Shown in pieces: positions 1-64,000 of a stretch of DNA of 64,000 nt. Source of the DNA: Butyrivibrio sp. Su6 (lineage in GTDB: Bacteria; Bacillota; Clostridia; Lachnospirales; Lachnospiraceae); assembly GCF_900108105.1 (NCBI RefSeq), contig NZ_FNUR01000006.1, positions 1 to 64,000 on the forward strand. The letters run 5' to 3'. A program made the translations under genes and the position numbers. A model generated the notes under the pieces. That model was not told the origin of the DNA and ran no database searches. It saw only the letters and a program-made list of their open reading frames with translations. How positions within the stretch are numbered: the first letter of the stretch is position 1; each line of letters starts with the position of its first letter.

Positions 1-31
1 CGGAAGATAATTAAATAAGGTGACAAAAGAA

Positions 32-493
32 ATGGATAGAATTGAATTCAAATGGACTGATGGAAACAATGAAGCTTTTCAACAGTTCTATATAGAAACG
101 GAAAAATACTATAGTCAGATTGTTGGCGGAGTAGAAAAAAGAGCTGGGTTTGTTCCATACAATCTATCTGATACTATATCTGATGTTCTCATAGCATATA
201 TCAACGGAAAACCTGTTGGTTGTGCAGGACTGAAAAAGTATTCTGATAGTGATGTTGAGATAAAGCGTGTATGGGTAGAAGCTGAGTCAAGAGGTCAAAA
301 GATTGCTAGTAGAATGATGGACTTTATTGAGGAAAAAGCCAGACAAATGAATTACAAGAGAGCAATACTGCAAACAAGACCTATTATGTTGGATGCTGTA
401 GGACTATATGAGAGACGAGGATATTCGCTTATTGACAACTATCCTCCGTATGATTGTCTTGAAGGCGCCATATGCATGGCATTAGTATTGTAA
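32..493 (+). CDS. GNAT family N-acetyltransferase
   Basis: Probable acetyl-CoA-dependent N-acetyltransferase of the GNAT fold; the acceptor is unknown. The second half shows the family pattern: a strand ending in KRVWVEAE, an acetyl-CoA-binding loop of the form SRGQKIASRMM, a helix through EEKARQMNY, and the C-terminal GLYERRGY motif near residue 124. At 153 residues it is a normal single-domain length. A GTG at 20 is in frame, but the only good ribosome site (AAGG at 17-20) would overlap it, so ATG 32 is preferred. It is monocistronic and lies at the window edge, so any upstream partner is unseen. Function beyond the fold is inference. Confidence 0.85.
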   Translation: MDRIEFKWTDGNNEAFQQFYIETEKYYSQIVGGVEKRAGFVPYNLSDTISDVLIAYINGKPVGCAGLKKYSDSDVEIKRVWVEAESRGQKIASRMMDFIEEKARQMNYKRAILQTRPIMLDAVGLYERRGYSLIDNYPPYDCLEGAICMALVL

Positions 494-565
494 ATCAGAA
501 GATAATCTTACAAAAGACAGACAAAGATTTAATGAGTAGAAAGTAAAATCAGAGTATTATTTTTG

Positions 566-787
566 ATCGCGGTTATTAAAGTTGCCACCAGCCGCATACA
601 GTAGCCCTGAGCTTTCTACCGTACGCAGCAGGTAAACAGCAACTCGCCCTAGAAATGCCCAAAACAAGGCATTTAAGAGAGTGAAAAAGTTCTCAAAGAG
701 ATAATCATCTGCTATGGCAGAATATTGTTTCTTCGGAAATATTCAAAAATCTATTACCGGAAGCCCATGTGGCTTCCGGTTTTCTAT
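566..787 (+). ncRNA. Structured noncoding RNA, possibly raiA-motif-like
   Basis: No protein is supported here, but the stretch folds into a chain of helices. GTTGC 581-585 pairs with GCAAC 639-643 and encloses GCATAC/GTACGC (594-599/621-626, one mismatch) and GTAG/CTAC (601-604/616-619). AATGCC 654-659 pairs with GGCATT 668-673. TCTGC 708-712 pairs with GCAGA 717-721. At 721-743 a hairpin is capped by a C(UUCG)G tetraloop, and a perfect terminator follows at 756-784. A TATTAT box at 555-560 could start transcription near 566. Length, architecture and a vague resemblance in the conserved strings suggest the raiA RNA motif, but that identity rests on memory only. 6S or another housekeeping RNA is not excluded. 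Confidence 0.65.
756..784 (+). terminator. Intrinsic terminator ending the ncRNA
   Basis: Perfect 10-bp stem ACCGGAAGCC / GGCTTCCGGT with a five-base loop, followed by a T run. Confidence 0.85.
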
Positions 788-940
788 TTAAGTCGTTCCT
801 ATTCGGGAATTAAAAATTTCACTTTACGATTCTATAAGATACTAAAAGATGCTTCGAAGACCCTATTTAGGCATGTCAGTTTGCTTGTGTATATAAAATA
901 TCTTGGCTGTGAATCTGATATTCTTTTAGTTGAGGCTATC

Positions 941-955
941 ATATGCAAGGCATTA
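941..955 (+). pseudogene. Possible tail fragment of a duplicated GNAT gene
   Basis: ATATGCAAGGCATTA here matches ATATGCATGGCATTA at 470-484, in the last codons of the upstream acetyltransferase, at 14 of 15 positions. The reading frame around it (EAIICKAL, then stop) resembles the gene's end (GAICMAL). No further coding similarity is visible, so this is at most a short relic. Confidence 0.3.
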
Positions 956-983
956 TGACTGCAAATCTTGGTTATTTCAAAAT

Positions 984-1285
984 GGGTCAACAAAATACGG
1001 TGAAGTAGTTGACTGTAAAGCTGATATTATTCGATTTGAGTCAACCGGAGATGGCTGAGCGGTTGACTCTAAATAAGTTATTGCTATATATAGATCAACT
1101 ATCGCATAGAAATGTTATGATCTCAAAACATGTTTTTTTAAAATGAGTCAATGGTCTTGGGGAATATTCATGACCGCAATCCCATAATTCTGTATATGAG
1201 TCAAGTGTCGAGCTGTAATCAGATGACTACAAATCCGGTCTTGTTCAAAATGAGTCAATTCAAGGCTAAGTAGCTAGTTGATTTC
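984..1285. repeat. Array of six degenerate ~54-bp hairpin units
   Basis: GAGTCAA or a close variant recurs at 984, 1038, 1092, 1145, 1198 and 1252, with spacings of 54, 54, 53, 53 and 54. About 24 bases after the start of each copy lies its reverse complement, so each unit can fold: GAGTCAAC/GTTGACTC at 1038 is perfect, and the 1092 unit keeps pairing with changed bases (AGATCA/TGATCT). Bases between the arms are unrelated from unit to unit. The gap from 494 to 1703 holds only this array, the ncRNA, and the short fragments listed separately. Function unknown. Confidence 0.75.
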
Positions 1286-1576
1286 ATTTCTACTAATGTT
1301 CTATATAAGTATGAAAAACCATTAAACCTATCGGGTTATGGGATAGTCTATCCTGAGTTCACATTCCTTTCGAGGAAACTACGAAAAGAGATTTATTGGG
1401 AGCACGAAGGGATGATGGACAAGCCTGAATACGCCATCAAGGCGGTTAAAAAGCTCAATAGCTATCAAATAAACGGGATTATGCCAGAAGAGCGCCTAAT
1501 CCTTACTTTTGAGACTGAACAGGATGTTTTGAATTCGAAGATTGTAAGTGATTTGGTGGATAAATATCTTAGATGA
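1274..1576 (+). pseudogene. C-terminal remnant of a conserved hypothetical protein
   Basis: About 100 codons are open but have no plausible start; an in-frame stop lies at 1271-1273. The translation contains YPEFTFLSRKLRKEIYWEHE, then GMMDKPEYA, LNSYQINGI and LILTFETEQ, ending in DLVDKYLR. From memory this matches the end of a ~300-residue protein family common in Lachnospiraceae, possibly nuclease-like (RKEIYWEH core). The N-terminal two thirds are missing and the hairpin array abuts the break. The family function is not known to me. Confidence 0.6.
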
Positions 1577-1703
1577 ATGGATATCTCAGATGAACCGTAA
1601 TTATTTGATTTGCATGCCGGTAAATTATATAGCATACTAAAGATTACTGATTTTTTGATTCGATACATTAAATGAGAGATTAAATATAAGGAGAAAATTT
1701 AGT

Positions 1704-2498
1704 ATGAAAATGGGTAGCAGTAACGATAAAGAGGCAGTAAAGGCACAGTATGCATCATCCAAAAGCCTTGATACCAGAATCAACTTCCATAATATGTATT
1801 CAACAAACAAGATGGGGTTTGGCCCCTGGCTTATATCTAATTATGAGATTAAAGAGGGCATGAAAGTACTTGAGATTGGATGCGGAACAGGCGATATGTG
1901 GAAAGGGCACGGCGATCTCATCGCAAAGTGTGATAAGCTTGTTCTATCTGATTTTTCTGAAGCTATGCTTGACGCTGCAAGGAAGAACGTTGGAGAGTTT
2001 TCAAACATAGAATACAAGCAAATCGATGTTCAGAATATACCTTTTGAAGAGAGCTCTTTTGACATAGTAATAGCAAACATGATGCTCTATCACGTGCCGG
2101 ATATAGATAAAGCAATCAGTGAGGTCAGAAGAGTACTTAAGGATGATGGCGTTTTTTACAGCGCTACATACGGTGAGCACAATTTCAATGATATTATTGC
2201 TGAATGGTTTGGGCTTGTTGGCAAGAACTATGATCCTAACCATCTATTTACCCTTCAGAACGGAGGAGATGTTCTGGGAAAAGAGTTTGCGGATATAGAG
2301 GTGCGCCGATACGAGGATTCTCTTCATGTTACAAATATAGATGATCTTGCAGATTACCTTCAGAGTCTGAAGGCTCTTCATGGCATTGGAACTATGGAAA
2401 GAGAAGAGATTCTTAATATGCTGCTACCTCATGTAGAAGGTGGCGCCATCAATCTTCAGAAGGAATATGGAACTTTCATAGCACAGGGGATAAAGTAA
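1704..2498 (+). CDS. Class I SAM-dependent methyltransferase
   Basis: Predicted small-molecule methyltransferase of the UbiE/Methyltransf_11 type. The SAM-binding glycine motif VLEIGCGTG lies at residues 55-63, the acidic motif II at LSDFSEAML near 80, and motif III at IANMMLYHVPD near 121, followed by VRRVLKDDG. The C-terminal ~90 residues form the substrate-side cap and give no specificity. Length (264 residues) is usual. ATG 1704 follows AAGGAG at 1690. It stands alone between a gene relic and a membrane-protein operon, so context does not suggest a substrate. Confidence 0.88.
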   Translation: MKMGSSNDKEAVKAQYASSKSLDTRINFHNMYSTNKMGFGPWLISNYEIKEGMKVLEIGCGTGDMWKGHGDLIAKCDKLVLSDFSEAMLDAARKNVGEFSNIEYKQIDVQNIPFEESSFDIVIANMMLYHVPDIDKAISEVRRVLKDDGVFYSATYGEHNFNDIIAEWFGLVGKNYDPNHLFTLQNGGDVLGKEFADIEVRRYEDSLHVTNIDDLADYLQSLKALHGIGTMEREEILNMLLPHVEGGAINLQKEYGTFIAQGIK

Positions 2499-2593
2499 GT
2501 GGACCAGGGAGCAAAAGGTACTATATCTTTTCTGACAAGTTTGTGGTAGGGTCAAAGTAGGTAAAGTTATTCGCATTTGAAAGGAGACCTGCC

Positions 2594-3067
2594 ATGAAGA
2601 ATATAAGACTGGTTCTAATCGGTGAATTGCTACTGTTCATTGCGGTATTTATGATGACTGTATTAGGGGGAAGCTGGGGGATGTCTGCTGTCTTATGGTT
2701 CCTTGACTTGCCATCGATACTGCTTATAGTACTAATCTTTGTTCCGGGATTACTTATCATGGGGGAATGGAAGAATTTCTTAAAAGCATTTTCAGTTGGC
2801 ATCAGGCCATTTAGTCTGTTGGAACTGAAAAATATAATAGGCGCTGTCGATGCGGCCCAGAAGCTTACTATATATGCAGCTCTTTTTGCAATAATCATAT
2901 CAGGGGTTCTGTTGATGGGACGATTAGACGATCCATATACGATAGGTCCCAATTTGGCAGTCTGTTTTCTGGCCGGATTATATGCAGTTATTATTGAGTT
3001 TTTGCTTCTTCCACTGAGGCTGAATGCAGAGCGGAAGATGAATGAAGAAATGGATCTGGGAGAATGA
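2594..3067 (+). CDS. MotA-like four-helix membrane protein
   Basis: A 157-residue integral membrane protein with about four hydrophobic segments (residues ~5-27, 31-55, 92-108, 118-137). The layout and segments such as DLPSILLIVLIFVPGLL and the polar loop with WKNFLKAF recall the N-terminal half of MotA/ExbB-type channel proteins, but it is much shorter than MotA (~250-290), so it is not a flagellar stator. AGGAGA lies 9 bases before ATG 2594. Its stop overlaps the next gene's ATG (ATGA), so the two are translationally coupled. The HTH partner suggests a membrane-sensor/regulator pair; that is inference. Confidence 0.6.
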   Translation: MKNIRLVLIGELLLFIAVFMMTVLGGSWGMSAVLWFLDLPSILLIVLIFVPGLLIMGEWKNFLKAFSVGIRPFSLLELKNIIGAVDAAQKLTIYAALFAIIISGVLLMGRLDDPYTIGPNLAVCFLAGLYAVIIEFLLLPLRLNAERKMNEEMDLGE

Positions 3068-3303
3068 CGAAAAATGAGATAACAAAACAGCAGTATCTCA
3101 AAGTTGCTCAGAAATACAGCTTTACTAGACGTGAACTGGAGCTGGGCTTTCTGAAGGTGTCCGGTTTTTCAAATAGAAGAATAGCATTTATGCTTGGAAT
3201 ATCGGAGCAGACTGTTAAGAATCATTTTACGCATATTTATGAGAAAGCGTGGGTTCCGGGAAGAAAGGAATTCCATGAATTGTTTGTAAATAATCAGGAC
3301 TAA
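3064..3303 (+). CDS. Small LuxR-type HTH regulator
   Basis: A 79-residue protein that is almost only a GerE/LuxR DNA-binding domain: FTRRELELGFLKVSGFSNRR, then IAFMLGISEQTVKNHFTHIY, the classic recognition helix. There is no receiver or sensor domain, so activity must be set by level, by a partner, or by the MotA-like protein whose stop codon it overlaps. Coupled translation implies the two products are made in proportion. Its stop (3301-3303) is followed in the same frame by the ABC-ATPase relic, which suggests a deletion junction nearby. Confidence 0.8.
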   Translation: MTKNEITKQQYLKVAQKYSFTRRELELGFLKVSGFSNRRIAFMLGISEQTVKNHFTHIYEKAWVPGRKEFHELFVNNQD

Positions 3304-3315
3304 AGATCACTGAAA

Positions 3316-3495
3316 ATGGAAATAGATATGAGGGTAAGAAACGTATCTGATCTTTTGAAGTCTCTTGCAGAGGCAGGAAGAACAGTGTTTGTTTCTACAC
3401 ATGATCCGGAATTGATTGAGCTTTGTTGTGATCATGTGCTGACTATTAGTAATGGAAAGGTATTTAGTCTGGTAGACAAGACTGGAGCGGTATAA
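3316..3495 (+). pseudogene. C-terminal relic of an ABC (ECF-type) ATPase
   Basis: This 59-codon frame reads as the last quarter of an energy-coupling-factor or cobalt-type ABC ATPase: VRNVSDLLKSLAEAGRTVF, then VSTHDPELIELCCDHVLTI, containing the switch histidine (STHD) and the usual SNGKV ending. Walker A, signature and Walker B are absent, and no ribosome site precedes its ATG. It lies in the same frame as the HTH gene just upstream and ends 5 bases before the esterase, so it probably marks a deletion that removed an ABC transporter from an operon with the esterase. Confidence 0.7.
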
Positions 3496-3500
3496 CGAAC

Positions 3501-4163
3501 ATGATAGTTGAAGGAAAGCATATCTATATACATGGAGACAGAGAGAAATCTGCGCCACTTATTGTCATGAATACATTTCAGGGTGATGAAAGTAATGTTT
3601 ATAGTGCGCTTTGTACCATAACGGAAAAAGAGCTGAATCTTGCTGTTATAAGTGATATCAACTGGAATGATGAGATGTCTCCCTGGGAATGTGCACCTTT
3701 GTATAAAAATGACAGTCCTTACACGGGCGGAGCCGACAGATATCTTGAGAAGCTGACTGGGAGCATAATCCCTGCGATAAAAGATGAGCTTGGCGCAGAA
3801 CCTGAATATACGGCTATCGCAGGCTATTCGCTTGGGGGATTGTTTGCACTTTACAGCTTGTATAAGACTGATGTGTTCACCAGAGCAGTGAGTGCATCAG
3901 GTTCTATGTGGTATCCTTCATTTTCAGAATATGTAGAAAAAAATGATTTTTGTAAAATGCCTTCAAAAGTATATTTTTCCCTTGGTGATAAAGAGGCGCG
4001 CACTCGCAACGCGCTTCTTAGTACAGTTGAAGATAAGACCGGAAAAGTTTATGATCAATACAAAAATAAGGGAATAGAAACTACGTTTGAAATGAATCCG
4101 GGAAATCATTTCAAAGATGCAGATTTGCGTCTTGCAAAGGGAATAGCCTGGATACTTAAATGA
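3501..4163 (+). CDS. Alpha/beta hydrolase, putative esterase
   Basis: Cytoplasmic esterase of the Fes/IroE/esterase-D superfamily, without signal peptide. The nucleophile elbow GYSLGG places Ser110; SLGDKEAR gives the likely acid and GNHFKD the catalytic His203. Length 220 is normal. Fes-like enzymes hydrolyse esters of imported siderophores, and linkage with an ABC importer is common; here only a relic of an ABC ATPase remains just upstream, so the original role may be lost. Substrate is not determinable from sequence. Confidence 0.8.
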   Translation: MIVEGKHIYIHGDREKSAPLIVMNTFQGDESNVYSALCTITEKELNLAVISDINWNDEMSPWECAPLYKNDSPYTGGADRYLEKLTGSIIPAIKDELGAEPEYTAIAGYSLGGLFALYSLYKTDVFTRAVSASGSMWYPSFSEYVEKNDFCKMPSKVYFSLGDKEARTRNALLSTVEDKTGKVYDQYKNKGIETTFEMNPGNHFKDADLRLAKGIAWILK

Positions 4164-4213
4164 TCTTAACTATTAAATAATTAACATCAAGAGAAAGACT
4201 AAAGAGAGCGGCC

Positions 4214-5563
4214 ATGACAAATACAGAACAGACCACACAAAATATGACCTCAGGAAACAGTATGAAACAGATCATACTGTTCTTTTTGCCATTATTATGG
4301 GGAAATCTTTTCCAACAACTATATAGTCTTGTGGATAGCATTATAGTTGGCAAAGGAATCTCGGATCAGGCACTGGCCGCTGTTGGGGCAACAGGGACAC
4401 TTAATTTCCTTATACTTGGATTTGTTGTAGGAATGACAAGAGGATTTGGCATAACCTTTGCACAGAGCTTTGGAAAAAATGATATTGCTATGCTGAATGC
4501 GTATATCAGGGCAGCCAAGAAGCTCAGTATAACTTTTGGAATAGTGTTTACTGTAGTTTGCATTTCTCTGCTCAATAAGATGCTGACGTTCTTGAACACT
4601 CCTGAAGATATCTATGACGATTCATATAGATATTTTGCGGTGATCTTACTGGGAATTGTAGTGACGGTTATGAATAATCTTGAGATCACAATTCTCCAGT
4701 CAATGGGAGATTCCAGAACGCCCCTCACTGCTATGATCTGTTCCTCACTTGTGAACATCATGCTGGATATCATTTTGATAATGGCCTTTGGCACAGGAGT
4801 TGCCGGGGCGGCAGTTGCAACAGTAGTTTCTCAGTTTGTATCATATCTTTTGTGCCTTAAAAAGCTTAGAACCATCAATTTTATGAGCCTGGAAAAAGAC
4901 ACATCAGAAATAGCAGATGAAAAGCTTTTACTGGTTGAACTGATGAAAATAGGACTTCCTGTGGCGTTTATGAATTCGGTCACAGCTGCAGGGGCCATGG
5001 TTCTGCAGTATTTTGTAAATCTTATGGGAAGCGCATATGTGGCTGCATACTCAGCCTGCATGAAATTTGCATCACTCTTTGAGCAGTTCGGAATGTCTGT
5101 AGGTCTTTCCATGATGACCTTTGTAGGGCAAAATAAGGGCGCCAGCAAATATGACAGGATACGCACAGGAGTAAGACAGGGCCTTATGCTTTCCACAGTG
5201 GTGAATGTGCCGATATCGCTCCTTATGATATTTGTGCCCGGAAGTCTGGCTAAGATGCTGCTGACTGATAATACGATAATCGGTTATTGCACCGATTTTA
5301 TGCCAATCATGGGAATGAGCTTTTTTGCCTTGGGATGGCTTTTTGTATACAGATACTCTGTTCAGGGGTTGGGCAATACCTTTATACCAATGCTCTCAGG
5401 CGGTCTTGAAGTCATTATGAGACTGATCTTTGGATTCCTGGTAGGAAGGAACGGATTTAAGGGCATTGCCATTTCTGAAGTATCTGCATGGATAGGCGCT
5501 TTTCTGATGCTCATGGTGACATACTATTGTTTAATTGGCAAAAGAACTAAAGCATCAGCCTGA
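4214..5563 (+). CDS. MATE family multidrug efflux transporter
   Basis: Twelve-helix cation-coupled antiporter of the MATE/DinF superfamily, 449 residues, the usual size. The N-terminus runs LPLLWGNLFQQLYSLVDSII, the typical first-helix signature, and the second half repeats it (GLPVAFMNSVTAAGAMVLQ). It should export cationic drugs or metabolites across the cytoplasmic membrane. ATG 4214 lies 50 bases after the esterase stop, and a strong terminator follows, so it may be the last gene of a 2.6-5.6 kb transcript. Confidence 0.93.
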   Translation: MTNTEQTTQNMTSGNSMKQIILFFLPLLWGNLFQQLYSLVDSIIVGKGISDQALAAVGATGTLNFLILGFVVGMTRGFGITFAQSFGKNDIAMLNAYIRAAKKLSITFGIVFTVVCISLLNKMLTFLNTPEDIYDDSYRYFAVILLGIVVTVMNNLEITILQSMGDSRTPLTAMICSSLVNIMLDIILIMAFGTGVAGAAVATVVSQFVSYLLCLKKLRTINFMSLEKDTSEIADEKLLLVELMKIGLPVAFMNSVTAAGAMVLQYFVNLMGSAYVAAYSACMKFASLFEQFGMSVGLSMMTFVGQNKGASKYDRIRTGVRQGLMLSTVVNVPISLLMIFVPGSLAKMLLTDNTIIGYCTDFMPIMGMSFFALGWLFVYRYSVQGLGNTFIPMLSGGLEVIMRLIFGFLVGRNGFKGIAISEVSAWIGAFLMLMVTYYCLIGKRTKASA

Positions 5564-5570
5564 AGAGACA

Positions 5571-5611
5571 AAAAAGAGTCCATGGATTTTTTATCCAAGG
5601 ACTCCTTTTTT
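5571..5611 (+). terminator. Terminator after the MATE gene
   Basis: GAGTCCATGGAT pairs with ATCCAAGGACTC around a T-rich loop and is followed by CTTTTTT; an A run precedes it. The 160 bases from here to the convergent araC-type gene show nothing else. Confidence 0.85.
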
Positions 5612-5772
5612 AGCATTCACCTTCTGCATCCGGATCTTTTGTAACAGAAAGCTTTATTGCTTTAAAAATATGCTTCTGGATGAATCCGGTTCTGACGGTC
5701 ATAAAAAGGTGCTTTTTCTAATCTTAAACGAGATTAAATATCGTGTAAATTGTCATTAAAAAATGTTAATAT

Positions 5773-6645
5773 CTATTTAATTTTTCTGGTTGCCATTTGT
5801 AGTTGTTTTGGTGAATACCCGATTTGTTTGGAAAATGTTCGGGAAAAATTGGAATAGTTGTTAAAACCTGACATATAACATGCGTCGCTGGGAGAATAGC
5901 CCTCCTGTAGCAATTTGCAGGCCAGAGCAATCTTTTTGGCAATAATATACTGCTGTATTGTAAGTCCTGAAAATTTCTTAACGCAGCGTGAAATATAAGT
6001 TCCATTGTGATGAATTTCTTTTTCCAGGATACTAAGGGTAATCTCTTCAGTTAAGTGTGCATCTATATATTCAAATGTTCTGCTGACAATATCTGGAAGG
6101 GCATTTGGAGTATCTTCCATTGGATTATCAGAGTGTTTGGAAGTGAGTTTCACCATTATCAGTTTGAGATATGCGTCGACCAAAATATCGGAAGAAGCTT
6201 TAGGATGTTCGATATTCTTTTGAAGGCAGATGCATTGTTTTTTTATTTCCTCTAGTTCTTCTTCTGACAGATGTATAGAGTGAAGAGATTTGTCTTCACT
6301 GTCATATGGTTCAAAACATGAGCATAGAGAGAACTTTTTGTTGGAAGCTTTTTTGAGAACCGCGTCAGAAACGTTTATAACGACGCGATCATATTTATTA
6401 AGAGTGTGAATATCTGCCGTGTGAAACAGGTAGTGAGGTATGAAAGCAACATCCCCCTTATGCATGACTTTTCCTGAAAACTCGGTGTATAACCAGATTT
6501 CTCCGTCTAGTAAGATCAATATCTCGTGGCAGAAATGATTGTGCATGTCATCAGTATAGTCGAATGGAGCATCAATAGACTTTACTTCACATTGAAGATC
6601 TCCTTTTACCGGCTGAAATTTCTTTAGTATCTTCTTGCCTGTCAT
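5773..6645 (-). CDS. AraC family regulator with cupin sensor domain
   Basis: Probable activator of the divergent transporter/oxidoreductase operon. The N-terminal half has a cupin-like sensor (HNHFCHEILILLDGEIWLY, then a GDVAFIPHYLFHT turn) that would bind a sugar. The C-terminal ~95 residues carry two HTH motifs: EEITLSILEKEIHHNGTYIS and the AraC signature ending SGFNNYSNFSRTFSKQIGYS. ATG 6645 is chosen because AAGGAG sits 8 bases upstream; a GTG extension to 6720 has no ribosome site. The 290-residue length is typical. Paired AT-rich direct repeats in the divergent spacer are candidate operators. Confidence 0.9.
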   Translation of the reverse strand: MTGKKILKKFQPVKGDLQCEVKSIDAPFDYTDDMHNHFCHEILILLDGEIWLYTEFSGKVMHKGDVAFIPHYLFHTADIHTLNKYDRVVINVSDAVLKKASNKKFSLCSCFEPYDSEDKSLHSIHLSEEELEEIKKQCICLQKNIEHPKASSDILVDAYLKLIMVKLTSKHSDNPMEDTPNALPDIVSRTFEYIDAHLTEEITLSILEKEIHHNGTYISRCVKKFSGLTIQQYIIAKKIALACKLLQEGYSPSDACYMSGFNNYSNFSRTFSKQIGYSPKQLQMATRKIK

Positions 6646-6753
6646 AACAATTCTCCTTATCAAGATATTAAAAATAGGATAATGCAATATTGATAGAAAC
6701 ACAATATGTATACATTGCACAATCTGACATTAATATTTTGTTAAAATCATACA

Positions 6754-6835
6754 ATTGCGCAAAAAATATCAGAAAAACACATTAAATGTGCAGATATTGC
6801 TATCCTAAAAAGGTCATATTGCGCAAAAAAAATAT
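6754..6835 (+). promoter_or_regulatory. Candidate AraC-type operator direct repeats
   Basis: ATTGCGCAAAAAATAT at 6754-6769 recurs as ATTGCGCAAAAAAAATAT at 6818-6835, 64 bp apart (about six helical turns) and in the same orientation. Related shorter ATTGCACAAT and ATGCAATATT strings lie at 6680-6725. Direct repeats in a divergent spacer are typical AraC-family sites; the assignment is inferred from position. Confidence 0.5.
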
Positions 6836-6925
6836 ACATAGAAGTGTAAGAAACATCAAAGGGGCAGTGTTATATTTACAACTAGGGGAAGGTTCTTTTT
6901 CAGAAAAAAAGTTGGGGTGAAACAA

Positions 6926-7831
6926 ATGAGAAAGACAATAAGGAAGGTATGGAACTATAAGTGGATATACGTGATGCTGGTACCGGTAATTTTATATTAT
7001 GTACTGTTTAAGTATATCCCAATGTATGGAATCACCATTGCATTCAAGAATTACAACGTTTTTAAAGGGATTACAGACAGTCCCTGGTGCGGATTTGAAG
7101 TATTCTCAAAAATCTTTAAGAGCAAAAATTTTTGGAACGCTATAAGAAATACTTTAGTGTTGAATTTTGCTACTTTATTTGTAAGTTTTCCGCTTACGAT
7201 CATCGTGTCTCTTATGCTTAATGAAGTAAGAAACAAACATTTCAAGAGAATAACCCAGTCAGTTTTATATTTACCACATTTTATATCATGGGTAGTTGTA
7301 GCAGGAATTGCTACAAATCTTTTCTCTATGACAAACGGAAGCATCAACAGAGTGATTGAAAATATGGGAGGAAGTCCTATTCCGTTTATGAGTGATCATG
7401 GATGGTGGATATTCACTTATGTTGTATGTAATGTGTGGAAAGAGATAGGATGGGGAACTATTATTTATCTCGCAGCTTTGACAGGTGTTGATGAGAGCTT
7501 ATATGAAGCAGCATATCTGGATGGCGCCACAGAATTTCAAAGACTAATCTATATAACTCTTCCCTCAATCAAGTCAGTAATTGTTACAATGCTTATTCTT
7601 CAGATTTCAAAGATGATGTCAATTGGCCTTGATGCTCCGCTTCTTTTGGGAAACAAGAAAGTTATGGATGTATCAGAAGTTATCAGTACGTACACTTACA
7701 GAATTGGTATTGAAAAGGCAAAATATAGTGATTCTACTGCGATTGGCCTTTTTCAGTCGGTAATAAATATTATCATTTTGTTTGTTGCTGATAAGTTTGC
7801 AAAGGCAATTGGTGAAGACGGAATAATCTGA
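6926..7831 (+). CDS. ABC sugar permease, LplB/CUT1 type
   Basis: Inner-membrane subunit of a binding-protein-dependent carbohydrate importer. About six hydrophobic helices are visible, starting with YVMLVPVILYYVLFKYIPMY, and the EAA loop that docks the ATPase lies near residue 194 (EAAYLDGATEFQRL). ATG 6926 has GGGGTG seven bases upstream; an in-frame GTG at 6917 is less likely. Length 301 is standard for LplB. A second permease and a lipoprotein follow, but no ATPase gene is present, so it must share a general MsmK-like ATPase encoded elsewhere. Confidence 0.92.
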   Translation: MRKTIRKVWNYKWIYVMLVPVILYYVLFKYIPMYGITIAFKNYNVFKGITDSPWCGFEVFSKIFKSKNFWNAIRNTLVLNFATLFVSFPLTIIVSLMLNEVRNKHFKRITQSVLYLPHFISWVVVAGIATNLFSMTNGSINRVIENMGGSPIPFMSDHGWWIFTYVVCNVWKEIGWGTIIYLAALTGVDESLYEAAYLDGATEFQRLIYITLPSIKSVIVTMLILQISKMMSIGLDAPLLLGNKKVMDVSEVISTYTYRIGIEKAKYSDSTAIGLFQSVINIIILFVADKFAKAIGEDGII

Positions 7832-7846
7832 CGGGAGGAATAAAGT

Positions 7847-8716
7847 GTGAAAACAAAGAAACTTACACCGGGACTAATTGTTAATGATCTGCTTTTAGCA
7901 GTACTTGCTTTTATATGCATATATCCTTTTTTGAATGTACTGGCTTACTCAGTAAGTGGTTATAATGCAGTGCTTTCAGGGAGAGTAACTTTTTATCCGA
8001 TCGATTTTAATATTGATGCTTACAGACAGATCCTTGGAAAGACACAAATTTGGATGGCGATGAAGAATACTGTGATCATAACAGTTGCAGGAACAGCATT
8101 AAGTCTTGTTCTTACAATTCTTGCATCATTTTCGCTTTCTAGAAAAGATTTGCCTGGAAGAAGCTTTTTTACAGCGTTTATTCTTTTTACTATGTATTTT
8201 AGCGGCGGAATGATCCCAACTTTCCTGACAGTCAAGTCTCTGGGACTATTTGATACAGTATTTGCGCTGTTTGTACCACAGTCCATCAACGTATTTAACT
8301 TTATCGTTATGAGAACATTTTTTAAAAATATTCCGGAGAGTTTGGAGGAGGCTGCAAGAATTGATGGCGCATCATACATGAAGGTATTAAATAAGATCAT
8401 TCTTCCTCTTTCGGTTCCTATCATCGCAACCATGGGACTGTTCTATGCTGTTGGTTATTGGAACACATATTTTGACGCACTTATTTATATTCAAAAGCCT
8501 GAACTGTATACATTACAGCTTCGACTCAGGAGTCTTTTGTTTGGAGAGGAGCTTAATAACTCTAATGCAAATGCAGAGGGTATCGGAACGCAGGTTATGA
8601 GCCAGTCTCTTAAGATGGCGACAGTTGCTGTATCAACAATACCTATTCTTATTGTATATCCATGGCTTCAGAAGTATTTCGTTAAAGGTGTAATGGTTGG
8701 ATCAGTAAAAGGATAA
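7847..8716 (+). CDS. ABC sugar permease, LplC/YtcP type
   Basis: Partner permease of the preceding gene, 289 residues with six helices. Family features are LLLAVLAFICIYPFLNVLAY at the start, the periplasmic FSGGMIPTFLTVK turn, the EAA loop EEAARIDGASYMKV at about residue 168, and the C-terminal YPWLQKYFVKGVMVGSVKG ending that marks the YtcP/LplC subfamily. The GTG start at 7847 is supported by GGGAGG 8 bases upstream. The 15-base gap to the first permease indicates one transcript. Confidence 0.92.
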   Translation: MKTKKLTPGLIVNDLLLAVLAFICIYPFLNVLAYSVSGYNAVLSGRVTFYPIDFNIDAYRQILGKTQIWMAMKNTVIITVAGTALSLVLTILASFSLSRKDLPGRSFFTAFILFTMYFSGGMIPTFLTVKSLGLFDTVFALFVPQSINVFNFIVMRTFFKNIPESLEEAARIDGASYMKVLNKIILPLSVPIIATMGLFYAVGYWNTYFDALIYIQKPELYTLQLRLRSLLFGEELNNSNANAEGIGTQVMSQSLKMATVAVSTIPILIVYPWLQKYFVKGVMVGSVKG

Positions 8717-8754
8717 TCATACCTCATATGGGGGTAAAAAATAAGGAGGCACTA

Positions 8755-10416
8755 ATGAAAAACAAAGTATTGAAAAACTCATTGGCTATTGCACTTGCAG
8801 CAACAATGGTAGTTGGATGCGGAAGTACAGCGCCGGCTGAGACGGGGGCAGAACCAAAAACAGAGACACAGACTCAAACAGCGACTAGTACTGAGAGCAC
8901 TGATAGTGCTACAGCTGCAGAAGCAAGTAAGTATCAGACAACTTACGGCTCAAAGCAGTTTGATAATGTGACGATCACAGTAGAACTCTTTGACAGAAGC
9001 AATGCTCCTGATGGCTCAACTATCACAGATAACAAGTGGACAAAGTATGTAAATGAGCAGATGAACAAGGTTGGAATCAACGTAGAGTTTGTCCCTGTTC
9101 CAAGATGGGATGAAGTAACAAAGATGCAGGCTATGGTAGCTTCTCAGACAGCTCCTGACCTTACGCTGACTTACACTTATGCTTATGCAGAAGACTACTA
9201 TAACCAGGGCGGAACATGGAATCTATCAGAGTTCATTGATGGAGCTGACCAGGCTCTTAACATGAAAAAATATCTTGGAAGTGACGTTATTGATATCGGA
9301 AGAAATGAAAGCGGCGAGCTCTATGGTATCGTGGCTAAGAGAGCTACAACTGCAAAGAGTAACTTCTTTATCAGAAAAGATTGGCTTGATAAGCTGGGAC
9401 TTGAGATTCCTACAAATCCCGATGAACTGTACACAGCACTTGATAAGATGGTTCATGAGAATCCAGATGGTATGACAGGTGTTTCTGGCGCAATTATCTG
9501 GAACGGTTGGAACTTAAAGCAGGTATTTTCAAAGATTGCAGGGGACCCGCTAAAAGTTAATGTATGCGGCGGTGGTGAGGATGTCATTCAGGATTACTAC
9601 GATCCTGGTATGTATGATTATTATCAGTTCCTTAATAAACTCTACAACGGCGGAATTCTTCACCAGGAGTATTATAACCTTGCAGAAGATGATTTCAAGA
9701 GTGAAATCGTAACCGGTAACCTTGGGTTCTGTGAATACAGCGTAAACGGTAATGTTGACGTACTTCGTGGATCACTTCTTAAGACATTAAAAGAGAATGT
9801 AAGTGATGCAGATTTTGTTTCTATTCCTCAGTTCAAGAATATAAATGATGGTCAGGTTTATTCAGCAGCATATGGTGCTGGCGGACTTATTGCTTTCTGC
9901 CCTAAGACAGCAAGTGAAGAAGTTGTAGAAGCATGCATGACATATCTTGACTGGATGTGCACAGAAGATGGCGGTTTTGTTCTTTATCATGGATTTGAAG
10001 GCGAACATTACGATATGGTTGACGGAGTTCCGGTTGTTAAAGATGCTGAATACAATGCTCAGGATAAAGACTGGATCAGAACAGACCTCTTTATTGTAGG
10101 TAATCAGGGATACTTCGAGACAGTTGATGACTTCAATAAGTGCACATCAAAGGAAGCTCCCGGATATGAAGATTATGTTATCCAAAACTATGAGTATGCT
10201 CTTGCAGGAACACTTAATCACGATGCATCCTACACATCACCTTCTACAGCAGATCTGATCACAGATCTTAACATAGCAAAAGATGATTATCAGGTAAAGA
10301 TGATCACATGTGCTCCTGAAGAATTTGATCAGATGTACAACGAATACATGGATGAACTTAAGTCAGTAGGAATTGACACAATCATTTCAGAGAGAGAAGA
10401 GCATTACAATAACTAA
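8755..10416 (+). CDS. Extracellular solute-binding lipoprotein, LplA type
   Basis: Substrate-capturing subunit of the importer, lipid-anchored outside the membrane. The N-terminus MKNKVLKNSLAIALA leads to the lipobox VVGC at residue ~22, followed by a Thr/Ser/Glu-rich linker. The mature part is a large (553-residue) cluster D-type sugar-binding protein typical of LplA. AAGGAGG is 6 bases before ATG 8755; the in-frame ATG at 8728 has none. The three adjacent oxidoreductases suggest a polyol, uronate or modified sugar rather than a simple hexose, but the ligand is not readable. Confidence 0.92.
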   Translation: MKNKVLKNSLAIALAATMVVGCGSTAPAETGAEPKTETQTQTATSTESTDSATAAEASKYQTTYGSKQFDNVTITVELFDRSNAPDGSTITDNKWTKYVNEQMNKVGINVEFVPVPRWDEVTKMQAMVASQTAPDLTLTYTYAYAEDYYNQGGTWNLSEFIDGADQALNMKKYLGSDVIDIGRNESGELYGIVAKRATTAKSNFFIRKDWLDKLGLEIPTNPDELYTALDKMVHENPDGMTGVSGAIIWNGWNLKQVFSKIAGDPLKVNVCGGGEDVIQDYYDPGMYDYYQFLNKLYNGGILHQEYYNLAEDDFKSEIVTGNLGFCEYSVNGNVDVLRGSLLKTLKENVSDADFVSIPQFKNINDGQVYSAAYGAGGLIAFCPKTASEEVVEACMTYLDWMCTEDGGFVLYHGFEGEHYDMVDGVPVVKDAEYNAQDKDWIRTDLFIVGNQGYFETVDDFNKCTSKEAPGYEDYVIQNYEYALAGTLNHDASYTSPSTADLITDLNIAKDDYQVKMITCAPEEFDQMYNEYMDELKSVGIDTIISEREEHYNN

Positions 10417-10427
10417 CCATACCTATG

Positions 10428-10454
10428 GGGAAGCAGTTATTTTGACTGTTTCCC
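10428..10454 (+). terminator. Intercistronic hairpin after the binding-protein gene
   Basis: GGGAAGCAGT / ACTGTTTCCC, 10 bp with a seven-base loop and only a weak U run. It could partially terminate or stabilise the upstream message, giving more binding protein than downstream enzyme. Confidence 0.5.
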
Positions 10455-10483
10455 TATATTAAAAAAGAGGAGTATTTGGGGCT

Positions 10484-11569
10484 ATGGATAAAAAAGATGG
10501 AATGAATTATGCACCAAAAGGTAAGCCGGCACCGGTTGTGAACAAAGGAGAATTCGTCATTGCAGCGATAGCCCTTGATCATGGTCATATCTATGGCATG
10601 TGCAATGGACTTATTGAAGCCGGAGCAACGCTCAAGTGGGTATATGACAGGGATGTAAAAAAAGCTGAAGCTTTTCAGAAGGCATATCCGGAGGTAAAAA
10701 TAGCATCTTCAGAGGATGAGATATTAAATGATTCGGAAGTAAAACTTGTTTGTGGAGCGGCAGAGACCTGGAAGAGGTGTGAGCTTGGAATAAGAGTAAT
10801 GGAGCATGGAAAAGACTATTTTACCGATAAAGCGCCACTTACGACTTTGGAGCAGCTTTCAATGGCAAAAGAAACAGTAGCCAAAACCGGAAAGAAATAT
10901 ATGGTCTATTACAGTGAAAGAATCCACGTTGAGTCTGCAGTTTTTGCTGGCCAGCTTGTGGATGAGGGGGCTATAGGAACACCCATCCATGTGGATGGCT
11001 TTGGACCTCACAGAGTAGGTAATCCAAAGGGAAGACCAGACTGGTTTTTTGAAAAAGAAAAATATGGCGGAATATTATGTGATATTGGTTCCCATCAGAT
11101 AGAACAGTTTTTATACTATTGCAGAGTCAAAGATGCGCATGTGGCATATAGTGAAGTTGGCAATTATGGGCACCCTGATTATCCGGAACTTGAAGACTTT
11201 GGCGATGCAATAATTGTAGGTGATAATGGTACAACCCAGCATTTCAGGGTTGACTGGTTTACCCCGGATGGCCTCTCAACCTGGGGAGATGGAAGAACAA
11301 TAATACTTGGAACTGAAGGATATATCGAGATAAGAAAGTATGTAAACATTGGTACAGGAGATGGAACCTGTGATCATGTTTATCTTGTAAATAAGGATGG
11401 AGAACAGCATTTTGAAGTTAATGGAAAAGTGGGGTTCCCATTCTTTGGACAGCTCATTTTGGACTGTATCAACAGAACTGAAAATGCAATGACGCAGGAA
11501 CATGCCTTTAAAGCGGCTGAATTGTGCGTAAAAGCTGAAATGGAAGCTAAATATTTAACGCATAAATAA
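10484..11569 (+). CDS. Gfo/Idh/MocA family oxidoreductase (1 of 3)
   Basis: Predicted NAD(P)-dependent sugar dehydrogenase or dehydratase-type enzyme. The N-terminal Rossmann fold starts FVIAAIALDHGHIYGM, an unusual variant in which the glycine-rich loop has LDHGHIYGM in place of GxGxxG. The DKAPLTT stretch corresponds to the family's EKP motif, and GGILCDIGSHQIEQFLYY carries the catalytic-site histidine. Length 361 is normal. First of three paralogues behind the ABC importer, which suggests stepwise oxidation and epimerisation of the imported carbohydrate. The atypical nucleotide loop makes cofactor use less certain. Confidence 0.85.
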   Translation: MDKKDGMNYAPKGKPAPVVNKGEFVIAAIALDHGHIYGMCNGLIEAGATLKWVYDRDVKKAEAFQKAYPEVKIASSEDEILNDSEVKLVCGAAETWKRCELGIRVMEHGKDYFTDKAPLTTLEQLSMAKETVAKTGKKYMVYYSERIHVESAVFAGQLVDEGAIGTPIHVDGFGPHRVGNPKGRPDWFFEKEKYGGILCDIGSHQIEQFLYYCRVKDAHVAYSEVGNYGHPDYPELEDFGDAIIVGDNGTTQHFRVDWFTPDGLSTWGDGRTIILGTEGYIEIRKYVNIGTGDGTCDHVYLVNKDGEQHFEVNGKVGFPFFGQLILDCINRTENAMTQEHAFKAAELCVKAEMEAKYLTHK

Positions 11570-11583
11570 TAGGGGAGAAAAGT

Positions 11584-12750
11584 ATGATAAACGTTGCAAT
11601 AGTTGGAACGGGTAATATTTCCAATCTTCATGTACAGGGACTGTTGGAGTTTCCTGAAAGATGCAAAATCGTAGCTCTTTGCGATATATATCCCAATAAA
11701 GCTGAAAGCATAAAAGAAAAATACAATCTTGGAAGTGATGTAAGAGTATTTGCTGATCATAAGAGTATGCTTGCTTCAGACGTAAAAATAGATTTAGTTC
11801 ATGTCTGTACACCACCTTATGTACATGCATCAATAAGCATTGATTGTATGAATGCCGGGAAAAACGTCCTTGTGGAAAAGCCAATGGCAGCAAGCCTTGA
11901 AGAGTGCGATAGGATGTTGGAAGCTGAAAAGAAAAACAACGTAACCCTTGGAGTAATAGCGCAGAACAGATTCAGAGATGGGGTATATAAGCTAAAACAG
12001 CTGGCAAAGTCAGGTCTTGCCGGTAAAATCTGTCTTGCCAGAGTTGATTCCCAGTGGTGGAGAGCCCATTGTTATTATGATCTTTGGTGGCGAGGAATCT
12101 GGGAAAAAGAGGGAGGTGGGCCTACGCTTAATCATGCAGTTCATCATATAGATATGCTCAATTGGATAGAAGAGAGATCTCCTGTTGAAGCGACGGCGGT
12201 ATTGACCAATGTTATGCATGATAATGCTGAAGTGGAGGATTTGTCACTGGCATGTCTGAAATATGAGGATGGATCTGTGGCAGAAGTTATTTCATCTGTA
12301 GTTAGCCATGGTGAGGAACAGGGAATCACTCTTCAGTGTGCCGATGCCAAGATTTCCATGCCGTGGAGTCTTAAGGCTGAGGTAGGAATGGAAAATGGAT
12401 TCCCGGTAGATGGGGGGAACACTGAACTTATCGAGAAAATAAATAAGTTCTATGATGAATTGCCTGATCTTAAATATGAAGGGCATACCGGCGAGATAGA
12501 TGATTACCTTTCCGCATTGGAGAATGGCAGAAAACCACTGATAACAGGAGAAGATGGAAAAAGAACGATTGAAGTAATAACAGCTATTTACGAAGCGGGG
12601 TTTGAAAAGAAAACTATCAGCCTTCCTATAGCTGAGAACTCGGAATATTACAAGGCTGACGGCATACAGAAAAACGCAGTGCACTTTTATGAAAAAAAAT
12701 CATTTGTTGAGAATTTTACAGAGGAAAAAATAACAGTAGGAAACTATTGA
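11584..12750 (+). CDS. Gfo/Idh/MocA family oxidoreductase (2 of 3)
   Basis: Canonical member with the NAD-binding loop VAIVGTGNISNLH at the N-terminus, the EKPMAAS motif near residue 100, and GGPTLNHAVHHIDMLNW in the substrate domain, which supplies the conserved active-site His. 388 residues. GGGGAG is 6 bases upstream of ATG 11584 and the gap to the first paralogue is 14 bases. Its stop overlaps the start of the third paralogue (TGATG), so synthesis is coupled. The reaction is inferred as oxidation of a sugar or cyclitol hydroxyl; the substrate is unknown. Confidence 0.9.
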   Translation: MINVAIVGTGNISNLHVQGLLEFPERCKIVALCDIYPNKAESIKEKYNLGSDVRVFADHKSMLASDVKIDLVHVCTPPYVHASISIDCMNAGKNVLVEKPMAASLEECDRMLEAEKKNNVTLGVIAQNRFRDGVYKLKQLAKSGLAGKICLARVDSQWWRAHCYYDLWWRGIWEKEGGGPTLNHAVHHIDMLNWIEERSPVEATAVLTNVMHDNAEVEDLSLACLKYEDGSVAEVISSVVSHGEEQGITLQCADAKISMPWSLKAEVGMENGFPVDGGNTELIEKINKFYDELPDLKYEGHTGEIDDYLSALENGRKPLITGEDGKRTIEVITAIYEAGFEKKTISLPIAENSEYYKADGIQKNAVHFYEKKSFVENFTEEKITVGNY

Positions 12751-13943
12751 TGGGTATGAAAATGGTTCGATATGGCATAATTGGAATTGGAAATATGGGA
12801 AGTGCGCATGCAAAAGCTCTTTTCAATGGTGAGGTTAAAAATTCGACTTTGACCTGTGTATGTGATTGTGATAAAAATCGGATTGACTGGGCAAGGGGAC
12901 AGTTTGGGGACAAGGTCTCATATTACGCGGATTATAGAGAGATGCTTTCGTCGAGTAATTTGGATGTGTGTCTTATTGCAACGCCCCATTATCAACATAC
13001 CAAAATGGCAATAGATGCCTTTGATAGAGGATTACATGTTTTAACAGAAAAACCCGCAGGAGTTGATACAAAGTCAGTTGAACTCATGGATAAAAAAGCT
13101 TTAGAGAGCGGCAAAAGTTTTGGGATAATGTTCAACCAAAGAACCAGCAATATATTTAGTGCCCTTAAGAGCTTTGTTGACCTTGGAATACTTGGAGATA
13201 TAAAGAGATTTAACTGGATAATCAGCAACTGGTATAGGACTCAGGCATACTATGAGTCATCAGGCTGGAGAGCATCCTGGAATGGCGAGGGAGGCGGAGT
13301 ATTGCTCAATCAGGCACCGCATAACCTTGATATATGGCAATGGATAATGGGAATGCCTTCATCGCTTACAGCTTTTTGTCATGAAGGGCTGTTCCATGAT
13401 GTTGATGTTGAGGATGATGCAACGATATATGCTGAATATAGCAATGGAGCAACAGCTACTTTCATAACTTCAACAGGAGAGTATCCAGGCAGCAACAGAC
13501 TTGAAATCAGCGGGACTTATGGCAAAGCAATTGCAGAAAATGGAGTGCTGAAACTTTTTCTTTTGAAAAAGGACGAGAGGAAGATTTGTTTTAACTCTAA
13601 AGAATCCATGCCTTGTGAAGAGGTTACAGAGATAGTCTTAAATCTAAAAGACGAACGGGATGGACATATTCTTATTATGGAAAATTTCAGTGATCACATT
13701 TTGAATGGAACAAAACTCATAGCACCGGGCGAGGAGGGAATTAAGAGTCTTGGAATCAGCAATGCTGCATATCTTTCTTCATGGAAAAGAAGTGTTGTTG
13801 ACCTTCCAGTTGATGAAGATGAGTTTTTATTTTATCTCAATAGAAAAAAAGCATCTGAAGTGTCTGACAAATTAGCTAAAAAAACTAAAGGTGCTATAAA
13901 GGATATGGGTAATTATAGCAGACGATGGTCTGTTCAATGGTAA
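12750..13943 (+). CDS. Gfo/Idh/MocA family oxidoreductase (3 of 3)
   Basis: Third dehydrogenase of the operon. The Rossmann loop YGIIGIGNMGSAHAKAL begins within 10 residues of the start; EKPAGVD is the EKP motif near residue 100, and GGVLLNQAPHNLDIWQW is the catalytic-domain signature. ATG 12750 overlaps the previous stop and has AGGA 9 bases upstream; a TTG at 12747 is a weaker choice. At 397 residues it carries a slightly long basic C-terminus (NRKKASEVSDKLAKKTKGA). A bidirectional terminator follows directly. Confidence 0.9.
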   Translation: MGMKMVRYGIIGIGNMGSAHAKALFNGEVKNSTLTCVCDCDKNRIDWARGQFGDKVSYYADYREMLSSSNLDVCLIATPHYQHTKMAIDAFDRGLHVLTEKPAGVDTKSVELMDKKALESGKSFGIMFNQRTSNIFSALKSFVDLGILGDIKRFNWIISNWYRTQAYYESSGWRASWNGEGGGVLLNQAPHNLDIWQWIMGMPSSLTAFCHEGLFHDVDVEDDATIYAEYSNGATATFITSTGEYPGSNRLEISGTYGKAIAENGVLKLFLLKKDERKICFNSKESMPCEEVTEIVLNLKDERDGHILIMENFSDHILNGTKLIAPGEEGIKSLGISNAAYLSSWKRSVVDLPVDEDEFLFYLNRKKASEVSDKLAKKTKGAIKDMGNYSRRWSVQW

Positions 13944-13979
13944 AAGAAAAAAGTGCCTGTAGGCACTTTTTTCTTTTAC
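13942..13979. terminator. Bidirectional terminator between convergent genes
   Basis: AAAAGTGCC and GGCACTTTT form the core, extended by A-rich and T-rich flanks so it works in both directions. It overlaps the stop codons of both the third oxidoreductase and the LacI gene. Confidence 0.9.
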
Positions 13980-15028
13980 ATTTTCGTAGATTCTCTATAT
14001 ATCAGATCTGTTTCTGTATAAGTGATGCGGTAGTTAAGATCAGGCTGCTCAATCCTTGACATGACCATGTTGGCAGCAGAATAGCCTATTATCTGGCTGT
14101 GAATATGACTGGTCGAAAGTGAAGGTGTCATTATCTTGGACTCAGGTGAGTCGTCAAATCCAAACAGCTTAATGTCCCTTGGACATTCGATGCCTAGCTT
14201 TCTAAGCCCATATAAAAGATCAAGTGCAACGAAGTCGTTGGCACAAATAAACATCTCCGGAAGTTCTTCCATGTTCTGAAGAGCCTTGAATAAATAATCT
14301 TTATAATGAGAATCATGACTGTGAACTTCTGAAAGACAGTATTTTTCATTGAATTCCAGATTATTGATGTACAGTGCTTCTCTAAAGGCAGTAAATCTCT
14401 CATAGAATGAACGACAGTGAGTTACCTGGCCTACGAAGCCTATTTTTGTCATGCCCTTTTTGCTCATATCGTTTATCACTGTGTAAATGCTTGTGGAATT
14501 GTCCATAAGCAGGATGTCTGCATTTAATGGTTTCCAGTAGCTTGCAACGGGAGCATCTATCATAAGTACCGGAATGTCAAGTTCGCACAGCATCTCACAG
14601 TAGGGATGGTTGAACATCTCGATACATACAATTGCCTTAGTGTTGTCGGGATTAAATGAAAGTGGGAGACTGAGGTCTGTCACATTGTTCTCATCTACTC
14701 TGTGCATGGTAAGGCTATATCCAAGAATCGATACCTCATTCTGAAACTTGTCGATCATAGTAGAAGCAAAGTGAGAGTTATTAAGAAGTCCTCCTGTGAA
14801 AAGAGCTATTTCCCCGGCAGCTTTATTTCTGGTAAAAGAAGGATTTTTGATATCAGCTACAGAGTTTGCATATGAAAACTGTTTGTATCCCATAGCTATT
14901 GCTTTTTCTAAAACCTTCTGCCTCGTTGACTCAGCTAAAACCCCCGTATTGTTGATTGCTTTTGAAACTGTATTTCTGGATACTCCAAGAGCATCTGCTA
15001 TATCCTGAAGTGTAACCTTGGTTGCCAT
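13976..15028 (-). CDS. LacI family transcriptional regulator
   Basis: Probable local repressor of the sucrose/fructan operon. The N-terminal HTH reads VTLQDIADALGVSRNTVSKA with the hinge helix following, and the rest is a periplasmic-binding-protein-like sugar sensor (DILLMDNSTSIYTVINDM, then IGFVGQVTHCRSFYERF, and FGFDDSPESKIM near the end). Length 350 is standard. ATG 15028 has CGGAGAT upstream. It is divergent from the importer genes, and the shared spacer is packed with a repeated ATGTAAAA element that is its likely operator. The effector is unknown; sucrose or a fructose derivative is plausible. Confidence 0.93.
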   Translation of the reverse strand: MATKVTLQDIADALGVSRNTVSKAINNTGVLAESTRQKVLEKAIAMGYKQFSYANSVADIKNPSFTRNKAAGEIALFTGGLLNNSHFASTMIDKFQNEVSILGYSLTMHRVDENNVTDLSLPLSFNPDNTKAIVCIEMFNHPYCEMLCELDIPVLMIDAPVASYWKPLNADILLMDNSTSIYTVINDMSKKGMTKIGFVGQVTHCRSFYERFTAFREALYINNLEFNEKYCLSEVHSHDSHYKDYLFKALQNMEELPEMFICANDFVALDLLYGLRKLGIECPRDIKLFGFDDSPESKIMTPSLSTSHIHSQIIGYSAANMVMSRIEQPDLNYRITYTETDLIYRESTKM

Positions 15029-15082
15029 TGTAATCTCCGTTCTTTAGTGTTTTTTCTTATGCATAACACCCATATCATTATA

Positions 15083-15207
15083 AAATGTAAAAATTATTGT
15101 GTCAAATGTAAAAATAAAATGATGCAAATGTAAAAGTATTATATTGACAGTTTTTTTACCATATGTTATATTTTACATACGCAAAAGAAAATGTTACAAA
15201 TGTAAAA
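15083..15207 (+). promoter_or_regulatory. Promoter and repeated LacI-type operators of the sucrose operon
   Basis: A near-consensus promoter, TTGACA 15144-15149, 17-bp spacer, TATATT 15167-15172. AAATGTAAAA occurs at 15083, 15104, 15126 and 15198. The first three are spaced 21 and 22 bp, two helical turns. An inverted copy (TTTTACAT, 15171-15178) overlaps the -10 box and is positioned to block polymerase. Promoter strength is inferred from the boxes. Confidence 0.75.
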
Positions 15208-15226
15208 CAGATGGGGAGGGAGCGTT

Positions 15227-16147
15227 ATGAATGCAAAAGCAAAGGACAACAGCTTACACAATACATTCATATATATTAAGCAGCATTGGCAACTGTACGT
15301 ATTCTTTTTGGGGCCTGCACTAATCCTTACGATCGTGTTCAGGTATGTTCCTATGGGAGGCATTCTTATCGCATTCCAGAAATATAACCCTTTCAAAGGA
15401 ATATTGGGGAGCGAGTGGGTTGGTCTTAAATATTTCAGGCAGTTTTTATCTTCGCCTGACTTCTTCCAATATCTTACCAATACATTAAAACTTAGTATTT
15501 TCGGTCTTCTTTGGGGCTTCCCAATGCCGATCATATTGGCGCTCTTGCTTAACAGAGTGACAAGCAGCAGTATCAAGCAGAAAATTCAGCTGGTTCTCTA
15601 CATGCCAAACTTTATTTCAGTCATCGTTCTCTGTGGTATGGTCAGAATACTTCTTTCAGTAACAGGACCACTTAACCTTTTGCTTGGAACGAGCATAAAC
15701 TTCCTTACGATCCCGGCAGCTTTCAGACCGATCTACATCATAAGCGGAATCTGGCAGGGAGCAGGTTGGGCATCGATCATGTACACCGCGGCTTTATCCA
15801 ATGCCAGCAAAGAGCTAAAAGAGGCAGCTCAGATCGATGGAGCGAATATCTGGCAGCAGATAAAGGCAGTTGAGTGGCCTGCTATAAAGGACATGGTTGT
15901 TATCCAGTTCATACTTCAGGCCGGAAACATCATGAGCATAGGCTTTGAGAAAGCTTATGCATTACAGTCAGATATGAACCTTGCTTCATCTGAGATCATA
16001 GCAACCTACGTTTACAAAAAAGGTTTGCTTAATGGTGATTACAGTTATTCCACAGCGGTAGGTCTTTTCAATACTATCGTCAATGTCATTCTTCTCATCA
16101 CAGTTAATAAAGTAGTAGAGAAGCTCAATGACGGACAGGGATTATAA
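15227..16147 (+). CDS. ABC sugar permease, LplB type (sucrose/fructan locus)
   Basis: Membrane subunit of the second carbohydrate importer, 306 residues, six predicted helices. It opens with a short hydrophilic stretch and then YVFFLGPALILTIVFRYVPM. The ATPase-docking EAA loop (KEAAQIDGANIWQQIKA) is at about residue 199. GGGAGG precedes ATG 15227. It follows the operator-rich promoter directly, so it is the first gene of the operon. As in the first ABC locus, no ATPase is encoded nearby. Confidence 0.92.
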   Translation: MNAKAKDNSLHNTFIYIKQHWQLYVFFLGPALILTIVFRYVPMGGILIAFQKYNPFKGILGSEWVGLKYFRQFLSSPDFFQYLTNTLKLSIFGLLWGFPMPIILALLLNRVTSSSIKQKIQLVLYMPNFISVIVLCGMVRILLSVTGPLNLLLGTSINFLTIPAAFRPIYIISGIWQGAGWASIMYTAALSNASKELKEAAQIDGANIWQQIKAVEWPAIKDMVVIQFILQAGNIMSIGFEKAYALQSDMNLASSEIIATYVYKKGLLNGDYSYSTAVGLFNTIVNVILLITVNKVVEKLNDGQGL

Positions 16148-16159
16148 GGAGATATCAAA

Positions 16160-17077
16160 ATGGAAAAATCACTTTCAATCAGGAAAAAGAGCGAGTTCGC
16201 AAGGGCTTCTCTTGGAGATAAGACATTTCTTCTTGTTGGATATATCATCCTTGCAGCATTTGTACTGGCTATTATAGGACCCATGGTCTATATCATAATT
16301 GCTTCATTCATGGATCCCATAACACTTCAGAATAAGGGAATAGTTTTTGACCTCAGCAAGTGGACACTCACGGCTTACGAGCGAGTAATGACAAACCCTC
16401 AGATCTGGACAGGCTTTTTTAACGCAGTGCTTTATTCAGTACTATTCGCATTTATTTCAGTATTTATTACACTGCTGTGTGCTTATCCAATGTCACGAGA
16501 TGATTTTAAGGGTAAAAAAATATTCAACACAATTTTTATCATAACGATGTTTTTTGGAGGCGGACTTATTCCTACATACCTTCTTGTCAGCAACTTAGGT
16601 CTTCTTGACAGTATGTGGGCAGTAATCCTTCCGGGATCATTTAGTGTTTGGAACATGATAATCGCAAGAACCTACTACAAAGGAATTCCAAGTGAACTTA
16701 GAGAGGCAGCAGACGTTGATGGAGCCAATGAGCTTGTGTTCTTCTTTAGAATACTTCTTCCTGTCTGCACACCACTTATTGCAGTGCTTATCCTTTGGCA
16801 GTTCGTTGGAATGTGGAACAGCTACTTTGATGCGATGATCTATTTAAACTCTGCAAACAAGCAGCCGCTTCAGCTGGTGCTCAGAGCAATCCTTATTCAG
16901 AACGAACCTGATCCTGGAATGATCGCAGATATGCAGAGTACAGCCCAGAGAGCACAGCTTGCAGAACTTTTAAAATATGCAACCATCATAGTTTCAAGCT
17001 TACCACTTATAGTTATGTACCCATTCTTCCAGAAATACTTTGATTCAGGAATTATGGTGGGGTCTGTAAAAGGTTGA
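16160..17077 (+). CDS. ABC sugar permease, YtcP/LplC type (sucrose/fructan locus)
   Basis: Second permease of the importer, 305 residues. The first helix is LVGYIILAAFVLAIIGPMVY, the extracellular FFGGGLIPTYLLV turn follows, the EAA loop REAADVDGANELVFFF is at about residue 182, and the C-terminus YPFFQKYFDSGIMVGSVKG is the subfamily signature, nearly the same as in the paralogue ending at 8716. AAGGAGATATCAAA leads into ATG 16160, 12 bases after the first permease. Confidence 0.92.
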   Translation: MEKSLSIRKKSEFARASLGDKTFLLVGYIILAAFVLAIIGPMVYIIIASFMDPITLQNKGIVFDLSKWTLTAYERVMTNPQIWTGFFNAVLYSVLFAFISVFITLLCAYPMSRDDFKGKKIFNTIFIITMFFGGGLIPTYLLVSNLGLLDSMWAVILPGSFSVWNMIIARTYYKGIPSELREAADVDGANELVFFFRILLPVCTPLIAVLILWQFVGMWNSYFDAMIYLNSANKQPLQLVLRAILIQNEPDPGMIADMQSTAQRAQLAELLKYATIIVSSLPLIVMYPFFQKYFDSGIMVGSVKG

Positions 17078-17141
17078 GCAGAACTTCCTTACAAAAAGAA
17101 GTTTTAAATAATGTAATGTTAGAGGGAAAAGGAGAGGAAAA

Positions 17142-18794
17142 ATGAAAAAGAAAGCATCAAAATTTTTAAGTGCTGCACTTGTACTTGCACTGACTGCAGG
17201 CATAGCTACAGGTTGTGGCAACGGGGCATCAGGCAGTGGATCAGCCAGCGTTTCAGCAGATGATCTTAGCTTCCCACTTGAGAACAAAGTTACAATCACA
17301 GGTATGATCAGCTATCCATCAGGAACTGAGTCAGAACCTAACAACAGAACAATCTTCAAAAGACTTGAAGAAGAAACCAATGTACATGTTGACTGGACAG
17401 CTATTTCAAGCGATCAGTGGGGCGATAAGATTCAGCTCAACATGGCAAACAAGAACACTCTTACAGATTTCGTTTTCAATGCAGGATTCAGCAACTCTGA
17501 TCTTATCAGATATGCAGATCAGGGCGTGATCATTCCTGTGGAAGAGTACATCGATAACTACATGCCTAATCTTAAGGCTGTATTTGACAAGTATCCTGAA
17601 TACCGCACAATGTGTGAGGATTCAGAGGGACATATCTGGGCACTTCCTTGGATCGAACAGCTTGGTTCAAACAAGACAGCTATCCAGACAGTAGGTAACA
17701 ACTTCACATACATCAACAAGAAATGGCTTGATTTCCTTGGACTTCAGACACCTACAACAGTTGATGAGTTTGAAGAAGTACTTAAGCAGTTTAAGGATCA
17801 CGCAGCAGACCTTCAGAAAGAATTTGGTATCGAAGGCGATATCATTCCTATGTCATGCATCATGAACGATCAGGATCCAAGTCTTCTTATCAACGGTTTT
17901 GGCGAAGGCTACGGCGATAACGACATAGGACAGCACATTGCAGTTACTGATGACAAGAAGGTCATCTGCACAGCTACTCAGGAAGGCTTTAAGTCTGGTA
18001 TGCAGTGGCTCCATAAGCTCTATGAAGAGGGCCTTATCGATCCTGAGTGCTTTACACAGGACTGGTCTACATATGTAGCAAAAGGAAAATCCCACAGATA
18101 CGGCGTATGCTTCACATGGGATGTTGCCAACATCGATAACCTTGAAGACTTCGTTCCACTTGCAGCTCTTCAGGCAGATACCAAGAACGTAACACCTTTA
18201 AATGCTTCATTCACATCAGGTTTTGACCGCGGCAGATGCGTTGTAACATCAAAGTGCGCTAACCCTGCATTCGTATGTGCTTGGCTTGATCTTATGTATG
18301 ATCCATTCCAGTCACCACAGAACAACTGGGGAACATATGGCGAAGACGATGAATTCGATATCTTCGAGCTTTCAACAAATGCAAATGGTGAAAAGATGCT
18401 TAAGCACGCACCTCTTGGAGATGCATCACCTGTAGAAGTTCGTGAAGCTGAGTGCGTAGGCGGACCTCTTGCAATCCTTGATGAGTACTATGGCGTATAC
18501 GTAACATGTCCTGATGATGCACAGTATCGTCTTGACTGGATAAAAGAGTACTACACAGATGACATGCACTGCCAGTATGTATATCCTAACGTATTCATGA
18601 CAGCAGATGACACAGAAAAGCTTACAACTATCCAGACAGATCTTATCAGCTACATCAACTCAAGCAGAAGTAACTTCGTAATGAACGGCCTTACAGATGC
18701 TGACTGGGATGAGTACATCAAGCAGGTCAATGCATATGGTCTTGATGAGTACCTTTCAATCTATCAGAAGTACTTTGATGAGTTCTACAAGTAA
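17142..18794 (+). CDS. Extracellular solute-binding lipoprotein (sucrose/fructan locus)
   Basis: Lipid-anchored binding protein of the importer, 550 residues. The signal KFLSAALVLALTAGIATGCG contains the lipobox ATGC at residues ~22-25, followed by a Gly/Ser linker. The mature part is LplA-like and aromatic-rich, as expected for oligosaccharide binding. It has the strongly biased codon use (CTT, GGC, AAG) of highly expressed genes in this window. Given GH32 and fructokinase downstream, sucrose or short fructans are the likely ligands; that is inference from context. Confidence 0.92.
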   Translation: MKKKASKFLSAALVLALTAGIATGCGNGASGSGSASVSADDLSFPLENKVTITGMISYPSGTESEPNNRTIFKRLEEETNVHVDWTAISSDQWGDKIQLNMANKNTLTDFVFNAGFSNSDLIRYADQGVIIPVEEYIDNYMPNLKAVFDKYPEYRTMCEDSEGHIWALPWIEQLGSNKTAIQTVGNNFTYINKKWLDFLGLQTPTTVDEFEEVLKQFKDHAADLQKEFGIEGDIIPMSCIMNDQDPSLLINGFGEGYGDNDIGQHIAVTDDKKVICTATQEGFKSGMQWLHKLYEEGLIDPECFTQDWSTYVAKGKSHRYGVCFTWDVANIDNLEDFVPLAALQADTKNVTPLNASFTSGFDRGRCVVTSKCANPAFVCAWLDLMYDPFQSPQNNWGTYGEDDEFDIFELSTNANGEKMLKHAPLGDASPVEVREAECVGGPLAILDEYYGVYVTCPDDAQYRLDWIKEYYTDDMHCQYVYPNVFMTADDTEKLTTIQTDLISYINSSRSNFVMNGLTDADWDEYIKQVNAYGLDEYLSIYQKYFDEFYK

Positions 18795-18823
18795 TTAAGA
18801 ATGTTTTTTACATTATGAAAGGC

Positions 18824-18858
18824 GAGGGGGAGGAGAATTAATTTATCCTCCCTCTTTT
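18824..18858 (+). terminator. Hairpin between binding protein and GH32 genes
   Basis: GAGGGGGAGGA pairs with TCCTCCCTC (two G bulges) and is followed by TTTT. It sits inside the operon and probably lowers transcription of the catabolic genes relative to the transporter. Confidence 0.6.
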
Positions 18859-18935
18859 ATGGAAAAAAACTGTTTACCAGATCTTTCATCAGCCGGAAAA
18901 AGAAATACAGGATTTATTTAAGTGAGGAACAAAGA

Positions 18936-20426
18936 ATGAGTGATAAATTAAACAAAGCCAGAGAATATGAAGCAAAGAAGGAAAAGATGATCCCGGAGGA
19001 GCAAAGGCCTCTTTTTCATCTTACTCCCAGATGTGGCTGGATGAATGATCCAAACGGTTTTAGCTTTTATAAAGGGGAGTATCATCTCTTTTACCAGTAT
19101 TATCCATATGATACAGTATGGGGACCTATGCACTGGGGACATGCAAAGAGTGCTGACCTTATAACATGGCAGTACCTTCCTTGTGCAATGGCACCGGATG
19201 AGCAGCATGATAAAGACGGATGCTTTTCAGGAAGTGCCATAGAGATGGAAGATGGTAAGCAGCTCCTTGTCTATACAGGTGTTGAAAAGAAAGAAGATGA
19301 AGAGGGTAATATCAGAGAAGTTCAGACTCAGTGCATTGCTCTTGGAGATGGAACAGATTACAAAAAGTATGAAAATAACCCTGTAATTGACAGCACTACT
19401 TTACCGGAGGGCGCAGGAAAGTATGATTTCAGAGACCCTAAGGTATGGAGAGAAAACGGCAAGTACTATCTTGTTGTAGGAAATAAGACAGAGGATAAAG
19501 ATGGACAGATCCTCAAGTATGTGAGCGAGGATGGGATCCATTGGAAATATGACAAACTTGTCATAAAGAATAACCGCAGATTCGGAGTGATGTGGGAATG
19601 CCCCGATTATTTTGAACTTGATGGCAAACAGCTTCTTATGACAAGTCCACAGGATATGCTTCCTGAGGAGCTGGAATTCCATAACGGTAATGGAACTTTG
19701 TGCGTAATTGGTCATTTGGATGAAAATGGTGATTACTGCGAAGAAAATTTCCAGGCAATAGACTACGGAATTGATTTTTATGCACCACAGACAATCCTTG
19801 CTGCTGACGGCAGAAGGATCATGATCGGCTGGATGCAGAACTGGGATACATGCGGTATCAGACGCGATGATTTCCCATGGTTTGGACAGATGAGCTTCCC
19901 AAGGGAAATCTGGCTTGAAAATAACAAGCTCATGCAGAGACCAGCCAGAGAAATAGAGAATTACTACGGAAAAAGAATAAGCAGACAAAACGTGCTTATA
20001 TCTGACAGCGCATCACTTTCAAGCATTGAGGGAAGATGCATAGATATGACTGTAAAGGTCAGACCAACAGGAGATGATCTTTCATATAAAAAGTTTGAGA
20101 TAAGATTTGCAGATAATGGCAAAGCTTTTTCAACCATTGAATACGATCCGGAGATGAATATTGTAAAGATTGACAGAAAACATTCCGGAAGCAGAAGGGC
20201 TATTGTCCATCAGAGAAGATGTAAAGTGGCTAATAATAAGGGACAGATTACATTAAGACTTGTCCTGGACAGATACAGCATGGAGCTGTTCATAAATGAT
20301 GGTGAGCAGGCTATGTCAATGGTCATTCTTACTGATGTGAAGGCTGAAGGAATCAGCTTTAAAGCTCAGGGAGAGCTATTGATGGATGTGACAATGCATG
20401 AACTTGTGAGGGGAAAAGATGAATAA
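18936..20426 (+). CDS. Glycoside hydrolase family 32, sucrose-6-phosphate hydrolase/beta-fructosidase
   Basis: Cytoplasmic beta-fructofuranosidase splitting sucrose, or fructose ends of short fructans. The three GH32 catalytic acids are visible: Asp38 in WMNDPNGF (nucleophile), Asp167 in FRDPKV (transition-state stabiliser) and Glu221 in WECPDY (acid/base). The five-bladed propeller spans about residues 25-340 and a C-terminal beta-sandwich the rest; length 496 is normal. There is no signal peptide, so the substrate arrives intact. Because an ABC importer rather than a PTS supplies it, unphosphorylated sucrose or kestose is more likely than sucrose-6-phosphate. The last 8 bases overlap the fructokinase start. 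Confidence 0.93.
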   Translation: MSDKLNKAREYEAKKEKMIPEEQRPLFHLTPRCGWMNDPNGFSFYKGEYHLFYQYYPYDTVWGPMHWGHAKSADLITWQYLPCAMAPDEQHDKDGCFSGSAIEMEDGKQLLVYTGVEKKEDEEGNIREVQTQCIALGDGTDYKKYENNPVIDSTTLPEGAGKYDFRDPKVWRENGKYYLVVGNKTEDKDGQILKYVSEDGIHWKYDKLVIKNNRRFGVMWECPDYFELDGKQLLMTSPQDMLPEELEFHNGNGTLCVIGHLDENGDYCEENFQAIDYGIDFYAPQTILAADGRRIMIGWMQNWDTCGIRRDDFPWFGQMSFPREIWLENNKLMQRPAREIENYYGKRISRQNVLISDSASLSSIEGRCIDMTVKVRPTGDDLSYKKFEIRFADNGKAFSTIEYDPEMNIVKIDRKHSGSRRAIVHQRRCKVANNKGQITLRLVLDRYSMELFINDGEQAMSMVILTDVKAEGISFKAQGELLMDVTMHELVRGKDE

Positions 20427-21399
20427 AAAAATAGATGTTGTTGCTCTTGGGGAACTTTTGATCGATTTTACAGGCAGTGGAGATAGTAGTCAGGGAAATC
20501 CTTTATTTGAGGCTAACCCAGGCGGAGCTCCCTGTAATGTTCTTTCAATGCTTCAAAATCTTGGAAATGACACAGCTTTTATCGGAAAAGTTGGAGATGA
20601 TTTCTTTGGGAGGCTGCTTGCTGAGAGGATAAGCAAGCAGGGCATAAGCACAAAGGGACTTACCTTTGATAAGGAGATACACACTACACTTGCCTTTGTA
20701 AATAAGCTTCCAAACGGTGACAGGGATTTTTCTTTTTACAGAAAACCCGGTGCTGATATGATGCTGAGTATTGATGATGTTCTGGCAAACAGAGCGCTTA
20801 TTGAGAGCGCAGATGTATTCCATTTTGGAACTCTTTCAATGACAGATGAGACGGTTCGAACGGCAACAGAGCTTGCTGTTGACATAGCTAAAAAAGCGGG
20901 ATGCCTCATTTCTTTTGACCCTAATTACAGAGCACCACTGTGGGAGTCGGAAGAAAAGGCGTTAAAAGCCATTGAATATGGACTAAGTAACTGCGATATC
21001 CTTAAAATATCAGATAATGAAGTAGAGCTTGTTACGGGAATATCTGATATCCAGGCAGGTGCTGAGAAGATAAAAAGAGATTTTGGCATTTCTCTTGTCT
21101 TTGCAACTCTTGGACCAAATGGCAGCATGGCTCTGTATAAAGATATGGTTGTTAAAAAAGAAGGATATCTGAATCCTGACACTATAGAAACTACAGGTGC
21201 CGGTGATACCTTCTGCGCCTGCGCAATTGACTATGTACACAAAAAAGGCATAAACAGTCTTACTAAAGAGGAGCTTTTTGAGTGCCTTGACTTTGCAAAT
21301 GCTGCAGCTTCAATAATCACAACGCGCAAAGGAGCGCTTTCCGTAATGCCTTCAAAAGAAGAGGTTGAAGCCTTCTTGGTTCGTTTTGGCAAAAAATAA
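20419..21399 (+). CDS. scrK: Fructokinase, PfkB family
   Basis: ATP-dependent phosphorylation of the fructose released by the overlapping GH32 gene. The N-terminal ribokinase signature is VVALGELLIDFTG followed by GGAPCNV, and the C-terminal signature ETTGAGDTFCACAIDYV holds the catalytic base Asp263. Length 326 is typical. The start overlaps the GH32 stop and lies just after GAGGGG. The product, fructose 6-phosphate, enters glycolysis. Ribokinase-family relatives cannot be wholly excluded, but the neighbour makes fructose the obvious substrate. Confidence 0.9.
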   Translation: MNKKIDVVALGELLIDFTGSGDSSQGNPLFEANPGGAPCNVLSMLQNLGNDTAFIGKVGDDFFGRLLAERISKQGISTKGLTFDKEIHTTLAFVNKLPNGDRDFSFYRKPGADMMLSIDDVLANRALIESADVFHFGTLSMTDETVRTATELAVDIAKKAGCLISFDPNYRAPLWESEEKALKAIEYGLSNCDILKISDNEVELVTGISDIQAGAEKIKRDFGISLVFATLGPNGSMALYKDMVVKKEGYLNPDTIETTGAGDTFCACAIDYVHKKGINSLTKEELFECLDFANAAASIITTRKGALSVMPSKEEVEAFLVRFGKK

Positions 21400-21438
21400 A
21401 GCCCCTCACGCAGGATCTTGCCTACGCAAAGGGCTTAT
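21399..21438. terminator. Weak terminator between fructokinase and chemoreceptor genes
   Basis: AAGCCC 21399-21404 and GGGCTT 21431-21436 close a 26-base loop region; the U run is poor. Confidence 0.35.
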
Positions 21439-21451
21439 TGGCTAAATTGTA

Positions 21452-23167
21452 TTACTCGTTAATTGTAAACTGTCCAATGAGATTATTAAGTGATTCAGAC
21501 TGCTCCGAAAGCTCCTGGGAAACCGCGCTTGATTCTTCAGCGGTAGCGGAGTTGTTCTGAACTACATTGGATATCATTTCTATACCTTTATCTATCTCAT
21601 CCATGCTCTGAGCCTGCTGTTCAGCAAGGTCACCGGTCTGGATGATCATCTCTGTGATCTCTTCTACGCTGTTTTGCATAGCGTCAAGAGCTTCTGTTGT
21701 TTCAGCAACAACTGAGTTACCGTTGTTGATCTCATCCATAGTATCAGCAATAAGCTGGTGAGTGTTCTTGGCAGCTTCACTTGACTGATCTGCAAGCTTT
21801 CCAATCTGATCGGCTACGACTGCAAAGCCTTTTCCTGTTTCACCTGCTCTTGCAGCCTCGATAGAAGCGTTGAGGGCAAGGAGTGAAGTCTGTTTTGCAA
21901 TGGCCTCGATGGAGTTCGTTACCTGCTCAATTTCAGCAGAAGCCTCTGTGATCCTTGTCATGGCATCTGTAACAAGATGCATCTTTCTGGCACTTGCTTC
22001 AGCATTATCTCTGACTTCTGTAGCCATTTCCTTACTCTTTTCAGCCACTTCTGCAAGCTGCTTGGTCTGCTCGTTAATAGAATTAACTGAAGCTGTGAGC
22101 TCCTCAACTGCAGCTGCCTGATCTGTAGAACCTTCTGCAAGGTCATTAGCGCCCTGTGACATGTTAACAGCGCCCTGTGAAACCTGCTGTGAAGAGTTCT
22201 TAACTTCTGAAAGAGTGCTTGAAAGATTATCAGAAATATCTGAAAGAGCTCTTCTGATGGCCTCATAGTCGCCAATATAAAGCTTTTCATTCTGAGAACC
22301 TGAAGAGAAATCACCTGAAGACATTCTCTTAAGTGTTTCATCAATATCTCTTACGATATTTTCAATAACATCGGTAGCTTCCGTGATATCATTTGCAAGT
22401 CTTCCCAGCTCATCTTCTGAATCTGTTTCAACTTTGATCTCAATTTCACCTTTGGCCATTTTGTCTGCAGCTTCTGCAATGGCATTTATCGGCTGCAGGA
22501 TGCTGTCTGTAAGAGCTTTTCTCGCCTTTAATGAGTACATTATCGCATAAACAACAACTATGAGAGATATCAAAGTCATTACAAGTACGCTGATAAGAGC
22601 GAGGATGTATGCGGAAGATGCCTGAGCTTTTGCTGAGATTCCAATTTCCTTAAAGTCTTTTACAACGACTTTTATGGCCTCATTTACAGTGCCTACATAG
22701 TAGTCATACAGATCCTGGTCTGAGGCACCGTCTGAGAACATCTGAATAAGGGTATCATCGGCCTTGTCTATATCACTTATATGCTGATAAGCAGTGGACA
22801 GATCACCTTTATATACTTTACTAAGTGTATCAAGACCATCATTCAGCTCCTGGATCTTTTCCTGAGCACCTTCAATCTGTGTCTGGATGTCATCAGCATC
22901 CTTAGCAGCAAGTGCCCACAGATAATATTTCGCCAGAGCCTGAATAGTTATTCGTACTTCACCCTGTTGAGTGTTCTGCTCGTAGTAAACCGCATATATG
23001 TTATGCAGGTTAAACAGAGCAGTAACATCGATCAGAATGATAACTACGAATATTACGATAAGATTAGTCTGAAATTTATTAAAAACCTTTTTGAATTTGT
23101 CAGCTACGGGAAGCTTCTTAAATGAGCCAGACGTAAATTCATTGTTAACTGCCGTTTTCTTAGCCAT
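21452..23167 (-). CDS. Methyl-accepting chemotaxis protein
   Basis: Transmembrane chemoreceptor of 571 residues. TM1 covers about 34-55 (LIVIFVVIILIDVTALF), an outside four-helix-bundle-like sensor 56-187, TM2 188-210, then HAMP (MAKGEIEIKVETDSEDELGR region) and the long coiled-coil signalling domain. The invariant hairpin tip is present in EAARAGETGKGFAVVADQ, followed by IGKLADQSSEAA. There is no C-terminal CheR-binding pentapeptide. AGGAGG precedes ATG 23167. Placement beside the sucrose locus hints at sugar sensing but is not evidence of it. The CheC-like gene at 54.5 kb may serve the same system. Confidence 0.93.
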   Translation of the reverse strand: MAKKTAVNNEFTSGSFKKLPVADKFKKVFNKFQTNLIVIFVVIILIDVTALFNLHNIYAVYYEQNTQQGEVRITIQALAKYYLWALAAKDADDIQTQIEGAQEKIQELNDGLDTLSKVYKGDLSTAYQHISDIDKADDTLIQMFSDGASDQDLYDYYVGTVNEAIKVVVKDFKEIGISAKAQASSAYILALISVLVMTLISLIVVVYAIMYSLKARKALTDSILQPINAIAEAADKMAKGEIEIKVETDSEDELGRLANDITEATDVIENIVRDIDETLKRMSSGDFSSGSQNEKLYIGDYEAIRRALSDISDNLSSTLSEVKNSSQQVSQGAVNMSQGANDLAEGSTDQAAAVEELTASVNSINEQTKQLAEVAEKSKEMATEVRDNAEASARKMHLVTDAMTRITEASAEIEQVTNSIEAIAKQTSLLALNASIEAARAGETGKGFAVVADQIGKLADQSSEAAKNTHQLIADTMDEINNGNSVVAETTEALDAMQNSVEEITEMIIQTGDLAEQQAQSMDEIDKGIEMISNVVQNNSATAEESSAVSQELSEQSESLNNLIGQFTINE

Positions 23168-23419
23168 GATAACCTCCTATCATTTTCCATACCTAAAAAA
23201 GGCACAAACCTTATTCTGAATGTTTTATCGACAAGATATATATAATATTTTAGTATTTAGACGTAAAAAAATACATATATATACGTGAATTTATACTTTT
23301 TTCAGATATAAGTATAGTTTATGGCAACCATAATAAATATCGATTTTACTTATATATGTTACAAGAGTACTATGAATATGCATTGAAAATGCTATTAAGA
23401 AAAAAGTGAGGGTTTAAAA

Positions 23420-24706
23420 ATGGTTAAAGCAGTAGTAGGCGCAAACTGGGGAGACGAAGGAAAAGGCAAGATCACAGATACTCTTGCAGATAATGCCGAT
23501 GTTGTTATTCGCTTTCAGGGAGGCGCTAACGCAGGCCACACTATAGTAAATGATTATGGCAAGTTTGCACTTCACACTATGCCATCAGGTGTTTTTCATT
23601 CACATATAATGAACATCATCGGAAACGGTGTAGCTTTTGATATAACAAAGTTCATGAAAGAACTTAATGAGATTACTTCAAAGGGTGTTCCAATGCCACA
23701 GATAATGATCTCAGACAGAGTTCAGGTAATGATGCCTTATCATGTACTTTTCGATACTCTTGAGGAAGCTCGTCTTGCAGGAAAGAGCTTTGGCTCAACA
23801 AAGTCAGGTATTGCTCCTTTCTATTCTGATAAGTTTGCCAAGATTGGATGGCAGATCAACGAGTTTTACCAGGATGATGAGGTTATTAAGGAAAAGATCG
23901 CAAGAATAGCTGAGATCAAAGATGTTATCTTAAAGAATCTTTATCATGCAGAACCAATCGATCAGGAAGCGCTCTTTGAGCAGATCGTAAGCTGGAGAGA
24001 GCAGGTTAAACCATATATTGGAAATGTAGCTCTTTATCTTGATCAGGCAATTAAGGAAGGAAAGACAATTCTCTTAGAGGGACAGCTTGGAACCATGAAG
24101 GATCCTGACCACGGAATCTATCCTATGGTTACATCCTCATCACCTCTTGCTGCTTACGGCGCTATCGGAGCAGGTATTCCTCCATATGAGATCAAGCAGA
24201 TCGTTACAGTATCCAAAGCTTACTCATCAGCAGTAGGAGCAGGTGCATTTGTTTCAGAGCTCTTTGGAGATGAGGCAGAAGAACTCAGAAGACGCGGTGG
24301 TGACGGCGGTGAGTACGGCGCTACTACAGGAAGACCAAGAAGAGTAGGCTGGTATGACTGCGTAGCAAGTAAATATGGCTGCAGACTTCAGGGTACAACT
24401 GATGTTGCATTCACAGTACTTGATGTGTTAGGATACCTTGATGAAATACCTGTTTGCGTAGGATATGACATTGACGGTGAAGTGACAACAGAATTCCCTG
24501 TTACACACCTTCTTGAAAAGGCTAAGCCTGTATATGAGGTACTTCCTGGCTGGAAATGCGATATCAGAGGAATAAAGAACTACGAAGACCTTCCTGAGAA
24601 CTGCAGAAAATATATTGAGTTTATCGAGGAACATATTGGATATCCGATCACTATGGTCAGCAACGGTCCTGCAAGAACAGATATAATATATCGTAAAAAA
24701 GGATGA
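23420..24706 (+). CDS. purA: Adenylosuccinate synthetase
   Basis: Converts IMP, aspartate and GTP to adenylosuccinate, the first step to AMP. The P-loop-like GANWGDEGKGKITD is at the N-terminus with the catalytic Asp in WGDEGKG, followed by RFQGGANAGHTIV (catalytic His). The signature GSTKSGIAPFYSDK lies near residue 135, and the GTP-binding region ends with VTMVSNGPARTDI-like residues at the C-terminus. Length 428 is exact for the family. The ribosome site is weak (GAGGG, 8 bases before ATG 23420). The 250-base spacer upstream is AT-rich with no clear regulatory fold. Confidence 0.96.
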   Translation: MVKAVVGANWGDEGKGKITDTLADNADVVIRFQGGANAGHTIVNDYGKFALHTMPSGVFHSHIMNIIGNGVAFDITKFMKELNEITSKGVPMPQIMISDRVQVMMPYHVLFDTLEEARLAGKSFGSTKSGIAPFYSDKFAKIGWQINEFYQDDEVIKEKIARIAEIKDVILKNLYHAEPIDQEALFEQIVSWREQVKPYIGNVALYLDQAIKEGKTILLEGQLGTMKDPDHGIYPMVTSSSPLAAYGAIGAGIPPYEIKQIVTVSKAYSSAVGAGAFVSELFGDEAEELRRRGGDGGEYGATTGRPRRVGWYDCVASKYGCRLQGTTDVAFTVLDVLGYLDEIPVCVGYDIDGEVTTEFPVTHLLEKAKPVYEVLPGWKCDIRGIKNYEDLPENCRKYIEFIEEHIGYPITMVSNGPARTDIIYRKKG

Positions 24707-24714
24707 TATTTATT

Positions 24715-25599
24715 ATGGAAAAAACTCCTAAGTTTAAGAGAGTTCTTGCACTTGCAGCACTTATTCTGATTGCTGTTTTGATAGTGGCATTTTTACTTGT
24801 GGCTTTGTTTGGCGGTCCTGAGTCAAAAGATCTTTTTATGGGCCTTGCGGGAGCTGTAGTAGCGGTGCCGATTTTGACCTGGCTTTTGATATGGTCGATT
24901 GGAGCTATCACAGGAAGACATACCATTGCTTCCCTTGATGCAATGAGCAGCAATAAAAAGCACGACAAATACGGAAATGTAATTCCTGACGGCGAAATTG
25001 ACACAATAGTATTTGATATAGGTAATGTCCTTACAGATTTTGCCTGGGATAAGTTCCTTGTATTTAAAGGCTATGATGACAAAATGGTAGAGCGTATTGC
25101 CAAGGCAACTGTTTACAGTGATGACTGGGTGGAATACGACAAGGGTAACCTTACTAATGAAGAGATAATTGCAAGGTTTGTGGAAAACGATCCTGAGATC
25201 AGGACAGATATAGAGGATTCTTTCAAAAATATCGATGGAATCATCTTGAAGCGTGAAAAGACAATTCCATGGATCAGAGCCTTAAAGGCAGCAGGTTACA
25301 AGGTTTTGTATCTTTCAAACTTTTCAAAACAGGCTCTTGAGGGATGTCCTGATGCAATGGCCTTCTTGGATGAAACAGACGGTGGAATCTTAAGCTACCG
25401 CGAGCATGTAGTAAAGCCTGACCCGGCAATCTACAACCTCCTTGTAAGCCGCTACAATCTGACTCCATCAAAGACAGTATTCATCGACGACACACCGGTC
25501 AACATCGAGGCAGCCCAAAACCTCGGCTGGAAAGGAATAATCTACCGCGATTACAATCAGGTAGTTGACGAACTTGCAACTCTTGGTGTGAAGTTCTGA
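24715..25599 (+). CDS. HAD superfamily hydrolase with N-terminal membrane anchor
   Basis: Two N-terminal hydrophobic segments (residues ~7-32 and 40-62) precede a complete HAD-IA phosphatase domain: Asp101 in VFDIGNVLTDF (nucleophile motif I), VLYLSNFS (motif II Ser), VVKPDPAIY (motif III Lys) and VFIDDTPVN (motif IV). This resembles the YihX-type sugar-phosphate phosphatases, tethered here to the membrane, which is unusual. AAGGATG places the start at ATG 24715 rather than at ATG 24703, which overlaps the purA stop. Co-transcription with purA is likely. Substrate unknown. Confidence 0.85.
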   Translation: MEKTPKFKRVLALAALILIAVLIVAFLLVALFGGPESKDLFMGLAGAVVAVPILTWLLIWSIGAITGRHTIASLDAMSSNKKHDKYGNVIPDGEIDTIVFDIGNVLTDFAWDKFLVFKGYDDKMVERIAKATVYSDDWVEYDKGNLTNEEIIARFVENDPEIRTDIEDSFKNIDGIILKREKTIPWIRALKAAGYKVLYLSNFSKQALEGCPDAMAFLDETDGGILSYREHVVKPDPAIYNLLVSRYNLTPSKTVFIDDTPVNIEAAQNLGWKGIIYRDYNQVVDELATLGVKF

Positions 25600-25604
25600 T
25601 AAAA

Positions 25605-25670
25605 AGTCACAGGGACGGTTTTTTTGACTTGTTGTGAACAATAAGTCAAAAGAACCGTCCCTGTGTGACT
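25605..25670. repeat. REP-like palindromic element between convergent genes
   Basis: AGTCACAGGGACGGTT leads a 26-base arm (25605-25630) that is nearly the reverse complement of 25643-25670, with a two-base insertion and a 12-base loop. From memory the string AGGGACGGTTCTTTTGAC is a dispersed palindromic element in many Clostridia. It may also act as a terminator for both flanking genes. Confidence 0.7.
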
Positions 25671-25680
25671 TCTTCGATAC

Positions 25681-26580
25681 TTAGGCTTGGGAAAAATTGT
25701 TTTTGATCAATTGAATGAGCTTGTCTGCGGCTATGGACAGTGAGCGTGAAGTGTCGGTGACGACGCAGATCTGGCGCTTGGGTATCATCTTATTGAAGCG
25801 AAGCTCAAAGAGGACGCCGCTGTCCAGATACTCTTTTGCGAAGTCTCTTACGACGCAGCCAACACCCAGGCTTCGAAGGGCGAACTGGACTATCATATCG
25901 CTGGTTGCGAGCTCGAATTCCGGATGAAGAGTGGTGTTGTGCTTTTCAAGGAAGGAGTGGATATAGTCCGTTGTGCTGGTTTTGCCTTCAAGGAAGATCA
26001 GGGGCATTGATTGTAGGTCTGAGAAATCAAGCATCCTGTTCTTATACGGGATAAACTTTCTTCCCGCCACAAAGGTGTCCTGAATGTCTGAGACAGGGAA
26101 AAAAGACAGATTGCTATCTTCTGTAAATGGGCTTGAAACCACGCCGAAATCAATTCGATCATCTCTTAAGTAAGAGAGCGTCTCAGGGGTCGGGCCGTTT
26201 GTTACAGTTACTTTTATACCGGGATAGAGTTCATGGAATTTTTCAAGGTAGGGCAAAAGAAAGAATCTGAGGGTCATGTCACTGGCGCCGATTCTTACCT
26301 CTCCTGCATCAAGATGAAGGAGTTGCTTTAACCTTTGCTCTCCAAGGTCGATCTGCTCATAACCTTTTTCTACATATCTATATAGAAGACTTCCCTCAGA
26401 CGTGAGCTTCATTCCCTTTGAGGTTCTTTGGAATAGTGTACATCCAAGTAGGGATTCCAACTGATGTATGGACTGGCTCACGGCAGGTTGCGATATTGAC
26501 AGCTCTTTTGCCGCAGCGGTTATACCATTATATTTGCCTACATAGTAAAAGACTTTGTAATATTCGAGATTACTTATCAT
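25681..26580 (-). CDS. LysR family transcriptional regulator
   Basis: DNA-binding regulator of 299 residues. The N-terminal winged HTH reads GITAAAKELSISQPAVSQSI, then HQLESLLGCTLFQRTSKGMK; the C-terminal two thirds form the periplasmic-binding-like effector domain (VRIGASDMTLRFFLLPYLEK onward, CysB/CysL-type). ATG 26580 lies 6 bases after AAGGAG; an ATG 15 bases upstream has no ribosome site. LysR proteins usually control a divergent neighbour, here the unknown gene at 26771. Effector and targets are unknown. Confidence 0.92.
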   Translation of the reverse strand: MISNLEYYKVFYYVGKYNGITAAAKELSISQPAVSQSIHQLESLLGCTLFQRTSKGMKLTSEGSLLYRYVEKGYEQIDLGEQRLKQLLHLDAGEVRIGASDMTLRFFLLPYLEKFHELYPGIKVTVTNGPTPETLSYLRDDRIDFGVVSSPFTEDSNLSFFPVSDIQDTFVAGRKFIPYKNRMLDFSDLQSMPLIFLEGKTSTTDYIHSFLEKHNTTLHPEFELATSDMIVQFALRSLGVGCVVRDFAKEYLDSGVLFELRFNKMIPKRQICVVTDTSRSLSIAADKLIQLIKNNFSQA

Positions 26581-26663
26581 TGCATGCTCCTTCATAAGTA
26601 TTGCTTATATCACGAGATATTATATCATCTTTTATTTTCATAATAAATTCTCATAAAATATTC

Positions 26664-26692
26664 TGTACTTTTTATGACAGCCTTGCTATAAT
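26664..26692 (+). promoter_or_regulatory. Extended -10 promoter
   Basis: TGCTATAAT gives a consensus TATAAT box at 26687-26692 with the upstream TGn extension; the -35 region (TGTACT, 26664) is poor. It would start transcription of the gene at 26771. Confidence 0.6.
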
Positions 26693-26749
26693 TTATCAAG
26701 GAATTTGGTAAAAGATTATTGAGTTTAGGCAGAGGGATGACCTTCAAAG

Positions 26750-26768
26750 CCTTTAAAGGAGCGCCTTT
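26750..26768 (+). promoter_or_regulatory. Hairpin enclosing the ribosome binding site
   Basis: The Shine-Dalgarno AAAGGAG (26755-26761) can pair with CCTTT 26764-26768 just before the ATG, or alternatively with CCTTT 26750-26754 directly upstream. Both pairings hide the site, so translation of the next gene may need opening by a factor or by temperature. This is a prediction from pairing only. Confidence 0.4.
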
Positions 26769-26770
26769 CA

Positions 26771-27241
26771 ATGAGTATTCAAAATGACGGTAGTGTCAAT
26801 GAGAACAGTGTTGAGGACATCGTTTCCAGATATCGTCCAGAAGTGGATAAGTTATTACCATATGTCAGATGGCTGCAGGACAATGCTAAATCAGAGGTTG
26901 CCCAGAGCTATTCTAATGGCGACCTTAAATCTATGCCATTTCCAGTTTACGATTCAAATTTGTTAATGTTTGTAAAAGCGGCTCAGAATACTAATCTTAT
27001 TGACCGCAATTATGTCTATGTTTATTCCAGGAATCATTTAAATAGTGCTAAAGATGAGCTTATGTTTATCAGGGAAGCTCAGATAATGGATATGGATGAC
27101 CTTGCAGGTATTCTTTCCAAGTACATTCTTACTGGAATGACAAAAGGAACAGTGTGGGCAGAGGGAGTCTACAACGGAGTACTGTTCCAGGTAGTCAGCA
27201 AAATGGACGAGCTTTTGAATTATTGGTCTTCCAAGGCCTGA
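26771..27241 (+). CDS. Conserved hypothetical protein
   Basis: A 156-residue soluble acidic protein that I recognise only as typical of Lachnospiraceae; no catalytic motif is visible. Notable blocks are YVRWLQDNAKSEVA, MPFPVYDSNLLMFVKAA, NYVYVYSRNHL and the C-terminal GILSKYILTGMTKGTVWAEG, VVSKMDELLNYW. The pattern suggests an alpha/beta domain. The start is fixed by AAAGGAG nine bases upstream. It is divergent from the LysR gene and 39 bases ahead of a TetR gene, so it may be controlled by either or help sense their signal; that is speculation. Confidence 0.75.
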   Translation: MSIQNDGSVNENSVEDIVSRYRPEVDKLLPYVRWLQDNAKSEVAQSYSNGDLKSMPFPVYDSNLLMFVKAAQNTNLIDRNYVYVYSRNHLNSAKDELMFIREAQIMDMDDLAGILSKYILTGMTKGTVWAEGVYNGVLFQVVSKMDELLNYWSSKA

Positions 27242-27280
27242 TAGCTGAACTACTTTATTAAATGTTGGTAGGAGTGGAGA

Positions 27281-27877
27281 ATGGGAGAGAAGTCTGCCAA
27301 GAAGAAACAGTATATTCTTGACAAAGCCAGAGTGGTTTTTTCTGAAAAAGGTTTTAAGAATGTAACTATGAAAGACATTGTAGATGCCTGTGACATAAGT
27401 CGTGGGGGTCTTTATCTCTATTTTTCCAGTACCGAAGATATTTTTCTTGAAGTTCTTTCAACTGAGTCCGATGAGGACGATGACGAGGCTATTGGTGCAG
27501 CGTTATCAGGTGATGCATCTGCAGGTGATATGCTTGCTCTTTTCCTCAAGGAACAGAAAAAAGACATCCTTAGAAAAAAGAACAATCTGACTGTCGCTAC
27601 ATATGAGTATTTTTCCGTTAAGAAACAGTCGGCAAAAGATAATCCTTTAAAAGTTAAGTTTGATACATCTGTAAGAATTGTTGAAAAGCTTATTGAAAAT
27701 GGCGTTGAAAATGGTGAATTTGTTTGTGAGAACCCTTTAGGCTGTGCTCGCAATCTTATGTACGTGGTGGAAGGTCTTAAGATTTCTTCCAAGACTATTG
27801 GTATTTCCGAAGAAGCCATTGATAGAGAATTAATGTACGTTCTTGAGGGATTAGTGTCTGATGAATTAAATAGTTAG
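27281..27877 (+). CDS. TetR/AcrR family transcriptional regulator
   Basis: 198-residue repressor. The N-terminal HTH is complete: YILDKARVVFSEKGFKNVTM, then KDIVDACDISRGGLYLYFSS. The C-terminal ligand-binding half is divergent, as usual. GTAGGAGTGGAGA precedes ATG 27281. It lies in the same direction as the unknown gene just upstream and is closed by a strong terminator, so the pair forms one transcript. No efflux or metabolic target lies beside it, and the ligand is unknown. Confidence 0.9.
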   Translation: MGEKSAKKKQYILDKARVVFSEKGFKNVTMKDIVDACDISRGGLYLYFSSTEDIFLEVLSTESDEDDDEAIGAALSGDASAGDMLALFLKEQKKDILRKKNNLTVATYEYFSVKKQSAKDNPLKVKFDTSVRIVEKLIENGVENGEFVCENPLGCARNLMYVVEGLKISSKTIGISEEAIDRELMYVLEGLVSDELNS

Positions 27878-27885
27878 TTTTAATT

Positions 27886-27916
27886 AAAGAGTGCTTATAT
27901 CAGCACTCTTTATTTT
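27886..27916 (+). terminator. Terminator after the tetR-type gene
   Basis: AAAGAGTGCT / AGCACTCTTT, 10 perfect bp with a six-base loop, then TATTTTT. Confidence 0.9.
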
Positions 27917-27953
27917 TAACAATATACAATATTTTTTTGAACGAGGAGATATT

Positions 27954-30900
27954 ATGAGCAGTGTAAGACGAATCTATGTTGAGAAAAAACAGCCCTTTGC
28001 TGGAAAAGCAAGAGAACTCAGGCATGAGATTAAGAGTTATCTTGGAATTGAAAGCGTATCAGATGTAAGAATCTTCATCCGCTATGATGTAGAGAATATT
28101 TCTGATGAGGTTTTTGAGAAGGCCTGCAGAACTGTTTTCTCAGAGCCTCCTGTAGATATTTTATACAGAGAGAATATTGAAGTGCCAAGTGGAGCTGTAG
28201 TATTCAGCATCGAAGCACTTCCGGGACAGTTTGATCAGAGAGCTGATTCCGCAGAACAGTGCGTTCGTTTTATAAAAGGTGATGAAGAACCTGTTATCAA
28301 GACAGCAGTTACCTATATGCTCATTGGAAATATGACTTCTGAGGAAGTTTCAAAGATCAAGGAATACACAATGAACCCTGTGGATTCAAGGATCGCAGAT
28401 GAGACCAAGCCTGAGACTTTGGTAACAAATTATGATGAGCCAGAAGATGTGGCAGTTCTCGATAACTTCTGCACAATGCCTGAAGAGGACTTTGAAAACC
28501 TCTACAAATCACTTGGCCTTGCAATGACACTTAATGATTTCAAGTGGATCAGACAGTACTTTAATGATGATGAGCACAGAAATCCTACAATGACTGAGAT
28601 CAGAGTCCTTGATACATACTGGTCAGACCACTGCCGTCATACAACATTTGGAACAGAGCTTAAGAACGTTGAGTTTGGAGAGGGTGATTACAGAGCACCT
28701 ATCGAGAATGCCTATAACGACTACCTTGCTGCAAGAGATTCACTTTATCAGACAGAGGATAAAAAGAAAGAAAAATTCATTTCCCTTATGGATATCGCTC
28801 TTATGGGAATGAAAAAGCTTAAAAAAGACGGAAAACTCACAGATATGGAGGAGTCAGAGGAGAACAATGCCTGCACAGTTGTAGTTCCTATCGATGTGGA
28901 CTATGGCGAGGGCGTAAAGAGAGAGAACTGGCTTGTGTTCTTCAAGAATGAGACTCACAACCATCCTACAGAGATCGAGCCATTCGGTGGCGCTGCAACA
29001 TGTCTTGGTGGTGCAATCAGAGATCCTCTTTCAGGAAGAGGCTACGTTTACCAGGCTATGCGTGTAACAGGTGCCGCAGATCCTACAGTTCCTGTAGCTG
29101 AGACTATGAAGGGCAAGCTTTCACAGAAAAAGCTCGTAAGAGGCGCTGCTTCAGGATATTCATCATACGGTAACCAGATCGGACTTGCTACAGGTTATGT
29201 AAAAGAAATCTATCATCCGGGCTATGTGGCTAAGAGAATGGAAATTGGTGCGGTTATGGGAGCTGCTCCTCAGGAGCATGTTATCCGTGAGAGCGCTGAT
29301 CCCGGAGACATCATTGTGCTTCTTGGCGGAAGAACAGGAAGAGACGGCTGCGGCGGAGCAACAGGTTCATCTAAGGCTCATGATTCAAAATCTCTTACAA
29401 GCTGCGGAGCAGAAGTTCAGAAGGGTAATGCACCTACAGAGAGAAAGCTTCAGAGACTCTTTAGACGTCCTGAAGTCAGTGAACTTATAAAGAAATGTAA
29501 TGACTTTGGAGCAGGCGGAGTTTCAGTTGCTATCGGTGAGCTTGCACCTGGTCTTGATATCAATCTTGATCTTGTACCTAAAAAGTATGCAGGTCTTGAT
29601 GGAACAGAACTTGCTATCTCAGAGTCACAGGAGAGAATGGCAGTAGTTGTAGCTCCTAAGGATGTGGACAAATTCCTTGAATATGCTGGAGAAGAAAACC
29701 TTGAGGCTGTTAAGGTTGCAGTAGTTACTGAGGAGCCAAGACTTGTACTTAACTGGAGAGGCAAGAAGATTGTAAACCTTAAGAGAGCATTCCTTGATAC
29801 CAACGGAGCTCACCAGGAGACAAGCGTTAAGGTTGAGATTCCTTCAAAGGCTGATAACTATCTTGACCAGACAGCTTCAGAGGGCGTTAAAGAAGCTCTT
29901 TCAAATGGAGATGTAAAGAAAGCATGGCTTTCAGTATTAAATGACCTCAATGTATGTTCTCAAAAAGGTCTTGTTGAGATGTTCGACTCATCAATCGGAG
30001 CAGGTTCAGTCCTCATGCCTTATGGTGGAAAGAGACAGCTCTCTGAGACACAGACTATGATCGCAAAACTTCCTGTTTTATCAGGAAAAACAGATACAGT
30101 AACAATGATGAGCTACGGTTTTGATCCATATCTTTCAAGCTGGAGCCCATACCACGGTGCAGCTTTCGCAGTTACAGAGTCTGTATCAAGGATTGTTGCA
30201 AGCGGCGGAGATTACAAAAAGCTCCACTTCACATTCCAGGAGTACTTTAAGAGAATGACAGAAGATGCAAGCCGTTGGAGCCAGCCTTTCACAGCTCTTT
30301 TGGGTGCATATGAAGCTCAGATGAAGTTTGGCCTTGCTTCTATCGGTGGAAAAGACTCTATGTCAGGCTCATTTAACGAGATAAACGTACCACCTACACT
30401 TGTTTCTTTTGCCGTAGATGTAGCACAGCTTTCAGATGTAGTAACACCTGAGCTTAAAAAGGCAGGAAATAAGCTTGTTCAGTTCAAGCTTCCAAGAGAT
30501 GGCTACGATCTTCCTGATTATGAAAAGATCATGGCTCTTTATGAGAAGATTAATGCTCTTATGAAAAAGAAGGCAGTCGTTTCAGCCTATGCTGAGGATT
30601 CATACGGAATTGCTGCTTCAGTATCCAAGATGGCCTTCGGTAACGGTTTTGGAGTTAAGATTGACGAGAGCATCAGTGCAAAAGAGCTCTTTACAAATGA
30701 TATAGCAGATATCATTGCAGAAGTTCCTGCAGAGTTTGTTTCAGATGCAGTAGATGCAGGAGCAAGAGTTATCGGTGAAGTTACAGATGATAGCACATTC
30801 ACAGCTTGCGGCGTAAGCTTCTCAGAAGAAGAGGCCCTTGAGAGCTGGAAGGATAAACTTGAGAAGGTATTCCACTCAACAGTTAACGAGGAGAAAAAAG

Positions 30901-31757
30901 CTGTAGGCACAGGTCTTTTCAAGGCTGAGAGCGTATATGTATGCAAGAATAAGGTTGCAAAGCCTACAGTATTTATTCCTGTATTCCCTGGAACAAACTG
31001 CGAGTATGACAGCGCTCAGGCTTTCGAAAGAGCCGGTGCAAATACTAACATCAAGATATTCAGAAACAGAGATGCTCAGGATATCAAAGAATCTGTTGAA
31101 GAGTTCAAAAAAGCTATCGAGCAGGCTCAGATCATCATGTTCCCTGGCGGATTCTCAGCCGGCGACGAACCTGACGGAAGTGCTAAGTTCTTTGCTACAG
31201 CCTTCCAGAATGAGGAGATCAAGGCAGCAGTAGAGGACCTCTTACAGAACAGAGACGGACTTGCACTTGGTATCTGTAACGGTTTCCAGGCTATGATCAA
31301 GCTTGGCCTTGTACCAAACGGCAGGATCACAGGACAGGATGAAAATGCACCTACACTGACATTTAACACAATTGGAAGACATATTTCCAAGATGGCTACA
31401 ATAAAGGTTGTTTCCAACAATTCACCTTGGCTTCAGAATGCAAAGCTTGGCGGAGTATACACAAACCCTGCTTCACACGGAGAAGGAAGATTTGTTGCAA
31501 CTGAAGATGTACTTGATAAGCTCTTTGCAAACGGTCAGATCGCAACACAGTACTGCGACCTTGATGGAAACATCACAATGGATGACGAGTGGAACATCAA
31601 CGGCTCCTACAGAGCAGTTGAAGGTATCCTTTCACCTGATGGAAGATGTCTTGGTAAGATGGCTCACTCAGAGAGACGCGGCGACGGCGTAGCAATCAAC
31701 ATCTACGGCGAGCAGGATATGAAGATCTTTGAGTCAGGTGTTGAATACTTTAAGTGA
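27954..31757 (+). CDS. purL: Phosphoribosylformylglycinamidine synthase, single-chain
   Basis: Fourth step of purine synthesis: FGAR + glutamine + ATP to FGAM. At 1267 residues it is the long fused form joining the PurS-like N-terminus, the PurL synthetase core and a C-terminal PurQ glutaminase. Visible motifs are DTYWSDHCRHTTF in the linker, FFKNETHNHPTEIEPFGGAA at the ATP site, and in the glutaminase VFPGTNCEYDSA, the nucleophile Cys1108 in GICNGFQ and SHGEGRF. An in-frame ATG at 27891 overlaps the upstream terminator; ATG 27954 with GAGGAG is correct. No purS or purQ gene is needed. carA follows 64 bases later. Confidence 0.96.
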   Translation: MSSVRRIYVEKKQPFAGKARELRHEIKSYLGIESVSDVRIFIRYDVENISDEVFEKACRTVFSEPPVDILYRENIEVPSGAVVFSIEALPGQFDQRADSAEQCVRFIKGDEEPVIKTAVTYMLIGNMTSEEVSKIKEYTMNPVDSRIADETKPETLVTNYDEPEDVAVLDNFCTMPEEDFENLYKSLGLAMTLNDFKWIRQYFNDDEHRNPTMTEIRVLDTYWSDHCRHTTFGTELKNVEFGEGDYRAPIENAYNDYLAARDSLYQTEDKKKEKFISLMDIALMGMKKLKKDGKLTDMEESEENNACTVVVPIDVDYGEGVKRENWLVFFKNETHNHPTEIEPFGGAATCLGGAIRDPLSGRGYVYQAMRVTGAADPTVPVAETMKGKLSQKKLVRGAASGYSSYGNQIGLATGYVKEIYHPGYVAKRMEIGAVMGAAPQEHVIRESADPGDIIVLLGGRTGRDGCGGATGSSKAHDSKSLTSCGAEVQKGNAPTERKLQRLFRRPEVSELIKKCNDFGAGGVSVAIGELAPGLDINLDLVPKKYAGLDGTELAISESQERMAVVVAPKDVDKFLEYAGEENLEAVKVAVVTEEPRLVLNWRGKKIVNLKRAFLDTNGAHQETSVKVEIPSKADNYLDQTASEGVKEALSNGDVKKAWLSVLNDLNVCSQKGLVEMFDSSIGAGSVLMPYGGKRQLSETQTMIAKLPVLSGKTDTVTMMSYGFDPYLSSWSPYHGAAFAVTESVSRIVASGGDYKKLHFTFQEYFKRMTEDASRWSQPFTALLGAYEAQMKFGLASIGGKDSMSGSFNEINVPPTLVSFAVDVAQLSDVVTPELKKAGNKLVQFKLPRDGYDLPDYEKIMALYEKINALMKKKAVVSAYAEDSYGIAASVSKMAFGNGFGVKIDESISAKELFTNDIADIIAEVPAEFVSDAVDAGARVIGEVTDDSTFTACGVSFSEEEALESWKDKLEKVFHSTVNEEKKAVGTGLFKAESVYVCKNKVAKPTVFIPVFPGTNCEYDSAQAFERAGANTNIKIFRNRDAQDIKESVEEFKKAIEQAQIIMFPGGFSAGDEPDGSAKFFATAFQNEEIKAAVEDLLQNRDGLALGICNGFQAMIKLGLVPNGRITGQDENAPTLTFNTIGRHISKMATIKVVSNNSPWLQNAKLGGVYTNPASHGEGRFVATEDVLDKLFANGQIATQYCDLDGNITMDDEWNINGSYRAVEGILSPDGRCLGKMAHSERRGDGVAINIYGEQDMKIFESGVEYFK

Positions 31758-31793
31758 TATAGCGAGAGTGAAGCGGAGCAATCCGTATATCAC
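31754..31793 (+). repeat. Hairpin overlapping the purL stop codon
   Basis: GTGATAT (containing the purL TGA) pairs with ATATCAC 31787-31793 across a purine-rich loop with GCGAGAGTGAAGCGGAGCA. There is no U run, so it is a processing or dispersed-repeat element rather than a terminator. Confidence 0.45.
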
Positions 31794-31821
31794 ACAAGTC
31801 ACATGTACAGAGGAGTAATTC

Positions 31822-33033
31822 ATGAAAGCATTTTTAATATTGGAAGACGGAACCGTCTTTGAAGGAAAGCATATTGGTGCTGATAAAGATGTAGTAAGCG
31901 AGATCGTTTTTAACACATCAATGGCAGGATATACAGAAGTTTTTACAGACCCATCCTACGCAGGACAGTCTGTTTGTATGACATATCCGCTTATAGGAAA
32001 TTATGGCGTGTGCCTGGATGACATGGAATCAGATAAGATCTGGGTCGACGCAGTTATAGTAAGAGAGCTTTCTCATATTCCTTCCAATTTCAGATGTGAT
32101 ATGTCAATTCAGGAATTCCTTGAAAAGTACGATATTCCTGGAATTGAGGGTATAGATACCAGAAAGCTTGTAAGGATCCTTAGAGAAAAAGGAACCATGA
32201 ACGGTTTTATTACAACCAACGAAAGCCTCAAGTATGAGGATGTAAAAGATAAGCTCCACGCCTATACAACAGGAGATGTGGTAAGCAAAGTATCCTGCAA
32301 GGAAAAGAAGTTCCTTAAGGGAGTAGCAGATATTTCTGAGAACGGACCTCTTTCAGGCAGTGCTTCTTTTAACGAGGATGATTACAAGGAGAGCCTTAAA
32401 GGTGACCTTTCAAAGAGAGAAAAGAAGCCTGCTATCGTAAAAGAACTTAACGGAAAAGGCCTTAAGATCGCGCTTCTTGACTTTGGTGCAAAAAGAAACA
32501 TTGCAGCATCACTAGTTGCCAGAGGGTGCGATGTGACAATTTATCCTTCAGATACAACAGCAGAAGAAATTCTTAAGGATGCGCCGGATGGAATCATGCT
32601 TTCCAACGGCCCCGGAGATCCAAAAGAGTGCACACAGATCATTAAAGAGATCAAAAAGCTCTATGATTCAGAGCTGCCTATTTTTGCGATCTGTCTTGGA
32701 CATCAGCTCATGGCACTTGCAACAGGAGCTGATACCTTCAAGATGAAGTATGGACACAGAGGTGGTAACCACCCGGTAAAAGACCTGTCAAATAACAGGG
32801 TTTATATCTCATCACAGAACCATGGATATGTGGTTGATATGGATAAGCTCGATCCAAATGTGGCAAAGCCTGCATTTATAAATGTAAACGATGGAACAAA
32901 CGAGGGACTTGCCTATGTTGGAAAGAATATCTTTACAGTTCAGTTCCATCCCGAAGCGTGCCCTGGACCACAGGACAGCAGCTATCTGTTTGACAGATTC
33001 ATTTCAATGATAAGGGAAGGAGGCAGAGACTAA
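31822..33033 (+). CDS. carA: Carbamoyl phosphate synthase, small (glutaminase) subunit
   Basis: Supplies ammonia from glutamine to CarB for carbamoyl phosphate, feeding pyrimidine and arginine synthesis. The N-terminal CPSase domain starts FLILEDGTVFEGKHIGA with NTSMAGYTEVFTDPSYAGQ. The class I amidotransferase has the nucleophile Cys291 in AICLGHQLMA and His376 in QFHPEA. At 403 residues it exceeds the usual ~360 because of a hydrophilic insert around residues 170-205 (DYKESLKGDLSKREKKPA) between the domains. GAGGAG precedes ATG 31822. The stop overlaps the carB start (TAATG), giving coupled 1:1 synthesis. Confidence 0.96.
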   Translation: MKAFLILEDGTVFEGKHIGADKDVVSEIVFNTSMAGYTEVFTDPSYAGQSVCMTYPLIGNYGVCLDDMESDKIWVDAVIVRELSHIPSNFRCDMSIQEFLEKYDIPGIEGIDTRKLVRILREKGTMNGFITTNESLKYEDVKDKLHAYTTGDVVSKVSCKEKKFLKGVADISENGPLSGSASFNEDDYKESLKGDLSKREKKPAIVKELNGKGLKIALLDFGAKRNIAASLVARGCDVTIYPSDTTAEEILKDAPDGIMLSNGPGDPKECTQIIKEIKKLYDSELPIFAICLGHQLMALATGADTFKMKYGHRGGNHPVKDLSNNRVYISSQNHGYVVDMDKLDPNVAKPAFINVNDGTNEGLAYVGKNIFTVQFHPEACPGPQDSSYLFDRFISMIREGGRD

Positions 33034-36000
33034 TGCCAAAGAATAAAGATGTAAAAAAGGTACTGGTCATCGGCTCCGGTCCTATAGTAATTGGTCAGGC
33101 TGCAGAGTTTGACTATGCCGGAACTCAGGCCTGCCGCTCACTTAAAGAAGAGGGAATTGAGGTTGTACTTGTAAACTCAAACCCTGCTACGATCATGACT
33201 GATAAGGACATTGCTGACGAGGTTTATATTGAGCCTCTTACAGTGAAGACCCTTGAGCAGATCATAGAAAAAGAAAAACCGGATTCAATCCTACCAACTC
33301 TTGGTGGACAGGCTGGACTTAACCTTGGAATGGAACTTGATGAATCAGGATTTTTGAAATCCCATAACGTTAAGCTTCTTGGAACTACAGCTGAGACTAT
33401 CAGAAAAGCTGAGGACCGCCAGGAATTCAAGGATACAATGGAAAAGATCGGTGAGCCTTGTGCGGCTTCACTTGTTGTACATAACGTAAAAGACGGTGTG
33501 GATTTTGCAAACAAGATCGGATACCCGGTAGTTCTTCGTCCTGCATTTACACTTGGCGGATCAGGCGGCGGAATAGCCTACAACCAGGTACAGTGCGAAG
33601 AAATCCTCGAGAACGGACTCAGACTTTCAAGAGCCAGCGAGGTTTTGGTTGAAAGATGTATCGCCGGTTGGAAAGAAATCGAGTACGAAGTAATGCGTGA
33701 CAGTGCAGGAAACTGCATCACAGTCTGCAACATGGAAAACATCGACCCTGTTGGTGTTCACACTGGTGACTCAATAGTTGTGGCTCCATCACAGACTCTT
33801 TCTGATAAAGAATACCAGATGCTCAGAAGCGCAGCTCTTAATATCATTGATGAGCTTCAGATCACAGGTGGCTGTAACGTACAGTTCGCCCTTCATCCAA
33901 CAAGCTTTGAGTACTGTGTAATTGAGGTTAACCCACGTGTAAGCCGTTCTTCTGCGCTTGCATCAAAGGCTACAGGATATCCTATAGCAAAAGTTGCAGC
34001 AAAGATTGCCCTTGGATATACCCTCGACGAGATAAAGAACGCAATCACAGGAAAGACCTATGCAAGCTTTGAGCCTACTTTGGACTACTGCGTAGTTAAG
34101 TTCCCAAGGCTTCCATTTGATAAATTCATCACAGCCAAGAGAACACTTACAACACAGATGAAGGCGACCGGCGAAGTTATGAGCATCTGCACTAACTTTG
34201 AAGGCGCAATGATGAAGGCTATCAGATCTCTTGAACAGCACGTTGACTGCCTTACAAGCTATGATTTCTCAGAGCTTGATGACGATGAGCTTTTAGAGAG
34301 ACTCAAAGTAGTAGATGACCAGAGAATATGGGTAATTGCTGAGGCTCTTCGCCGCGGCATCAGCCATGATAGGATCCATGACATCACAAAGATCGATCTT
34401 TGGTTTATAGATAAGCTCCACACCCTTGTAAAGATGGAACTTAAGCTCCTTAGAATAGGTGAAAAGAATACAGAAGGTAAGCTGGGGACAGTAGAAGATG
34501 CTAAAAAGATCATTTCTTTTGACACACTCCTTGAAGCTAAGCGCCTTGAGTATCCTGACACAGTTATCAGCAGACTTACAAGATTCTCGGTTGATGTTTT
34601 AAAACAGCTCCGTGAAGAACTTGGCATCAAGGCCACATTTAAGATTGTTGATACCTGCGCTGCTGAGTTTGAAGCAGCAACACCATATTACTATTCGGTT
34701 TACAACGGTCCGGACTCTGAGGATGAAGCTGCAATAAGCGGTCAGACGAAGTCATGCTCTCGCGATGCTCGCCATGACACGTTCAGTCCAGACTCGACAG
34801 AACCTCGTCAGGACTTCACAGCCAAGAAAAAGATATTGGTTCTTGGTTCAGGCCCTATCAGAATCGGCCAGGGTATCGAGTTCGACTACTGCTCAGTACA
34901 TGCTACATGGGCATTCAAGAAAGCCGGATTTGAGACAATCATCATAAATAACAACCCTGAGACAGTAAGTACTGACTTTGATATTGCTGATAAGCTCTAT
35001 TTTGAGCCACTTACTCCTGAAGACGTTGAGAACATCGTTAAGCTCGAAAAGCCTGATGGAGCAGTAGTTCAGTTTGGTGGACAGACTGCCATCAAGCTCA
35101 CTCAGGATCTGATGAAGATGGGTGTTAAGATCTATGGAACAGATGCTAAGGATGTAGACGCAGCAGAGGATAGAGAGATCTTTGACCAGATACTTGAAGA
35201 GACTCAGATTAAGCGTGCTCAGGGAGCAACAGTTTATACAGCAGAAGAGGCAAAAGAGGTTGCTAACCGCCTTGGATATCCGGTACTTGTTCGTCCTTCT
35301 TACGTTCTCGGCGGACAGGGCATGCAGATAGCTCTTTCAGACCAGGAAATTGAGGAGTTCATGAATATCATCAACAGATATGCTCAGGATCATCCAATCC
35401 TTGTTGATAAGTATCTTCAGGGAATCGAGACAGAAGTTGATGCTGTATGTGACGGCGATGACATCGTTATCCCCGGAATCATGGAACACATTGAGAGATC
35501 AGGTATCCATTCAGGAGACTCAATCTCCGTTTATCCTGCACAGTCTCTTTCTGACAAGGTAAAAGAGACAATTGCTGAATATACAAAGAGACTGGCAAAG
35601 GCCCTTCATGTAATAGGCCTTATCAATGTTCAGTTTATCGCTGTAGGTGATGAGGTTTACATCATCGAGGCCAACCCAAGATCTTCCAGAACAGTTCCTT
35701 ACATCAGTAAGGTTACAGGAATTCCTATTGTTGATCTTGCAGCTAAGGTCATGATGGGACATAAGTTAAAAGACCTTGGATATACACCGGGACTTCAGCC
35801 TGAGGCTGGTTACGTTGCTATCAAGATGCCGGTATTCTCTTTTGAAAAGATCAGAGGAGCTGAGATCAGCCTTGGACCTGAAATGAAGAGTACAGGTGAG
35901 TGTCTTGGAATCAGCAAGAGCTTCAATGAAGCACTTTACAAGGCCTTCCTTGGAGCAGGCGTGAACCTTCCTAAGTACAAGCAGATGATCATTACTGTTA

Positions 36001-36371
36001 AGGATTCAGATAAGGGAGAAGTTATTGAGATAGCACGCCGCTATGAGAAACTTGGATACATTATCTATGCAACACGTTCAACAGCCGATACGCTCAATGA
36101 GAACGGCGTTAGGGCCAGAAAGATAAATCGTATCAACCAGGAATCTCCTACAGTCATCGACCTTATCCTTGGTCACAAGATTGACCTTGTAATCGATACT
36201 CCTACACAGGGAAGAGATAAATCGAGAGACGGATTCCTTATCCGCAGAACTGCCATAGAGACAGGTGTTAATGTCATCACAGCACTTGATACAGCAAGAG
36301 CGCTTGTAACAAGTCTTGAGACAAAGGCAACTGAAGAGAATCTTGAACTTGTAGATATTGCAAAACTGTAA
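33033..36371 (+). CDS. carB: Carbamoyl phosphate synthase, large subunit
   Basis: Makes carbamoyl phosphate from bicarbonate, ammonia and two ATP. Two homologous ATP-grasp halves are visible: the first starts VLVIGSGPIVIGQAAEFDYA at residue ~11, the second ILVLGSGPIRIGQGIEFDY at about 602. Each carries an ATP-grasp signature (VVLRPAFTLGGSGGG; VLVRPSYVLGGQGMQ). The C-terminal MGS-like allosteric domain follows. Length 1112 is ~40 above normal; about 28 of the extra residues form a hydrophilic stretch (570-597) between the halves, encoded by a palindromic DNA segment listed separately. The insertion is in frame at a linker, so the enzyme should be active. Confidence 0.96.
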   Translation: MPKNKDVKKVLVIGSGPIVIGQAAEFDYAGTQACRSLKEEGIEVVLVNSNPATIMTDKDIADEVYIEPLTVKTLEQIIEKEKPDSILPTLGGQAGLNLGMELDESGFLKSHNVKLLGTTAETIRKAEDRQEFKDTMEKIGEPCAASLVVHNVKDGVDFANKIGYPVVLRPAFTLGGSGGGIAYNQVQCEEILENGLRLSRASEVLVERCIAGWKEIEYEVMRDSAGNCITVCNMENIDPVGVHTGDSIVVAPSQTLSDKEYQMLRSAALNIIDELQITGGCNVQFALHPTSFEYCVIEVNPRVSRSSALASKATGYPIAKVAAKIALGYTLDEIKNAITGKTYASFEPTLDYCVVKFPRLPFDKFITAKRTLTTQMKATGEVMSICTNFEGAMMKAIRSLEQHVDCLTSYDFSELDDDELLERLKVVDDQRIWVIAEALRRGISHDRIHDITKIDLWFIDKLHTLVKMELKLLRIGEKNTEGKLGTVEDAKKIISFDTLLEAKRLEYPDTVISRLTRFSVDVLKQLREELGIKATFKIVDTCAAEFEAATPYYYSVYNGPDSEDEAAISGQTKSCSRDARHDTFSPDSTEPRQDFTAKKKILVLGSGPIRIGQGIEFDYCSVHATWAFKKAGFETIIINNNPETVSTDFDIADKLYFEPLTPEDVENIVKLEKPDGAVVQFGGQTAIKLTQDLMKMGVKIYGTDAKDVDAAEDREIFDQILEETQIKRAQGATVYTAEEAKEVANRLGYPVLVRPSYVLGGQGMQIALSDQEIEEFMNIINRYAQDHPILVDKYLQGIETEVDAVCDGDDIVIPGIMEHIERSGIHSGDSISVYPAQSLSDKVKETIAEYTKRLAKALHVIGLINVQFIAVGDEVYIIEANPRSSRTVPYISKVTGIPIVDLAAKVMMGHKLKDLGYTPGLQPEAGYVAIKMPVFSFEKIRGAEISLGPEMKSTGECLGISKSFNEALYKAFLGAGVNLPKYKQMIITVKDSDKGEVIEIARRYEKLGYIIYATRSTADTLNENGVRARKINRINQESPTVIDLILGHKIDLVIDTPTQGRDKSRDGFLIRRTAIETGVNVITALDTARALVTSLETKATEENLELVDIAKL
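34740..34823 (+). repeat. In-frame palindromic insertion within carB
   Basis: Between the end of the first synthetase half (SEDEAAIS) and KKKILVLGSGPIRIG of the second lie ~84 bases that other CarB proteins lack, as far as I recall. They encode GQTKSCSRDARHDTFSPDS and about nine more residues. The DNA has GTCATG 34751-34756 and CATGAC 34773-34778 as inverted arms with a CG-rich middle (CTCTCGCGATGCTCGC). Its length is a multiple of three. This looks like a mobile palindromic element that landed in a tolerant linker. Confidence 0.6.
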
Positions 36372-36438
36372 AAGTGGACTGTATCGGGACGGGGTTGTAG
36401 GGCCATTTTAGAAAATGGCCCTACAACCCCGTCCACTT
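36372..36438. repeat. Very long perfect hairpin between convergent genes
   Basis: Bases 36388-36409 and 36412-36433 are perfect 22-base complements (start GACGGGGTTGTAGGGCC), and one more pair (36387/36434) extends the stem. AAGTGGAC 36372-36379 also matches GTCCACTT 36431-36438. There is no T run on either side. It could terminate both carB and the opposing gene, but the size suggests a REP-type element. Confidence 0.7.
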
Positions 36439-36449
36439 AGTTCTTTCGC

Positions 36450-37109
36450 TCAAATCCATGTTGCCCGAAGATTTCTGTATTCTGCGACCATAGGAGCAAG
36501 TTGCCTGAAACCTATGTGTCCGCCTGTTAACAGGTCGCCATATGTGTGACCGTCATCAACAAATTCAAATATCTGTAAGTCGTTAACATAGAAAGTGACT
36601 TTGTTCTTATTTTTTATAACCTTTATTTTGTACCATTCAGATTCCGGTGATGCGTCAGGAATAGGATCTGCCCCTTGAGCTACCAGGTGGAAACCATAGC
36701 TTTTTCTCAGATTGCAGGTGTGGAAGGCCCTTTCATCAGGCTCTTTTCTTCTGAAATAAGAAACGTGAAAAGCATTGATGTCACCACTGTGATACTGCTT
36801 ATATTCACCGGTTCTTTTGCTTAAACTCTCATCAAATATACTTCCGCCACTTCTGGCTTTCGCAGCAAAGAACATAATGGCCAGGCCTGGCTCTTTTAAC
36901 GGACGAAATTCCCATTCAATCTTCACATCAGAAGGAAACGCTTCAGGACACCATAAAACGTAGTTTGCTTTTTGCCCTTCACTGGCAGACAAGGCATTCT
37001 CAAGCCTCATAGCCCCATTGGGAAAACTGATCCTGGCACTGCCTTCAAGGATGAACTTTGAAATGTCTTCCTCACATGCAAGCGGATTTTCATAAATTAA
37101 CTTGCTCAT
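36450..37109 (-). CDS. DUF1961 family protein
   Basis: A 219-residue soluble protein with the features of DUF1961, a concanavalin-A-like jelly-roll domain found near polysaccharide-degradation genes. Evidence is the run of beta-strand segments: KANYVLWCPEAFPSDVKIEW, EPGLAIMFFAAKARSG, DINAFHVSYFRRKEP, KVTFYVNDLQIFEFVDD and GHIGFRQLAPMVAEYRNLRA. No signal peptide is present, so it acts inside the cell. It may bind or cleave an oligosaccharide. No carbohydrate gene lies beside it. GGGGGT lies 6 bases before ATG 37109. Confidence 0.8.
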   Translation of the reverse strand: MSKLIYENPLACEEDISKFILEGSARISFPNGAMRLENALSASEGQKANYVLWCPEAFPSDVKIEWEFRPLKEPGLAIMFFAAKARSGGSIFDESLSKRTGEYKQYHSGDINAFHVSYFRRKEPDERAFHTCNLRKSYGFHLVAQGADPIPDASPESEWYKIKVIKNKNKVTFYVNDLQIFEFVDDGHTYGDLLTGGHIGFRQLAPMVAEYRNLRATWI

Positions 37110-37347
37110 TTTGTAACCCCCAAAATAATGCTTAATACACTACAATGCCTATTATAGCAGATGGGTAGGTGGTTTGGATCATTGTTTTTTACTTGAATAT
37201 GATTTTCATCAGGGAAAAGAAATAGTGAAAAACATATTCTAAAAACCATTAATTATATAATGTTTTAATGGTTTACTAAGTTTGGCTTATGCTAACATGA
37301 CTTCGTTGTGAATTATGAATTATATATGTTTTGGAGGACATAGTGTT

Positions 37348-39372
37348 ATGTACAAGAAACTTTTAGCTAAGGTCACTGCTACGGCAATGGTTATTACAAT
37401 GGTTGCAACTTTTGGTTTTACATCTTTTGCAGCTGAAGAGGAATCAATTGAGTCGTCTGTTTCTGAAAATGCTATTACCCCGGAAAAAAATATGGCTTAT
37501 TATTCTACCAACGAGGACGATCATAAAGTAATTGAAGGTGATGTGGTAGAAGAAGGCTATTATGCTGTAGAGGCTCTAGGTGATGATGAAGTTAAAGTAA
37601 ATGGTTCTGTAGAAGGAAAAGTGCAGGCTTATCTGGGCGGAACAGTTGAGGTTACGGGTGATGTAACTTCAAATGGACACGAGAGCTTACTGGATTCAAC
37701 TGACTTAATTATTGGAGCTGATCCACGTAACGGACTTGTTACAGCAGCCGATGAGGGATCAAGTGTTAAGGTTGGCGGAAATGTAGATGGTTCCAGGATT
37801 ATTACGAAAAGTGAAGAAAATATATCTGGCTCACATACTACTCATTATGTTGATGATAAGGCAACTACAATAACAGAGTATGATACAAAGACCATTACAG
37901 GCGGTGCTTCTGCAGGTGTGTACGTAGCAGAAGGTGCTGATGTTGATGTTGAAGGAAATGTAGTAGGAGGTAGAACGGGTGCCTACGTAAGGGGCGAGAG
38001 TACATTAACCGTTGGTGGAAATGTAGTTTCCAACGGACAGGAGACTATTGAATCCGGTACAGAATATGTAAATGGTGAAGGTGCTTCTTTTACACGTCAT
38101 GTGAAAATCGTTGATGGAAAAGAAGACGTAACTTATACAGTTGATGAGGGTTCAACAGGAGTTCCTGCCGTAAATCAGAAGAGTTTTGATAGCCATGGTA
38201 TATACACAGATGGAAACGGAAAAATCGTGGTTGAAGGCGATGTTACCGGTCAGCAGTATGGTATTACTATTGCCAATGATGAAGATGGAAAAGCTGGAAG
38301 TATCGTGGTTTTAGGTACTATCAAGGGCGAAAAATATGGTCTGAATCTAGCTGGTGCTAATTCTATGTCCAAGTATGTTGAGGACAACAGTACAGGTGAA
38401 AGTTATGCAGTCAGGGCGCAAAAAGGCGGAGAAAAACTGGCAAAAGAAATGCCTCAGATAACAGTCTATGCTGTTGAGGGTGCAAAGGCAATAAGTGATG
38501 GAAAACTTGGTACCCGCTACGTTGAGGGTATCGGTGAAATACCTTATCGTGTTGAGTGCTATGAAGGCTTTAAAAATGTTTACGATTCAGTAGTAAGTGC
38601 TATCAACTACATAATCAAACAGGATGATAAGTCTAACGCAGATTACAGCATTACTGTGGATAAAGATACATCCAAGCAGGAAATTAACGGTAAGGAATAC
38701 TTTACAACAAAGATCAACCAGGCATTTGCAGTAGCTGCAAAGCTCCCTGAAGGTTACACCATAAGTGGTGGAGAAAATGTAACAGTTGTTGATAACGGAA
38801 ATGGAACCTTCTCACTTACACTGAATAATGTAAAGGGTGGAATCAACCTTAAGGCAGTACTTAGACCTGTTTCAACTGGTGATAATTCTTCATCAGGCGG
38901 TAATGACTATGAAGTAGTAGTTGAGGAAGTTACTCAGACTGCTCCTACTCCTACCCAGCCTGGTGCATTAGTTATTACAAGTACATCCGGTCAGGCAAAT
39001 GCAGCATCTAACCCTGAACAGGCAGCGCTTGTAGCAGCAATCAGTGGAGAAAAGCCAGCTCAGACAATATCATTCAGCGTTGGAAAGGTTACACCACAGC
39101 AGTACAAGGAAGCTGTTATAAATAATGTGGCGTCAGTTCCTGCAAACGGTGCTCTTAACCTTGTTACAGACAAGCCTTCAGTAATTGATTACAAGATGGT
39201 AGAAGCTCTTTCAGCCAGAAGTGATATTGATGTAAACGTAGTATTTAATTATGGCGGCAAGAGATACAAAGTTGTTATTCCTGCAGGATATGATATGAAG
39301 AGCCTTCTTGATAAAAATGGCTATTGCGGATTCTTAAGACTCCTTGCAGTACTCGGCGGTGAAACAATCTAA
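37348..39372 (+). CDS. Secreted beta-solenoid-like repeat protein
   Basis: A 674-residue exported protein. A Sec signal covers about residues 1-29 (KLLAKVTATAMVITMVATFG, cut near SFA-AEE). The N-terminal ~370 residues repeat a loose motif: VKVNGSVEGKVQAYLGGTV, VKVGGNVDGS, VDVEGNVVGGRTGAYV, LTVGGNVVSNG, IVVEGDVTGQQYGI, a pattern typical of right-handed beta-helix or adhesin passengers. A ~110-residue domain and a Pro/Thr linker follow, and the C-terminus (YGGKRYKVVIPAGYDMKS, then GYCGFLRLLAV) is a domain I recall on many Lachnospiraceae secreted proteins. No LPXTG. GGAGG fixes ATG 37348. Role unknown; surface attachment is a guess. Confidence 0.75.
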   Translation: MYKKLLAKVTATAMVITMVATFGFTSFAAEEESIESSVSENAITPEKNMAYYSTNEDDHKVIEGDVVEEGYYAVEALGDDEVKVNGSVEGKVQAYLGGTVEVTGDVTSNGHESLLDSTDLIIGADPRNGLVTAADEGSSVKVGGNVDGSRIITKSEENISGSHTTHYVDDKATTITEYDTKTITGGASAGVYVAEGADVDVEGNVVGGRTGAYVRGESTLTVGGNVVSNGQETIESGTEYVNGEGASFTRHVKIVDGKEDVTYTVDEGSTGVPAVNQKSFDSHGIYTDGNGKIVVEGDVTGQQYGITIANDEDGKAGSIVVLGTIKGEKYGLNLAGANSMSKYVEDNSTGESYAVRAQKGGEKLAKEMPQITVYAVEGAKAISDGKLGTRYVEGIGEIPYRVECYEGFKNVYDSVVSAINYIIKQDDKSNADYSITVDKDTSKQEINGKEYFTTKINQAFAVAAKLPEGYTISGGENVTVVDNGNGTFSLTLNNVKGGINLKAVLRPVSTGDNSSSGGNDYEVVVEEVTQTAPTPTQPGALVITSTSGQANAASNPEQAALVAAISGEKPAQTISFSVGKVTPQQYKEAVINNVASVPANGALNLVTDKPSVIDYKMVEALSARSDIDVNVVFNYGGKRYKVVIPAGYDMKSLLDKNGYCGFLRLLAVLGGETI

Positions 39373-39441
39373 TATTAGAAACAGATAAATGAACAGATAA
39401 ATGATGTTGCTTTACAACTGATTTATTTGAATGAATTTTTA

Positions 39442-39487
39442 AAGCACGCATGTTTGGCTATACGCTGAACATGCGTGCTTCATTTTT
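39442..39487 (+). terminator. Terminator after the secreted repeat protein
   Basis: AAGCACGCATGTT / AACATGCGTGCTT, 13 perfect bp with a 13-base loop, then CATTTTT. Confidence 0.9.
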
Positions 39488-39624
39488 GTATAAGAGTAAG
39501 AAATTGGCTACGTACAAGGGCCTCTGGTTCTGTATCTTTTTGCTGATATCTTTTGGGAGAAAACATCGAATAAAGATGTATGTCTAAAAAATTCCGGTAC
39601 TTTTTGGGGTACTTTTGGCAGATG

Positions 39625-39962
39625 TACGGATAAGAATGCTGATAAAGTGCAATCTTATCCGTACAATCTGTCAGTAGATAGTTCATTTTCCGCGTGACAT
39701 ACGGATAAGACAGCGTACAACGTGCAATCTTATCCGTACAATCTGTCAGTAGATAGTGCATTTTGCACGTGACATACGGATAAGACAGCATGCAACGTGC
39801 AATCTTATCCGTACAATCTGTCAGTAGACACTTCATTTCCCGCGTGACGTACGGATAAGACAGCATACAACATGCAATCTTATCCGTAAAAGGAAAGATC
39901 ATTGAGCAAAAATGACCATATTGTACGGATAAAAATAAAGAATAGTGCTGAAGTTATCCGTA
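39625..39962. repeat. 75-bp tandem hairpin repeat array (five hairpins)
   Basis: TACGGATAAGA and TCTTATCCGTA form 39-base hairpins at 39625, 39700, 39775 and 39850, exactly 75 bp apart; a fifth, shorter copy (TACGGATAA/TTATCCGTA) is at 39924-39962. The 36-base stretches between the first four hairpins are also nearly identical (start CAATCTGTCAGTAGA), so this is tandem duplication, not CRISPR. The unit length of 25 codons keeps a minus-strand frame open, but that frame lacks a ribosome site. The 39373-40012 gap holds only this array and the terminator. Confidence 0.9.
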
Positions 39963-40012
39963 CGATGGGATGAAAAGGAGAAAATCTACAAGTATCACTT
40001 TAAATGAGTGGT

Positions 40013-40417
40013 TTATTTAAACGGCACATGAGCTCCTGTGAAGGAGACTACTGCAATCAGCTTATCAAGATCGTCTGTTACAGTGACTTCGAAGAAGCTG
40101 TTTCTTTTGCCGTTTTTTAAGAGTCTGGCTTCTGCAAAAAGCTTGTTTCCTTTGGTTGCTGACATGAAATTTGCCTGACCTACAAGGCTAACTGTTGCGC
40201 ACTCTTTTCCATAATTGGATGCTACTGCGAAGGCAAAATCAGCCAGTGTATAGATGGCGCCGCCCATTATGCCGCCATAGGCATTTTTGTGTTTTGGAGT
40301 AAGTTCCATGCTGCATTTTGCATAGTTTTCACCTATCTCATCGATAACGGCACCGGAAAGCTCTGTGGCATACAGATCTTTTGAAAAAACTTCTCTTGCA
40401 TCTTCAAGTGTTCCCAT
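40013..40417 (-). CDS. PaaI-type hotdog thioesterase
   Basis: A 134-residue single hotdog domain. The PaaI/YdiI signature is present: HKNAYGGIMGGAIYTLADFA with the helix and catalytic Asp, followed by the strands VSLVGQANFMSATKGNKLFA and NSFFEVTVTDD. It probably hydrolyses an acyl-CoA, typically aryl-CoA or small-chain; the substrate is not predictable. GGGGATAAAAC leads into ATG 40417. It runs in the same direction as aroQ, 75 bases downstream of it, so co-transcription is possible but no functional link is apparent. Confidence 0.9.
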   Translation of the reverse strand: MGTLEDAREVFSKDLYATELSGAVIDEIGENYAKCSMELTPKHKNAYGGIMGGAIYTLADFAFAVASNYGKECATVSLVGQANFMSATKGNKLFAEARLLKNGKRNSFFEVTVTDDLDKLIAVVSFTGAHVPFK

Positions 40418-40492
40418 GTTTTATCCCCAATTTGTTGTTGATTATCAAGTAAAATTGCCAGGGTCAATTTTAAGTGTAAATCAATATTAGTA

Positions 40493-40933
40493 TTATTTTG
40501 TTACAGTTTCTTTTATGAAATCCATAGCCTCAAGATAGCCATTAAGCCCATGACCATAGATCTGTTTATCGCAGGCCGGAGCAGTTACGGAAATCTTGCG
40601 GAATTCTTCTCGTGACTGGATATCTGAAATATGTACTTCTACCTTTACGATTTGCTCGATGCTCTTTAATGCATCGTGGATAGCGTAGCTGTAATGTGTA
40701 TAAGCTCCTGGATTAATTACGATTCCCTGGGTTCCATCACTATAGGCTTCCTGTATTCTGTCTATAATTGCGCCTTCATGATTGGACTGGAATATTATGA
40801 CCTCATCACCGTCTGCTGCAGCTTTTTCTTTTATCGTATTGCAGAGATATGCATAATCCTGATTTCCATATATAGCCTTTTCTCTTATTCCAAGGAAATT
40901 GAGATTTGGTCCGTTGATTACAAGAATTTTCAT
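40493..40933 (-). CDS. aroQ: Type II 3-dehydroquinate dehydratase
   Basis: Third step of the shikimate pathway, 3-dehydroquinate to 3-dehydroshikimate. The N-terminal KILVINGPNLNFLGIRE and IYG (catalytic Tyr22), the substrate loop NPGAYTHYSYAIHDAL and VEVHISDI (catalytic His) match the type II family; GHGLNGY closes the active site. Length 146 is typical of the dodecameric enzyme. It stands apart from other aro genes here. The start is preceded by AGGAGCAGAAAGAAC, a spacing of about 9. Confidence 0.95.
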   Translation of the reverse strand: MKILVINGPNLNFLGIREKAIYGNQDYAYLCNTIKEKAAADGDEVIIFQSNHEGAIIDRIQEAYSDGTQGIVINPGAYTHYSYAIHDALKSIEQIVKVEVHISDIQSREEFRKISVTAPACDKQIYGHGLNGYLEAMDFIKETVTK

Positions 40934-41080
40934 GTTCTTTCTGCTCCTGTTTCCAAATTTATCATGTTAAAAAAGATTATAAATAATGAGAAGGCAGAAT
41001 AAAAGGAAAAAATACTCATTCAGAAAAAACAAATGTGAAAATAGGGGTCAGAAAAATGCAAAATAAAAACAAAATTCCCC

Positions 41081-41109
41081 TTGCACCTGCTATTGAATTG
41101 GTGTATAAA
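41081..41109 (+). promoter_or_regulatory. Promoter of the thiamine operon
   Basis: TTGCAC 41081-41086, 17-bp spacer, TATAAA 41104-41109; the predicted start is about 12 bases ahead of the TPP aptamer. Confidence 0.75.
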
Positions 41110-41128
41110 GAGAAAGGAAAATTTAACA

Positions 41129-41214
41129 GACGGGAGCTTGTATTACAGGCTGAGAGGAAGGTGTGACCTTCGACCGAGAACCTGATTTGGATAATGCCAA
41201 CGTAGGGATGCCTG
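41129..41214 (+). promoter_or_regulatory. TPP riboswitch (THI element)
   Basis: The invariant blocks of the TPP aptamer are all present: CTGAGA at 41150-41155, ACCTGAT at 41180-41186, then TGGATAATGCCAACGTAGGG. A side hairpin GCTTGT/ACAGGC is followed by the pyrimidine-sensing arm. A terminator lies 18 bases downstream, so binding of thiamine pyrophosphate should stop transcription of thiW-thiM-thiE-thiD-thiC. Confidence 0.95.
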
Positions 41215-41231
41215 ATACTAGGAGAATATTC

Positions 41232-41266
41232 GCGGAAGCAACCAAACAAGGTTACTTCCGCTTTTT
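41232..41266 (+). terminator. Riboswitch-controlled terminator
   Basis: GCGGAAG / CTTCCGC with inner AACC/GGTT pairing, followed by TTTTT. This is the expression platform of the TPP riboswitch. Confidence 0.85.
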
Positions 41267-41317
41267 GCGTGTAAAGCACATAGCATTTACGAGTTTGTGT
41301 CTGCTTTACACGCAAAA
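41263..41317 (+). promoter_or_regulatory. Second long hairpin in the thi leader
   Basis: TTTTGCGTGTAAAGCA (41263-41278) is perfectly complementary to 41302-41317, 16 bp with a 23-base loop. It begins inside the U run of the riboswitch terminator, so its formation competes with release at that site only after read-through. Role unknown: 5'-end stabilisation of the thi mRNA is one possibility. Confidence 0.6.
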
Positions 41318-41394
41318 CACGAAGCAATGCAGCAGAGTGGATAGGAACCTTGTGAATATTATGAGCAAAACCGTCTGAGAAAAGGAGAAAAGGT

Positions 41395-41928
41395 ATGAAA
41401 AAAAGTAACTGGTTATTAAGGATGGTAATGCTTGCAATGTTCGTTGCACTCGGGGTGGTAATATCACCGATTTTGAGGATTGAGGGAATGTGCCCAATGG
41501 CGCATCTTATCAACATCACCTGTGCTGTGTTTATGGGACCTGCCTATGCATTTTTGTGCGCTGTTCTGATCGGAGTTATCAGAATGATGATTATGGGCAT
41601 CCCTCCGCTTGCTCTTACAGGAGCTGTGTTTGGGGCAGCACTTTCCGGTATTTTCTACAAACTTTCCAAAGGAAAGATCATAGCAGCTGTTCTTGGGGAG
41701 ATCATTGGAACAGGAATCATCGGAGCAATAGTTTCATATCCGGTAATGACTTATATCTGGGGAAAACAGGGACTTACATGGTTCTTCTATGTACCATCAT
41801 TTATCTGCGGAACCCTCATTGGAGGAAGCATAGCATTTTTGCTTCTTAACAGATTGGAGGCAGCAGGTGCTCTTTCAAAGATCCAGAACAGTTTAAAAGA
41901 CATTGAAACAAAGGAAAAGGCGGCATAA
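41395..41928 (+). CDS. thiW: ThiW, ECF transporter S component for thiazole
   Basis: Membrane substrate-binding subunit that imports a thiamine precursor (probably hydroxyethylthiazole) with a shared ECF energising module. 177 residues, five to six helices. Characteristic stretches are MLAMFVALGVVISPILRIEG, MCPMAHLINITCAVFMGPAY and GIPPLALTGAVFGAALSG. Being directly behind the TPP riboswitch and coupled (TAATG) to thiM, the thiazole kinase, supports thiazole as substrate. No ECF ATPase or T subunit lies in this operon. AAAGGAGAAAAGGT precedes ATG 41395. Confidence 0.92.
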   Translation: MKKSNWLLRMVMLAMFVALGVVISPILRIEGMCPMAHLINITCAVFMGPAYAFLCAVLIGVIRMMIMGIPPLALTGAVFGAALSGIFYKLSKGKIIAAVLGEIIGTGIIGAIVSYPVMTYIWGKQGLTWFFYVPSFICGTLIGGSIAFLLLNRLEAAGALSKIQNSLKDIETKEKAA

Positions 41929-42761
41929 TGGCTGATTTGATCCATTGTATTACAAATCCAATATCTATGATGCAGTGTGCCAATGCGGTTTTGGCTCTCG
42001 GTGATAAGCCCATAATGGCTGAGCATCCATTGGAGGTAAAAGAAATAACAAATGATGCATCAGCGCTTCTATTAAATCTTGGGAATATATCTGATTCAAG
42101 GATGGAAGCTATGAAAATATCATTTGAGGCAGCTCTTTTTAAAGGGCTGCCTATTGTGCTTGATGCGGTAGGAACTGCCTGTTCAGAGCTTAGAAGGAAA
42201 TTTGCTTTGGGACTTATAAAAGAAAGAGAAGCTTTAATGCGCGATGAGAGCAGGGACTTCAAAGGATTCTTTTTGATAAAGGGCAACAATTCAGAGATAA
42301 AGGCGCTTCTTGATGAAAACTATAGGGGGCTTGGCGTTGATGCTGATGAACGCTTAAAAAAAGAAGACTCAATCAGTGCTTCAATAAAACTTGCAACAAG
42401 TCTTAATGCAACTGTTTTGTGTAGTGGCGAGACGGATGTGATAACTGATGGGGAAAAGACATTCCTTATATCGAACGGAGTCTCAGAAATGGGAAATATT
42501 ACCGGTACAGGTTGCATGCTTGGGGCGATATGCGCAAGCTTTTTGGCCAAAGAACAAAGCATAGATCAGGTTATAAAAGCCTGTGCGTTTTTTGGAATTG
42601 CAGGCGAGTTGGCAAGAGAAGAACTGTTAAAGAATCAAAAGGATATGAATGAAAGAGTCAGCCCAATAGGCTGTGGAAGTTTCCTTATAAAACTTTTGGA
42701 TGAACTATCAGTTGTAAACGAAGATATCATAGAAAAACGGATTAATTTGGATTACATATAA
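41928..42761 (+). CDS. thiM: Hydroxyethylthiazole kinase
   Basis: Phosphorylates salvaged 4-methyl-5-(2-hydroxyethyl)thiazole with ATP. The N-terminus runs LIHCITNPISMMQCANAVLA, followed by the GDKPIMAEHPLEV site; the ribokinase-like C-terminal motif is GNITGTGCMLGAICASF, with the catalytic Cys in GTGCML. Length 277 is typical. The ATG overlaps the thiW stop, so uptake and trapping are coupled. No thiazole-synthesis genes (thiG, thiH, thiS, thiF) are in the window, so this organism may depend on salvaged thiazole, unless they lie elsewhere. Confidence 0.95.
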   Translation: MADLIHCITNPISMMQCANAVLALGDKPIMAEHPLEVKEITNDASALLLNLGNISDSRMEAMKISFEAALFKGLPIVLDAVGTACSELRRKFALGLIKEREALMRDESRDFKGFFLIKGNNSEIKALLDENYRGLGVDADERLKKEDSISASIKLATSLNATVLCSGETDVITDGEKTFLISNGVSEMGNITGTGCMLGAICASFLAKEQSIDQVIKACAFFGIAGELAREELLKNQKDMNERVSPIGCGSFLIKLLDELSVVNEDIIEKRINLDYI

Positions 42762-42787
42762 CATATGAAAGAAGCAGGAAAAGTTAA

Positions 42788-43429
42788 ATGAGCAGAATAG
42801 ACAAAGCGCAAATGAAGCTGTATCTGGTGACAGATAGTACTAACCTGCCGGAAGAGATTTTTTTAAAGAAGGTAGAAGATGCCTTGCGAGGCGGGGTGAC
42901 CATGCTTCAGATAAGGGAAAAAGACAAGACTACAAGAGACTACATTGAACTTGCGGCAAAGACTCATGAAATAGCTAAAAGATACAATGTGCCATTAATA
43001 ATAGATGACAGAGTGGACGTTGCCATGGCTGTTGATGCCGAGGGCGTGCACCTTGGACAGAGCGATATGCAGGTGGATAAAGCAAGGAAAATCTTTGGTG
43101 AAAAGAAAATAATAGGTGCCACCACAAAGACAGTTCCACAGGCCCTTGAAGCATACCAGAATGGCGCAGATTATCTGGGAGTTGGAGCAATTTATCCGAC
43201 GACTACCAAAGTAAAAACGGTTCTCACTTCTGTGGATACTCTGACAGATATCTGCAATAGCGTTCCTATTCCTGCCAATGCCATAGGCGGTCTTAATAAA
43301 AATAACATTGATGTGTTAAAAAATGCTCCGATTGCCGGAATATGCGTGGTTTCTGCAATTATGAAGGCAGAAGATTCATACGAGGCGGCAAAAGAGCTGC
43401 TTAAGGCATACGAGGAACTAAAAGCATGA
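42788..43429 (+). CDS. thiE: Thiamine-phosphate synthase
   Basis: Joins HMP-pyrophosphate and thiazole phosphate to thiamine phosphate. A 213-residue TIM barrel with KLYLVTDSTNLPEEIFLKKV at the start, the phosphate loops GVTMLQIREKDKTTRDYI and LIIDDRVDVAMAVDAEGVHL, GQSDM and GADYLGVGAIYPTTTK. AGAAGCAGGAAAAG gives a modest ribosome site before ATG 42788. The last bases overlap the start of thiD (ATGA). Confidence 0.95.
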   Translation: MSRIDKAQMKLYLVTDSTNLPEEIFLKKVEDALRGGVTMLQIREKDKTTRDYIELAAKTHEIAKRYNVPLIIDDRVDVAMAVDAEGVHLGQSDMQVDKARKIFGEKKIIGATTKTVPQALEAYQNGADYLGVGAIYPTTTKVKTVLTSVDTLTDICNSVPIPANAIGGLNKNNIDVLKNAPIAGICVVSAIMKAEDSYEAAKELLKAYEELKA

Positions 43430-44211
43430 AAACAGTATTAACAATAGCGGGAAGCGACTGTTCAGGCGGAGCCGGGATCCAGGCAGATCTTAAAACGATT
43501 GAAGCTCATGGATTGTATGGCATGAGCGTTATCACGGCTTTGACTGCGCAGAACACGCTTGGAATCAGCGGGATCATGGCGGTGGATGCTGAATTTGTAA
43601 AAAAACAGCTTGAGGCAATATTTGATGACATAAGGCCAGATGCCATAAAAATTGGAATGCTTCCTGATGCAGATGTTATGAAGGCTGTAAGGGACGTGCT
43701 TGTTGCTTATAAGGCATCAAATATCGTACTTGATCCTGTTCTTGGCTCAACATCAGGGACGGAGCTTTCCAAAAAGGAAGCGAGAGAGTTCCTTAAAAAT
43801 GAGCTCTTTTGCCTATGTGATCTGGTAACCCCTAACATTCCGGAAGCTGAAATACTCAGCGGGAGAAAAATAGACTCAAAGAAAGATATGGAAGATGTTG
43901 CCAGATCTTTGTCGGAAGAATATGGCAGCAGCTTTTTAGTAAAGGGTGGACACAGCTCTTTTGACAAGGAGGATGAGGCTTGTGACTGTCTGTATCATAG
44001 AAATTCTATCTTTATAGAAGGAAGGCGGATAAATAATCCTAATACACATGGCACGGGATGCACGTTATCAAGTGCTATTGCCTGCAATCTGGCTTGCGGC
44101 CTTACCGTGGAAGAGTCAGTAAAAAAAGCTAAAGAATACATTGGTAAGTGCATATCGGCGGGACTTGATATCGGCAGAGGCAGGGGACCTCTTTTACATA
44201 ATTTGAGGTAA
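43426..44211 (+). CDS. thiD: Hydroxymethylpyrimidine/phosphomethylpyrimidine kinase
   Basis: Two successive phosphorylations of HMP to HMP-pyrophosphate. The ribokinase-type N-terminus [20 protein letters not shown] and the QNTLGISGI block are diagnostic, as is the C-terminal [20 protein letters not shown] with the Cys/anion-hole motif GTGC. Length 261 is standard. It overlaps thiE by 4 bases and lies 40 bases before thiC, which makes its substrate. It is part of the single riboswitch-governed transcript. Confidence 0.95.
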
Positions 44212-44251
44212 CTCTGAATATTTACAAAATAAAAACTTGAGGAGAAAAGGT

Positions 44252-45556
44252 ATGACAAATTACACAACACAGATGGATGCTGCAAGGAAGGGAATCATAA
44301 CACCTCAGATGGAGGCTGTTGCAAAGGACGAGTACAGATCAGCAGAAGAAATAAGGGACCTTGTAGCAAGGGGACAGGTAGCAATCTGTGCTAACAAGAA
44401 CCATAAGTGCCTAGTACCAAAGGGCGTAGGCTCAATGCTAAAAACAAAGATAAACGTAAATCTTGGAGTTTCAAGGGACTGCAAGGATTATGATGTTGAG
44501 ATGGAAAAAGTGATGGCGGCCGTAAACATGGGCGCTGACGCCATTATGGATCTGTCTTCTCACGGGAACACACAGCCCTTTAGAAAAAAGCTTGTTGAAG
44601 AATGCCCTGTAATGCTGGGAACAGTGCCGGTTTATGACAGTGTTATCCACTATCAGAGGGATCTTTCTGAACTTACAGCCAAAGATTTTATCGATGTTAT
44701 AAGGCTTCATGCTGAGGATGGTGTTGATTTCGTGACACTTCACTGCGGAATAACCAGAAAGACCATTGATCAGATAAAAAGACATAAGAGAAAAATGAAT
44801 ATTGTCTCAAGGGGCGGCTCCCTTGTTTTTGCATGGATGAGCATGACAGGAGAAGAAAATCCCTTCTATGAATACTTTGATGAGATCCTTGAAATATGCA
44901 GAGAACATGATGTGACAATCTCCCTGGGAGATGCCTGCAGACCGGGATGCCTTGCGGATGCCAGCGATGTATGCCAGATTGAAGAGCTGGTAAGACTTGG
45001 AGAACTGACAAAGAGAGCTTGGGAAAAAGATGTTCAGGTCATGGTTGAAGGACCGGGACATGTGCCAATGGATCAGATCGAGGCCAATATGAAGATGCAG
45101 CAGACAATCTGCATGGGAGCTCCTTTCTATGTACTTGGACCTCTTGTTACTGATATTGCACCGGGATATGACCATATCACATCTGCAATCGGTGGTGCAA
45201 TCGCAGGGGCGGCAGGCGCAGCTTTCCTTTGCTATGTGACACCGGCTGAGCACCTTGCTCTTCCAAATGTAGACGATGTAAAGCAGGGAATTATCGCATC
45301 TAAGATAGCGGCCCATGCTGCTGATATAGCAAAAAAGATCCCACATGCCATGGACATCGACAATGAAATGGCTGATGCCAGAAAGAATTTTGACTGGGAT
45401 AAACAGTGGGAGTGTGCCATCGACCCTGAAACTGCGAAGGCTATAAGAGCCGACAGAGCACCTGAATTTGATGATACCTGCTCTATGTGTGGTAAATTCT
45501 GCGCTGTCAGGAGCATGAACAAAGCACTTGCTGGAGAACATATTGACATATTATAA
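44252..45556 (+). CDS. thiC: Phosphomethylpyrimidine synthase
   Basis: Radical-SAM rearrangement of aminoimidazole ribotide to HMP phosphate. The C-terminal cluster motif CX2CX4C is present (Cys410, Cys413, Cys418 in [11 protein letters not shown]), as are [17 protein letters not shown] and [18 protein letters not shown]. Length 434 fits the short bacterial form. ATG 44252 follows GAGGAG; a TTG 15 bases upstream would include the ribosome site. AIR is shared with the purine pathway, and purL lies in the same window. Confidence 0.96.
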
Positions 45557-45600
45557 TTAGATAGACTATCCCGTAAAAAAATAGTTGAAAAAAACAAGTC

Positions 45601-45616
45601 TATAGTTTAAACTATA
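45601..45616. promoter_or_regulatory. 16-bp perfect palindrome upstream of efp
   Basis: TATAGTTTAAACTATA is exactly self-complementary and lies 76 bases ahead of efp, next to a TATACT box (45613-45618). It could be an operator or part of the promoter; no regulator can be named. Confidence 0.4.
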
Positions 45617-45691
45617 CTAGTTGTTTGATGTAAAAATTTATATTGTTACTTTCTTAAACGCAGATAGTGACGTTTTTTAGGAGGATTTTTT

Positions 45692-46249
45692 ATGATTTCT
45701 GCAAGTGATTTCAGAAATGGTATGACCATCGAAATCGATGGCAACGTATGTCAGATTATTGAATTCCAGCACGTTAAGCCTGGTAAGGGCGCTGCTTTCG
45801 TAAGAACAAAGCTTAAAGATATCATCAATGGCGGTGTTAAAGAGACAACATTCCGTCCTACTGAGAAGTTCCCAGCAGCTCGTATCGACAGAAAAGATAT
45901 GCAGTATCTCTATCAGGATGGCGATATCTACAACTTCATGGATTCAGAGACTTATGAGCAGATCGGACTTACATCTGAGCAGGTTGGCGATTCTCTTAAG
46001 TTCGTAAAAGAGAATGAAGTTTGTAAGATCAATTCTTATAATGGAAATGTATTCGCAGTTGAGCCTCCAATGTTCGTAGAGCTTGCAATCTCTGAGACAG
46101 AGCCTGGATTCAAGGGCGATACAGCAACAGGTGCTACAAAGCCTGCAACTGTTGAGACTGGTGCAACTGTTTATGTTCCTCTCTTCGTTAACGAAGGAGA
46201 TGTTATCAAGATTGATACTAGAACAGGTGAGTACCTTTCAAGAGTTTAA
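45692..46249 (+). CDS. efp: Translation elongation factor P
   Basis: Relieves ribosome stalling at polyproline. 185 residues in three beta-barrel domains. The tip loop [17 protein letters not shown] carries Lys32, the residue that is modified in many bacteria. The signature [19 protein letters not shown] and the ending [11 protein letters not shown] are canonical. GGAGGATTTTTT precedes ATG 45692. It is monocistronic and closed by a terminator. Codon use is strongly biased, consistent with high expression. Confidence 0.97.
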
Positions 46250-46304
46250 TCTGTATACAACCGTATCTGATTCATTTAGATCATAATTTTATAGAAACGA
46301 ATGT

Positions 46305-46341
46305 AAGACAATAGTTTATTTGAGCTATTGTCTTATTTTTT
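46305..46341 (+). terminator. Terminator after efp
   Basis: AAGACAATAG / CTATTGTCTT, 10 perfect bp with a ten-base loop, followed by ATTTTTTT. Confidence 0.9.
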
Positions 46342-46378
46342 TACTTTTATCAAAAAATGAAATGGAGAGGATATGAAA

Positions 46379-47278
46379 ATGAATATATTAGAATTTGGAA
46401 AGATAATGACAGAGGAAGTAAAGGATGCGCTTGGAAATGCTGTAGATGTGGAGTTTAAGGAGATTACCAAGAATAATGGTATAGTCAATCACGCACTTAT
46501 TATCAGAAAACAGGCAGAAAATGTAGCTCCTACAATCTACATCGATGATCTCTATGATAAATTTAAGGATGGTAAGGTGATCATGAGTATTGTGAATGAG
46601 ATTGTAGAGCTGTATAACCAGTATGCCCCGGGGGAGAGCGTTGATGTGTCATTCTTTACCGATTTTTCGAAAGTGGCAGGTCTTTTAGCATTTAAGGTTG
46701 TTAATTACTACAAGAATGAAGAAATCCTTAGAGATATCCCGCATAAGAGATTTGCAGACCTTGCCCTGGTTCCATTTTGTCTTGTTCATGATGAAAGGCT
46801 TGGAAGGGGGATCATTACTATAAAAAATGAGCACTTGAAGGAGTGGGAGGTATCCTTTGACGAGCTATGGGAGAATGTCTATGAGAATGCACCCAAAATT
46901 CTGCCACTTACTTTCGGTAATATGGCAGAGTATGTGCCTGCTCTGAAAGAAATGCCCCTTGATGGAGTCCTTCCTGAAATGTTTGTCTTCTCAAACAGTT
47001 CAAAGATCAACGGAGCAGGAGTCTTTTTGTATCCGGGGGTAATGGAGGCAACTTCAAAAGCCCTGCAAAGCAGTTTGATCGTGATCCCCTCATCTGTGCA
47101 TGAGGTGATAGTTATTCCTTCTGAAAAAATGGCAGTAGATCCGGGCTATCTTTACAAAATGGTAAAAGAAGTAAATTGTACTGTTGTGGAGGATGGAGAA
47201 GTGCTAAGTGACAACGTTTATTATTATGACAAAAACACAGGCAAAATGGGGGTTCTGCAAGAGGAAATGGCTATTTAA
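46379..47278 (+). CDS. DUF5688 family protein
   Basis: A 299-residue soluble protein of a family common in Lachnospiraceae, where many paralogues exist; function unknown. Recognisable blocks are EFKEITKNNGIVNHALIIR, the central NYYKNEEILRDIPHKRFADL followed by ALVPFCLVHDE, GIITIKNEHLKEW and the C-terminal SSVHEVIVIPSE. No catalytic motif is apparent. GGAGAGG lies 8 bases from ATG 46379, so the in-frame ATG at 46373, only 2 bases from it, is less likely. It stands between efp and tRNA-Arg without a clear partner. Confidence 0.8.
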   Translation: MNILEFGKIMTEEVKDALGNAVDVEFKEITKNNGIVNHALIIRKQAENVAPTIYIDDLYDKFKDGKVIMSIVNEIVELYNQYAPGESVDVSFFTDFSKVAGLLAFKVVNYYKNEEILRDIPHKRFADLALVPFCLVHDERLGRGIITIKNEHLKEWEVSFDELWENVYENAPKILPLTFGNMAEYVPALKEMPLDGVLPEMFVFSNSSKINGAGVFLYPGVMEATSKALQSSLIVIPSSVHEVIVIPSEKMAVDPGYLYKMVKEVNCTVVEDGEVLSDNVYYYDKNTGKMGVLQEEMAI

Positions 47279-47279
47279 A

Positions 47280-47309
47280 TTGGACTTTAGAGTGCGCATA
47301 TGATATTAT
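47280..47309 (+). promoter_or_regulatory. Promoter of tRNA-Arg
   Basis: TTGGAC 47280-47285, 18-bp spacer, extended TGATATTAT box ending at 47309, 15 bases before the mature tRNA 5' end. Confidence 0.65.
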
Positions 47310-47323
47310 ATTCGGGTATGTAT

Positions 47324-47395
47324 GCACCCGTAGTCTAATGGATAAAACGTAGGCCTCCGACGCCTTTGTTGCTGGTTCGAGTCCAGTCGGGTGCA
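47324..47395 (+). tRNA. tRNA-Arg (anticodon CCG)
   Basis: Cloverleaf: acceptor GCACCCG / CGGGTGC, D arm GTCT..AAAC with an AATGGATA loop (one mismatch), anticodon arm AGGC-CTCCGAC-GCCT with CCG at 47357-47359 reading CGG, a short variable loop, and T arm GCTGG-TTCGAGT-CCAGT. 72 bases; the 3' CCA is not encoded. Confidence 0.93.
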
Positions 47396-47443
47396 TGTTT
47401 ACTAGTATAGTGGGGACTATTACTTATTCAGAGGTTTTTTATA

Positions 47444-48721
47444 ATGAAAAAGAAAAATGACTTTAATTCATGGAGAAATGATAAAAAGGATATATTTGCA
47501 ATTCTAGGCGACAATAAAAAGATTCTCATGCCTGTTATCCTGGTGCTTGCCGTTGCTATTACTGTTGGTATTGCTATCAGTGCAAACCGCAGGGCTGCGA
47601 TGCTTGCTGAAGCTCCGGCCGATTCTGACGTGGCAGCAACTTTTGAGATTCAGGATGTAACTATGGAAGAGAATGCATATCCTGATGTGAATGCTCTTGT
47701 TGATACTTATTACACTGCAATGGCTGCGGGTGATTCAGAGACTATCAAGTCTATCTACAAGGGACTTGATGAGACAGAAGCTCTTAAGGCAGTTGCAGCT
47801 GCAGATTATATAGAGGATTTCGAGAATATCGTTGTATATACAAAACCCGGCCCATTGACCGGAAGCTATGTGGCTTACGTATATAACGAGGTTAAGCTCT
47901 ATGAGTATGAAAAAGCCATTCCCGGACTTGAGACTATGTACATCTGTACTGATGAGGATGGTAATCTTTATATCAATGGAGACATTGCTGATGCCAATGA
48001 GATTGAGTATATAAAGAACGTGAATGTACAGGCTGATGTTATTGACTTAAACAACAAGGTAGCATCAAGCTATAATGAGATGGTAAATTCTGATGAAGCG
48101 CTTGCAGAGCTTTTGACCAAGATGAGATCTGGAATTCAGGTATCAGTAGGAGAGGCTCTTGCATCTTCTGAGGCAAGCTCATCAACTGCAGATGATGCAG
48201 AGGCAAGTGATGAGAGCTCAGAAGAAGTCAGCGAGGCAGCACAGGAGACAGAGCCTGAGACAACGACGGTTCGCACTATCAAGGCAACAGATGTCATAAA
48301 CATCAGAAAGTCTGATAGTGAAACAGCGGATGTTCTTGCCAAGACTTCAAAGGGACAGGAGTTTAAGGAGCTTGAAGCTCTTGCAAACGGATGGAGCAAG
48401 ATAGAATATAATGGCGGAGTAGCTTATGTAAAGACCGAGTTTTTTGAGGTTGTAAGTGAAGAAACAGTTGCAGCTGATAACACTGAGACTGAAACAGAAA
48501 CTGAGGAGACAACCTCCACAAAGGATACTTCTGCCAAAACTGGTAAGATGACTGTTAAGGAATCAGTAAGGCTTCGTAAGTCTGAGAGTACTGAGGCTGA
48601 TATCTTAGCGATGATCTATGCTGGTTCAACTGTCAACGTAGTTGAACAATACGCTAATGGCTGGGCCAAAGTAGAGTATAATGGAAATACAGGATATATC
48701 AAATCTGAGTTTTTGGAGTAA
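47444..48721 (+). CDS. Membrane-anchored protein with two SH3b domains
   Basis: A 425-residue protein: basic cytoplasmic N-terminus, one transmembrane helix (residues ~27-46, ILMPVILVLAVAITVGIAIS), an exported region of ~200 residues, a Ser/Glu/Ala-rich linker (SSEEVSEAAQETEPETTT), and two bacterial SH3 repeats near 280-340 (TDVINIRKSDSETADVLAK, then GGVAYVKTEFFE) and 365-425 (ESVRLRKSESTEADILAM, then GNTGYIKSEFLE), separated by a second acidic linker. SH3b domains bind peptidoglycan peptides, so it probably tethers membrane and wall. It lies two genes before a SleB-type hydrolase, which supports a cell-wall theme. Confidence 0.87.
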   Translation: MKKKNDFNSWRNDKKDIFAILGDNKKILMPVILVLAVAITVGIAISANRRAAMLAEAPADSDVAATFEIQDVTMEENAYPDVNALVDTYYTAMAAGDSETIKSIYKGLDETEALKAVAAADYIEDFENIVVYTKPGPLTGSYVAYVYNEVKLYEYEKAIPGLETMYICTDEDGNLYINGDIADANEIEYIKNVNVQADVIDLNNKVASSYNEMVNSDEALAELLTKMRSGIQVSVGEALASSEASSSTADDAEASDESSEEVSEAAQETEPETTTVRTIKATDVINIRKSDSETADVLAKTSKGQEFKELEALANGWSKIEYNGGVAYVKTEFFEVVSEETVAADNTETETETEETTSTKDTSAKTGKMTVKESVRLRKSESTEADILAMIYAGSTVNVVEQYANGWAKVEYNGNTGYIKSEFLE

Positions 48722-48748
48722 TTAGACCCGAATAAGGAGGCAAGCTAT

Positions 48749-49933
48749 ATGTTTGGACGAACTAGAGTTGCTATCATGGGTACTGGCAGAATTGCAGAGA
48801 TCATGGCCAAAACCCTTAAGAATGCCAAGGGAGTTACCTGTTATGCTGTGGGTTCCAGAACTGAAGAAAAGGCGAAAGCATTTGCATCCAAATATGGAAT
48901 AAAAAGATATTATGGATCATATGAAAGTCTTGTGGCGGATCCGAAGGTTGACCTTGTTTATGTTGCGACTCCACATTCTGAGCATTTTGAGAATGTGAAG
49001 CTGGCTCTTTTAAATGGAAAGCATGTATTATGTGAAAAAGCCTTTATGCTGAATGAACAGCAGGCTAAAACCATATTTGATCTGGCTGAAGAGAAAGATC
49101 TCCTTGTAGTAGAAGCTATGTGGGTAAGATTTATGCCTATGAGAAATAAGCTTATGGAGGTTCTGGCCGGAGGTGTTATTGGCGAGCCTACGATGCTTAC
49201 AGCAAATCTTGGATATAACATTGCGCACAAAGAAAGAATTGCCAAACCTGAGCTTGGTGGTGGTGTTCTACTTGATCTTGGAGTATATGTTCTTAATTTT
49301 GCGTCAATGGTATTTGGAAATGATGTGACAGATATTGTTTCCATGTGCTCTTTTAACAATTTAGGGATGGACCTTCACGACAGTATTACGCTTAGGTACA
49401 GAGATGGCAAAATGGCCGTGCTTAATGCGTCAGGTCTTTCTGTAAGTGACAGAAGCGGTGTTATCTATGGAACAAAAGGATATATTGTTGTAGATAATAT
49501 AAATAATTTTGAGGGAATCACGGTTTACGACTCTGACCACAAAAAGACTGCTTATTATAAACGGCCTAAGCAGAAGACTGGTTATGAGTATGAGGTTGAG
49601 GCATGTGTGAGAGCACTTAATGAGAAGTGGATTGAGTGTCCTGAAATGCCACATTCTGAGAGCCTTAAGATCCTTAATATGATGGATTTTATCAGAAAGA
49701 CTAATGGAATAGTATTTCCTATAGAGAAAAATGAAAATTGCCTGGAACAAATGCAGGAAAACGAGACTGGGGATGTTTTGGAGGCTGAAGTTGTTCAGGC
49801 AGACGTAGTAAGTACGGAAGAAAATAATAACGATACTGAAGAAATACAGAATGAAACGGTTAGTGTGTCAGAAGAAAATGAGGGAGTTTCTGAAAATGCA
49901 CAGGATGAGAATGCGGGGGCTGTAGAAGAGTAA
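48749..49933 (+). CDS. Gfo/Idh/MocA oxidoreductase with acidic C-terminal tail
   Basis: Residues 1-325 form a normal NAD(P)-dependent dehydrogenase: VAIMGTGRIAEIMAKTLK nucleotide loop, CEKAFMLNE (EKP-like, with Ala for Pro), LGGGVLLDLGVYVLNFASMV active-site block. It resembles the trans-1,2-dihydrobenzene-1,2-diol dehydrogenase-like branch. The last ~65 residues are a Glu/Asn/Val-rich low-complexity tail (VVSTEENNNDTEEIQNET and similar), not expected in this family. AAGGAGG precedes ATG 48749. It sits between two wall-related genes with similar acidic segments. Substrate unknown. Confidence 0.85.
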   Translation: MFGRTRVAIMGTGRIAEIMAKTLKNAKGVTCYAVGSRTEEKAKAFASKYGIKRYYGSYESLVADPKVDLVYVATPHSEHFENVKLALLNGKHVLCEKAFMLNEQQAKTIFDLAEEKDLLVVEAMWVRFMPMRNKLMEVLAGGVIGEPTMLTANLGYNIAHKERIAKPELGGGVLLDLGVYVLNFASMVFGNDVTDIVSMCSFNNLGMDLHDSITLRYRDGKMAVLNASGLSVSDRSGVIYGTKGYIVVDNINNFEGITVYDSDHKKTAYYKRPKQKTGYEYEVEACVRALNEKWIECPEMPHSESLKILNMMDFIRKTNGIVFPIEKNENCLEQMQENETGDVLEAEVVQADVVSTEENNNDTEEIQNETVSVSEENEGVSENAQDENAGAVEE

Positions 49934-49945
49934 GACGAGGAGTTT

Positions 49946-51397
49946 ATGCAAAAGAAGTATTTATTGGGAATTTTGCTCATAGCAATAATAGCAGGAAATA
50001 TTCCGTTCATCAGTTATGCTGATGAATATGAAGATACTATCGCTGCAATGCAGCAGCAGGAAGCACAAACTCAGGCGGAAATTTCTGATCTTGAAAAGCA
50101 GACTAAGGAAACTCAGGATGCTATCAGCGCTCTTCAGGGACAGAAAGCCCAGACTCAGAGCAATGTATCCAATCTGGAGACTCAGAGCAGTGCGTTGCAG
50201 AGTACAATTAACGGATATTCCAATAAACTTAATTCGCTTAACGATGAGATTTCTGAAGCAGAAGAGGCAATGGCTGAAGTGTCTTCAGAAATCGTTAAGC
50301 TCAATTCTGAACTTCAGCAGGCAAAGGCTGAGGAGCAGGACAGATATAATCTTTTAAAGAAACGCCTAAAGTCCACCTACGAAAAAGGGTCAGGTGCCGG
50401 ACTTCTTCAGATTCTTTTGGAATCAGGTTCAATCCAGGAATTTCTTACAAAATTTGAATATTTGAATGCCATAATCGAATATGATCAGAGGAAGATAAGT
50501 GAGTATCAGAAATTGCAGGCTGATATTGAGAGCAAAAAAGCTGTGGTGGAAGAGAAAGAGGCAGAACTTGATCAGTATCAGACACAGCTTGATGAGAAGC
50601 ATGATGAACTGGCTGATCTTACAGATACGGTAAGAGGACAGCTTAGCAGTACCAAGAGTACTCTTTCTTCTGAAAAGAATAAACTTGCTGATTATGACAA
50701 ACAGCTTACTGAACTCGATTCCAAGATGAAAGCCCTGGAAGCTAAAACAGCAGCGGCACAGGCAGCTCTTGCTAAACAGATAGCAGAGAGACTTGCTATG
50801 ACTAAGGAAGATACATCAGGCTCTTACGCTGCAAGTGCAGATGAACTTACCTGGCTTGCGGCAACAATACAGGCTGAGGCAGATGGAGAGTCATATACAG
50901 GTAAGCTTGCTGTAGGCTCTGTTATCATGAACAGAGTTAAGAGTTCTGCTTTCCCGAGCACGGTTGTAGGCGTAATTACACAGAATATGCAGTTTGCTTC
51001 TTATCGTTCAGGTAAGGTTGAACTTATCATATCAAATGGTCCTAATTCTACATGTATCCGCGCGGCTCAGGAAGTTTTGGATGGAGCCCGTGTAGGTGAT
51101 TATCTCTTTTTCATGACCAAATATTGGGCAGATTATTATGGAATTGCCGAATATGAGATGATTGGTAATCATGCATTCTTCTATCGCTGGATAGTAAAAG
51201 AGAAGGAAGAGGAAGAAGAGCAGGAAGTCGAGGAATCTGACAGCAGTTCTGAAAACAATGAAAGCGAATCATCTTCAGAATCTGAAAATGAGGAGCAGGA
51301 AGACTCTGAAGAATCAGAGGATAATTCAGAGGAGTCAGAGGAAAACTCAGATGAAAGCTCTGATGAAGGTGGAGATTCTGATGAAGGCGGAGAGTAA
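49946..51397 (+). CDS. Secreted SleB-type cell wall hydrolase with coiled coil
   Basis: A 483-residue exported protein. Signal peptide 1-27 (YLLGILLIAIIAGNIPFISY, cut at YA-DE). A long Gln/Glu/Ser-rich coiled coil occupies about 28-285, like the autoinhibitory or divisome-recruiting coiled coils of PcsB/CwlO. Residues ~300-415 are a hydrolase_2 (SleB) domain: LTWLAATIQAEADGESYTGK (catalytic Glu), GSVIMNRVKSSAFPSTVVGV and DYLFFMTKYWADYYGIAEY. The last ~65 residues are almost only Glu/Ser/Asp/Asn. It probably cleaves peptidoglycan during growth. Only 12 bases separate it from the preceding gene. Confidence 0.88.
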   Translation: MQKKYLLGILLIAIIAGNIPFISYADEYEDTIAAMQQQEAQTQAEISDLEKQTKETQDAISALQGQKAQTQSNVSNLETQSSALQSTINGYSNKLNSLNDEISEAEEAMAEVSSEIVKLNSELQQAKAEEQDRYNLLKKRLKSTYEKGSGAGLLQILLESGSIQEFLTKFEYLNAIIEYDQRKISEYQKLQADIESKKAVVEEKEAELDQYQTQLDEKHDELADLTDTVRGQLSSTKSTLSSEKNKLADYDKQLTELDSKMKALEAKTAAAQAALAKQIAERLAMTKEDTSGSYAASADELTWLAATIQAEADGESYTGKLAVGSVIMNRVKSSAFPSTVVGVITQNMQFASYRSGKVELIISNGPNSTCIRAAQEVLDGARVGDYLFFMTKYWADYYGIAEYEMIGNHAFFYRWIVKEKEEEEEQEVEESDSSSENNESESSSESENEEQEDSEESEDNSEESEENSDESSDEGGDSDEGGE

Positions 51398-51458
51398 GGC
51401 TGATTGCGACATATATTAGCTAGCTGTAATAAAAAACAAATAAAAATGATTTTTGCTC

Positions 51459-51487
51459 TTGCACTTTAAATTACTAAAATGTATAAT
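51459..51487 (+). promoter_or_regulatory. Promoter of gdhA
   Basis: TTGCAC 51459-51464, 17-bp spacer, TATAAT 51482-51487; predicted start near 51494, about 100 bases before the ATG. Confidence 0.75.
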
Positions 51488-51515
51488 CGTATACATGCAG
51501 TGATGTCTGCGCAAT

Positions 51516-52943
<1,428 letters not shown>

Positions 52944-53039
52944 TAATTACAGGTGAATAAAAGATTCATTATTCTGGTCGAAGACTGTTTTTGTTTTTTG
53001 AGGACACACTTATTTCACACTTTTTTGTGTAAAATGACA

Positions 53040-53068
53040 TTGCAAAGATTATGAAAAACAGATAATAT
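53040..53068 (+). promoter_or_regulatory. Promoter of the 52-residue protein gene
   Basis: TTGCAA 53040-53045, 17-bp spacer, TAATAT 53063-53068, placed 44 bases ahead of the small gene's ATG. Confidence 0.55.
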
Positions 53069-53111
53069 AAATCACGCTACTGTTGTTGGTCTTTTATACG
53101 GAGGCGACGAT

Positions 53112-53270
53112 ATGGGTGAATGGAAACAGGTCTTTGACCGAGTGATGGATCAGTTATATAACCATCCTGAAGAGATGCGTGCTAGACTTCTTAATAAGTA
53201 CGATAATAATAAATATAAGACTGAGGAACGTCCTCAAACTGCTATTGAGATGCTTCGAGGCATGCACTGA
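53112..53270 (+). CDS. Small hypothetical protein (52 residues)
   Basis: A short gene between gdhA and a strong terminator. It has GGAGGCGA 7 bases before ATG 53112, its own promoter, and a helical, charged product: MGEWKQVFDRVMDQLYNHP, then EEMRARLLNKYDNN and a C-terminal TAIEMLRGMH. No membrane segment or known motif is visible. Clean ribosome site, promoter and terminator support it as a real unit. Function unknown; the 52944-53111 gap holds nothing else clear. Confidence 0.65.
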   Translation: MGEWKQVFDRVMDQLYNHPEEMRARLLNKYDNNKYKTEERPQTAIEMLRGMH

Positions 53271-53287
53271 TTATATAGTACAATAAA

Positions 53288-53322
53288 GGCGATGAAATGA
53301 TCTTCATTTCATCGCCTTATTT
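53288..53322. terminator. Bidirectional terminator
   Basis: GGCGATGAAATGA / TCATTTCATCGCC, 13 perfect bp with a three-base loop, then TTATTTCTTT. It serves the small gene and the convergent DUF4317 gene. Confidence 0.9.
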
Positions 53323-53324
53323 CT

Positions 53325-54461
53325 TTATTTATTCATAAAGGTCCTAACGTTGATCCCGTTTACTTCAATATGATCATCTACAGCAATGACGAGGCACTGT
53401 CTGCCATCAACTATCTTGGATTCTACAAGGTCTGTGCGGTCAGGTTTTACCTTGATCACTACGTCAGGTGTTTCAATGTCGAATTTCTTGGTGTTAGCTA
53501 TGTTGCTTGCAAGAAGAGGGAAGTCCTCATCACCTGCACATTTTGTATAGTTTTCCTCGAAATAACCAAGGCGCTCTTCAGATACACCGCTGTCCTGAAG
53601 GAGCTGCTTAACGTCTTTTTTTGAAAGCTCAAGTGGTTCAGGGTCTTCAGCGTGATCTTCAATCATATCGTTTAAGTTATCATGAATGTTTTTCATGATG
53701 TCATAGTCAGCATCCTCACCTATGGTGTTTTGGACAACAGCATCGAAAATGTCCTTCTGCTCCGGAGCGGATATAGGAGCTCTTCCACCGAACATGGCCT
53801 CCACAAATTCAGGCTGAAGATCATCGGGCTTTTTGGTGAAGTAGAGCATATTGTGGATATCCATCTCTCTTTCTATGAAAGCCGGGAAAAGAAATCCCTT
53901 TGTAGGGCCCTCTACGATCCAGTCACGATATCTGTCCTCAATAACATTTTTTGATTCATTGTAGCCAAGACCTGCCTTTGAAAGCTTCACAGGGCAGATG
54001 CTGCAAAGAATATAGTCATAGATCTTGTCGGAAGCATCTTCCATTTCGATTCCGTCATTTGTGACACCGGGAATATCGTAAACTGCGTGAACTACGATTA
54101 TGTAATAGTTTTCTCCGTTGATGTAATTGGCTATGATCTTGTCGTAGAATTCCTCTAAGAGTTCATCATCTTCAAGCCTTGAATTACGGAGAGTCAAAAG
54201 AAAGTCCTGAGTTCCTCCCGGCTGTTCCTGGTCAAGAGGAAACTCAAGACTGATCAGATTCTTGCCAAATGTTCCTGCAAGTGTGTGCTGGAAAATATCC
54301 AGATATTTAAACATTTCTTCCTCTGGGATCTGTCCAAAGGCCTTTCTGAAAGTAAGTCGCTTGTTTTTTTCATGATCAACATAGCATCCGCAAATGTGAT
54401 CGATAGTGCATCTGTCTGGTGTGAACTGCTTCTTGATTTCTAGTGTTTCTGCCTTATTCAT
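53325..54461 (-). CDS. DUF4317 family protein
   Basis: A 378-residue soluble acidic protein of a family found almost only in Clostridia; function unknown. Recognition rests on the N-terminal block IKKQFTPDRCTIDHICGCYV, LTFRKAFGQIPEEEMFKYLD, SLEFPLDQEQPGGTQDFLL and YYIIVVHAVYDIPG, which are conserved as I recall them. It carries no signal or membrane segment. ATG 54461 lies 8 bases after the CheC-like gene's stop on the same strand, so they are co-transcribed. Confidence 0.87.
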   Translation of the reverse strand: MNKAETLEIKKQFTPDRCTIDHICGCYVDHEKNKRLTFRKAFGQIPEEEMFKYLDIFQHTLAGTFGKNLISLEFPLDQEQPGGTQDFLLTLRNSRLEDDELLEEFYDKIIANYINGENYYIIVVHAVYDIPGVTNDGIEMEDASDKIYDYILCSICPVKLSKAGLGYNESKNVIEDRYRDWIVEGPTKGFLFPAFIEREMDIHNMLYFTKKPDDLQPEFVEAMFGGRAPISAPEQKDIFDAVVQNTIGEDADYDIMKNIHDNLNDMIEDHAEDPEPLELSKKDVKQLLQDSGVSEERLGYFEENYTKCAGDEDFPLLASNIANTKKFDIETPDVVIKVKPDRTDLVESKIVDGRQCLVIAVDDHIEVNGINVRTFMNK

Positions 54462-54469
54462 TATAAATA

Positions 54470-55075
54470 TTATTTTCCTTTATCCATAAATTTTTGGCAC
54501 ATATCCTCAGCAAACTGTACCGGATATAATTGTACCATAACGGAATCAATAAGGTCACCTATCGTCATCCTAAATGCTATTTTAACAAATTTATCGTAGG
54601 TAGTATCAAACATTTTTTCAAAAACTTTTATGCTCTCTACGTCAATCTGATTGACGATAGGAGTACTTATATCAGTTGCAATTCCAAGCATAGAGGACAG
54701 GCTTGTGGCACTGGTACCCATCATCTGGTTCATTGCTTCTGATGCAGCTGATAGATGAAGTTCTGTAATCTCACCTGAGGTATTTGTTCCATCGCCGCCC
54801 ATCATAAGGTCGGTCATGACTTTGACATCGTGTTCTTTCAAAACGAGCACGTTATTGCCCTGCAGACCTTTTACATAATGAATCTGCACGAATATACAGG
54901 TCTTTTCGTAGTCATCAAGGGCTTCACTCCTCTTAATGACTTTAACATTCGGGGTAGTGATATCTACCTTTTTATTTACCATCATGCTCAGAGTGGTAGC
55001 GGAATTTCCCATGCTTATATTGGCAATCTCACCTAAGATATCAACCTGCTCATTAGTTAAGCTCATTCCTTCCAA
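54470..55075 (-). CDS. CheC-like chemotaxis phosphatase
   Basis: CheC/FliY-family protein predicted to dephosphorylate CheY-P. Two copies of the phosphatase signature (E-x2-N followed ~20 residues later by Pro) are visible: LGEIANISMGNSATTLSMMV..TTP and SAASEAMNQMMGTSATSLSS..STP, so both active sites appear intact. It lacks the FliN-like C-terminal domain of FliY. A TTG start at 55075 is chosen: GGAGG lies exactly 8 bases upstream. The ATG at 55090 has no ribosome site, and ATG 55066 sits too close to GGAAGG. It gives about 201 residues. It could serve the receptor at 21.5 kb. Confidence 0.85.
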   Translation of the reverse strand: MEGMSLTNEQVDILGEIANISMGNSATTLSMMVNKKVDITTPNVKVIKRSEALDDYEKTCIFVQIHYVKGLQGNNVLVLKEHDVKVMTDLMMGGDGTNTSGEITELHLSAASEAMNQMMGTSATSLSSMLGIATDISTPIVNQIDVESIKVFEKMFDTTYDKFVKIAFRMTIGDLIDSVMVQLYPVQFAEDMCQKFMDKGK

Positions 55076-55307
55076 GACAGTTACCTCCATGATTTAATAT
55101 GAAATCTACTAATATTTTAGTTTATTTACTACATTTTTGTAAAGGAAGATTTACGTAATAACCTTAAGGTTTATTCTTTTTTAAGAATATATTTATAACC
55201 TTTAGTTTATAATATAAGAAGTGAAAGTATTTGCTCAGATTTGGTCACAAAAATTACACATTATGATCGTTTGTGCTTATTTTGTGAGTATCATACAATA
55301 TTGTCGG

Positions 55308-55353
55308 TGATTAATTGTGATTAATATTGATTGAAATTGATTGAGTGTGATGG
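55308..55353 (+). promoter_or_regulatory. Five 10-bp phased repeats, likely FruR operator
   Basis: TGATT or TGATG begins at 55308, 55318, 55328, 55338 and 55348, exactly one helical turn apart, each in a TTGATTGAAA-like decamer, directly ahead of a TATTAT box (55353) and fruR. Repeated sites for the DeoR-type regulator encoded next are likely. The rest of 55091-55307 shows nothing clear. Confidence 0.65.
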
Positions 55354-55387
55354 TATTATTTACTCAATAAAAAACAAAGAGGGCAAT

Positions 55388-56134
55388 ATGCTTACACAAG
55401 AGCGTCGTGATCTTATAGTTTCATATATTAATGATAACAATGCAGTTACAGTAGCAGAGCTTATGGAGAAATTTGATGCTTCCGCTGCTACGATTCGTCG
55501 TGATCTTTCTGTCCTTCATGATGAAAAAAAGATACTTAAGGTGTTCGGTGGTGCAACATCTGTTATGTCCGGTGATGTGACAACTTTTGAGCCGCCGGTA
55601 TCAGCTAAGGCCTCCCTTAACAGGGAAGAAAAAGATGCGATAAGTAAATATGCAGCATCTTTAATATATGATGATGACTTTGTTTATATAGATTCAGGAA
55701 CAACGACACTTGAGATGATCAAGTATATAGAAAACAGCAAGGCCAAGTACATTACAAACGGAATTGTACATGCCAAGAAGCTTTTGGAAAAAGGCCTTAA
55801 TACCATGATCATCGGTGGAAGATGCAAGGCTTCAACAGAAGCGATCATCGGTCCTGATTGTATCGAGGGCATCAGTAAATATCATTTCACCAAGGCTTTT
55901 ATGGGAACAAACGGCATTTCAATCCCGGCAGGCTTTACAACTCCTGATGTGGATGAAGCCCTGGTAAAACAGGAAGCTGTCAAACATGCGTATATCTCCT
56001 ATGTTCTGGCAGATCATACCAAGTTTGGTCAGGTTAGTTCAGTTACTTTTGCAGACATAACAAGCTGCTGCATTATAACGGATAAAGAGCCCAGTAAGAA
56101 CTATAGTAGTAAAACAATCGTGAAGGTTGTATGA
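55388..56134 (+). CDS. fruR: DeoR family regulator of the fructose operon
   Basis: Repressor of fructose use, most likely released by fructose 1-phosphate. The DeoR-type winged HTH is at the N-terminus: RRDLIVSYINDNNAVTVAEL, then MEKFDASAATIRRDLSVL. The C-terminal sugar-phosphate isomerase-like sensor shows YIDSGTTTLEMIKYI and the FMGTNGISIPAGFTTPD block. ATG 55388 follows AGAGGG; in-frame upstream codons lie in the operator region. 248 residues is normal. It is the first gene of fruR-fruK-fruA, so it is autoregulated. Confidence 0.9.
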   Translation: MLTQERRDLIVSYINDNNAVTVAELMEKFDASAATIRRDLSVLHDEKKILKVFGGATSVMSGDVTTFEPPVSAKASLNREEKDAISKYAASLIYDDDFVYIDSGTTTLEMIKYIENSKAKYITNGIVHAKKLLEKGLNTMIIGGRCKASTEAIIGPDCIEGISKYHFTKAFMGTNGISIPAGFTTPDVDEALVKQEAVKHAYISYVLADHTKFGQVSSVTFADITSCCIITDKEPSKNYSSKTIVKVV

Positions 56135-56150
56135 AGTAAGGAGGAAACAC

Positions 56151-57056
56151 ATGATCTATACGGTTACTTTTAATCCGGCAATTGATTATGTAGTCAGAAT
56201 GAGCGATTCTCTTTTACCTGGAATGACAAACCGCTCAGATTCTGAAGAATGTTACTTTGGTGGAAAGGGAATCAATGTATCAACTATTCTTAAGAACTTA
56301 GGAATAGACAATACAGCTCTTGGATTCGTTGCAGGTTTCACCGGAGAAGCAATCGAAAAGAGTGTAAATGAGAGAGGAATTAAAGCTGACTTCATAAAGC
56401 TGAGCGATGGAATCTCAAGAATCAATGTAAAGATAAAAGGACAGGCTGAAACAGAGATAAATGCTCAGGGTCCCAAGATTCCGGCAGATGCTCTGGACAA
56501 GCTTTTCTCCCAGATAAAAGAGCTTAAGGATGGCGACATCCTTATTCTTGCAGGAAGTATTCCAAATTCACTTCCAAGCGATGTTTACGAAAGAATTATT
56601 TCTTTTGTCTGCGATAAAAAGATCGAAGTTGTTGTTGATGCCACAAAGGACCTTTTAAAGAACGTCCTTAAGTATCATCCATTTTTAATAAAGCCAAACA
56701 ATCACGAACTTGGTGAGATGTTTGGAACGGTTCTTAAGACCGATGATGAGATTGAGGAACATGCTAGAAAACTTCAGGAGATGGGCGCCAGAAATGTTCT
56801 TATTTCTATGGCTGGTGACGGTTCAATGCTCATTACTGAGACCGGTGAGAAATACCGCGTAGGTGTTCCAAAGGGGAAGGTTAGAAATTCGGTAGGAGCA
56901 GGCGATTCAATGGTCGCTGGTTTCATTGCCGGATATCTAAATAAAGGGAGCTACGAAGAGGCTCTCAAAATGGGTACTGCTGCTGGAAGCGCCACAGCTT
57001 TTTCAGACGATCTGGCAACAGGAGAAGCAATACACGAACTATATAATAGCCTATAA
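56151..57056 (+). CDS. fruK: 1-phosphofructokinase
   Basis: Phosphorylates fructose 1-phosphate, the FruA product, to fructose 1,6-bisphosphate. PfkB family: MIYTVTFNPAIDYVVRM start, GGKGINVSTILKNLG substrate loop, LAGSIPNSLP, IKPNNHELGEMFG and the C-terminal NSVGAGDSMVAGFIAGYL with catalytic Asp252. 301 residues. ATG 56151 follows AAGGAGG by 7 bases; a TTG start would lie upstream of it. Tagatose-6-phosphate kinase relatives are similar, but the fruR/fruA neighbours settle the substrate. Confidence 0.95.
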   Translation: MIYTVTFNPAIDYVVRMSDSLLPGMTNRSDSEECYFGGKGINVSTILKNLGIDNTALGFVAGFTGEAIEKSVNERGIKADFIKLSDGISRINVKIKGQAETEINAQGPKIPADALDKLFSQIKELKDGDILILAGSIPNSLPSDVYERIISFVCDKKIEVVVDATKDLLKNVLKYHPFLIKPNNHELGEMFGTVLKTDDEIEEHARKLQEMGARNVLISMAGDGSMLITETGEKYRVGVPKGKVRNSVGAGDSMVAGFIAGYLNKGSYEEALKMGTAAGSATAFSDDLATGEAIHELYNSL

Positions 57057-57074
57057 GGCATACAAGGAGGGACT

Positions 57075-58994
57075 ATGAAAATCACAGATTTACTAAAGAA
57101 AGAGGGTATACTCTTGAATTGCCCTGCTACTGACAGGGAAAGCGCGATTGATGCACTCATCGACCTGCATTCAAAGGTTGGTAATCTTAATGATGCAGCA
57201 GCATTTAAAGAAGCAATTCTTGCGCGTGAAGAGAAGGGGTCAACTGCAATTGGTATGGGAATTGCTGTTCCTCATGGAAAGTCAGCAGCAGTAAAGACAG
57301 CAGGACTTACAGCTATCACAATTCCAAGCGGAATTGATTACAAATCACTTGATGGAAACCCAAGTAATCTTTTCTTCATGATCGCTGCACCTGATACAGC
57401 AGCTGATACACACTTGGAAGTTCTTTCAAAGCTCATGACTCTTCTTATGGACCAGTCATTTGCTAAAAAGCTTGTTGAAGCAAAAACAGCTGATGAATTC
57501 CTTAAAGTAATCGACGATAAGGAAGCAGAAAAAGACAAAGAGACAAGCGCAAAGGCTGCACCTGCAGCAAAGCCTTCTGTAAAGAAGCTTGTTGGTGTAA
57601 CAGCTTGTCCTACAGGTATCGCACATACATTTATGGCAGCTGAAGCTTTAGAGCTTAAGGCAAAAGAGCTTGGAATTGATATCAAGGTTGAAAAAGACGG
57701 TTCAGCCGGAGCAAAAGATGTTCTTACTGCAAAAGAGATCGAAGAAGCAGACGCAGTTATCGTAGCATGTGATAAGAATATTGATATGGGCAGATTCAAT
57801 GGAAAGCCTGTTATCATCACATCTACTAAAGAAGCTATACATAACCCTGAAAACCTCATTAAGAAGGCAACTGACGGGGATGTTTCAATTTATCATCACT
57901 CAGGAAAGATCTCAGCTTCATCAGAAGCTACTAATGAATCAGCAGGTCGTCAGGCTTACAAGCACCTTATGAATGGTGTATCACATATGCTTCCATTCGT
58001 TATTGGTGGTGGTATCCTTATCGCTATCGCTTTCCTTTTGGATGATTTCTCAATTGACCCAAGTAACTTTGGTAGCAACACTCCTGTAGCTGCATGGTTT
58101 AAGTCAATTGGTGGTACAGCATTTGGATTTATGCTTCCAATTCTTGCCGGATTTATTGCACAGAGTATTGCAGACCGTCCAGGTCTTGCAGTTGGTTTCG
58201 TAGGTGGTGCACTTGCAAGCACAGGTGCTACTTTCGTTTCACCTGGCGGAGATGTTCCTTCAGCTTTCCTTGGCGCTTTGGTTGCTGGTTTTGCAGCTGG
58301 TTACCTTGTACGCTTCATGGAAAGGATCTGTGAGAAACTTCCACAGGCACTTGAAGGTATCAAACCTGTACTTATCTATCCTCTTTGCGGTATCTTCATC
58401 ATCGGTATTGTTATGTGTGCGATCAACCCTATCGTTGGTGCTCTTAACGCATGGATAACAGCTCTTCTTGAAGGAATGGGAACAGGTTCTATGGTAGTTC
58501 TTGGTATCCTCCTTGGAGCAATGATGGCAACAGATATGGGTGGCCCTCTTAATAAGGCTGCTTACGCATTTGGACTTGCAAGTCTTGCTAACCAGAATGA
58601 GACAGGTCATATGATCATGGCTGCAATCATGGTTGGTGGTATGGTTCCTCCAATTGCAATCGCGCTTGCTACTATTTTCTTTAAGAATAAGTTCACTCCA
58701 GCAGAGAGAAAGTCAGGACCTGTTAACTTTATCATGGGTCTTTGCTTCATCACAGAGGGTGCTATCCCATTTGCAGCAGCTGATCCTATCAGAGTAATCC
58801 CATCTCTTATGGTTGGTTCAGGTGTTGCCGGAGCTCTTTCAATGGCATTTAAGTGCACACTTAGAGCACCTCACGGTGGAATCTTCGTATTCCCTGTAGT
58901 TGGTAACGTAGCAATGTATCTTGTAGCTCTTTTGATTGGATCTGTTGCAGGATGCTTTATGCTTGGTCTTCTTAAAAAGAACATTGAAGACTGA
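57075..58994 (+). CDS. fruA: Fructose PTS transporter, EIIABC
   Basis: Imports fructose with phosphorylation to fructose 1-phosphate. Domains in order: IIA (1-150) with His67 in IAVPHGKS; an Ala/Lys/Pro linker; IIB (~171-270) with Cys178 in VTACPTGIAHTF; IIC membrane domain (~295-639) with about nine helices, MLPFVIGGGILIAIAFLL onward, and GGPLNKAAYAFG. Length 639 is the classic triple fusion. It follows fruK by 18 bases. A strong hairpin separates it from ptsH, which may set the ratio of transporter to general PTS proteins. Confidence 0.96.
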   Translation: MKITDLLKKEGILLNCPATDRESAIDALIDLHSKVGNLNDAAAFKEAILAREEKGSTAIGMGIAVPHGKSAAVKTAGLTAITIPSGIDYKSLDGNPSNLFFMIAAPDTAADTHLEVLSKLMTLLMDQSFAKKLVEAKTADEFLKVIDDKEAEKDKETSAKAAPAAKPSVKKLVGVTACPTGIAHTFMAAEALELKAKELGIDIKVEKDGSAGAKDVLTAKEIEEADAVIVACDKNIDMGRFNGKPVIITSTKEAIHNPENLIKKATDGDVSIYHHSGKISASSEATNESAGRQAYKHLMNGVSHMLPFVIGGGILIAIAFLLDDFSIDPSNFGSNTPVAAWFKSIGGTAFGFMLPILAGFIAQSIADRPGLAVGFVGGALASTGATFVSPGGDVPSAFLGALVAGFAAGYLVRFMERICEKLPQALEGIKPVLIYPLCGIFIIGIVMCAINPIVGALNAWITALLEGMGTGSMVVLGILLGAMMATDMGGPLNKAAYAFGLASLANQNETGHMIMAAIMVGGMVPPIAIALATIFFKNKFTPAERKSGPVNFIMGLCFITEGAIPFAAADPIRVIPSLMVGSGVAGALSMAFKCTLRAPHGGIFVFPVVGNVAMYLVALLIGSVAGCFMLGLLKKNIED

Positions 58995-59009
58995 TATAAC
59001 ACAAATTGA

Positions 59010-59045
59010 TGATGTACAGCCGCTTCTTTAAGTGGCTGTACATCA
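59010..59045 (+). terminator. Intra-operon terminator between fruA and ptsH
   Basis: TGATGTACAGCCGCTT pairs with AAGTGGCTGTACATCA (16 bp with one G-U) around a CTTT loop, followed by AGGTTTTCATTTT. It likely gives partial termination after fruA. Confidence 0.8.
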
Positions 59046-59073
59046 GGTTTTCATTTTAGAAAGGATTTAAAAA

Positions 59074-59337
59074 ATGGTATCACAGGTAGTAAAAGTAACA
59101 AATGAACAGGGAATGCACATGCGTCCGGCAAGTCTTTTTTGTCAGACAGTAACTCCTTTTAGCAGCGACGTTAAGGTTGTTTTCAACGGAACAGCTTATG
59201 ATGCTAAGAGCGTTATGATGCTTATGAGCGCTTGCATCAAGTGCGGTGCTGAGATCGAGATCCAGTGCGATGGTCCTGATGAAGCAGAAGCTTTAAAGAA
59301 GGCCGTTGAACTTGTTGAGAGTGGTTTAGGAGACTGA
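59074..59337 (+). CDS. ptsH: Phosphocarrier protein HPr
   Basis: Relays phosphate from Enzyme I to the sugar EIIs. 87 residues: His15 in GMHMRPAS is the phosphorylation site and Ser46 in YDAKSVMML is the HPr-kinase site expected in Firmicutes. The usual GLHARPA reads GMHMRPA here and the second helix GIMSL reads SVMML, mild but plausible changes. AGAAAGGA precedes ATG 59074. ptsI follows 52 bases later after a small hairpin (59339-59373). The position inside the fructose cluster implies co-induction, although the protein serves all PTS sugars. Confidence 0.95.
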   Translation: MVSQVVKVTNEQGMHMRPASLFCQTVTPFSSDVKVVFNGTAYDAKSVMMLMSACIKCGAEIEIQCDGPDEAEALKKAVELVESGLGD

Positions 59338-59338
59338 C

Positions 59339-59373
59339 GTTCTGGCGAGGATTGAAGATCCGAGAGCAGAACT
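59339..59373 (+). repeat. Short hairpin between ptsH and ptsI
   Basis: GTTCT / AGAAC close a loop with partly paired GGAT/ATCC; no U run. Possibly a processing or stability element. Confidence 0.35.
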
Positions 59374-59389
59374 TCAATAGGAGGTACGC

Positions 59390-61096
59390 ATGTATAAAGG
59401 AATCGCCGCATCACGCGGTATAGGAATCGGAAGTGTCTGCGTTATTGTTGAGCACGATCTTAAATTTGAAGCGAAAAAGATTGAAGATATACAAGCTGAA
59501 AAAGAACGTTTTAATAAAGCTGTAGAGGAATTCATAACCGAAACAACTGCTCAGGCTGAAGACATCAGGAAAAAGATTGGTCCCAAAGAAGCTGAAATCC
59601 TCGAGGGCCATATAGTTATGATTTCCGATCCTTCCATGGCCGGAGAGATGACCAAAATGATCGATTCAGGCCAGTGTGCCGAGTCTGCTGTAGAAGCAGT
59701 TTGTGACATGTTTATTGGCATGTTCTCAAAGATGGACGATGACATGATGCGTCAGAGAGCTTCAGACATTAGCGATGTTAAGATCTCTATGCTCAAAATT
59801 CTCCTTGGTATAAAGGACATAGATATAAGTAAGGTGGCTCCGGGAACAGTTCTTGTGGCTAAGGACCTCACTCCATCAATGACATCTCAGATCAACAAGG
59901 AAAACGTTGTTGGTATTCTCACAGAGGTTGGTGGAAAGACTTCTCATTCAGCTATTTTGGCAAGGGCGTTGGAAATACCGGCAGTTCTTTCTGTTCCTGA
60001 TATTACAAAGCTTGTTAAGGATAAAGACACTGCAATAGTAGATGGTACAGAGGGCAATGTATATATTAATCCTGAGGGAGACGTACTTTCACAGTACATT
60101 TTAAAGAGAGAAGAGTTCATCAAAAAACAGTCTGAGCTCAAGGGATTCTTTGGAAAAGAGACTAAGACTCTTGATGGCGACACTGTTGAACTTTTCTGTA
60201 ACATTGGTACTCCAAAGGATGCTAAAAAGGCCATTGAATGTGACGGTGAAGGAATAGGTCTTTTCCGTTCAGAGTTTTTGTTTATGGATAACAATCATAT
60301 GCCTACTGAAGATGAGCAGTTTGCTGCTTATAAAGAGGCAGCTGAGACCATGGGTGGAAAGCCTGTGATCATCAGAACTCTGGACATCGGTGGAGATAAA
60401 GATATACCTTATCTCAACATGAAAAAAGAAGAAAATCCATTCCTTGGATACAGAGCTGTAAGATATTGTCTTGGTAATAAGGACAGCTATATGATCCAGC
60501 TCCGTGCAATAGTCAGAGCAAGTGCATTTGGTAAAGTTAAGATCATGATTCCACTTGTAACCTGCGTTGATGAACTTAGAGCGGTAAAAGAGCTGGTAGA
60601 AGAGATTAAAAAGGATTTCGATGAGCAGGGAATTGCCTATGACAAGGATATTGAAGTGGGCTGCATGATCGAAACTCCTGCTGCATCACTTATAGCTGAT
60701 ATTCTTGCAAAAGAAGCAGATTTCTTCTCAATCGGAACTAATGACCTTACTCAGTACACAATGAGCGTTGACAGAGGAAATGCTGATGTTGCATACCTTT
60801 ATTCAACCTTCCAGCCATCTGTGCTTCGTTCAATAAAGAACATCATAGAATGTGGAAGAAAGGCAGGAATTCCTGTAGGAATGTGTGGTGAGGCTGCAGC
60901 TGATCCTATGCTGATTCCTCTTCTTATATCATTTGGACTTACAGAATTCAGCGTTAATCCTGTTCTTGTTCTTACTGCCAGATGTGTTATCTCTAAGTGG
61001 AGCAAGGAAGAGGCCGATAAACTGGCTGAGAAAGTCATGGCCCTTGATAACGAGAAAGAAATCGCAGCTCTTTTAAAAGAGTCTGCAAAAGAATGA
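59390..61096 (+). CDS. ptsI: Phosphoenolpyruvate-protein phosphotransferase, Enzyme I
   Basis: Autophosphorylates from PEP and passes phosphate to HPr. The N-terminal HPr-binding and phosphohistidine domains hold His186 in GGKTSHSAILARALEIP. The C-terminal TIM-barrel PEP-binding domain has GIGLFRSEFLFMDN, RTLDIGGDKDIPYL and the ending CGEAAADPMLIPLL (catalytic Cys in MCGEAA). Length 568 is standard. AGGAGG is 6 bases from ATG 59390. It is the last gene of the fructose/PTS operon, ended by a strong terminator. Confidence 0.97.
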   Translation: MYKGIAASRGIGIGSVCVIVEHDLKFEAKKIEDIQAEKERFNKAVEEFITETTAQAEDIRKKIGPKEAEILEGHIVMISDPSMAGEMTKMIDSGQCAESAVEAVCDMFIGMFSKMDDDMMRQRASDISDVKISMLKILLGIKDIDISKVAPGTVLVAKDLTPSMTSQINKENVVGILTEVGGKTSHSAILARALEIPAVLSVPDITKLVKDKDTAIVDGTEGNVYINPEGDVLSQYILKREEFIKKQSELKGFFGKETKTLDGDTVELFCNIGTPKDAKKAIECDGEGIGLFRSEFLFMDNNHMPTEDEQFAAYKEAAETMGGKPVIIRTLDIGGDKDIPYLNMKKEENPFLGYRAVRYCLGNKDSYMIQLRAIVRASAFGKVKIMIPLVTCVDELRAVKELVEEIKKDFDEQGIAYDKDIEVGCMIETPAASLIADILAKEADFFSIGTNDLTQYTMSVDRGNADVAYLYSTFQPSVLRSIKNIIECGRKAGIPVGMCGEAAADPMLIPLLISFGLTEFSVNPVLVLTARCVISKWSKEEADKLAEKVMALDNEKEIAALLKESAKE

Positions 61097-61147
61097 TCGT
61101 ATCAGATTATTTATATAATTAGATAATATAAACATATGGTAAAATAA

Positions 61148-61184
61148 AACTGCCGGGATACAGAGCGTATTCTGGCAGTTTTTT
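61148..61184 (+). terminator. Terminator after ptsI
   Basis: AACTGCCGGGATAC / GTATTCTGGCAGTT, 14 bp with two G-U pairs and a five-base loop, then TTTT. Confidence 0.9.
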
Positions 61185-61213
61185 AGTTGCGTTGGGAAAA
61201 AGGGGAGGACTTA

Positions 61214-62833
61214 ATGCTTAAAAAGATAGGGAAAACTATACTGATACTTCTGGCAATACTGGGGATCTTGTTTATTGTTATCATGCTAATACCTACGGAT
61301 GATGAAAGTCCTGAGACGGTACAGACAGGTAATGATTTGACAGAACAGCCACAGGAAAGCAGTTACACGAATCCTTATGCTGATATCGATGTGGTATCAG
61401 TGGATACTGACGCAAAATCAGCCACAATAATGATCTACATGAATGGATCAGACCTTGAGTCAGAGGCGGGGGAGGCATGTGAAGATATAGAGGAGATGCT
61501 TACCTCTGGCATAGGGAATAATGTAAATGTCATTATTCAGACCATGGGGACAAAAAAGTGGCATGGCTTTGGGATATCTTCACAAACGGCACAGACATAC
61601 AAAGTAGATAACGGAAATCTTGTTTTGGTGAGAGATAATCTGGGACAGCTTGACTGCACAGCAAAAGATACGTTATCGGAATTTGTGGGCTTTTGTAAAA
61701 CAAAGTATCCTGCTGACAGATATCTTTTTGTATTTTGGAATCATGGCGGCGGCCCGGTTTATGGATTTGGTTATGATGAGTGGCAGGATGAAGAAGACAG
61801 TCTCACCATTGATGAGATGGCAAAAGCTTTTTCCGAAAACAGTGACATTCAATTTGACATGATCGGAATGGACTGCTGTATTATGGCCAGCATGGAAACC
61901 TGTTACGCCCTTTCGCCTTATTGCAAATATGCTCTCCTTTCAGAGGATTTTGAATCAGGACTTGGTTGGAACTACAGCAGGTGGATGAAGTCTTTTGAAG
62001 AAAATCCGGGAATGGCAACACCTCTTTTGGGAAAATATATTATTGATGACATAATAACAGACAACGAAAATGAAGATGGCGGTGATTCAGCCTGTCTTGC
62101 TCTTTTTAACGTATCGGTTGCCACAGATCTATTCAATGCCTGGAAAAATTATGCATATAAAAATGAATATAAGCTTCTTGACAAGAATTATAGTAGAAAC
62201 CATAAGGCTAAAGGAAGAGCGATTGAGGAATGGGATTTTTGGGGATCTGATGGTAGCGATGTAACTCTTTCAGATTATTACATAAGCGACATACTGGCCC
62301 TTATGGAAAGTGTGGATAACAACAGTGATGAGGCCAAAAAGCTTATGTCTGTACTTAAGGCTTCTGTGGCATATTACGGGCACACATCAGACAAAAATGA
62401 GCTTACAGGACTCTCGGTTTCGCTGCCCTATGGAGACTCTGACTTTTATGATAAGTTGAAAGATGTCTTTAAAGGCATATCTTTAGACAATGAGTATATC
62501 GAATGGCTGGGATCATTTGTTTCAAGTGACGGATATGATGACTACTACGATTATGGTGGTTTTGAGGATGGTTGGAGCGGTTGGGGATCCTACGAAAGCG
62601 ATTATGGTTTTAACTACAGCAGTGGTGGCTCGGGGCAGTATTTCTTTGATGGCGATGATTATGAAAATGACTGGGTATATGATCACGAAGAAAAAATCTG
62701 GTACATGTATGAAGGAGATGTCCTCTATCTATATGATGACGAGACCAATACTCTGTTCTATTACGATGAATATGAGGACAAATACTACTACTACGATGAA
62801 GATCAGGATGACTGGTTTGAAGTAGAGGAATAA
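61214..62833 (+). CDS. Clostripain-type (C11) cysteine protease, membrane anchored
   Basis: A 539-residue extracytoplasmic protease. An N-terminal transmembrane anchor (residues ~3-24, ILILLAILGILFIVIMLI) precedes the C11 caspase-like fold: SATIMIYMNGSDLESE, RYLFVFWNHGGGPVYGFGYD with His177, and MIGMDCCIMASMETCYAL with Cys222 (the usual D-A-C reads D-C-C). C11 enzymes cleave after Arg/Lys and are often calcium- and self-activated. The last ~85 residues are unusual: Gly/Tyr/Asp-rich, then YYDEYEDKYYYYDEDQDDW. GGGGAGG fixes ATG 61214. Monocistronic. Confidence 0.88.
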   Translation: MLKKIGKTILILLAILGILFIVIMLIPTDDESPETVQTGNDLTEQPQESSYTNPYADIDVVSVDTDAKSATIMIYMNGSDLESEAGEACEDIEEMLTSGIGNNVNVIIQTMGTKKWHGFGISSQTAQTYKVDNGNLVLVRDNLGQLDCTAKDTLSEFVGFCKTKYPADRYLFVFWNHGGGPVYGFGYDEWQDEEDSLTIDEMAKAFSENSDIQFDMIGMDCCIMASMETCYALSPYCKYALLSEDFESGLGWNYSRWMKSFEENPGMATPLLGKYIIDDIITDNENEDGGDSACLALFNVSVATDLFNAWKNYAYKNEYKLLDKNYSRNHKAKGRAIEEWDFWGSDGSDVTLSDYYISDILALMESVDNNSDEAKKLMSVLKASVAYYGHTSDKNELTGLSVSLPYGDSDFYDKLKDVFKGISLDNEYIEWLGSFVSSDGYDDYYDYGGFEDGWSGWGSYESDYGFNYSSGGSGQYFFDGDDYENDWVYDHEEKIWYMYEGDVLYLYDDETNTLFYYDEYEDKYYYYDEDQDDWFEVEE

Positions 62834-62870
62834 GTAAATATGAAATTTTTATGAAGTTGGTTTTGACTTA

Positions 62871-62922
62871 TTGACAACATGTAGCTAGCTACGTATTATA
62901 TAACATGTAGCTAACTACATGT
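62871..62922 (+). promoter_or_regulatory. Promoter with two MarR-type operator palindromes
   Basis: TTGACA 62871-62876, 17-bp spacer, TATTAT 62894-62899. The spacer contains ACATGTAGCTAGCTACGT (62877-62894), and a second, perfect palindrome ACATGTAGCTAACTACATGT follows at 62903-62922, 27 bp centre to centre. Occupancy would block polymerase; the MarR protein encoded next is the obvious ligand. Confidence 0.8.
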
Positions 62923-62976
62923 TTTCTTTTTGCGGAAAAATCATTCCGTTGAAAAGCACTGAAAAGAGAGGGATAA

Positions 62977-63453
62977 ATGAGCTGCACAGACGAACAAAAT
63001 GAGTTTTTTAGAGATCGCGAGCATGAGCCCATAGGCTTTAAGTTCAAGCTTATCCATGAGGGCTTTGTTGCAATGTTCAATAGAGAGCTTAAGGAAGATG
63101 ATATTACTTTTTCTCAGGTTATGGTGATCTCGTACCTGGATGAGCACAAGGATAAAAAAGTAACTCAGAAGGATATTTCTGAAGCTCTTCATATTAAGCA
63201 TCCAACTACGATAGGTCTTTTGAAGAGGCTGGAAGAAAAGGGCATGATCACAAACGTGACAGACCCTGACAATCGCAGGTGCCGAAATGTTACTCTGTCA
63301 GAAAAGGGTCTTGAATTTGTTGATAAACGAAGGGAACGAAGAAAAAACACTGACTATTATCTGGTTAATGGAATGACAGAGGATGAGATTGCAGCCTTAA
63401 GAAAGCTTTTGGATAAAGTCATAGATAATATGGGTTCGATAAATACCAGATGA
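62977..63453 (+). CDS. MarR family transcriptional regulator
   Basis: A 158-residue winged-HTH repressor. The DNA-binding core reads VTQKDISEALHIKHPTTIGL, then LKRLEEKGMITNVTDPDNRR with the beta-wing, and the dimerisation helices flank it. AGAGAGGG precedes ATG 62977. It is the first gene of an operon with the ABC exporter and lies behind two palindromes that it probably binds, so the circuit is autoregulated and induced by a compound the exporter removes. The compound is unknown. Confidence 0.92.
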   Translation: MSCTDEQNEFFRDREHEPIGFKFKLIHEGFVAMFNRELKEDDITFSQVMVISYLDEHKDKKVTQKDISEALHIKHPTTIGLLKRLEEKGMITNVTDPDNRRCRNVTLSEKGLEFVDKRRERRKNTDYYLVNGMTEDEIAALRKLLDKVIDNMGSINTR

Positions 63454-63459
63454 GATGTT

Positions 63460-63490
63460 AATTATAGGGTTTTTTACCCTAATTATTTTA
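63460..63490 (+). terminator. Weak hairpin between marR and ABC genes
   Basis: AGGGT/ACCCT core extended by AATTA/TAATT with a bulge, then ATTTTAT. It could attenuate transcription into the exporter. Confidence 0.45.
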
Positions 63491-63505
63491 TAAAGGGAGA
63501 GTTAT

Positions 63506-64000
63506 ATGGTTAAGACATTACTAAAAGAAATAAAGGAATTTAAATTTCCTTCCATAATGACTCCGATTTGTATGATCGGAGAAGTTATCTGCGAAATGGT
63601 AATTCCGATCCTGATGGCCAGAATCGTCGACTTAGGTATATATGGCGGCGATATGGCACTTATCTTTAGAACAGGCGGCATGATGATCGTGATCGCAATA
63701 TTGGGACTTATTGCCGGTCTTGGCGGAGCTTATTTCGGAGCTAAGGCATCAGCTGGTTTTGCCAGAAACTTAAGAAAGGCTATGTTCGATAATATTCAGT
63801 CATTTTCATTCTCGAATATAGACAAGTTCTCAACTTCAGGTCTTGTAACAAGACTTACAACAGATGTAACAAACATCCAGAATGCCTATATGATGACACT
63901 CAGAATGGCTATGAGAGCACCTTCATCTCTTATTATTGCCATGATCGCAGCATTTACTATAAATGCTGAGCTTGCTTCTATATATCTGGTTGCTGTGACT
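63506..64000 (+). CDS. ABC exporter permease/ATPase, N-terminal part (cut by window)
   Basis: The first 165 codons of an ABC multidrug exporter half-transporter. The visible part is the transmembrane domain: FPSIMTPICMIGEVICEMVI and PILMARIVDLG (helix 1), GMMIVIAILGLIAGLGGAYF (helix 2), then the family block FARNLRKAMFDNIQSFSFSN followed by FSTSGLVTRLTTDVTNIQ, the coupling helix seen in MsbA/LmrA/YheH-type transporters. The ATPase domain lies beyond the window. GGGAGA precedes ATG 63506. A second half-transporter probably follows, as in MarR-controlled YheH/YheI-like pairs; that is inference. Confidence 0.9.
   Translation, partial: MVKTLLKEIKEFKFPSIMTPICMIGEVICEMVIPILMARIVDLGIYGGDMALIFRTGGMMIVIAILGLIAGLGGAYFGAKASAGFARNLRKAMFDNIQSFSFSNIDKFSTSGLVTRLTTDVTNIQNAYMMTLRMAMRAPSSLIIAMIAAFTINAELASIYLVAVT

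Follow-up and report, generated by a model that had tools for sequence, protein, structure and literature searches.

A worn array of DNA half-sites beside a truncated EDxHD-like nuclease gene in Butyrivibrio sp. Su6, the probable remains of a two-part module

Introduction

The closest described systems to the locus reported here are the REP sequences and their RAYT genes. As two papers on these systems describe them, the sites lie beside a RAYT gene, gene-less copies are dispersed, and the type of site goes with the gene (PMC2817692, PMC3116915). The mechanism of their spread is called unresolved in the REPIN paper (PMC3116915). A review describes the EDxHD enzyme I-Bth0305I as forming a dimer on its target, which spans nearly 60 bp (PMC3943268). 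In streptococci, integrative elements insert at rpsI, guaA and rumA (PMC4701971).

The window analyzed here is a 64,000-nucleotide stretch of the genome of Butyrivibrio sp. Su6, which carries an array of short repeats and a truncated gene near its start. Repeats that accompany a gene are known from several other systems. CRISPR arrays have near-identical direct repeats, diverse spacers and cas genes; in type III toxin-antitoxin systems, a toxin gene of the ToxN/AbiQ fold stands behind RNA repeats; and TIGR-Tas combines a Nop-domain Tas protein with a guide array. No description of arrays like those reported below, or of their protein family, was found in open-licence PMC papers (supplements excluded). 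In gut and rumen bacteria, nucleases and DNA sites of their own appear to be paired in a widespread arrangement that has not been described before.

The Array and the Truncated Gene

The array comprises six units of 53–54 bp at positions 984–1285 (no strand assigned), with the half-sites GAGTCAA and TTGACT in alternating orientation. It is preceded by degenerate outer units at 903–983 (no strand assigned; repeat families D1–D3). A sequence-only reading of this DNA had described six units of about 54 bp with six copies of GAGTCAA, each followed by its inverse. The six units are present, and degenerate ones reach back to about 903. GAGTCAA is exact at four of the six positions (1038, 1145, 1198, and 1252), but GGGTCAA stands at 984 and AGATCAA at 1092; the inverse TTGACTC is exact once (1063), with variants (TTGACTG, TGACCG, TGACTA, TTGATT) elsewhere.

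Between 891 and 1300, seven sites of the TGAGTCAA type with at most one mismatch were counted, whereas 1000 dinucleotide shuffles gave 0.56 on average and never more than 4; the motif had been picked from the same data as were scored. A motif-free statistic was weaker, since the top 7-mer occurred five times in the array and this count was reached in 7 of 1000 shuffles. Sites with at most two mismatches numbered 13, inside the shuffle range (mean 5.4, maximum 16). The array aligned unit for unit with arrays behind rpsI in related genomes, and this alignment is stronger evidence of its reality than the shuffle counts. Four intact relatives were compared column by column: 63 of 88 columns were invariant in the arms, which were taken at up to three mismatches near a hand-set grid, and 53 of 188 in the interiors. 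The arms are thus conserved and the bases between them drift, as had been proposed from the sequence.

The earlier view that the array is neither CRISPR nor a simple tandem duplication was upheld. A CRISPR array was rejected because the half-sites are inverted, the interiors of such arrays are often near-identical, and the adjoining gene encodes an EDxHD-like nuclease. Protein-coding repeats were also rejected, none of the three forward frames being open across the array. Uniqueness of the motif and a lack of alignment in relatives had been put forward as signs against the array, and the outcome was mixed: the exact pair GAGTCAA-N16-20-TTGACY occurs in this genome at this locus only, and relatives with aligned arrays were found. 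A looser pattern of the same code matched in 33 of 61 same-genus genomes, in many of them singly (backward control, 0–2 per strand). Runs at 53–55 bp steps were present in several genomes (e.g., G051, G026, G041, and G058).

The abutting gene was correctly read as truncated. It lies at 1301–1573 on the forward strand and encodes the C-terminal 91 amino acids of an array-associated EDxHD-like nuclease family. Two relatives (G042 and G055) carry the same array and an intact gene directly behind rpsI, and about 690 bp extra, which fall where window positions 1295 and 1304 meet; the window copy has therefore lost the N-terminal part of its gene. The sequence alone had not revealed that this gene is the partner of the array and belongs to a nuclease family with one motif per protein type. 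Ahead of the array, a copy of the rpsI 3′ end (codons QFSKR plus stop) lies at 688–705 on the forward strand. The same sequence ends rpsI in G042, G055, and G041, where the array and the nuclease gene follow, and the rpsI gene of this genome itself lies on a different contig (C21:75197-75592). A terminator-like hairpin with a T-run was read from the sequence at 756–784 on the forward strand, in the interval from the rpsI end to the array; it is conserved in the alignment of the relatives. We consider it probable, though some way from certain, that the window array is the worn half of a decayed two-part module, with a degrading array and a gene that lacks its N-terminal part. This judgement is joint with that on the mechanism proposed below.

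The sequence at 491–705, which ends in the rpsI 3′-end copy, belongs to a kind of 130–230 bp (approximately) that forms clustered repeats in many same-genus genomes. It appears to be the terminal part of gene cassettes that have accumulated downstream of rpsI. The assembly of this genome holds one copy, and contig ends fall in neighboring repeats. An integron attC was rejected for the part at 491–687, which did not fit the attC boxes and whose DNA fold (z −1.51) was matched by 13 of 200 shuffles. An acetyltransferase gene occupies 20–493. Positions 1–390 recur without change at two contig ends, those of C21 (C21:82308-82697) and C8, and positions 406–510 are 98% identical to the end of C4. Judged from these sequence matches, window 1–510 is a multi-copy cassette collapsed at contig ends.

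A Nuclease Family with Upstream Arrays

The family of the truncated gene has six full-length paralogs in this genome. Arrays were found upstream of five, each with another motif (CTGCCTA, TACGTGA, ATCCGTA, TACTGCA, and GGGTGCA); the sixth, L006, had none by 7-mer count. A scan of genome contigs detected at least 566 relatives, of which 80 were kept, in Butyrivibrio, Blautia, Mediterraneibacter, Eisenbergiella, and other genera. The family was present in 54 of 61 same-genus genomes. Across the class, a search at E 1e-20 placed it in 27 of 391 genomes and 16 of 222 genera.

Scripted gene finding gave 115 genes in 117 loci, and the 103 with at least 500 bp upstream were scored; these loci are partly redundant (identical or near-identical genes). 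An array was called where the 700 bp upstream contained six or more copies of one 7-mer. By this criterion, arrays stood upstream of 66 of the 103 genes; the same count was positive for 4 of 100 downstream stretches and for 2 of 1030 shuffled sequences, and 37 of the 103 genes, L006 among them, had no array by 7-mer count. A class-wide search yielded 30 loci, two of which had no pattern hit and eight of which were same-genus (at least seven of them seen before). The other 20 were scored: outside the genus, arrays lay upstream at 10 of 20 loci and downstream at 1 of 19 (L164, 15 copies). The number of half-sites per array reached 27 (L036), and some arrays, L007 for example, have a stretch in a single orientation.

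The gene before the array, among the 115 genes, was rlmD/rumA at 17 loci, rplM or rpsI at 14, guaA at three, and xpt at three; the names come from reading the sequences, and many loci end before a neighbor. The downstream neighbors mostly differed between loci. The occurrence of arrays and genes at conserved neighbors (rpsI, rlmD, and guaA) suggests long residence rather than lively movement.

The motif of each array followed the type of its protein. The fetched genes nearest to the window fragment were L065 (87%), L083 (85%), and L085 (82%), and these are the three fetched genes whose arrays carry the motif of the fragment (TGAGTCA). Among 66 arrays, there were 56 pairs whose proteins were at least 80% identical, and 55 of these had the motif in common, as against about 2% of 529 pairs at 50–60% identity. 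Motif and protein distances were correlated (Mantel r 0.51, reached by none of 2000 permutations), and the partial correlation of the motif was +0.35 with the N-terminal part and −0.13 with the nuclease part; the array pairs behind these statistics are non-independent. Each protein type has a motif of its own, so that the paralogs within a genome differ in code. The pairing of array and nuclease gene, with one code per protein type, is well supported.

The predicted structure of L083, modeled with a 62-sequence alignment, was confident (mean pLDDT 94.2, pTM 0.76). In the model, a beta-hairpin region connects two long helices, which are followed by a helical linker and a nuclease domain. Foldseek against the PDB gave nothing below E 0.001. 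With a second aligner, the best non-coil match was the catalytic domain of I-Bth0305I (3r3p; Z 9.0, rmsd 2.6, 90 of 97 residues). The next matches were Bax1 (Z 8.0) and TnsA (Z 7.8), and a Z of about 9 is only modestly above the unrelated rows of the search. The coiled-coil part matched many unrelated coils, from which nothing was concluded. Residues E159, D190, E205, and H206 were invariant in all 62 members, and the residue after H206 varied (alignment A1). The protein is thus predicted to consist of a coiled coil with a beta-hairpin tip and a nuclease domain that resembles the EDxHD homing endonuclease I-Bth0305I. A sequence search for a solved relative returned chance-level matches only. 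Nothing convincing was found in Pfam, NCBIfam, and PHROGs (best PHROG 2.7e-05, of unknown function), and 50,697 phage records held one weak relative with 32% identity. The family gene is under purifying selection, with a median dN/dS of 0.11 and a maximum of 0.72 among 126 non-independent pairs.

Half-Sites in Double-Stranded DNA

The unit at 1092 had been read as a compensatory change in a hairpin, and an RNA scaffold had been suggested. The paired change AGATCA/TGATCT is present, but compensated positions were near expectation across the arrays. The test used those of 43 nonredundant arrays that had enough gaps, with 207 and 224 arm pairs; it gave 10 compensated changes vs. 8.9 expected and 14 vs. 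10.4, beside 142 and 141 one-sided changes. With all arrays included, the counts were 17 vs. 16.5 and 28 vs. 20.4. The counterparts of the 1092 unit, compared by eye, were paired in G055, G042, G014, and L083, and incompletely paired in L065 and G041. The fold z-scores on the two strands were weak (−1.25 and −2.21), and the lengths of units and gaps step by about one turn of DNA, both of which speak against the hairpin or RNA scaffold.

When one unit length was taken per motif (37 motifs), 20 fell at 51–55 bp, eight at 61–65, and four at 74–76, and longer units followed at 83 (one), 94–95 (two), and 106–107 (two, each seen once). The units of 106 and 107 are probably doubled units. The list holds units seen once (94, 65, 51, 106, and 107). 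For ten cleaned families with units longer than 57 bp, the Rayleigh test gave p of about 0.003 at 10.5 bp; these ten arrays were chosen by hand, and L002, L008, L011, L089, L100, L103, and L163 were dropped. A first test of gaps, contaminated by near-match sites, showed no clear period of 10.5 and was redone on exact sites. Among exact sites, gaps deviated by 3 or more in 10 cases, and the size of the deviation was always 9, 10, 12, 21, or 22; these cases come from five arrays, among which two pairs are related. The interiors were near-identical copies in several arrays, so that the arrays are not a set of diverse guides. Since lengths step by about one helical turn and compensation does not exceed chance, the arrays look like double-stranded DNA sites rather than RNA hairpins. 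Conserved half-sites in phased double-stranded DNA are well supported.

Solo Arrays

One code was also found in arrays away from its gene. The pattern TACGGATAA-N21-TTATCCGTA formed 28 dyads in this genome, all with exactly N21 where N4–34 was allowed, and the backward control gave 0. Four of these dyads lie upstream of the cognate nuclease gene L004 on contig C11, and 24 lie away from it. Five form a solo array in the window, at 39625–39962 (no strand assigned), between convergent genes and without an adjoining nuclease gene. Four further arrays on C11 hold 6, 2, 4, and 5 dyads, the last with an 85-bp period. The TACGTGA code likewise has a second, gene-less array at C4:192530-192631.

The TACGGATAA copies have interiors in common, and four have a similar last unit. 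The similarity ends at the last dyad in several copies, and the copy at C11:131.4k runs on to just before the nuclease start. Copies with common interiors and last unit at several places call for a copying process.

Among 61 genomes, two or more TACGGATAA dyads were found only in the genome studied here (G000, 28), G012 (17), G050 (12), G041 (7), and G008 (2), and a nuclease at least 95% identical to L004 was found in exactly these five, the next best matches being at most 49% identical. Dyads and nuclease therefore occurred together in five genomes, the nuclease only in none, a single dyad only in one, and neither in 55. The nuclease of G050 consists of residues 59–277 only, yet its 12 dyads have been kept, and G045 carries one single N20 dyad without the cognate nuclease. 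The five genomes are probably close relatives, and hence the match of dyads and nuclease may be one event. Solo arrays go with their nuclease, as supported by this one code.

The solo array of the window has orthologous solo arrays in G012 and G050. At this intergenic spot, a TACGGATAA array was present in G000, G012, and G050, none was seen in G041 and G039, and another code was seen in G060 (the last three by eye).

Several further observations concern these places. In G060, a solo array of the CTGCCTATA/TATAGGCAG type (L221, by eye) lies beside a thioesterase-type gene orthologous to window 40013–40417. A solo array of the TACTGCA type (L129, C11:231548-232000) is flanked on either side by a single TACGGATAA dyad, which gives the impression that an array of one type was inserted into an array of the other. 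A NUDIX-type gene, named by reading, is duplicated at 87% identity (L126, C11:132477-132886; L127, C11:161496-161905), each copy shortly downstream of a TACGGATAA solo array. At L127 (C11:161.1-161.5k), a TGCTGATAAGTGGCCCATT repeat was seen by eye some distance to the left and directly to the right of the solo array; this bracketing is possibly an insertion footprint.

Origin and Function of the Arrays

The best explanation, which we hold to be true with somewhat better than even confidence, is that the window carries a decayed array–nuclease module that worked as follows. In an intact module, the protein would consist of an N-terminal coiled coil with a beta-hairpin tip and a C-terminal endonuclease domain of the EDxHD/Vsr type. 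Its N-terminal part would read the upstream half-sites of alternating orientation, probably as a dimer and along one face of the double helix. The nuclease would act on the dyads, in trans too, and its action would copy, trim, and rearrange arrays, much as the RAYT transposase is thought to do with REP. The regulator-binding array and the relic of a recombination platform, both named in the sequence-only reading, come near to this; its hairpin and RNA scaffold do not. A further proposal, to which we give slightly less than an even chance, is that these modules form a separate element class. In such a class, EDxHD-type genes would each have their own helically phased dyad array, read by a fast-changing coiled-coil/beta-hairpin domain, and would seed, copy, and rearrange gene-less arrays; a REP/RAYT-like life would have been reached independently, across 16 or more genera within a single class.

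Other explanations were considered. The arrays may be operators or sinks, where the protein represses its own gene or parks active nuclease, and the solo arrays would be further operators or remnants, with nothing mobile. The arrays do lie directly upstream of the gene and on its side, phasing and dyads fit cooperative binding, and G000, G012, and G050 retain solo arrays at orthologous positions. However, 27 half-sites, as in L036, is a high number for an operator, the solo array of the window lies between convergent genes, and the copies that share interiors and last unit need copying; we regard this explanation as unlikely. Iteron- or centromere-like DNA, with arrays that organize or segregate the chromosome or an island and a protein that is a DNA-binding scaffold, would explain why the sites alternate and are phased and why the protein has a coiled coil. 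It would also suit the location beside genes that are insertion targets of streptococcal islands (PMC4701971). A pure scaffold, however, would not need the catalytic-type residues that are invariant in 62 of 62 members, and several different codes occur within one genome, so this is a very improbable reading.

An array of RNA hairpins, transcribed and then processed or bound by the nuclease as type III toxin-antitoxin RNA, guide, or antitoxin RNA, would agree with the strand and position of the repeats, which are those of type III antitoxin repeats. Single paired changes (AGATCA/TGATCT in the window, TACTGTA/TACAGTA in L005) and the minus-strand z-score of −2.21 point the same way. The near-chance number of compensated changes and the many one-sided ones, the length steps of about one DNA turn, and arrays partly in a single orientation (L007) count against it, as does the lack of any Rfam match in window 1–4000 at E up to 1; we find it improbable. 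Neutral tandem duplication beside an unrelated gene could claim the near-identical units of some arrays (L040 and L074), but arms that are kept while interiors drift, a motif that follows the protein, and the upstream excess lead us to treat it as refuted by the results.

If the pairing is true, a large unnamed family (at least 566 relatives) would be a natural series of protein-and-site codes. The presumed target of each protein would be written beside it in many copies, so that the specificity of homing-type nucleases would become readable and testable. The modules would also be a second, independent case of the REP/RAYT kind with a different enzyme. Many of them lie behind rpsI, guaA, and rlmD/rumA, named among the streptococcal insertion targets (PMC4701971), and they may thus bear on the growth of islands.

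Comparison with Known Systems

In a Pfam scan of 62 members, the best 25 of the 42 families matched included no transposase, no ToxN family, and no Nop family, and the L083 model is of another fold than ToxN. Among phage-defense candidates, the PADLOC models PDC-S68 and PDC-S69 matched 62 and 55 of 62 members, respectively, through a related C-terminal nuclease domain (residues 135–259 of L083; alignment A2). However, the PDC-S68 models have about 1200 residues, and only their last part matches the family.

The EDxHD homing endonucleases, represented by I-Bth0305I, share with the family a multi-domain protein and, according to the model, the fold of the catalytic domain. The target of nearly 60 bp given for I-Bth0305I in a review (PMC3943268) is about the length of one array unit with its dyad. 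In contrast to these enzymes, the genes inspected here stand alone between genes and not in an intron or intein, and many copies of the site lie beside the gene.

The likeness is widest with REP, BIME, and REPIN sequences and their RAYT genes. Both kinds of system have short inverted sites at regular spacing and in alternating orientation beside a nuclease gene, with one site type per gene type and dispersed gene-less copies. In both, the cognate inverted sites beside the gene co-evolve with it, and the abundance of a site type tracks the presence of the gene, here for one code in 61 related genomes. They differ in the protein, which here has a predicted nuclease fold of the EDxHD/Vsr type with a coiled coil, whereas RAYT is a Y1/HUH tyrosine transposase of the IS200/IS605 type. 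They also differ in the sites, which here form long upstream arrays with helical steps instead of flanking palindromes and are far fewer (28 dyads of one code). Because most outward features are held in common and the protein is unrelated, the module resembles REP/RAYT in its way of working but falls outside that group.
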